Shown in pieces: positions 1 through 23,238 of a stretch of 23,238 nucleotides of DNA; the first letter of the stretch is position 1, and every line of letters starts with the position of its first letter. Origin of the DNA: a virus; the IMG/VR virus record IMGVR_UViG_3300035698_004817, positions 1 to 23,238 of that record; one strand, written 5' to 3'. Below the pieces are notes generated by a model that ran no database searches, was not told the DNA's origin, and saw only the letters and a list, made by a program, of their open reading frames with translations. The translations under genes and the position numbers were made by a program.

Positions 1-438
1 CCAAGCCTCACAGGGTCACTAGGTCATGGCTTACCTGTTGCTCTTGGATTAGCTAGGGGAAAACCAAACTCAAATGTGTTTGTACTATTAAGCGATGGAG
101 AAATGAACGAGGGTTCAAACTACGAAGCAATTCAACTAGCAGGAGAATTAAAACTAAGCAACCTACATATGATTGTGGATTGCAATGGATATCAAGGGTA
201 CAGAAAAGTCCCGCCTACTAAGGTGAGATATTCAAATATAAACGAACTGAGTATAAAACCTGAAGAATTAGACCTAGCTTTACTTGACTCATACCAACTC
301 ACTCAACCATCATTAATTTATGTTAAGACAAAGAAGGTAATGTTCCCTACAGACGAATCAAACTTAGATTCTCACTACAAGAAACTTACTGTCACTGATT
401 ATCATCGGTATTTAGCAAACCAACAGGGAAATAAATAA
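1..438 (+). CDS. Transketolase-like enzyme, thiamine-diphosphate-binding half (5' end cut by window)
   Basis: The reading frame is open from base 1, so the gene begins outside the window; 145 residues are visible. It matches the N-terminal (PP) half of split transketolases. The visible block GSLGHGLPVALGLA (residues 5-18) is the transketolase family signature. The cofactor motif follows: SDGE with Asp32, then Asn62 in VDCNGYQG. The 30-residue spacing equals that between the Mg2+ ligands of characterised transketolases. The C-terminal end (SHYKKLT, about residue 125) looks like the natural end of the PP domain. In the family this half binds thiamine diphosphate for two-carbon ketol transfer between sugar phosphates. 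The pyrimidine-binding half is the next gene, 54 bases downstream, so the two chains probably form one heteromeric enzyme. A substrate other than pentose phosphates is possible, because such pairs also occur in surface-polysaccharide clusters. Family confidence is high; the exact reaction is unknown. Confidence 0.88.
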   Translation, partial: PSLTGSLGHGLPVALGLARGKPNSNVFVLLSDGEMNEGSNYEAIQLAGELKLSNLHMIVDCNGYQGYRKVPPTKVRYSNINELSIKPEELDLALLDSYQLTQPSLIYVKTKKVMFPTDESNLDSHYKKLTVTDYHRYLANQQGNK

Positions 439-445
439 TTGCCTA

Positions 446-468
446 GAGAGGAGATGTACTCCCCTCTC
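446..468 (+). other. Stem-loop between the two transketolase-like genes
   Basis: GAGAGG (446-451) pairs with CCTCTC (463-468), and AG/CT may extend it past a two-C bulge. No T-run follows, so it is not a typical terminator. It lies in the 54-base gap of a presumed two-gene transcript and could affect mRNA processing or the ratio of the two subunits. The role is inferred. Confidence 0.4.
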
Positions 469-492
469 AAAACAACCTAACTATACAATAAC

Positions 493-975
493 ATGAGAAA
501 TACATTCATAAAACTTCTAAAAGAAGAGATGACTAAAAATAAGGACATTATATTGATGACTGGCGACCTAGGATATGGAGTCTTAGATCCAATAAACCAA
601 GAGGTTAAACTAAAGGATCAATACATAAATGTAGGAATCCGTGAGCAAGCCATGATAGGAATGGCCGCAGGGTTATCTTTGGTTGGTAAACTTCCAATTT
701 GCTACAGCATTACACCATTCGTTTTATACAGACCATTCGAGTTTATAAGAAACGATTTAGTCTATAACAAACTACCCGCCATCCTAGTAGGAACTGGACG
801 TGGTAAAGAATACGGAAAACAAGGTTTCGCTCATTGGAGTGAAGAAGAACAAGAAGTTGCAGAAGTATTAGGACTTAAGATATTTTGCCCTGAGAGTAAA
901 GAAGCCTTACCAGAAATGATGCCTGATTTACTAAATACTAAAGAACCTATCTTTTTATCACTGAGTAGGTTTTAA
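493..975 (+). CDS. Transketolase-like enzyme, pyrimidine-binding half, lacking the third domain
   Basis: This 160-aa protein matches the central pyrimidine-binding domain of transketolase. The block NVGIREQAMIGMAAGLSLVG (residues 46-65) holds the Glu of REQ (Glu51), which in the family activates the thiamine ring. GFAHWSEEE (residues 111-119) carries His114 at the place of a conserved active-site histidine. It ends at LSLSRF right after this domain. The C-terminal regulatory/structural domain of about 130 residues, present in most transketolase C-subunits and in deoxyxylulose-phosphate synthases, is absent. The start is the ATG at 493; no Shine-Dalgarno is visible, so coupling to the upstream gene is possible. 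It should pair with the upstream PP-domain chain to build the active site at the interface. The stop is clean and a structured, T-rich element follows, so the short form looks genuine and not a sequence break. Confidence 0.85.
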   Translation: MRNTFIKLLKEEMTKNKDIILMTGDLGYGVLDPINQEVKLKDQYINVGIREQAMIGMAAGLSLVGKLPICYSITPFVLYRPFEFIRNDLVYNKLPAILVGTGRGKEYGKQGFAHWSEEEQEVAEVLGLKIFCPESKEALPEMMPDLLNTKEPIFLSLSRF

Positions 976-1004
976 ATCATATTAATCATATTAATAAAAC
1001 CAAC

Positions 1005-1090
1005 AGGGGAAGGTACTGTACACACAGATACAAGGCTTTTCACCAAGTATCGTACCCCCACATTGATAACCTTCCCCTCTTATTTTTATT
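1005..1090 (+). ncRNA. Structured RNA element with terminator-like 3' end, after the transketolase pair
   Basis: A perfect 10-bp outer helix (AGGGGAAGGT 1005-1014 with ACCTTCCCCT 1069-1078) is followed by a T-rich tract (1079-1090). Inside, GATAC (1027-1031) pairs with GTATC (1047-1051), and GTAC (1018-1021) pairs with the directly adjoining GTAC (1052-1055), leaving a five-base bulge. The whole is a branched rod about 74 nt long. It could be the terminator of the transketolase operon with an unusually long insert, or a small RNA that uses this terminator. I do not recognise an RNA family. Confidence 0.5.
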
Positions 1091-1105
1091 AACAAATAGG
1101 ACTAT

Positions 1106-1183
1106 ATGAAATTTAATCAAATACAGCCCAGGAGAACGTGCAAAATATGTACAAAGCCTAAAAGCCTAGATGAAAATAATTAA
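1106..1183 (+). CDS. Tiny CxxC-containing protein (25 aa), tentative
   Basis: An ATG at 1106 opens a 25-codon frame ending at TAA 1181-1183. The peptide is basic and has one CKIC knuckle at residues 13-16, as in half a zinc ribbon, which needs a partner or dimerisation to bind metal. No clear ribosome-binding site precedes it. Its 3' end overlaps the next small ORF by 14 bases, as expected for packed phage genes. It is too short to assign. Chance is a real alternative; the position and packing are the only support. Confidence 0.35.
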   Translation: MKFNQIQPRRTCKICTKPKSLDENN

Positions 1184-1277
1184 AGAAATTATAGGAATCA
1201 TTGTATTCATACTACTGATACCGGCAATATTATTTGCTAGGTGGATGTACGGAAAAGGAGATTATGAAGGTTATTAA
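1170..1277 (+). CDS. Small single-span membrane protein (35 aa)
   Basis: The frame from ATG 1170 encodes a short basic N-terminus (MKIIKE), one hydrophobic segment of about 17-18 residues (residues 7-24, rich in Ile, Leu, Val and Phe) and a polar tail RWMYGKGDYEGY. The Lys residues before and the Arg after the span leave the topology open. It overlaps the start of the following coiled-coil gene by 14 bases, which suggests translational coupling. Single-span mini-proteins are common in phage genomes, but I cannot say whether this one acts in lysis, exclusion or something else. Confidence 0.5.
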   Translation: MKIIKEIIGIIVFILLIPAILFARWMYGKGDYEGY

Positions 1278-2262
1278 ACTAAAAACAACAAACAAAGAAT
1301 TAGCTGAAAAGTTCAACATAGACTTAACAGATGCGGACAGAATAGTAGGAGCATTTCGACGGATAGCCAACCGAATGTCCGAGGTTCAAAAAGAGATTAA
1401 AGCCTTTGAAGTACCAGAAGAGATTACTGAAGAGGTATGCAAGAAAGCTAAAACAATTCGCCTTAAATGTGTAAAGATCAGGACTGCAGGAAATGAAGTA
1501 CATAAAAACTTAAAGGGCGGGCTATTGCTCAGAACTAAAGCCATTGATGGTACTAGGAACATATATAAATTAAAAGCAACAGAGTATGAAAATTACCTAA
1601 ATGGTATTGAAACACACTTCGAGAAAATAGAAGCTGAGAAAAAACAGAAGATAGTAGACGAGAGGGTTGTAGAACTAGAAGCCCTACAAATGTCTGTAGT
1701 AGGGTTTGACCTTGGCAATATGTCAGAGGATGGATATCAACAAATACTTAGTAATGCAAAGCTAGGATATGAAGCTCAAAAGAAAGCTGAGAAAGCTGAG
1801 AAAGAGGCTCGTAAAAAAGCTGATGAGGCTGAGACTAAAAGACTAAAAGATATGGAAGCTGAAAACAAGCGACTCAAAGTTGAAGCTGATAAACAGGCAA
1901 AGATTCAGGCTCAAAAGGATGCAGAGATTGTAAAAGAGCGTGAAAACAGAGAACGATTAGAGGCTGAGAACATATACAAGAAATACGCCTCCATCAAGCT
2001 GAAGATTAAAGTTCTATCAGACGAGCTAAAAGAAATAGAACCTCAAATCCTAGAAGAAGTAAAACACCTCACATCCCCAATGAGTACAGAGTTCGGTAAG
2101 TTCACCACTGTTACCAGTAAGATCTGGACATACTCAACCAAACTACTAGCTAGAGACAAGAAGGTTAAAAAAGAAATAAAACTAAAACAATTATTAGAAA
2201 TAGATAACGGCACAGCTAAATACTCAGAGAAACAATCTCTAAGGTTTATTAAAGCTAAATAA
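1264..2262 (+). CDS. Coiled-coil protein of unknown function
   Basis: The start is placed at ATG 1264, preceded by AAGGAG with a short three-base spacer. A TTG 30 bases upstream in the same frame is less likely. The 332-aa product is very rich in Lys and Glu. A continuous coiled coil is plain from about residue 180 to 240, with runs such as KAEKAEKEARKKADEAE. After it a globular tail begins near FGKFTTVTSKIWTYS. From memory, phage coiled-coil proteins with a GKF/TW block near the C-terminus exist and are sometimes placed near recombination or host-takeover genes, but I cannot confirm homology. It lies between two tiny membrane-protein ORFs and upstream of the packaging genes. A structural role or a DNA-metabolism accessory role are both possible. 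Confidence 0.8.
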   Translation: MKVIKLKTTNKELAEKFNIDLTDADRIVGAFRRIANRMSEVQKEIKAFEVPEEITEEVCKKAKTIRLKCVKIRTAGNEVHKNLKGGLLLRTKAIDGTRNIYKLKATEYENYLNGIETHFEKIEAEKKQKIVDERVVELEALQMSVVGFDLGNMSEDGYQQILSNAKLGYEAQKKAEKAEKEARKKADEAETKRLKDMEAENKRLKVEADKQAKIQAQKDAEIVKERENRERLEAENIYKKYASIKLKIKVLSDELKEIEPQILEEVKHLTSPMSTEFGKFTTVTSKIWTYSTKLLARDKKVKKEIKLKQLLEIDNGTAKYSEKQSLRFIKAK

Positions 2263-2263
2263 T

Positions 2264-2341
2264 ATGGACACAACAATAATATTATTCGTAATTCTAATAA
2301 TAGTAACTCTTATTCTAATATTCGACCAATCAACCTGTTAA
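2264..2341 (+). CDS. Tiny single-span membrane protein (25 aa)
   Basis: The ATG at 2264 lies one base after the previous stop, and the frame ends at TAA 2339-2341. The peptide is almost entirely one hydrophobic helix: MDTT, then about 16 residues of Ile, Leu, Val, Phe and Thr, then FDQSTC. The immediate juxtaposition to the upstream stop argues for re-initiation by the same ribosome. It is the second mini membrane ORF next to the coiled-coil gene. Its function is unknown and it may be a chance ORF. Confidence 0.4.
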   Translation: MDTTIILFVILIIVTLILIFDQSTC

Positions 2342-2349
2342 TGTTTGTA

Positions 2350-2466
2350 GGTTTAAGTGATGGTGGGTAGTGAACAGTCAACTATATGGAGTGAAAGATA
2401 CAAACTGTGTTTAATGACTGGTTGACATAGGGCAGGTCTTATCTCTTGCCCACCATCTCTCAAGCC
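2350..2466 (+). ncRNA. Long structured intergenic element upstream of small terminase gene
   Basis: The ends form an 18-position helix (2350-2367 with 2449-2466) with a perfect nine-pair core GATGGTGGG (2359-2367)/CCCACCATC (2449-2457), two mismatches and one G-U pair. Inside, GTCAAC (2377-2382) pairs with GTTGAC (2421-2426). As alternatives, CAGTCA (2375-2380) pairs with TGACTG (2415-2420), and GGGCA (2430-2434) pairs with TGCCC (2447-2451), which competes with the outer helix. AAAC (2402-2405)/GTTT (2409-2412) can cap the inner arm. No ORF covers the region. It may be a structured RNA, a 5' leader of the packaging operon, or a DNA packaging recognition site. Confidence 0.5.
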
Positions 2467-2500
2467 TATTCACACACACAAAAACATGCTATATTTAACT

Positions 2501-3013
2501 ATGGCAACAAAGAAAAGTACGGTTTCCAAAGGAAAAAGAAAAAGGGGACGACCGACTAAATACACACAAGCTGTAGCAGATGAAATATGTCAGCGTCTAA
2601 TGACTGGCGAATCTTTGCGTAGCATGAGTATGGACGCACATTTGCCTTCTAAAGCAACCATATGTACATGGCTTGCTGATACTGTCGGTAACGAGACGAC
2701 ACATTTCCTTGACCAATACGAAACCGCAAGAGAGATTCAAGCCGAATTATTAGCTGATGAACTGGTTGATATAGCAGACAACTCCTCAAACGATTACATG
2801 GAACGATTAGATGCTAAAGGCTTAGGCACTGGTAGCTATGTTCCAAACGGTGAAAATATCCAACGCTCAAGACTAAGAGCTGATGTGCGTAAATGGGTCG
2901 CTTCCAAATTAAAACCAAAACGCTACGGCGACAAAGTAGATATCACATCTAAGGGCGAAGCTGTAAAGATCGCTCTTAATTGGGATGCTCCATCTGAAGC
3001 CAAAGAAGAATGA
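2501..3013 (+). CDS. terS: Terminase small subunit
   Basis: The 170-aa product recognises viral DNA for packaging and recruits the large terminase. After a basic N-terminal tail, the KRGRPTKY block (residues 14-21) opens a helix-turn-helix region (to about residue 62) of the kind found in many phage small terminases. Next come a helical oligomerisation-like segment (LADELVDIADN, about residue 83) and the C-terminal stretch RSRLRADVRKWVASKLKPKR, common in this family, which ends in YGDKV. I prefer ATG 2501 over the in-frame ATG 2486 because the first five codons of the longer form look unrelated and the 2501 context exactly repeats the capsid gene start context. No Shine-Dalgarno precedes it. 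The stop overlaps an 18-codon ORF (3010-3066) that I do not consider real. The large subunit follows after one intervening gene. Confidence 0.9.
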   Translation: MATKKSTVSKGKRKRGRPTKYTQAVADEICQRLMTGESLRSMSMDAHLPSKATICTWLADTVGNETTHFLDQYETAREIQAELLADELVDIADNSSNDYMERLDAKGLGTGSYVPNGENIQRSRLRADVRKWVASKLKPKRYGDKVDITSKGEAVKIALNWDAPSEAKEE

Positions 3014-3080
3014 AAACACCTCATATAGACAAGGCAATAAATAAGACATATTCAATTATCAGCTAGCAGAAGCAAAACCG

Positions 3081-3437
3081 ATGAATAAACCAATTAAATA
3101 CACAATCGCTATAGATTTCGATGGAACCGTAGCAGACCACAAATTCCCCGCAATAGGTAAGCTTAAACCTGATGCTAAAGAGATTATCAATCAGTTAGCA
3201 GAAAAGTACGACGTTGTTATCAGCTCGTGTAGATCCTCAGCTCTATTCAATCAAGACACACCTTATGGTGAAATGGGTCAGAAAACAGCAGAAATGAAAG
3301 AGTTTCTCGATAGCAACGGTATTAACTACAGTCGTATTGATATGGGCGATGAAGGTAAGATTGTCGCTGTCGCATACATAGATGACAAGGGGGTTCACTT
3401 CAAAGATTGGAAAAGTATAGGTAAAATGCTCCTATAG
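3081..3437 (+). CDS. HAD-superfamily phosphatase-like protein
   Basis: The 118-aa protein has the HAD motif I as IDFDGT (Asp12 nucleophile and Asp14). VISSCRS near residue 47 fits motif II, and AYIDDKGVHF, with Asp101 and Asp102, fits motif IV. No cap domain is visible, so this is a minimal C0-type HAD fold. Such small HAD proteins occur in many phages and are often labelled hydrolase or nucleotidase; the substrate cannot be read from sequence. A polynucleotide 3'-phosphatase is one possibility, a nucleotide or sugar phosphatase another. It sits alone between the terminase genes, 67 bases after the small subunit and 94 bases before the large one. Confidence 0.8.
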   Translation: MNKPIKYTIAIDFDGTVADHKFPAIGKLKPDAKEIINQLAEKYDVVISSCRSSALFNQDTPYGEMGQKTAEMKEFLDSNGINYSRIDMGDEGKIVAVAYIDDKGVHFKDWKSIGKMLL

Positions 3438-3531
3438 TATATAAGAGGAAAAAAACAACATAGCCAAGTAAAGGCAACAAGTGCCACCCCATAGATCAAA
3501 CATTAGTACAAAATACAACAACTTATAATAA

Positions 3532-4989
3532 ATGAGTAAAGAAATAGACTTTGCCAACTTAGCCAACTTTCATCCAAAGCAAATAGAGGCATGGAATCTA
3601 ATCAAAGATGCACAATACAAATACTATCTCTACGGTGGAGCGGCAGGCGGAGGTAAATCTTATTTCCTTAGATGGTGTGCCGTTGGTCTTGGCATGTACT
3701 ACAGTCTCCAATACGGAATTAAAAACGTGCCTATTGGACTGTTTAGCGAAGACTACCCAACACTCAAAGATAGACAACTCATTAAGATTAAGACTGAATT
3801 CCCTGACTTTTTGGGTACCATCAAAGAATCCAGAGATGAAGGGTTAGTATTTAAATCTAATCCAGAGTACGGTTCATTTGTCATTCTATTACGTAACCTA
3901 GATGACCCAAGTAAATATGCAAGTACAGAGTTCGCCGCTGAATTGGTTGAAGAGCTTACAAAGAATCCTAAAGATACATTCGATGACTTACGTTTTCGTC
4001 TTAGGTATCCTGGCGTACCTGATCCTATGTTCATTGGTGCTACTAATCCAGGTAGTGTAGGCCATGCATGGGTTAAGCAGAAATGGATTACTCCAGATCC
4101 TAAAGACCCCGATATCGAACAAGGTAAGTTTATATACATTCCAGCAAGAATAGAGGATAACGCACATTTAGCTGATACTGGATACGCTGAACAGTTGGAT
4201 GCATTACCAGAAGGTAAACGAAAAGCATTCAAAGAGGGATCTTGGGATATATTCGAGGGTCAAGTATTTGATGAGTGGAGGGACCAACTACACATATGCA
4301 GACCGTTTAAGATTCCTGACTGGTGGAATAGATATATCTCTATGGATTGGGGCGTAAACAAACCATTCTCAGTCAATTGGTACGCTGTCAGTCCTGAAGG
4401 TAGAACATATATGTATCGTGAGCTGTATATGAATGGTGATGGATTCTATGAAAGATTCGGAGTTCCATTAACTCCAAGCAGACTAGCCAAGGTCATACTA
4501 AAGATAAATGAAAAAGCTAACGAGAGATATGAGTACTGTGTAGCTGATCCTAGTATGTGGAATGATGACGTGCACGGAAAACTCAAACATACTACAGTTG
4601 GTGAGTCAAAGGCAGAGTTGATGATGCATGAAGGTTTGATGATGACTAAGGGAACAAATGACCGAAAGAATGGATTGGATAGAGTCAGGGAATCAATAGC
4701 CCTAGCCCCCGATGGATTGCCGTGGATGCAGTTCTTTATAACATGCTATGATGCTGTCAGAACAATACCCGCACAGGTATATAATAAAAAAGGATTCAAT
4801 CTAGAAGACGTTGACACAGATGGTGAGGACCACGTGTACGATTCTTTAAGATACTACGTTATGAGTAGACCAACTCGAACCGAAAACCCAAACCCCCCTA
4901 AACCAAACAGAGTTAGACAGGCACTTGCCAAGCATTTAATTAAAAACAAAATGATAGAGGAAGCCAAATATGACTCAGACAACTGGTAA
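3532..4989 (+). CDS. terL: Terminase large subunit (ATPase and nuclease)
   Basis: This 485-aa protein is the DNA-packaging motor that translocates DNA into the prohead and cuts it. The Walker A motif is GGAAGGGKS (residues 35-43). A Walker B-like segment, FAAELVEEL (134-142), ends in acidic residues. GATNPGS (169-175) fits the coupling motif. In the nuclease half, Asp272 in SMDWGV, Asp339 in VADPS and Asp437 in HVYDSLRY are the expected RNase H-like metal ligands. Length and domain order are typical, so the gene looks complete. No Shine-Dalgarno is seen before ATG 3532. The 94-base gap upstream holds only a weak GGCA/TGCC hairpin. The next gene starts 20 bases inside this one. Confidence 0.96.
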   Translation: MSKEIDFANLANFHPKQIEAWNLIKDAQYKYYLYGGAAGGGKSYFLRWCAVGLGMYYSLQYGIKNVPIGLFSEDYPTLKDRQLIKIKTEFPDFLGTIKESRDEGLVFKSNPEYGSFVILLRNLDDPSKYASTEFAAELVEELTKNPKDTFDDLRFRLRYPGVPDPMFIGATNPGSVGHAWVKQKWITPDPKDPDIEQGKFIYIPARIEDNAHLADTGYAEQLDALPEGKRKAFKEGSWDIFEGQVFDEWRDQLHICRPFKIPDWWNRYISMDWGVNKPFSVNWYAVSPEGRTYMYRELYMNGDGFYERFGVPLTPSRLAKVILKINEKANERYEYCVADPSMWNDDVHGKLKHTTVGESKAELMMHEGLMMTKGTNDRKNGLDRVRESIALAPDGLPWMQFFITCYDAVRTIPAQVYNKKGFNLEDVDTDGEDHVYDSLRYYVMSRPTRTENPNPPKPNRVRQALAKHLIKNKMIEEAKYDSDNW

Positions 4990-5431
4990 ACCAATGCCTA
5001 ACACTGGCAAGCTAAAACCAATTCAAATTGAACGGTTTAAGATTAAAGAGCCAATGCCTAAACCTAAGTTCCCTCAAGCCGTACTAGAAGACGCTATCAT
5101 TGCTGTATATGAAGACCTAACTAGATTCATAGTAAACCCAGTACTAACAGGTAAGACAGCCGAACAAGCCAAGACAGAGAAGATTACAGAGCTAAACAAA
5201 ATCACAGGAGTAGTAGACAGTCACCAAATGACTGAACAATTCAGACGTTCATATAACATCATCCATCCTGAAGTTAAGATAGGTAAATACCTAACCTTCA
5301 AGAGTCATGGAGTACCAGTTGAAATAGAGATTATAGATATTAATGATAAAAAGAATACACGGTACAAGAACCCTGTCATCAAATGGTTCTTAGTTACTGA
5401 AGTATATTTACCTAACAAAACAAATGATTGA
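4970..5431 (+). CDS. Conserved-looking hypothetical protein between terminase and portal
   Basis: The product is 153 aa from ATG 4970, which overlaps the large terminase gene by 20 bases; ATG 4994, just after the terminase stop, is an equally possible start. The N-terminus is Pro- and Lys-rich (repeated KxxPMP-like stretches to residue 35), followed by a mixed helical part and a beta-rich end with IGKYLTF and VEIEIIDI. I recognise no catalytic motif. Its position between the packaging motor and portal genes suggests an assembly, connector or regulatory role, but this is only by neighbourhood. It overlaps the next gene by eight bases. Confidence 0.75.
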   Translation: MTQTTGKPMPNTGKLKPIQIERFKIKEPMPKPKFPQAVLEDAIIAVYEDLTRFIVNPVLTGKTAEQAKTEKITELNKITGVVDSHQMTEQFRRSYNIIHPEVKIGKYLTFKSHGVPVEIEIIDINDKKNTRYKNPVIKWFLVTEVYLPNKTND

Positions 5432-5753
5432 ATACTTTATTATAGGTGCATTGATAGGTTTTTCTATCACAAATCAAGTCATCTACAACAAATCACTAAC
5501 ACAATTACAAGAAGCGAACCGTAAACTTATTGACAGATTGCTCGCAAAAAGCTTAAATGAGGTTAAAGAGCTTGAAGTATCAACTTCAGACCCTTTACCT
5601 TTACAACACGTAGATACTTTTGAAGACATGATGCCGGTATCAGACGCATCAATGGAGACATTCGAGACGATGATTAAGACACAGTTAGAAGGCGATAAGC
5701 CAACTGTTAAGGAAGGATTAATAGCTAAAGCAAAACAAAAACTAGGTAAATAG
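5424..5753 (+). CDS. Membrane-anchored coiled-coil protein, hypothetical
   Basis: The 109-aa product starts with one hydrophobic segment (residues 2-17, IEYFIIGALIGFSITN), then a short heptad-like stretch LTQLQEANRKLIDRLLAK (about residues 25-42), an acidic middle and a Lys-rich tail. This is the layout of an N-terminally anchored or signal-anchor protein, and resembles i-spanin-like proteins in architecture only. No partner o-spanin or endolysin is seen beside it. Its start overlaps the previous stop by eight bases, and the portal gene follows after 16 bases, so it is co-transcribed with virion genes. Confidence 0.7.
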   Translation: MIEYFIIGALIGFSITNQVIYNKSLTQLQEANRKLIDRLLAKSLNEVKELEVSTSDPLPLQHVDTFEDMMPVSDASMETFETMIKTQLEGDKPTVKEGLIAKAKQKLGK

Positions 5754-5769
5754 GACTTTACTTACGTGA

Positions 5770-7770
5770 ATGGCAAAATCATACACAAGTCACATAGAAA
5801 CATCTGGAATATCACAACACACTGACGAAGTCATAAAACTGTCTGAATCACAGAGAAAACAGTTCTCACGTAGATGGTATGACAATAATTTTTTTGATGA
5901 TGGCTATCACTTCAGATTCGTACATCCTAAAACAGGTAAGGTAATAGATCATACAGATAACGACCTATTCCACCACAGAAGAGCAATCCCTAAAGCATCA
6001 CGACAAATCAGAGGCATGGCAAACTTGCTACAGTCTCGTAACTTCGTACCTGTTATATTCCCTGAATATGTAAGCAGAGAAGTCTTTGATGACCAGAACC
6101 CAATAATCCACCCAGTAACAAAAGAACCAATCACAGACGAACAAGGTAAGCCAATGACAGAGTATGATATGGCTGTTAAGGTATCTAAAAAATATGCTTC
6201 AAAAACTGGCCGATGGATAATGAACCAGTGGGAAGACGACAACATGGACATTAACTCAAAGTTAAATGAGATGATGATATTGACACTTAAACATAGTGTT
6301 TCTTACCTACAAGTATGGGCTGACCCAGTAGACCAAGCGATTGACTCTCAAGTCTATGATGCATTTGAAATTTATGTAGACGGTAGCCAAAACGACATTA
6401 ACGACTCACCATTCATAATCAAAGCAACCCCACATGTAATAGCTAGACTAAAAGCTAACGAGCTATTCGACCAAGACCAACTACTCAAAATCAGTGCTGA
6501 CAATAAATACGCTAGTGATGAAATCAAAGAAGCATACATGCAATCGCGTTATGGTGATAAGAAACGAACAGACAACACAGCTACTTTGATTCTTAAAGAG
6601 GGTTTCTTCAAAGAGTACGTTGATGAGTTCGTAATGGAAAGAATCCGTGAGCAAGCAACCACAGAAGATTATGGTGGAGCCGACAGAGATGCAGAATACC
6701 TATTAACTCAAATGAAGATTAAAAGGGGCGACCCAGTCATACGTCAAGCATTCAGTGCCGGCGGTGTATGGCTTAGAGACAAGTACGTTTCTCTATCCTC
6801 ATACCCATTTGTAGATCTAAGACTAGAACCAGGTAAGATATATCAGACACCACAAATCGAGAGATTCATACCAGCTAACAAAGCTCTAGACTTAGTAGTA
6901 TCAAGAGTCGAAAGACATTTACATACTATGACTACAGGTATCTGGACTAAGAGAGCAGGAGAAAACTTCAACATCTCTAATATCCCAGGTGGTCAACTAA
7001 TCACATATAAAGGAAGTCCACCAGTTCCCGCACCAATCAGCACAATCCCAACTTATGTATTCAACTTCATGGACCTATTAACAGGATTCATTGAAGAGCA
7101 GGGTGTCACGACTACAGCTCTAGGTAAATTACCTAAAGGTGTAAAGGCAAACGCCGCTATCGAATCACTAAAAGAATCAGAGTTTGCTAATTTATCCATT
7201 GCAATGTACCAGGTTAAAAAGACTGTCAAGCGTATAGCTGAAAAGATGCTAGACATTGGAGATAGATATTTCATCAAACCCGAGATGGTTTCATACATGG
7301 AAAATGATGAACCTCAATTCTTTGAAGTACAAGGCCAAGCAGGAATAGATCTAAAGAAGAAACTAAAAGAGAAAACAAGTAAAGATATAGTTCCACTCAA
7401 AAAAGACTATAAGCTTAAGATCCAGGTAGAAGAGGGATTGGCACACACACCCCGAGGAAAACAAGCCGCAATCATGGAATTAACACAATTCATCCAACCA
7501 CTATTAGAACAGGGTATGGTAAGCAAAGACGCTGTCGGTATCCTAATGCGTAAGATTTTAGATACATATTCATTCGGTAACACACAAGAATTTATGGAAG
7601 CATTCCAAAAAGCAGAAGAAGCAGGACCAGAACCAATCAGTGATGAGAACTTGGAGAAGATGAAACTAGCGTTTGTAGAAGTTATTAAACTCATGCAAGA
7701 TGCTGAAAAGGGCGGAGTCCAACCAGGCCAAGCTCCAGCACCACAACCAACACAAGGAGGTGCAGTCTAA
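5770..7770 (+). CDS. Portal protein
   Basis: At 666 aa and placed after the large terminase and before scaffold and capsid genes, this is the dodecameric portal at the unique capsid vertex. The size suits podovirus-type portals. An N-terminal region with many aromatic residues (RRWYDNNFFDDGYHFRF, residues 31-47) precedes mixed alpha/beta sequence. Segments such as VVSRVERHLHTMTTG (about residue 375) and the long helical C-terminal region with LKKKLKEKTSK look like the clip/stem and barrel parts, though I assign these by general layout only. The last 15 residues are Gly, Gln and Pro rich. No signs of frameshift. Identity rests on length, position and general resemblance, not on one diagnostic motif. 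Confidence 0.82.
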   Translation: MAKSYTSHIETSGISQHTDEVIKLSESQRKQFSRRWYDNNFFDDGYHFRFVHPKTGKVIDHTDNDLFHHRRAIPKASRQIRGMANLLQSRNFVPVIFPEYVSREVFDDQNPIIHPVTKEPITDEQGKPMTEYDMAVKVSKKYASKTGRWIMNQWEDDNMDINSKLNEMMILTLKHSVSYLQVWADPVDQAIDSQVYDAFEIYVDGSQNDINDSPFIIKATPHVIARLKANELFDQDQLLKISADNKYASDEIKEAYMQSRYGDKKRTDNTATLILKEGFFKEYVDEFVMERIREQATTEDYGGADRDAEYLLTQMKIKRGDPVIRQAFSAGGVWLRDKYVSLSSYPFVDLRLEPGKIYQTPQIERFIPANKALDLVVSRVERHLHTMTTGIWTKRAGENFNISNIPGGQLITYKGSPPVPAPISTIPTYVFNFMDLLTGFIEEQGVTTTALGKLPKGVKANAAIESLKESEFANLSIAMYQVKKTVKRIAEKMLDIGDRYFIKPEMVSYMENDEPQFFEVQGQAGIDLKKKLKEKTSKDIVPLKKDYKLKIQVEEGLAHTPRGKQAAIMELTQFIQPLLEQGMVSKDAVGILMRKILDTYSFGNTQEFMEAFQKAEEAGPEPISDENLEKMKLAFVEVIKLMQDAEKGGVQPGQAPAPQPTQGGAV

Positions 7771-7771
7771 A

Positions 7772-8062
7772 ATGATAATGAAATACAGTCACGGAGATAT
7801 AAAAGGAATGGGCTACTCAGGAGGTAAACCTTCAAAAGTAACTGGAGGAACTAAACCAGGATACGGAGTGGGTCACATGGGGAAACCAACAGTCGGAGTC
7901 GGAGGAGAAAAAGGCTCATCTGGTAAAGGGGTAGGAGCTGGCAAGTCTAAGAAAAGCAAAGCCAAGAAATCTTATTCTCAAGACGCATTAAACAGAGCGG
8001 TAAATATGACAGCTAACCCTAAAACAAAACAAATAAATATTAAACTTGGAGACAAATACTAA
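7772..8062 (+). CDS. Small Gly/Lys-rich basic protein
   Basis: I place the start at ATG 7772, one base after the portal stop. An AAGGAGGTG Shine-Dalgarno lies inside the end of the portal gene. The frame is open upstream within the portal gene but that part is composition-typical out-of-frame sequence. The 96-aa product is Gly- and Lys-rich (repeated GxGGxKG and KSKKSKAKKS near residue 65), with a more ordered C-terminus (SYSQDALNRAVNMT). Low complexity and strong positive charge suggest binding to DNA or to the acidic scaffold, but no family is recognised. Position between portal and scaffold suggests a minor head role. Confidence 0.65.
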   Translation: MIMKYSHGDIKGMGYSGGKPSKVTGGTKPGYGVGHMGKPTVGVGGEKGSSGKGVGAGKSKKSKAKKSYSQDALNRAVNMTANPKTKQINIKLGDKY

Positions 8063-8063
8063 T

Positions 8064-8273
8064 ATGGCATACAAATATGCAGGTGATGAATATCGCCGGA
8101 CAGAGCGTTTGAATAGAATGAAAAAGTCTGGACTAATGGATGACTCAGGAAAAGTCTATACAAAAAGGGCTATAAACAAAAAGGGTGCAGTAAGACAAGG
8201 TAAAGCTTATAGCATTAGTGCAATCAACGAAGCTATGAAACGTCGTAAAAATACAATACAGGGCAAAAGATAA
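8064..8273 (+). CDS. Small basic hypothetical protein (69 aa)
   Basis: Start taken as ATG 8064, one base after the previous stop; an in-frame ATG at 8046 lies inside the upstream gene. The protein is basic and helical, with RRTERLNRMKK near residue 11 and YSISAINEAMKRRKN near the end. The SISAINEAMKRR part resembles SQDALNRAVN of the upstream protein in pattern (Ser, helix, basic), so the two may share a short C-terminal binding helix. The function is unknown. Tight packing with its neighbours suggests co-expression with head genes. Confidence 0.6.
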   Translation: MAYKYAGDEYRRTERLNRMKKSGLMDDSGKVYTKRAINKKGAVRQGKAYSISAINEAMKRRKNTIQGKR

Positions 8274-8289
8274 TTAACAATTTAAAGGA

Positions 8290-8319
8290 CGGGGTGTTCT
8301 CCTAATAGGCGGAATCCCG
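8290..8319 (+). promoter_or_regulatory. Hairpin over the ribosome-binding region of the scaffold gene
   Basis: CGGG (8290-8293) pairs with CCCG (8316-8319), with partly complementary inner sides (TTCTCC and GGCGGAA) and a CCTAATAGG cap. The purine-rich AGGCGGAA, which could serve as a weak Shine-Dalgarno about 11 bases before ATG 8327, is inside the stem. It could tune scaffold translation. The helix is short, so this is tentative. Confidence 0.3.
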
Positions 8320-8326
8320 AGCAAAT

Positions 8327-8983
8327 ATGAATCAAGAAGAAGCAGACAAAATAATGGTAGGTGAACTAGAGTTTTCGCAAGATGAACTTGCAGACATAGT
8401 AGGAGCAGGTCAATCACTTAGAAAATTTGAAGAGAGCCAAGGCCAAAGCCTAGAAGACATGAACAGTTCATGGGGACGTAGAGGCAAACAAATAGGTGAA
8501 CTTAAAAGTGAATTAGAGTCAGCACAAGCCAAGATAAATGATTATGCAAACCCTAAGACACCAGAGATACAAGAGGTAGAGCAAGCAAAAGCAACTCTTG
8601 GAAACCTATTAAGCGAAATGGGATACGCCAAACGTGATGACGTTATTAGAGAAGTAAACGCTCAATCAGAAGGTAGAGCATTACTCAATGATATGAAAGG
8701 TCTTGAATCTAAAGGCAACCCATACGGAGCCGAAAGTTTACCGAACTTTGATACAACTGAAGTTTTAAAGCATATGCAAGAATCTGGAATTAAAAACCCA
8801 GAGAGAGCATACCAAGACATGTATTTTGACGAAATCGCAGACTGGAAAGCAGACGAGAGATACAAAGCAAGACCAGGAGGTCTTCACACAGATTCATCTA
8901 CAGGAGGAGCCAAAGCTCCACCAAGCGTAAACGTTAACTCTGGAAACCTAGAAGAACTAGTAAAACAGAGTCTCAACAGATAA
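8327..8983 (+). CDS. Scaffold-like capsid assembly protein
   Basis: The 218-aa product lies directly before the major capsid gene and has the composition of phage scaffolds: acidic, Glu/Gln/Lys rich, no Cys, with a predicted coiled-coil stretch (RGKQIGELKSELESAQAKIND, residues 52 onward) and a short C-terminal helix (LEELVKQSLNR) after a flexible Gly/Pro/Ser linker. In scaffolds the C-terminal helix commonly contacts the coat protein. No catalytic motif is seen; a protease function is unlikely. Identity is by position and composition. Its ribosome-binding site is weak and may lie in a hairpin, whereas the capsid gene has a very strong one, fitting different dosage needs. Confidence 0.72.
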   Translation: MNQEEADKIMVGELEFSQDELADIVGAGQSLRKFEESQGQSLEDMNSSWGRRGKQIGELKSELESAQAKINDYANPKTPEIQEVEQAKATLGNLLSEMGYAKRDDVIREVNAQSEGRALLNDMKGLESKGNPYGAESLPNFDTTEVLKHMQESGIKNPERAYQDMYFDEIADWKADERYKARPGGLHTDSSTGGAKAPPSVNVNSGNLEELVKQSLNR

Positions 8984-9029
8984 CTTATAAAATATATAAA
9001 CATACAATATAGGGAGGTGAAATTTAACT

Positions 9030-10304
9030 ATGGCAACAACAGCAGTAGGTATTAGTGACATCACTAATACATTACATACAGTCCTTATGCCTTTCATAAG
9101 AGACAACTTTCCAAAAAAGACTTTGCTTCTTGATAAGGTGAAGAGAAACGCGAACACTACGTTCATGAATAACCAGTTTTCTGCACCTATTAGAACAAGT
9201 CGTCACGGCGGAGTAAACAACCTGGCCTCCGATAAAGCTAAACTTAATACTGGTTCAGCATCAACAGACCGAGCGTCTGTAGGTGTGAAAATCGTAACAG
9301 GTACTTTCGATATCTCAGACCTTACTATTAAGGCCTCAAAAGATAGTCGTGGTGCAGTAGAAAGTCAGCTTGCATTCCAAGCCAGAACTCTAGCCGATGA
9401 TTACGCACGTAACATCAATAGACAACTGTTTCAGGATAGTTCAGAAATAGTAGGCGAAGTAGCAGGTACAGCTAACGCGTCAGCGGTAGTAGTACACGAA
9501 CCTTCAGCATCAATCGATGATGGTAGAGCTAAAGATAGATTTGGTTCTATCAATGGTGATATCGTTCCTACAAAATACTTATATCCTGGACAAGTAATCG
9601 GAATCGGTACAGCGGCCGCAGCAGTCGGAACAATAGCCTCAGTATCCCCTCGAGCAGGAGGTGGAACTGCCGGTACTATTACTCTAACAGCGGGCATCGC
9701 TCACGCCGCCAATGACGCTATTTACTTGTTAGATGCGGACGGAACTGGTGCAGGAACTTCTGGTATTGATGGTCTCGGAAGAGCTCTCGATGATACTAGT
9801 GGAACCTCACTATATGCAAATGTACCTAGAAGTACATACGCATGGAGTCCCCAAAGAAGTACAGCTCACGAAACACTGACCATTGCGACAATGGAAGATC
9901 AGTATCTTGCAGCGGCAGAATACGCGATGATTGATGACATTTATGCGATTTTCGTAAATAAGAGTCTCTATCGTAAATACGGTGATATCCTCACCGCTAT
10001 GCGTAGAACAGCTAACGCAACAGAGCTTATTGGAGGTTGGACTGGATTAGAATTTGCAGTAGGAGCAGGTAAAGTAGGAGTATTCCTAGATTACATGGTT
10101 CCAGATGGTGAAGTCTTAATTGTAAACTTAGATACTCTCACAATCACTCAGGTTTCTGAGGCAGATTGGTTAGAGGGTGCTAATAAGAGCAATCTTGACA
10201 GAAGAACTGACTACATTACATTCCAAGCCACAATGGTTTGGTTCGTTAATATGTTATGTCTTGCACCAGCGGCAAACGCTAAACTTGTACAGAAAACTAT
10301 TTAA
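9030..10304 (+). CDS. Major capsid protein (HK97-fold, P22 coat-like length)
   Basis: At 424 aa after portal and scaffold, this is the shell-forming protein. The N-terminal part (ISDITNTLHTVLMPFIRDNF, residues 9-28) and the segment FQARTLADDYARNINRQLF (about residues 117-135) look like N-arm and long spine-helix sequence of HK97-like coats. A Gly/Ala/Thr-rich stretch (about residues 190-260) may be an inserted beta domain, as in P22-like coats. The end (WFVNMLCLAPAANAKLVQKTI) suits an A/P-domain strand. The gene has the best translation signal in the window, GGAGGTGA at 9013-9020 with nine bases before ATG. An A/T-only stretch (8984-9000) upstream may hold a promoter but has no clear -35 box. 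No maturation protease is seen nearby. Confidence 0.87.
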   Translation: MATTAVGISDITNTLHTVLMPFIRDNFPKKTLLLDKVKRNANTTFMNNQFSAPIRTSRHGGVNNLASDKAKLNTGSASTDRASVGVKIVTGTFDISDLTIKASKDSRGAVESQLAFQARTLADDYARNINRQLFQDSSEIVGEVAGTANASAVVVHEPSASIDDGRAKDRFGSINGDIVPTKYLYPGQVIGIGTAAAAVGTIASVSPRAGGGTAGTITLTAGIAHAANDAIYLLDADGTGAGTSGIDGLGRALDDTSGTSLYANVPRSTYAWSPQRSTAHETLTIATMEDQYLAAAEYAMIDDIYAIFVNKSLYRKYGDILTAMRRTANATELIGGWTGLEFAVGAGKVGVFLDYMVPDGEVLIVNLDTLTITQVSEADWLEGANKSNLDRRTDYITFQATMVWFVNMLCLAPAANAKLVQKTI

Positions 10305-10314
10305 AAGACTCCGT

Positions 10315-10378
10315 GGTGGCGGTCTAGAGTGTGTTATCTTAGACAAAAAAATAAATCTAAGAGGTTCCACAGGCCACC
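10315..10378 (+). ncRNA. Long interrupted hairpin after the capsid gene
   Basis: Three nested helices are visible: GGTGGC (10315-10320) with GCCACC (10373-10378), TGTG (10330-10333) with CACA (10368-10371), and TCTTAGA (10337-10343) with TCTAAGA (10356-10362), closing an A-rich 12-base loop. No T-run follows, so it is not a standard terminator. It starts ten bases after the capsid stop and lies four bases before the tRNA-like module. It could be a 3' stabiliser of the abundant capsid mRNA or part of one larger RNA. Confidence 0.45.
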
Positions 10379-10382
10379 CATT

Positions 10383-10459
10383 GGACGAGCTTGCCAAGAA
10401 GGTAGAGTGTTGTTTCAACACTTAGGTTGCTCTCGTAGGTGCGAAACCTACCTCGTCCG
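10383..10459 (+). ncRNA. tRNA-like cloverleaf with abnormal anticodon loop
   Basis: Acceptor-like GGACGAG (10383-10389) pairs perfectly with CTCGTCC (10452-10458), followed by one unpaired G (10459). Immediately inside is a correct-geometry T arm, GTAGG/CCTAC (10435-10439, 10447-10451) with the seven-base loop TGCGAAA, close to the tRNA loop pattern. An anticodon-position helix AGTGT/ACACT (10406-10410, 10418-10422) closes the loop TGTTTCA, extendable to seven pairs. A D-arm-like hairpin can form at 10390-10407 (CTTGCC, GGT and GAG). Against a working tRNA: the loop has G at position 33 where U is nearly universal and C at 37, and the D arm is irregular. CCA is not encoded. It is either a decayed tRNA or a tRNA mimic. 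Confidence 0.45.
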
Positions 10460-10460
10460 C

Positions 10461-10850
10461 ATGTTTAATATAAATTGGCAAAGAGACAAGAAGTACTTTA
10501 AAGAAGCAGGAGACGAAGGTTTCTCAGTAGCTAAGAATAAGTATATTGTCGAACTCACCATCAAAAAACACGATGAAAACATCTTACGCAAAGAGAAGTT
10601 CTTTGGCGAAATGTTAGGCGAGCGTGTGGAAGCTGTAGGATCATTCCTAGATAATGACAAAGCTATTTTAGGTGGTAAGGGTATTGCTAAATATCTAGGG
10701 CCTAAGAACCTTGCATTCATGAGAGGTGAAGATATATCGCATAATCTTAAAATGTTATCAAAACCAATCTTCACACCAAAGGAGATTATAGAAGTACAGC
10801 CAACTCTAACTGACTTCTTAGGTAGGAAACAACGTGCCACGAAAAAATAA
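10461..10850 (+). CDS. Hypothetical protein following the capsid gene
   Basis: The 129-aa product starts at ATG 10461; the frame is open upstream to 10329, but that part runs through the structured RNA modules and gives a Cys/Arg-rich peptide unlike real protein. No Shine-Dalgarno precedes it; the tRNA-like fold ends two bases before the start codon, so RNA structure may set its translation. The protein is basic with a beta-rich start (KYIVELTIKKHD), a helical middle and a Lys/Arg tail. I recognise no family. In podoviruses this place can hold head-completion or decoration genes, but nothing in the sequence proves that. Confidence 0.7.
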   Translation: MFNINWQRDKKYFKEAGDEGFSVAKNKYIVELTIKKHDENILRKEKFFGEMLGERVEAVGSFLDNDKAILGGKGIAKYLGPKNLAFMRGEDISHNLKMLSKPIFTPKEIIEVQPTLTDFLGRKQRATKK

Positions 10851-10974
10851 GAACGCTAGAAAAGTCAGTCACAACTATTTAAGCTTTAATAAGGCTTGTA
10901 AGTTATTACAATTGACACCGAGGGAAAAAGTCGTCTTAATAAAAGCATACAAAAACGAAAGTAAAAGGAGGTGA
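10834..10974 (+). CDS. Small very basic protein (46 aa), GTG start
   Basis: A frame from GTG 10834 (17 bases inside the previous gene) runs to TGA 10972-10974, filling what would otherwise be a 131-base gap. The peptide begins MPRKNKNARK and ends in NESKRR, with a helical middle (FNKACKLLQLTPREKVVLIKAY). It is strongly Lys/Arg rich, so nucleic-acid binding is conceivable. The Shine-Dalgarno of the next gene lies in its last codons, which gives it a coupled layout. It could be a chance ORF. The start could also be elsewhere, since no ribosome-binding site is clear. Confidence 0.45.
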   Translation: MPRKNKNARKVSHNYLSFNKACKLLQLTPREKVVLIKAYKNESKRR

Positions 10975-10981
10975 AGATAAT

Positions 10982-11665
10982 ATGGCAACAGGATTAAAAA
11001 GATCAGACCCAGCATTTTATGGTCAAGGTAATGGTACCCCACCAATAGGTCAAGTAACACCAGACGAGCTAGATAGATACGAAATCTACCAAGTCCTAAA
11101 TCCAGGTGCAACAGACGTTTATGGAACAATCGCCGCAGGAACAGTCGATGGTAGTTTTACCATTGGCACAGCCTACTTAGATTATCCTCGTAATGTTGTT
11201 TTAGCCGCACCAGGAGCAAACGATTACGGAGGAAAATCCGTCGTTACAGGAAAAAGCCAATTCGGAGTATCTCAAACAGAAACTATCGAAGTTGGAACTG
11301 CAACAGGAGGAGGAACAGTAGGAGGTACTAAGGTATTCTCAAATCTAGACAGTGCAATATGGTTAACAGCAGGAGGAGATAACTCGGGTACTCCATTACT
11401 TACCACTACTCAAACCACAGCTTTAAATGGTAGATTCGGTCTACCTCTAAAGATAGCATCTACCGCAGACGTGAAGAGAGTTACATGGTTAGATGATGCA
11501 GTAGCGAAACCAAATGGAACACCACAAGCATTAGTGAACGTGGCGAATCATGCCTTTAGCGTACCAGCTACAGGTGCCGCCGCTGATTCTTTTGTAGTCT
11601 GGATTAAGTCAACATATGACGCATCTTCAGAAACTACACCAAGAGTTAGTGACATGAAAATTTAG
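10982..11665 (+). CDS. Beta-rich virion protein, decoration-like
   Basis: The 227-aa product has a strong Shine-Dalgarno AGGAGGTGA (10966-10974) seven bases before ATG 10982, as expected for an abundant protein. It is Gly, Thr, Ala and Val rich with many short beta-like strands, lacks Cys, and contains no enzyme motif. The N-terminus (PAFYGQGNGTPPIG) is flexible-looking. Such proteins close to capsid genes are often head decoration or cement proteins, or neck/tail beta-sandwich proteins. It ends just before the RNA switch and the methyltransferase-glycosyltransferase cassette, so it is also a plausible target for modification, but this is inference. Confidence 0.7.
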   Translation: MATGLKRSDPAFYGQGNGTPPIGQVTPDELDRYEIYQVLNPGATDVYGTIAAGTVDGSFTIGTAYLDYPRNVVLAAPGANDYGGKSVVTGKSQFGVSQTETIEVGTATGGGTVGGTKVFSNLDSAIWLTAGGDNSGTPLLTTTQTTALNGRFGLPLKIASTADVKRVTWLDDAVAKPNGTPQALVNVANHAFSVPATGAAADSFVVWIKSTYDASSETTPRVSDMKI

Positions 11666-11669
11666 AAAT

Positions 11670-11684
11670 ACTTAATTATTAAGT
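11670..11684 (+). terminator. AT-only inverted repeat with short T-rich tail, weak terminator candidate
   Basis: ACTTAAT (11670-11676) and ATTAAGT (11678-11684) form a 7-bp palindrome around one base, followed by GTTTTGTT. With no G-C pairs at its base and a near-zero loop, termination would be weak at best. A DNA-binding site is as likely. Confidence 0.25.
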
Positions 11685-11692
11685 GTTTTGTT

Positions 11693-11740
11693 GGTTGCCC
11701 CCCGTCTAGTCCTTTACGGGGGACAACCTCAAAGGACTAG
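11693..11740 (+). promoter_or_regulatory. Two mutually exclusive hairpins in the 5' leader of the methyltransferase gene
   Basis: Hairpin A pairs 11693-11705 (GGTTG plus CCCCCCGT) with 11716-11728 (ACGGGGGACAACC), 12 of 13 pairs, with a ten-base loop CTAGTCCTTT (11706-11715). That loop is the exact reverse complement of AAAGGACTAG (11731-11740), giving hairpin B with a 15-base loop. The two cannot form together in full. AAAGGA (11731-11736) is the only Shine-Dalgarno-like sequence before ATG 11745. Hairpin A leaves it free and hairpin B hides it. No T-run follows, so the control would be at translation, not termination. The pairing is seen directly; regulation is inferred. Confidence 0.6.
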
Positions 11741-11744
11741 CAAA

Positions 11745-12389
11745 ATGCAAGCAATATATTATGATGACTGGGATGCATCTTTCATCCCCAACATATGCAA
11801 GGAAATATACCTTGAACGTGTTTATGATCCGTTTCTGGTTGGCAAACAGGATTTAATAATTGTCGACGCAGGGGCTAATATTGGAATGTGGTCGATGTAT
11901 GCCGCACCAGTAGCAAAAAAGATATATGCCATTGAACCATCAAAGGCCACACAAAAAATCCTCAAAAAGAACCTCGACCAAATCAAAGACACCGAAATAT
12001 TTTACGTCCCCAAGGCTCTCACGAACGAGAAAGGAACTAAGACATTCTATACGAATCCTACAAATACTACTGCTAATACTCTCATCGGGGGGAATCCTGA
12101 TAATTCTGAAACTGTTGAATGTGTCTCAATAAAAGACTTAATGAACGACTACAAGATTGACCACATAGACTTCTTAAAGCTAGACATTGAAGGCTCAGAG
12201 TTCGAAATATTGGGTGGAAGTGCTTTCAAAGAGATGGCACCAAAGATTGATTGTATCGTAGGTGAAATGCACTCATGGGTACACAGAAATTATAATCAGG
12301 TTAAGGACTCACTAGAACTATGTGGGTATGACGTTACATTCTTTCAACGTGATGCTTCATTATTCAGTGCTGTAAGACATGGAAAATAA
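11745..12389 (+). CDS. FkbM-family SAM-dependent methyltransferase
   Basis: The 214-aa protein has the S-adenosylmethionine site VDAGANIGMWS (residues 40-50), the acidic strand end AIEPSK (62-67), and the family block FLKLDIEGSEFEIL (143-156). FkbM enzymes methylate hydroxyl groups, commonly of sugars in glycans or of natural products. I use ATG 11745; the frame is open further upstream but only through the hairpin leader. The gene leads a cassette with two glycosyltransferases and overlaps the first by 11 bases, so O-methylation of a sugar added by those enzymes is the likely job. Its translation may be controlled by the leader hairpins. All core motifs are present and the length is normal. 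Confidence 0.9.
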   Translation: MQAIYYDDWDASFIPNICKEIYLERVYDPFLVGKQDLIIVDAGANIGMWSMYAAPVAKKIYAIEPSKATQKILKKNLDQIKDTEIFYVPKALTNEKGTKTFYTNPTNTTANTLIGGNPDNSETVECVSIKDLMNDYKIDHIDFLKLDIEGSEFEILGGSAFKEMAPKIDCIVGEMHSWVHRNYNQVKDSLELCGYDVTFFQRDASLFSAVRHGK

Positions 12390-13218
12390 ACTAAGAGATA
12401 TTATAGAAAACGCTACCAAAGCTACAAAGCTAGGTGTGGATCTATCCAACCCACAACCAGAAAAAGAAGAAACCATTTGTGTATTTACTATAGCCGATAA
12501 AAACAACATAGACTATGCGATCAAACTCAAAAATTCATTTGAACATTATCATCCGGACATCGACTTTAAAATTTATGGTCAGGGTGAGTTGGATAAGATT
12601 AAAGACCCACACAAATTTTACCGTGCGACTCCTCTATTTGGCCGTCTACTGTTACGCCAATATGATCTTGTGGTTAAGATTGATGCTGACTCCATCATTC
12701 TTGGTGACCTTTCACACATATTTGAGGACCGAACTTATGAAGTTGGAACTGTTCTCAACAACAACGGAGTAACCCCACATGTAACACTACAAGGTATTCC
12801 ACCTAACTATTATGTTAACTGTGGATTCGTAGCTATGAGAAGCAAAGCATTTGTTGATACTTGGTGGTGGATTTGTAACTCTTTCATGTTCGGTCACTTT
12901 CCATACAAAGAACAAGATATTCTAAACTTAATGGTATACACAGGACCCTGGAATGTTAAGAACTTCGACGCTACAACACCATATTGGCATGGACTAATAG
13001 CTAATGGTCACAGAATGAAAATGAAGGTATCAGAAGACAAACAGGTTTTTGTGGATATCCCATTGAATGACGAAACGCACATGAGAAAATTCGTTAAGGT
13101 TTACCACGCCGCAGGAGGAAATGTATTTTATAAAAAAGGACAAAAGCTCAATTTTAGTCTGTACTTCCCAGAGGATGTAGCAGAACATTTAGATTGGCTC
13201 TCTTCAGATGAAAAATAA
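12379..13218 (+). CDS. GT-A-fold glycosyltransferase, family 8-like
   Basis: The 279-aa protein starts with a beta strand CVFTIADKNNIDYAIKLKNS (residues 34-53) typical of nucleotide-sugar-binding GT-A enzymes. The metal-binding DxD motif is Asp102-Ala-Asp104 in KIDADSIIL. NCGFVAMRS (147-155) fits the acceptor-side block of family 8-like enzymes, and EQD (178-180) a conserved acidic position. No membrane span or signal is present, so it works in the cytosol or associated with the virion assembly site. The donor sugar cannot be predicted. It overlaps the methyltransferase gene and the next glycosyltransferase gene by 11 bases each, so the three are probably made together. Confidence 0.86.
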   Translation: MENKLRDIIENATKATKLGVDLSNPQPEKEETICVFTIADKNNIDYAIKLKNSFEHYHPDIDFKIYGQGELDKIKDPHKFYRATPLFGRLLLRQYDLVVKIDADSIILGDLSHIFEDRTYEVGTVLNNNGVTPHVTLQGIPPNYYVNCGFVAMRSKAFVDTWWWICNSFMFGHFPYKEQDILNLMVYTGPWNVKNFDATTPYWHGLIANGHRMKMKVSEDKQVFVDIPLNDETHMRKFVKVYHAAGGNVFYKKGQKLNFSLYFPEDVAEHLDWLSSDEK

Positions 13219-14392
13219 TAACGAATTACGGATACTTCTAAGTAGCAATGCCCCGTGGGGATTCAGTGGATACTCAAACCAGTCACGGATGATAATGGGA
13301 TCTCTCAAAGCAAACGGATATAAGAATCTAGCTATGTCATGTTTCTATGGACTAGAAGGTGGAATCATTGAATGGGAAGGTATTAAATGTTATCCCAAGT
13401 TAAGTAATGCTTATGGTGAAGACGCTATGGTCGCACATGGCAAAGACTATAAAACCGATGTCACTATTTCATTGCAAGATGTCTGGACCCTAAACCCTCA
13501 AACAATGGCCCAGGTAAAAAATTGGGTTCCTTACGTACCAATTGACTTCTCACCAGTACCTAAAGTTATCTTAGACAAGTTAAATGTAGCTAGTCGCATT
13601 ATTGCAATGAGTGAGTTTGGGCAAAGAGAACTCGCAGACAAAGGGTATGCTTCAACTTTTATTCCACATGGAGTAGACACCAAAGTATTCAAACCTAAAG
13701 ATAAAAAAGCATTGCGTAAAAAGCTAGGAATACCTACAAACATATTCCTAATGGGTATGGTGTCAGCTAACAAAGATAACCCACCTCGTAAATCATTCCA
13801 AAGAGTATTGGATGCTTTCGCAGACTTCTTACCTGAAACCAAAGGTAAAGCTGGAATATTTTTTCACACATTACTGCAACAACAGGGTGGATTCAATATC
13901 ACCAACTATGCAGGATATAAGGGTGTGCAGAAACATATCTATCACTTAGACCCATATCAAACTATGGTTAAAACTAAGCCTGAAGATATCGCTGATTTAA
14001 TGGCTTGTTTCGATGTTCTATTGATGCCATCAACAAATGAAGGTTTTGGAGTACCCGCGATTGAAGCTCAAGCCTGTGGAACACCTGTAATTGTTACAGA
14101 TTGGACCTCTATGCCTGAATTAATCACTGAAAAAACAGGAATCAAGGTCAAACCAGATTACTTAAGATGGTCAGCAATTCAGGGATATATAGCCTTACCA
14201 GATGTTCAAGCTCTAAAGGAAGCTATGTCCACATTGTATAAACTAAAAAAGGATGGTAAATTAGACATAATGGGTAAGGAAGCCAGGAAGCACGCAATAA
14301 AGAAATACGATCACGAGATGTTAGTTCAAACCAAATGGGAACCGTTTTTACAAAAGATAGCAAAGGACACAAAACACAAGGAGGTGGCTTAG
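13208..14392 (+). CDS. GT-B-fold glycosyltransferase, family 4-like
   Basis: At 394 aa this has the two-domain layout of GT-B enzymes. The N-terminal domain begins with LLSSNAPWGFSGYSNQSR (residues 10-27), a Gly-rich acceptor-side loop. The linker region has IPHGVDTKVFKP (152-163), very typical of family 4. The donor-binding block is EGFGVPAIE (278-286), the EX7E motif with both Glu residues, followed by AQACGTPVIVTDW. All expected parts are present and the length is usual. The enzyme retains anomeric configuration in the family. A Shine-Dalgarno for the following virion gene lies in its last codons, so the cassette is embedded in late structural transcription. The substrates are unknown; a virion protein or host envelope glycan are candidates. 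Confidence 0.9.
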   Translation: MKNNNELRILLSSNAPWGFSGYSNQSRMIMGSLKANGYKNLAMSCFYGLEGGIIEWEGIKCYPKLSNAYGEDAMVAHGKDYKTDVTISLQDVWTLNPQTMAQVKNWVPYVPIDFSPVPKVILDKLNVASRIIAMSEFGQRELADKGYASTFIPHGVDTKVFKPKDKKALRKKLGIPTNIFLMGMVSANKDNPPRKSFQRVLDAFADFLPETKGKAGIFFHTLLQQQGGFNITNYAGYKGVQKHIYHLDPYQTMVKTKPEDIADLMACFDVLLMPSTNEGFGVPAIEAQACGTPVIVTDWTSMPELITEKTGIKVKPDYLRWSAIQGYIALPDVQALKEAMSTLYKLKKDGKLDIMGKEARKHAIKKYDHEMLVQTKWEPFLQKIAKDTKHKEVA

Positions 14393-14393
14393 A

Positions 14394-14960
14394 ATGGCAT
14401 TCAAAGTTAAAAATTTGGGAGATCATCAAGTAGGATCTTTCGGACAAGATAATCAACCTATTAAATCCCCGTCGGATAAAGATTTTCAATTGATTGGTGG
14501 ATACGTCGATACAGGATCAGGAACTATTGCCGATGATGATGATTATGTAATACCTAGATTCACTGCAAAAGGAGAACTTAAAACCTCTGGTGCACCATCT
14601 GGTGGAACCATTGGCATCCTTGAAGGTGGAACAGTTCACGTAATAAGTGACGCCGCAGGTAGAGATACATTCGGATCAGTCACAGTCAGTGCAGACGTAA
14701 CAGGTGCAGTCATTGTAGTAGGTAGTGCCGCTGGCAGTTCAATACTAATTACTGATGTAGTAGTTAGTGTAGAAACACCAACAAACTATTGGTTTACTGA
14801 TGGAGCCGCAATAATTGTTGGTAAAAAGTATGCCCCAGGATCTTCAATTTGGACCAAATCATACGATCCGCCATTAGAAGTCGGACCAGATAATGACTTT
14901 ACAGTAGACGCATCCGCAACAGCTAATGTAACAGTAGACGCAAGAGGATATTACGAATAA
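14394..14960 (+). CDS. Beta-rich virion protein
   Basis: The 188-aa product follows a strong AGGAGGTG Shine-Dalgarno, with seven bases before ATG 14394, so it should be abundant. Sequence is Gly, Val, Thr, Asp and Ser rich, with alternating hydrophobic strands (for example DVTGAVIVVGSAAGSSILIT, residues 103-122) and no Cys or catalytic motif. It resembles capsid-fibre or decoration-type beta-sandwich proteins in composition only. It is the first structural gene after the sugar-modification cassette, separated by one base, and so may be a modified virion protein. The function is not certain. Confidence 0.65.
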   Translation: MAFKVKNLGDHQVGSFGQDNQPIKSPSDKDFQLIGGYVDTGSGTIADDDDYVIPRFTAKGELKTSGAPSGGTIGILEGGTVHVISDAAGRDTFGSVTVSADVTGAVIVVGSAAGSSILITDVVVSVETPTNYWFTDGAAIIVGKKYAPGSSIWTKSYDPPLEVGPDNDFTVDASATANVTVDARGYYE

Positions 14961-14972
14961 TTAGGATAGATT

Positions 14973-15572
14973 ATGGCAATCTTATTTCAAGACAATTTCA
15001 CTGGAGTTGATACTACAGATATTGAGACACATAACTCTGAATACAATACAATTGATACTTCGTTATCGATTGACTCAAATACTTGTATAGCTGATTCAGG
15101 CAACGGAGCAGTTATTTACGGTGGATTACAGCAAACAGATGGTACTGTTCAGATGAATGCTCACGCCGCAACCTCAAGTAACTTTGCGTGGATTCATGCA
15201 AGAATCGATGGAACAACTTCTTACAACACAAATTCATACATTTGGTATTGGGAATGGAGTGGCGGTGGATTTATGCAAATGTGGAAATATGTTGGAGGTA
15301 TTCAAACTATTCTAGGCACGGCCGCTAGTATTCCCGCTACACCATCTGGAACCGCGGTAGCAATGGGATTAGATTTCAGCGGAAGCACAATTACAGGATG
15401 GGGCGACGGTATAGCTAGACTAACAATTGAAGATGAGGCACATTCAAGTGGATACGCAGGTTTCAGAATGAACAGCCAAGCAGGAATTTATGTAGATGAC
15501 TTTACAATCACTGGTCCACCAGTTCCCGCAATGGGTGCTTCTGTTTTTGGAGATCAGGGATTAATACACTAA
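14973..15572 (+). CDS. Concanavalin A-like (LamG-type) lectin-fold virion protein
   Basis: The 199-aa product begins ILFQDNFTGVDTTDI (residues 3-17), the usual opening strand of jelly-roll lectin-like domains in phage tails. The end YAGFRMNSQAGIYVDDFTIT (about residues 160-179) is the matching closing strand pair. Central strands are rich in Trp and Tyr (YIWYWEWSGGGFMQMW). Such domains bind glycans and are common on tail fibres and spikes. Catalytic residues are not evident. A tail with GDQGLIH ends the protein. Host-glycan recognition is the likely job. AGGA at the end of the preceding gap gives a weak ribosome-binding site. Confidence 0.72.
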   Translation: MAILFQDNFTGVDTTDIETHNSEYNTIDTSLSIDSNTCIADSGNGAVIYGGLQQTDGTVQMNAHAATSSNFAWIHARIDGTTSYNTNSYIWYWEWSGGGFMQMWKYVGGIQTILGTAASIPATPSGTAVAMGLDFSGSTITGWGDGIARLTIEDEAHSSGYAGFRMNSQAGIYVDDFTITGPPVPAMGASVFGDQGLIH

Positions 15573-15574
15573 TT

Positions 15575-15784
15575 ATGACAAAATGTTACATGGTTCCAGT
15601 AACCACAACTATGACCGTAGGCGGAGAAGCCCGAATTTGGGACTTAGATGTAGCACAAATGAAATTTACTGTGATTGCTAAGAACTTCGACGAAGATATT
15701 ACCGATGTAGAAATTGCCGTGACTGGTAGTGAAGCTGATTTAGATACACTAGAGACGCTAAACAGTATCAGTCCAATAGAATGA
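15575..15784 (+). CDS. Small hypothetical protein (69 aa)
   Basis: This starts two bases after the previous stop and its stop overlaps the next ATG (ATGA). The peptide is acidic, with a beta-rich start (KCYMVPVTTTMTV) and a helical end (ADLDTLETLNSIS). Short proteins with this beginning and general plan occur among phage tail-region genes, from memory and without a named function. Tight packing on both sides supports a true gene. Confidence 0.6.
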   Translation: MTKCYMVPVTTTMTVGGEARIWDLDVAQMKFTVIAKNFDEDITDVEIAVTGSEADLDTLETLNSISPIE

Positions 15785-15996
15785 TAAAGGTCAAAGACTT
15801 AGTAAGTTTTATACCCAGTATCATAGGGATAACTAAAAACTCTGTCTTTCAAGCGTTAGGAGAGATTTTTAACGTATCTGACGTGTATAATAGAACAACC
15901 ACTTGGGGTGGAAGGGCTGAAGGGCAAGGTGTGGTGCCTCAAGTCGAAAGTACAAGAAATGACACACCAAAAATTAAGGGACTAACTCAAAATTAA
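15781..15996 (+). CDS. Small hypothetical protein (71 aa)
   Basis: The ATG overlaps the preceding TGA, and the stop TAA shares its last base with the next ATG, so three genes are translationally linked. The N-terminal half is partly hydrophobic (LVSFIPSIIGITKNSVFQAL, residues 7-26) but not a clear membrane span; the rest is polar and Gly-rich. The last codons (KGLTQN) include AAGGGA, which works as the Shine-Dalgarno of the following fibre gene, and this stretch is nearly repeated at 17836-17859. Function unknown. Confidence 0.6.
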   Translation: MIKVKDLVSFIPSIIGITKNSVFQALGEIFNVSDVYNRTTTWGGRAEGQGVVPQVESTRNDTPKIKGLTQN

Positions 15997-16877
15997 TGGC
16001 AACCAACTACCCAGGTACAGCGATAGACTCATTCAACACAATTGACGGTGCAAAGACACAGGACGAAAGTGGATATGAGCACATGAGTTTTCACAATGAT
16101 GTGAATGACGCTGTCGTGGCAGTTCAAACATTAATAGGCACAGCCGCAGCAGTCGGAACCACCACCATTAACTATAAGTTAGGCGGTGTAACAGGAACAG
16201 CAAAGGCTTTACCCAATTACAGTCCTATTTTAGAGGGTACATCCACAGTCAGAATCGTAGCGGGATCACCCCATTTTGAAGGTACACCAGTTCTAAAAGA
16301 AAATGTTTGGCTTCAAATAAACAAAAACATATTAATACAAAACGGCACAGCTAATGCAACCAATCCAACTAGGACGGTTTCAATCGGTGGAGTAAGACCA
16401 ACCTCAACAAGTGGGTTTGGTACTATAACCACCGTGCAGTTTACAGGAGCAGGAACAGTCGATTTAGATGTATCGCCATTCTCACCATCTACAGAAACAA
16501 GAGGATTCAGACATGTAACAATGCCTAAATCATGGGATGGTGGAACTATAAACGCTTATGTTAAATGGGTCGGTTCTGGAACATCACCAGCCTCTTCAGC
16601 CGTATGGGGAATGAAAATGGTAGAGATTGACTCCGAGGGAACTATTGCACAAGCTCACGGTTCAGAAGCTACAGTATCAGATGCTTTTTCTTCAACAGCT
16701 AAACTACAAACTAGTGGAGCAATTGCAGTTACACCTGGTGGCGTATCAGGAGATAACGGAGAATTACACATGGTATTATCACGTAAAACAGCGAATGCAC
16801 AAGACAACTACAGCGGAACCGCTTACGTGTCCGATGTATTCCTAGAATATGGAATCGATAAGTATTCGGATAATTAA
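15996..16877 (+). CDS. Tail fibre-like protein
   Basis: The 293-aa product opens with a Tyr/Pro N-terminus and the helical stretch SFHNDVNDAVVAVQTLIG (residues 31-48). This pattern, short helix with HND and AVxAxQ, is frequent at the virion-attachment end of phage fibres and tail proteins. The rest is Gly/Thr/Ser-rich beta sequence, with FRHVTMPKSWDGGTINAYV in the middle, typical of trimeric fibre or receptor-binding shafts. No enzyme motif is seen. Translation likely uses AAGGGA eight bases or so before the start, within the previous gene. It overlaps the next gene by 29 bases. Confidence 0.7.
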   Translation: MATNYPGTAIDSFNTIDGAKTQDESGYEHMSFHNDVNDAVVAVQTLIGTAAAVGTTTINYKLGGVTGTAKALPNYSPILEGTSTVRIVAGSPHFEGTPVLKENVWLQINKNILIQNGTANATNPTRTVSIGGVRPTSTSGFGTITTVQFTGAGTVDLDVSPFSPSTETRGFRHVTMPKSWDGGTINAYVKWVGSGTSPASSAVWGMKMVEIDSEGTIAQAHGSEATVSDAFSSTAKLQTSGAIAVTPGGVSGDNGELHMVLSRKTANAQDNYSGTAYVSDVFLEYGIDKYSDN

Positions 16878-17820
16878 CAGAATTGTCCTATCTATATTAA
16901 ACACAAATTTAGGTCGTTGGTTCGCAGGAATCCTATACGATACTGAATTAAGGGGTGAAATTGTCGCCTTTACTCCCAATTCTTACTATGTACTAAATGG
17001 ATCAAAAGTGGTCGGAGTGTATCGTACATACCCAATTTTCTCCAAAAAGTTTAAATACTTACTCAAGGCCTCTGAATATTTAAAAACAATAACTACTGAA
17101 TCATATGACCTAGCCATGTATTCTACGCAGGAATTTGTACCAGATTCAGATCCCGAAGGTACAAGCACAGATGGTGCAAGTGCAAGACACTTAAAAACAG
17201 AAGTTTGGGGAAACTTAAGGGAAGGCGATGGAACCCTAGCAGGTGATAGTGGAGCAGAAACCACATTCTGTAGAATAGAGGGCCAAAACGTATCATCTCG
17301 TTTCAAGGCAATATTTCGCTCATTTTGGGGGTACGATACTTCAAGCATTGGGAATCTAACGCTTATAACAGCAGGAACAATTAAATTCTATGGCGGTTCC
17401 ACATTCTCTACAGCCCTAGTAGATGGATACGCCGCTATCCAGGGTGGCACTCCAGACTCAAATACAGCTATCGGTTCAGCAGACTATACACTTGCTCATT
17501 ATGGTGGTGGAACAATGTCTGACACCAAAATACAGTTTAGTGCATGGTCTACCGCTGGATACAATGAATACCCATTAAACGCCACAGGTTTAGCTTATGT
17601 GGATAAAGTCGGAGTAACATTTTATTCAGGACGTGAACACGATTATGATATATTAAATCAAGTTCCAGGATGGAGTAATGCCGCTTGTTATGTCATTGCC
17701 AAATCAGCAGACAATGGTTCCGCCGCAACAGACCCAATACTATCTTTAACTTTTGAGGTGGTAGTAAGTGACCTCGTTTCCAATCCAGGATTCTTTGGTG
17801 GTGGTGCAACTGTAATTTAA
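16849..17820 (+). CDS. Tail fibre or receptor-binding protein candidate
   Basis: The 323-aa product from ATG 16849 overlaps the previous fibre gene by 29 bases. It has an unusual N-terminus with an amphipathic or hydrophobic start (IRIINRIVLSILNTNLGRWF, residues 6-25), which may insert into a tail structure or be an overlong start. From about residue 100 it becomes Gly/Ser/Thr-rich beta sequence ending in NPGFFGGGATVI, as in fibre tips. Two Cys are present. No hydrolase motif is seen. It follows another fibre-like gene and precedes the adaptor gene. The role in receptor binding is inferred from composition and position. Confidence 0.65.
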   Translation: MESISIRIINRIVLSILNTNLGRWFAGILYDTELRGEIVAFTPNSYYVLNGSKVVGVYRTYPIFSKKFKYLLKASEYLKTITTESYDLAMYSTQEFVPDSDPEGTSTDGASARHLKTEVWGNLREGDGTLAGDSGAETTFCRIEGQNVSSRFKAIFRSFWGYDTSSIGNLTLITAGTIKFYGGSTFSTALVDGYAAIQGGTPDSNTAIGSADYTLAHYGGGTMSDTKIQFSAWSTAGYNEYPLNATGLAYVDKVGVTFYSGREHDYDILNQVPGWSNAACYVIAKSADNGSAATDPILSLTFEVVVSDLVSNPGFFGGGATVI

Positions 17821-17835
17821 TTGATATATTAACTC

Positions 17836-17859
17836 TAAGGGACTAACTAGAATTTAATG
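17836..17859 (+). repeat. Duplicated gene end and translation start, copy 2 (copy 1 at 15975-15998)
   Basis: TAAGGGACTAACT occurs exactly at 15975-15987 and 17836-17848, each eight bases before ATG. Copy 1 encodes the C-terminus KGLTQN of a gene. Copy 2 lies between genes, but read in the same way it gives KGLTRI followed by TAA. So copy 2 looks like a leftover of a duplicated gene end, still used as a ribosome-binding site. Confidence 0.5.
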
Positions 17860-18981
17860 TCACAAATCGTAAAAGTAACGAATAATCAAGATCAATTCGC
17901 ACAGAAAACATTCCTTTCAGTGGGTGCTACAGCGAGTCAAACTGGCCTACAAGTAGTCAACACAAATGGTGCTCAAGCTGATTGGGTGGTTCAGATAGGT
18001 AACACGGGAGACGAGAAAACAGAGCTTAAAATCATAGCTTCTGTAACTGGTGGAACCGTAGTAAACATAGCCGCACCAACCTATGCACATCCTGAAAATA
18101 CACCAATATATTTCACCAAATACGACCAAATAATATTTAAGAAGTCTGCATCTGGAACCGCTGGCACAGCCACCGCAATGACTGGTGGAACTGTAAACAT
18201 TACAGCAGACAGTGAATATACTCAATTTGAGGACACTTCAGCAGTCGCCGCAGACGCATATCTAACTACTTTTTATAACTCATCTAGCCTAACAGAATCA
18301 GGAAACTCAGGTTGGATAACTCCTACAGGATACACAAGATACTCACTAGCTAGACTAAGACAGAGAGCTGAAGCGATGTATAAGTCTGATGTAATACCCG
18401 AAGATACTGACGACTGGATAAATGAATGGAGAGACGAAATGGACAACGCATCTAGAGATGTCAACCAAGATTATGGCCTCAAAGCCGCAACAGTTACATT
18501 TGATGCGAGTGGAACATACGGCACAATATCAGAAGCCGATTTTATCTCACCTAGATCAGTATGGCTATCTTACTCTGGATTCGATTTCACTAAAGCAAAC
18601 TTCAAAGAGTTCACGCAAATAAATCCAGATTACAACTATAGAATGAGCGAATGGTCACCATCTTATTATTTCTTAGGTGATAATGTGATAGGTCGCCAGC
18701 CTGTTAAGCAAGCAGGAACAGCCCTCGTATATTACTACCCACTAGGAGAACCATTAGCCAACGACACAGACGAACTACCATTAAGATTCAGAGCCTACTC
18801 AAAATCATTCATTGATTACTGTCGGTCTCAAGAATCATTCCAGGATGATAGAGTTCAAGAAGGTGAACTATTAGAAAAAAAAGCAAGAGACCAAATGGGT
18901 CTATTTTCCATACAAACACAAACCCGAGATAAATCTGATACTCACACCATCTCATTGCAAGGCGATGAGTTGATCTATTAA
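17857..18981 (+). CDS. Head-tail adaptor-like protein with N-terminal beta domain
   Basis: The 374-aa product seems to have two parts. Residues 1 to about 140 are Thr/Val/Gly-rich beta sequence without clear homology. From about residue 155 a helical adaptor-like part follows: YSLARLRQRAEAMYKSDVIP, then EDTDDWINEWRDEMDNASRD, then beta strands and a helical end with FRAYSKSFIDYCRSQESFQ. This second part resembles phage connector/adaptor proteins that bind below the portal and open the DNA exit channel. The following gene encodes the propeller protein, as in P22-like connector modules, which supports the call. The N-terminal extension is unusual and may be a surface or fibre-docking domain. Start follows AAGGGA with eight bases. 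Confidence 0.68.
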   Translation: MSQIVKVTNNQDQFAQKTFLSVGATASQTGLQVVNTNGAQADWVVQIGNTGDEKTELKIIASVTGGTVVNIAAPTYAHPENTPIYFTKYDQIIFKKSASGTAGTATAMTGGTVNITADSEYTQFEDTSAVAADAYLTTFYNSSSLTESGNSGWITPTGYTRYSLARLRQRAEAMYKSDVIPEDTDDWINEWRDEMDNASRDVNQDYGLKAATVTFDASGTYGTISEADFISPRSVWLSYSGFDFTKANFKEFTQINPDYNYRMSEWSPSYYFLGDNVIGRQPVKQAGTALVYYYPLGEPLANDTDELPLRFRAYSKSFIDYCRSQESFQDDRVQEGELLEKKARDQMGLFSIQTQTRDKSDTHTISLQGDELIY

Positions 18982-20396
18982 TGATTACACAAGTACATAA
19001 CCTCGGAGCAATTAATTTAAAGATATCTCCATTCCAATTACAGGATGGGGACCTATTGCGTGCCGTAAATGTAGAGAAAAACCAAGTAGGATCCTACGAC
19101 CAAAGACCAGGATATTCAACCTATCAAGGAACCACCAATGGTTCATCAGTAGATAATTTGTACTTTTGGGAACGTGAAGACGGATCTAAATTCGCTTACA
19201 AAAACGCAGGGGGTATTCTATATCACTCAATAGAGGGAACAGGAGCATGGACAATATCCGCAGGTGGAACTATAGCAAACGGCCATATGGGGTTCGGAGT
19301 ACTAGAAGATACACTTGTAGTAAGTCAAATATCAGGAACTACTCGACACTCAACTAATGGGACTTCATTTACAGACACAGCCCTAGCACCCGCAGGTGAT
19401 GATGTTTTCAAAGCAGGTAGGCGTATGTATATCGATGGCACAGCCTCAAATGCTTTTTACTCAGTAACCAATGACCCAACCAACTGGTCCACTACAGGAA
19501 CCTCAGACTCAAGCTCAATCATAATTCCAGGTGCAGGTAATTTAATATATGGGTTTGAAGCCAATGATAAAGCTGTTTTTGGTAAAGCTAATGGAGCTAT
19601 GTACACATGGGACGAATCAACCCTCAGGCGTGTACCAACAAATAGAGGTTTCAGTTCTCGTAACTCAATCGCAGAAATTGAAGACTATTTCATAGGTATT
19701 AACCGTACGGGGTTCTATGGATATGGTGGAAATAGACCACAAATACTATCTAACTATATCGAACAACAAATATACAACAATGAAGATACAGGTATCACAG
19801 GAACAGAGTTTGACAGAGCCCCAGCCGAAACATACAGGAATAAGTATTATTGCTCAGTTGGCTCAGTCACAGATTCAATTACAGGAAACACTATAACAAA
19901 CTGTGTTATGGTGTACGACTTTCAGCTCAACGAATGGGTCAATTGGTCACTTGCACACAAACCCACCGCATGGATGGTCATCAAAGATGCTAGTGGAGAT
20001 GAAAAGCTAATATTCGGTACTTCTACAGGACAATGTTATCAATTCAACGGAACAGATAAGAATGATGCGGGAGCAGAGATTGAATCCATTATCGAGGGTG
20101 TACTAAACTTTGGACGGCCAGGACTATCTAAATACTTCAAGCAAATAGTAGCGTTCGCAAATCCAGGCACCGTAGCTAAGATGCAAATGTATGCTGGAGA
20201 CTCATTTTCTAAATCCCTCAAACAATGGTCAGACCTAGGAGACCTTAAAGAGGGAGTAAAAACAATGTACATCCCCAAAGAACAAAAACGTGGAAATCTC
20301 TTGTTTTATAAAGTCGTGTCTAAAACAGCAGTATCAAGATTCTCATTTTATGGTTTCGAGGTAGAACTGAATCCAATAGGTAAGGGAGGTAAGTAA
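18981..20396 (+). CDS. Beta-propeller tail protein (P22 gp10-like stabilisation/hub)
   Basis: The 471-aa product starts TQVHNLGAINLKISPFQLQD (residues 3-22) and then shows GDLLRAVNV and a series of short beta blades with repeated GxxY/WxW motifs. This N-terminal pattern (binding peptide, then 'RPGY') is shared by propeller proteins of podovirus tails that plug or stabilise packaged DNA. The length matches P22 gp10 (472 aa). It ends with a beta sandwich-like segment (about residues 370-471). Its start shares a base with the previous stop (TAATG). It probably sits below the adaptor and carries tail needle or fibres. Homology is from pattern memory, so a general tail-hub label is the safe minimum. 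Confidence 0.78.
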   Translation: MITQVHNLGAINLKISPFQLQDGDLLRAVNVEKNQVGSYDQRPGYSTYQGTTNGSSVDNLYFWEREDGSKFAYKNAGGILYHSIEGTGAWTISAGGTIANGHMGFGVLEDTLVVSQISGTTRHSTNGTSFTDTALAPAGDDVFKAGRRMYIDGTASNAFYSVTNDPTNWSTTGTSDSSSIIIPGAGNLIYGFEANDKAVFGKANGAMYTWDESTLRRVPTNRGFSSRNSIAEIEDYFIGINRTGFYGYGGNRPQILSNYIEQQIYNNEDTGITGTEFDRAPAETYRNKYYCSVGSVTDSITGNTITNCVMVYDFQLNEWVNWSLAHKPTAWMVIKDASGDEKLIFGTSTGQCYQFNGTDKNDAGAEIESIIEGVLNFGRPGLSKYFKQIVAFANPGTVAKMQMYAGDSFSKSLKQWSDLGDLKEGVKTMYIPKEQKRGNLLFYKVVSKTAVSRFSFYGFEVELNPIGKGGK

Positions 20397-20860
20397 TGGC
20401 ATTAGATTACTCACATCTAGGACTAAATGCACAACTTAGAAAGTTTACTGGATTAGCTCCTAAACCACAACAATTCTACGATGAATACAGCTTCGATGCA
20501 GATTCAGACTCAAACCTACAAAAAGATCAAGGGATAAATAATGTTGGAACTGCAACTATAGGCAAACTAATAACTACAGGCCAAAGAGTTTTAAACACCA
20601 CTAGAGTTACAGAAGCTTATAGTGTCATAGATACAGACCACGAAATACTAGCAAACACAGATAGTGAATCTCTACAAATATCTCTACAAGCAGGAGACCA
20701 CGAAAGAACCCTAAGATTAATGAATACTGGTTCATCAGAAAACAACGCAACAATCACACCAAATGGTTCAGAAGATTTACTAGGTGAAAACTCTAGTTTT
20801 GTATTAAGTGACGGAGAAGCCTTAAATATTACGTATGACTCCACCGATGGGTGGTATTAA
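20396..20860 (+). CDS. Small virion protein, fibre-like
   Basis: The 154-aa product follows GGGAGGT with a short spacer to ATG 20396. The N-terminus (ALDYSHLGLNAQLRKFTG) is helical, then an acidic linker, then beta-rich sequence with Asn, Thr and Ser (TEAYSVIDTDHEILANTD, about residues 71-88). The second half resembles the short beta domains found at the ends of phage fibres, where DTDxxILA-like patterns are common. It has no Cys and no enzyme motif. It lies between the propeller and a large fibre-like gene, so it may be a minor fibre or an adaptor. The function is inferred. Confidence 0.65.
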   Translation: MALDYSHLGLNAQLRKFTGLAPKPQQFYDEYSFDADSDSNLQKDQGINNVGTATIGKLITTGQRVLNTTRVTEAYSVIDTDHEILANTDSESLQISLQAGDHERTLRLMNTGSSENNATITPNGSEDLLGENSSFVLSDGEALNITYDSTDGWY

Positions 20861-20872
20861 AAGGAATAAACT

Positions 20873-22090
20873 ATGAGTAGAACATTTAATAAAAAAAACA
20901 GAATATCAACAACTTCATTTAACAGCAGAGATGCCGCAACACTAGCGGCCTCAGCAACCTTTCAGGGGGTGAGTGAAGACGTAACAGAATACGGTAGAGC
21001 AGGTGTCTCAATTACATCAGATACCGCAGGTGTAACAGGAACACTAACAATGGAGGTATCCCATGACAACACTATATGGAGTGGCCCTACAAGAACTTGG
21101 AAAAACTTTGATGCCCCCATTATGTGGAATATAGTTGAAAAGTACTTTCGCATAAAGTTCGTAAACGATTCAGTTGAGGCTGTAAACCTATCTATACAGA
21201 CCCAATACTCTGTAAATTCAGACATTGTTTTAGGTCACCAAGTGAATGAAATATTACCTAAAAACACAGAGGCCCAAGCAGTAAGACCAACTAATAATTT
21301 TGAACTTGATACTGCACGTATTCACATTAAGGGCCAACGTGCTTTTTTCTTCTTTGGGTTTAATGCTGTCGTAAATAACACATGGGAAGATATACACGCA
21401 AGTGGTGGCAATATTAACTGGCTACAAACCCCGGGCCAAATAGAGATCACAAGCACTGACGACGAAGATGGCGGAGGTGGTACAGACACAGGGGTGCTTA
21501 GTGTAGAGGTACATGGACTAGATGCTAGTGGCAATGATCAAGATGAAGTAATTGTTACAAGTGGCACGACAACTACAACAGCAACAACGCTTAGTTATAT
21601 AAGGGTAAATAAAATGCATAGTGAAACATGCGGAACCTATGGAGGGAGTCATAAAGGGAATATAACTTGTAATTTAAAAACCGGTGGCGTTCTTCTATCC
21701 ACTATGTCAGGAGTGGAAGGTTCGTCAGGTGCAAGCATACAATACGGCTCTGGCGAAGCTGGTAACGGTTACTGGTCAGTACCTCTTGGCAAGGTTATGT
21801 ATATTACGAGACTCTCAGTAATTCCCGATTCTCCTTCAAATAAAACAGTTGATGTAGTTTTGTATAAACGAGAAGATTTACTAGATACATCGACACCATT
21901 CGCCCCGAGGAGACTATTGTGGCAGGCTTTAGCTATTAATCAGGGTGTTACAAAAGTATTTAAATCTCATATCAAAATCAAAGCATTAACAGATGTGTTT
22001 TTTAGGGGAAGAACTACATCCGCCGCTGATTCTTCAATTGAAGTGTCATTGGATTTTTATTTAGTAGATGCAGACTCAGACGGTGCATAA
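20873..22090 (+). CDS. Fibre-like virion protein of aquatic-phage type
   Basis: The 405-aa product is beta rich. In the middle are WEDIHASGGNINWLQTPGQI (residues 171-190), a TSTDDEDGGGGTDTG linker-like acidic/Gly loop, and LSVEVHGLDASGNDQDEVIV (about residues 209-228). From memory, blocks of the WEDI...INW and EVHGLDxxGNxxxEVI type recur in virion proteins of marine and freshwater podo- and myoviruses. The C-terminus is a beta sandwich with YWSVPLGKVMYIT. No enzyme motif is seen. It is the last plus-strand gene; only 17 bases separate its stop from the convergent minus-strand gene, and no clear terminator lies between them. Confidence 0.72.
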   Translation: MSRTFNKKNRISTTSFNSRDAATLAASATFQGVSEDVTEYGRAGVSITSDTAGVTGTLTMEVSHDNTIWSGPTRTWKNFDAPIMWNIVEKYFRIKFVNDSVEAVNLSIQTQYSVNSDIVLGHQVNEILPKNTEAQAVRPTNNFELDTARIHIKGQRAFFFFGFNAVVNNTWEDIHASGGNINWLQTPGQIEITSTDDEDGGGGTDTGVLSVEVHGLDASGNDQDEVIVTSGTTTTTATTLSYIRVNKMHSETCGTYGGSHKGNITCNLKTGGVLLSTMSGVEGSSGASIQYGSGEAGNGYWSVPLGKVMYITRLSVIPDSPSNKTVDVVLYKREDLLDTSTPFAPRRLLWQALAINQGVTKVFKSHIKIKALTDVFFRGRTTSAADSSIEVSLDFYLVDADSDGA

Positions 22091-22107
22091 TTTATATTTT
22101 CTCTTCA

Positions 22108-22791
22108 TTATTTGTTTTTTAAACGTTCAAACACATCTTTGTTTTTATCTATCAGTGAGATAATATCTTTTGTTTTTTCACCAATGATTTGTGACTCACT
22201 ACTCAAAAACTTCTTATATTCTTCTTCAGGTAAAGATTCAATATATGGTAATAATGCCTCATGAATAATTTCTCTGAAAGCCTTATCTCTACTCGCCATG
22301 AGTCTTCTAGCAGTTTCTTTAGGGATTCTTAAGAATGGACTTTTAAAACATTTTTCAAATAATGCAACAGTTTCTTTATTAGTTAATTTGTTGTTTTTTT
22401 TGTTAAATTCTTTTTCCAATTCTTCTGAAATTCCTTCTTCATATCCAGATACTATGTCTAAAATTTCTCTATAAAAGGTACTTCTTACATTTTCTCTTGC
22501 TCCTAATTTAAGTAATTTTCTATATTCAACTGCATCTTCTCCAAAAAGATCAACATATACTAAATTTGTAAATTGGGGATATTTATTTTTACTTCCATCA
22601 ACACAATTTTTTATTGTTTCAGTGAATTTATTTCTTACATCAGTATTTGAAATATAACTTGGCAAGAATGTATCATCTCTTTGATTAATATATTTTTTAT
22701 TTTTACCAATTTTTTTATGAATAGTATCTACAACAATATTAAGAATTTTACTTCGCATTTTTTCTGCAACATCACTGCCAGTTAAAAGCAT
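22108..22791 (-). CDS. AT-rich accessory protein, possibly 5'-truncated
   Basis: The 227-aa product from the first ATG is rich in Lys, Glu, Ile and Asn and appears helical. The frame is open without stop for a further 46 codons upstream (to 22929) but has no ATG, GTG or TTG there. That upstream part reads like real protein (ITGKRIVKLKNIVGPLKF and SRIGAFDFKSFLNLS) and runs smoothly into LLTGSDVAEKMRSKIL. I have a faint memory of bacterial accessory proteins with this kind of central block, sometimes called DNA-binding, but cannot name a family. So either the gene has lost its start or uses a rare start codon. Its base composition and strand differ from the virion genes, which suggests separate acquisition. 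Confidence 0.6.
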   Translation of the reverse strand: MLLTGSDVAEKMRSKILNIVVDTIHKKIGKNKKYINQRDDTFLPSYISNTDVRNKFTETIKNCVDGSKNKYPQFTNLVYVDLFGEDAVEYRKLLKLGARENVRSTFYREILDIVSGYEEGISEELEKEFNKKNNKLTNKETVALFEKCFKSPFLRIPKETARRLMASRDKAFREIIHEALLPYIESLPEEEYKKFLSSESQIIGEKTKDIISLIDKNKDVFERLKNK

Positions 22792-22840
22792 TGATAAATT
22801 AAGAAAAGATTTAAAATCAAATGCTCCTATACGACTAGTT

Positions 22841-22868
22841 TTGGTCCCTTCAAATTTGAGGGGACCAA
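22841..22868. repeat. 28-bp palindrome in the open frame upstream of the minus-strand gene
   Basis: TTGGTCCC(T)TCAAA and TTTGA(G)GGGACCAA make a complete 14+14 inverted repeat with one T-G wobble position and no spacer. It lies 50 bases upstream of the first ATG of the minus-strand gene, within the open frame. It could be an operator or an mRNA hairpin, or chance in coding sequence (VGPLKFEGT). Confidence 0.5.
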
Positions 22869-22925
22869 CTATATTTTTTAATTTTACAATACGTTTTCCA
22901 GTAATAACTTCATATCCATTTTTTC

Positions 22926-23078
22926 TTAATTATCCTGTGGGGTTAAACCCAGTCTAATATGTGGTGGAAGTATAAAGTTCCATAGTTTAGTTTTAAGCCT
23001 GTCAAAGAGTGTTGGTTTAATACTTTGATTTACTATTTGTATTGTGTATGTTTCGTGAGGTTGTCGTATTGTTTTCAT
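22926..23078 (-). CDS. Small basic hypothetical protein (50 aa)
   Basis: From ATG at 23078 (minus strand) the frame runs 50 codons to TAA at 22926-22928. The peptide starts MKTIRQPHETYTIQIV and includes LFDRLKTKLWNFILPP, an amphipathic stretch with Trp, then HIRLGLTPQDN. No Shine-Dalgarno is clear. It follows a terminator after the upstream gene, so it needs its own promoter or read-through. Its end overlaps the open frame of the next gene in another frame by a few bases. No family is recognised; coding is supported by balanced composition and by filling the gap. Confidence 0.5.
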   Translation of the reverse strand: MKTIRQPHETYTIQIVNQSIKPTLFDRLKTKLWNFILPPHIRLGLTPQDN

Positions 23079-23123
23079 CTGTGTCTTTCTATTATCGTAG
23101 TAGTATTTTAAAATCCTTAATAA

Positions 23124-23141
23124 ACCCCTCCTTAGAGGAGT
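23124..23141 (-). terminator. Terminator after the Acb2/Tad1-like gene
   Basis: On the minus strand ACTCCTC and GAGGGGT pair over seven positions (one T-G wobble) around the loop TAAG, and TTATTAA follows. It lies ten bases after the stop of the minus-strand gene at 23151, the expected place for a factor-independent terminator. The T-run is short, so strength is uncertain. Confidence 0.6.
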
Positions 23142-23150
23142 CTATAAAAA

Positions 23151-23238
23151 TTATTTAGTAATACCTTTTACTGCCCACATAATTGCAGTTTCAAGTTGAG
23201 TCTTGGCTACTGCCATTTCTCTACCATTTTCAGGTGTA
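23151..23238 (-). CDS. C-terminal end of an Acb2/Tad1-like hairpin protein (cut by window)
   Basis: Only the last 28 residues are visible: TPENGREMAVAKTQLETAIM then WAVKGITK and TAA. The pattern R-E-x-(A/S)-(V/L)-A-x-T-x-L-E-x-A-x-M-W-A near the C-terminus is what I recall from small phage proteins annotated as carrying an Acb2/Tad1 hairpin domain. Characterised members of that family bind cyclic oligonucleotide or cyclic ADP-ribose signals and so block CBASS or Thoeris defences. If the assignment is right, this would be a cytoplasmic signal sponge. The identification is from a short tail only and the rest of the gene is outside the window; many proteins with the domain have not been tested. 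Confidence 0.5.
   Translation of the reverse strand, partial: TPENGREMAVAKTQLETAIMWAVKGITK

Follow-up and report, generated by a model that had tools for sequence, protein, structure and literature searches.

In phage T4, the start sites of genes e, soc, 49 and I-TevI are concealed in an RNA helix (review PMC3014915). For gene e and I-TevI, a late promoter is located in the 5' part of that helix, and the short transcripts of gene e omit this part (PMC3014915). A different arrangement is found in T4 genes 38 and 25, where a hairpin brings a distant Shine-Dalgarno (SD) sequence to 5 and 11 nt from the AUG (PMC3014915). Pseudoknots have also been described in leaders. That of T4 gene 32 is used by gp32 for autogenous repression (PMC3014915, PMC535899). 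The E. coli tisB mRNA carries a standby pseudoknot near its 5' end that influences translation of the downstream gene, with the standby region about 100 nt upstream of the sequestered ribosome-binding site (PMC7708055).

In this study, we analysed a 48-nt element of an uncultivated phage in which two helices are built from interleaved strands directly before a translation start. We lean, with modest confidence, towards the view that it is a two-state RNA leader gating the translation of a methyltransferase/glycosyltransferase cassette.

Layout of the element and its surroundings

The window, i.e. the whole stretch of DNA that was analysed (23,238 bp), corresponds to an entire IMG/VR virus record and contains terminase genes. 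The element fits completely into the 79-nt gap that separates the stop codon of the preceding gene (11665) from the ATG of the methyltransferase (11745; Table 1). The structural genes in front of it (9030..11665, + strand) are a possible origin of read-through transcripts into the cassette. The 279-aa ORF of the cassette gave no family match. Elsewhere in the window, a small phosphoheptose-isomerase-like gene (3081-3437; phrog_1238, 6.9e-19) is located between the two terminase genes, and a 24-nt inverted repeat (991-1092; 88% complementary, 54 nt spacing) lies between the ORFs 493-975 and 1234-2262.

Table 1. Positions of the element, its strands and the neighbouring genes in the window.
Feature	Position	Strand	Remarks
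Major head protein	9030-10304	+	order shared with most relatives
Small ORF, among the structural genes upstream of the element	starts 10329	+	
Structural-region gene before the methyltransferase	10982-11665	+	stop at 11665
AT-rich stretch after the preceding stop	11666-11692	+	with palindrome ACTTAATTATTAAGT
Strand a	11693-11705	+	5' arm of hairpin A; GGTTGCCCCCCGT
Strand b	11706-11715	+	loop of hairpin A and 5' arm of hairpin B; CTAGTCCTTT
Strand a'	11716-11728	+	3' arm of hairpin A, inside the loop of hairpin B; ACGGGGGACAACC
Strand b'	11731-11740	+	3' arm of hairpin B, with SD-like AAAGGA; AAAGGACTAG
FkbM-type methyltransferase, first cassette gene	11745-12389	+	PF05050, 6.8e-20; phrog_8156, 1.4e-23
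Remaining cassette core: 279-aa ORF and group-1 glycosyltransferase	12379-14392	+	order kept in relatives

The strands follow each other in the order a, b, a', TC, b', CAAA, and then the ATG. A first reading, made from the sequence only, had proposed that the loop of a 12-pair hairpin is the exact complement of the downstream SD strand, and we could confirm this by coordinates and letters. All 10 positions of helix b/b' are paired, AAAGGACTAG being the exact complement of CTAGTCCTTT, and helix a (11693-11728) consists of 12 Watson-Crick pairs and one C.A mismatch (C11698/A11723). Each 10-mer of b/b' is unique in the window, and the pair is among the eight inverted repeats listed for it. Dinucleotide-preserving shuffles of 11666-11747 yielded two interleaved helices as stable as these in 2 out of 10,000 cases. 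When the exact 10-mer pair with its gap was searched in other phages, only two unrelated phages were returned, with long perfect hairpins; a comparison of the window and ten relatives with Rfam gave no match. A further stretch, AAGGGACTAACT, resembles AAAGGACTAG and precedes two other gene starts of the window (15966-15996 and 17827-17857), where interleaved helices were searched and none found.

The free energies of both folds were computed by enforcing each helix in turn over 11683-11774. The A-holding fold reaches -27.6 kcal/mol and the B-holding fold -28.4 kcal/mol, and the two are thus nearly isoenergetic. Extra stabilisation of helix B comes from GTTGGTTGC (11690-11698), which pairs with GCAAGCAAT at the gene start. 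At equilibrium, B would have a slight advantage over A, the two states of the window being close to balance. The duplex of AAAGGA with the anti-SD amounts to -5.3 kcal/mol, and the in-line spacing to the ATG is 7-8 nt.

The linkers of the window measure 0, 0 and 2 nt, for stems of 12 and 10 pairs. With strands a/a' and b/b' interleaved and linkers too short for both helices, the RNA would hold one or the other, and the choice would affect expression of the cassette. In the window, a/a' would expose the SD (ON) and b/b' would cover it (OFF). The assignment "A on, B off" of the earlier reading is thus predicted by the presence of the SD in b'. As transcription reaches b' only after a, b and a', we infer that hairpin A is able to form first; the nearly isoenergetic OFF hairpin might then follow later in transcription. 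The choice of state could be set by folding order, ribosome traffic or an unseen factor. On the + strand of 11500-11800, no promoter-like site was found, the best weak match being GTGACA-19-AATTAT, and this region also gave no GC-rich hairpin followed by a U-run, as expected of an intrinsic terminator.

Recurrence of the layout and placement of start sites

A DNA-level similarity search of a reference phage collection revealed no near relative of the window, and single-protein queries with the methyltransferase or with gene 10982 returned no relatives. The head-protein query led to one relative, and profiles made from the head protein and the methyltransferase led to about fifty more (loci of these searches are given below by L numbers). 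A scan of a bacterial and archaeal genome collection for head-protein relatives found none, and hence gave no prophage or host link. In most relatives, the genes are ordered as head protein, small ORF, homologue of gene 10982, methyltransferase, ORF279 and glycosyltransferase. The content of the cassette varies among them, with additional methyltransferase genes or absent genes.

In 45 loci, we scored the leader in front of the first cassette gene for the interleaved layout a-b-a'-b' and compared it with shuffles of the same leader. Two strong interleaved helices, exceeding all 200 shuffles of the own leader, were found at 23 of the 45 cassette starts, where the layout ends 0-17 nt upstream of the first cassette gene. 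Among other gene starts of the same loci, 1 out of 430 reached the threshold, which had been fixed after inspection of the first leaders. A scan of 604 kb gave 37 sites, 23 of them at a cassette start, and shuffled DNA gives 10. L109 and L111, two lineage members that only a later search brought in, both carry the element, and FkbM leaders outside the lineage lack it, except for the borderline L120 and the odd L171. These site counts, the later members and the leaders from outside the lineage together indicate that the element is tied to one junction in one lineage.

Approximately half of the lineage has no element, and the head-protein tree requires 13 changes of presence. The element is therefore dispensable. 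Judging from the sequences compared, it is often gained, lost or replaced. Leader sequences are mostly unalignable outside small groups, and nearly all letters differ between phages. Because the competing layout is kept although the letters differ, a genuine switch that times translation of the methyltransferase is probable.

Several other structures were observed in these loci. Relatives without the element (L005, L006, L008, L015, L067, L072, L087, L099, L101, L102) mostly have a terminator-like hairpin followed by a -10-like box near the ATG; a message from this box would be leaderless or almost leaderless. A second structured stretch is often present after the stop of the head-protein gene (L002:7272-7328, L066:6777-6827, L072, L077, L085, L100). 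It shows a recurring long hairpin like GTTGCGGTT...AACCGCAAC, and interleaved helices were found there at p 0.01 in 7 of 50 loci. In L086 (8569-8643, before the methyltransferase), two separate hairpins have complementary loops, TTTCCGAGG and CCTCGGAA, and could form a kissing pair. In L082 (8590-8656), the direct repeat AAGTGAAGTATT is present at either end of the leader element, leaving the complementary strand with two potential partners.

The earlier reading had seen concealment of the SD as the point of the device. This stands for the window: there, and likewise in L066 and L094, b' contains an SD-like stretch that b/b' would hide. As a general rule, complementarity of the loop to the SD was rejected, because eight relatives lack an SD in b' and have their SD-like letters in strand a. 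The rule of the family appears to be topology and placement relative to the ATG rather than this complementarity. These eight leaders (L013, L073, L021, L023, L090, L076, L109, L111), in which b' touches the AUG, were defined post hoc as a tail-less subgroup. Their b' reads CCTAGC, CCCAAC, CACTTGC and similar, and these leaders have no in-line SD or only a weak one (anti-SD duplexes of 0 to -2.1 kcal/mol). With hairpin b excised, G-rich SD-like letters of strand a lie 2-10 nt from the AUG and reach -4.4 to -10.6 kcal/mol, the value of -4.4 kcal/mol being attained by 22.6% of random positions and 56% of ORF starts. In five other leaders (L018, L078, L083, L085, L086), this bridged SD is weak or absent.

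A sigma70-like promoter is predicted in the tail-less leaders to end 0-3 nt upstream of strand a, or to overlap it by one, as exemplified by TTGACA-16-TATAAT in L013. The predicted transcription start falls 3-7 nt inside strand a in all eight. For an RNA begun at this position, the balance shifts by 4 to 19 kcal/mol toward b/b', and in L021, L023 and L109 the shift reverses the balance. In leaders outside the subgroup, including the window, predicted starts lie upstream of strand a and are often weak, so that a role of the transcript start would apply to the subgroup only. The first pairs of helix a, absent from own-promoter messages, are still kept in the subgroup, the simplest explanation being that helix a serves read-through messages.

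Transcripts reading through from the head genes would, in the tail-less subgroup, carry the full strand a, fold a/a' and bury the SD. Those from the own promoter would begin inside strand a and could not complete a/a', and hairpin b would then place the SD of strand a beside the AUG, giving a bridged ribosome-binding site. The window does not fit this model cleanly, given the SD in b', a C-rich strand a, the lack of a clear promoter of its own and the C.A mismatch in helix a. A broader proposal, which we put forward only tentatively and regard as rather doubtful, is that of a class of RNA switches conserved in topology and not in sequence, in which interleaved helices read the origin of the transcript, and which would have repeatedly re-evolved or been replaced at a single junction within one lineage of phages.

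Competing explanations for the two helices

The best rival to a translational switch is an attenuator, although we judge it improbable. Here, b/b' would be the intrinsic terminator of the head-gene transcript and a/a' the antiterminator, and the cassette would be expressed through regulated read-through. The junction is indeed a boundary of transcription units, at which a terminator-like hairpin with a U-run, often followed by a promoter, is present in relatives lacking the element. A GC-rich hairpin with a U-run behind it was also seen in several relatives whose helix b is long. In addition, b' enters a U-rich stretch before the AUG in seven members of the lineage (L011, L012, L018, L069, L077, L081, L084). 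However, nothing U-rich follows b' in the window or in the eight tail-less members, where b/b' has 6-10 pairs, and the helices of a-b-a'-b' share no strand, unlike those of classical attenuators. Still lower probability is given to the other three explanations: a co-formed pseudoknot, a hairpin that only stabilises the message, and an element acting at the DNA level.

The layout a-b-a'-b' has the topology of an H-type pseudoknot. If both helices were formed together, the element might serve in ribosome recruitment, in protection of the 5' end or as a repressor site of the phage, comparable to that of T4 gp32. The stems of such pseudoknots can be formed together only within steric limits, which demand loops of sufficient length to span the two stems. 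Four members (L023, L066, L071, L082) have longer loops, with which the helices could co-form. The loops of the window would be too short for this. In about half of the members, the summed linkers measure 0-2 nt (stems range from 6 to 23 pairs, and helix a in these has 6-14 pairs), and full co-formation is sterically implausible there, on general knowledge of pseudoknot geometry. No conserved sequence resembling a protein-binding site was seen among the members. We therefore consider the pseudoknot quite unlikely. The short linkers, the recurrence of the layout (23 of 45 cassette starts, compared with 1 of 430 starts of other genes) and the paired changes in both helices favour the earlier proposal that the two helices at the translation start exclude each other, as they would in the cell under a two-state leader. 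Where helix b is long, several members favour B by 12-22 kcal/mol, so that a/a' could be no more than transient in them.

Selection might act on stable 5' hairpins only, for mRNA stability or insulation, the second complementarity being a by-product of rapid evolution. A single nested hairpin is present at the same position in L009, L074 and L103. Against this, which we hold to be very improbable, stands the interleaved second helix, which lies far above shuffles at the 23 cassette starts and is almost absent elsewhere, as well as compensation in helix a. Compensation was counted in six leaders whose helix b is long (L002, L018, L077, L084, L011, L012). They were aligned by hand and the alignment was verified against the sequences, as automatic alignment shifts the register of helix a. 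In this group, all positions of both helices are paired (100%), and double compensatory changes affect 5 of 7 columns in helix a and 9 of 19 in helix b; covariation in both helices is what the earlier reading had named as support. These counts overstate independence, because L011 is nearly identical to L012, the aligned leaders are related to one another, and their alignment was fitted to the helices. After shuffling of the 3' letters, the paired fraction was reached in 0 of 2000 trials, and the numbers of double changes in 9 (helix a) and 1 (helix b) per 2000.

The strand on which the helices pair better was also compared. Among 24 decided loci, the interleaved-helix score was better on the gene strand in 19 and worse in 5. 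Single G.U pairs flanked by Watson-Crick pairs numbered 33, versus 5 A.C mismatches, and this excess argues that selection acts on the transcript. The window belongs to these five, owing to the C.A mismatch in its helix a. A DNA-level element, with overlapping inverted repeats for regulator binding or cassette exchange, is hardly credible in view of this strand preference and of the lack of a common sequence for protein recognition, even though the cassette varies between relatives and helix a of the window pairs better on the other strand.

Ligand control, which the sequence-only reading had thought conceivable, was rejected. The members have no primary sequence in common and no Rfam match, and no aptamer sequence or structure is shared among them; as they share no primary sequence, a common aptamer is not possible.

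Comparison with described leaders

Like tisB, the loci described here have pseudoknot topology in a 5' leader before the gene, but the helices abut the start codon, unlike those of tisB (PMC7708055). With T4 gene 32 they share a phage leader of pseudoknot topology, and control of translation is what we infer here as well. In contrast to gene 32, no conserved sequence is seen, and the linkers are often too short for co-formation.

The two other T4 devices are closer. As in genes e and soc, the SD lies in a helix, which is b/b' in the window and a/a' in the tail-less relatives, and the predicted promoter of these eight relatives would start the RNA inside the 5' strand, so that part of the helix is lost. 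Unlike in e and soc, the loop here takes part in a competing second helix, the promoters are sigma70-like by sequence and not T4 late promoters, and in the window no promoter starting inside the 5' strand was found. The sequences also diverge almost completely here while the topology stays. As in genes 38 and 25, SD-like letters of the eight relatives lie upstream of a hairpin, b, that ends at the AUG. Different from genes 38 and 25 is that the loop of the bridging hairpin here carries the complement of the SD strand, which would create a competing OFF state; in the window, the SD is in line with the ATG, with no split arrangement. A limited full-text literature search found no report of both T4 devices combined with an anti-SD strand in the bridging loop.

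Searches for regulatory RNAs rely on conserved sequence and nested structure, and covariance-model searches would tend to miss an interleaved layout with almost no common letters. If the filter for transcript origin is true, it would allow a phage to put a separately timed cassette right behind its head genes, as the RNA itself would reject read-through. The window itself falls into neither T4 class, and some relatives, by prediction, fit both. Such a filter would join a hidden start site with an internal promoter and a split ribosome-binding site in one element of 40-60 nt.
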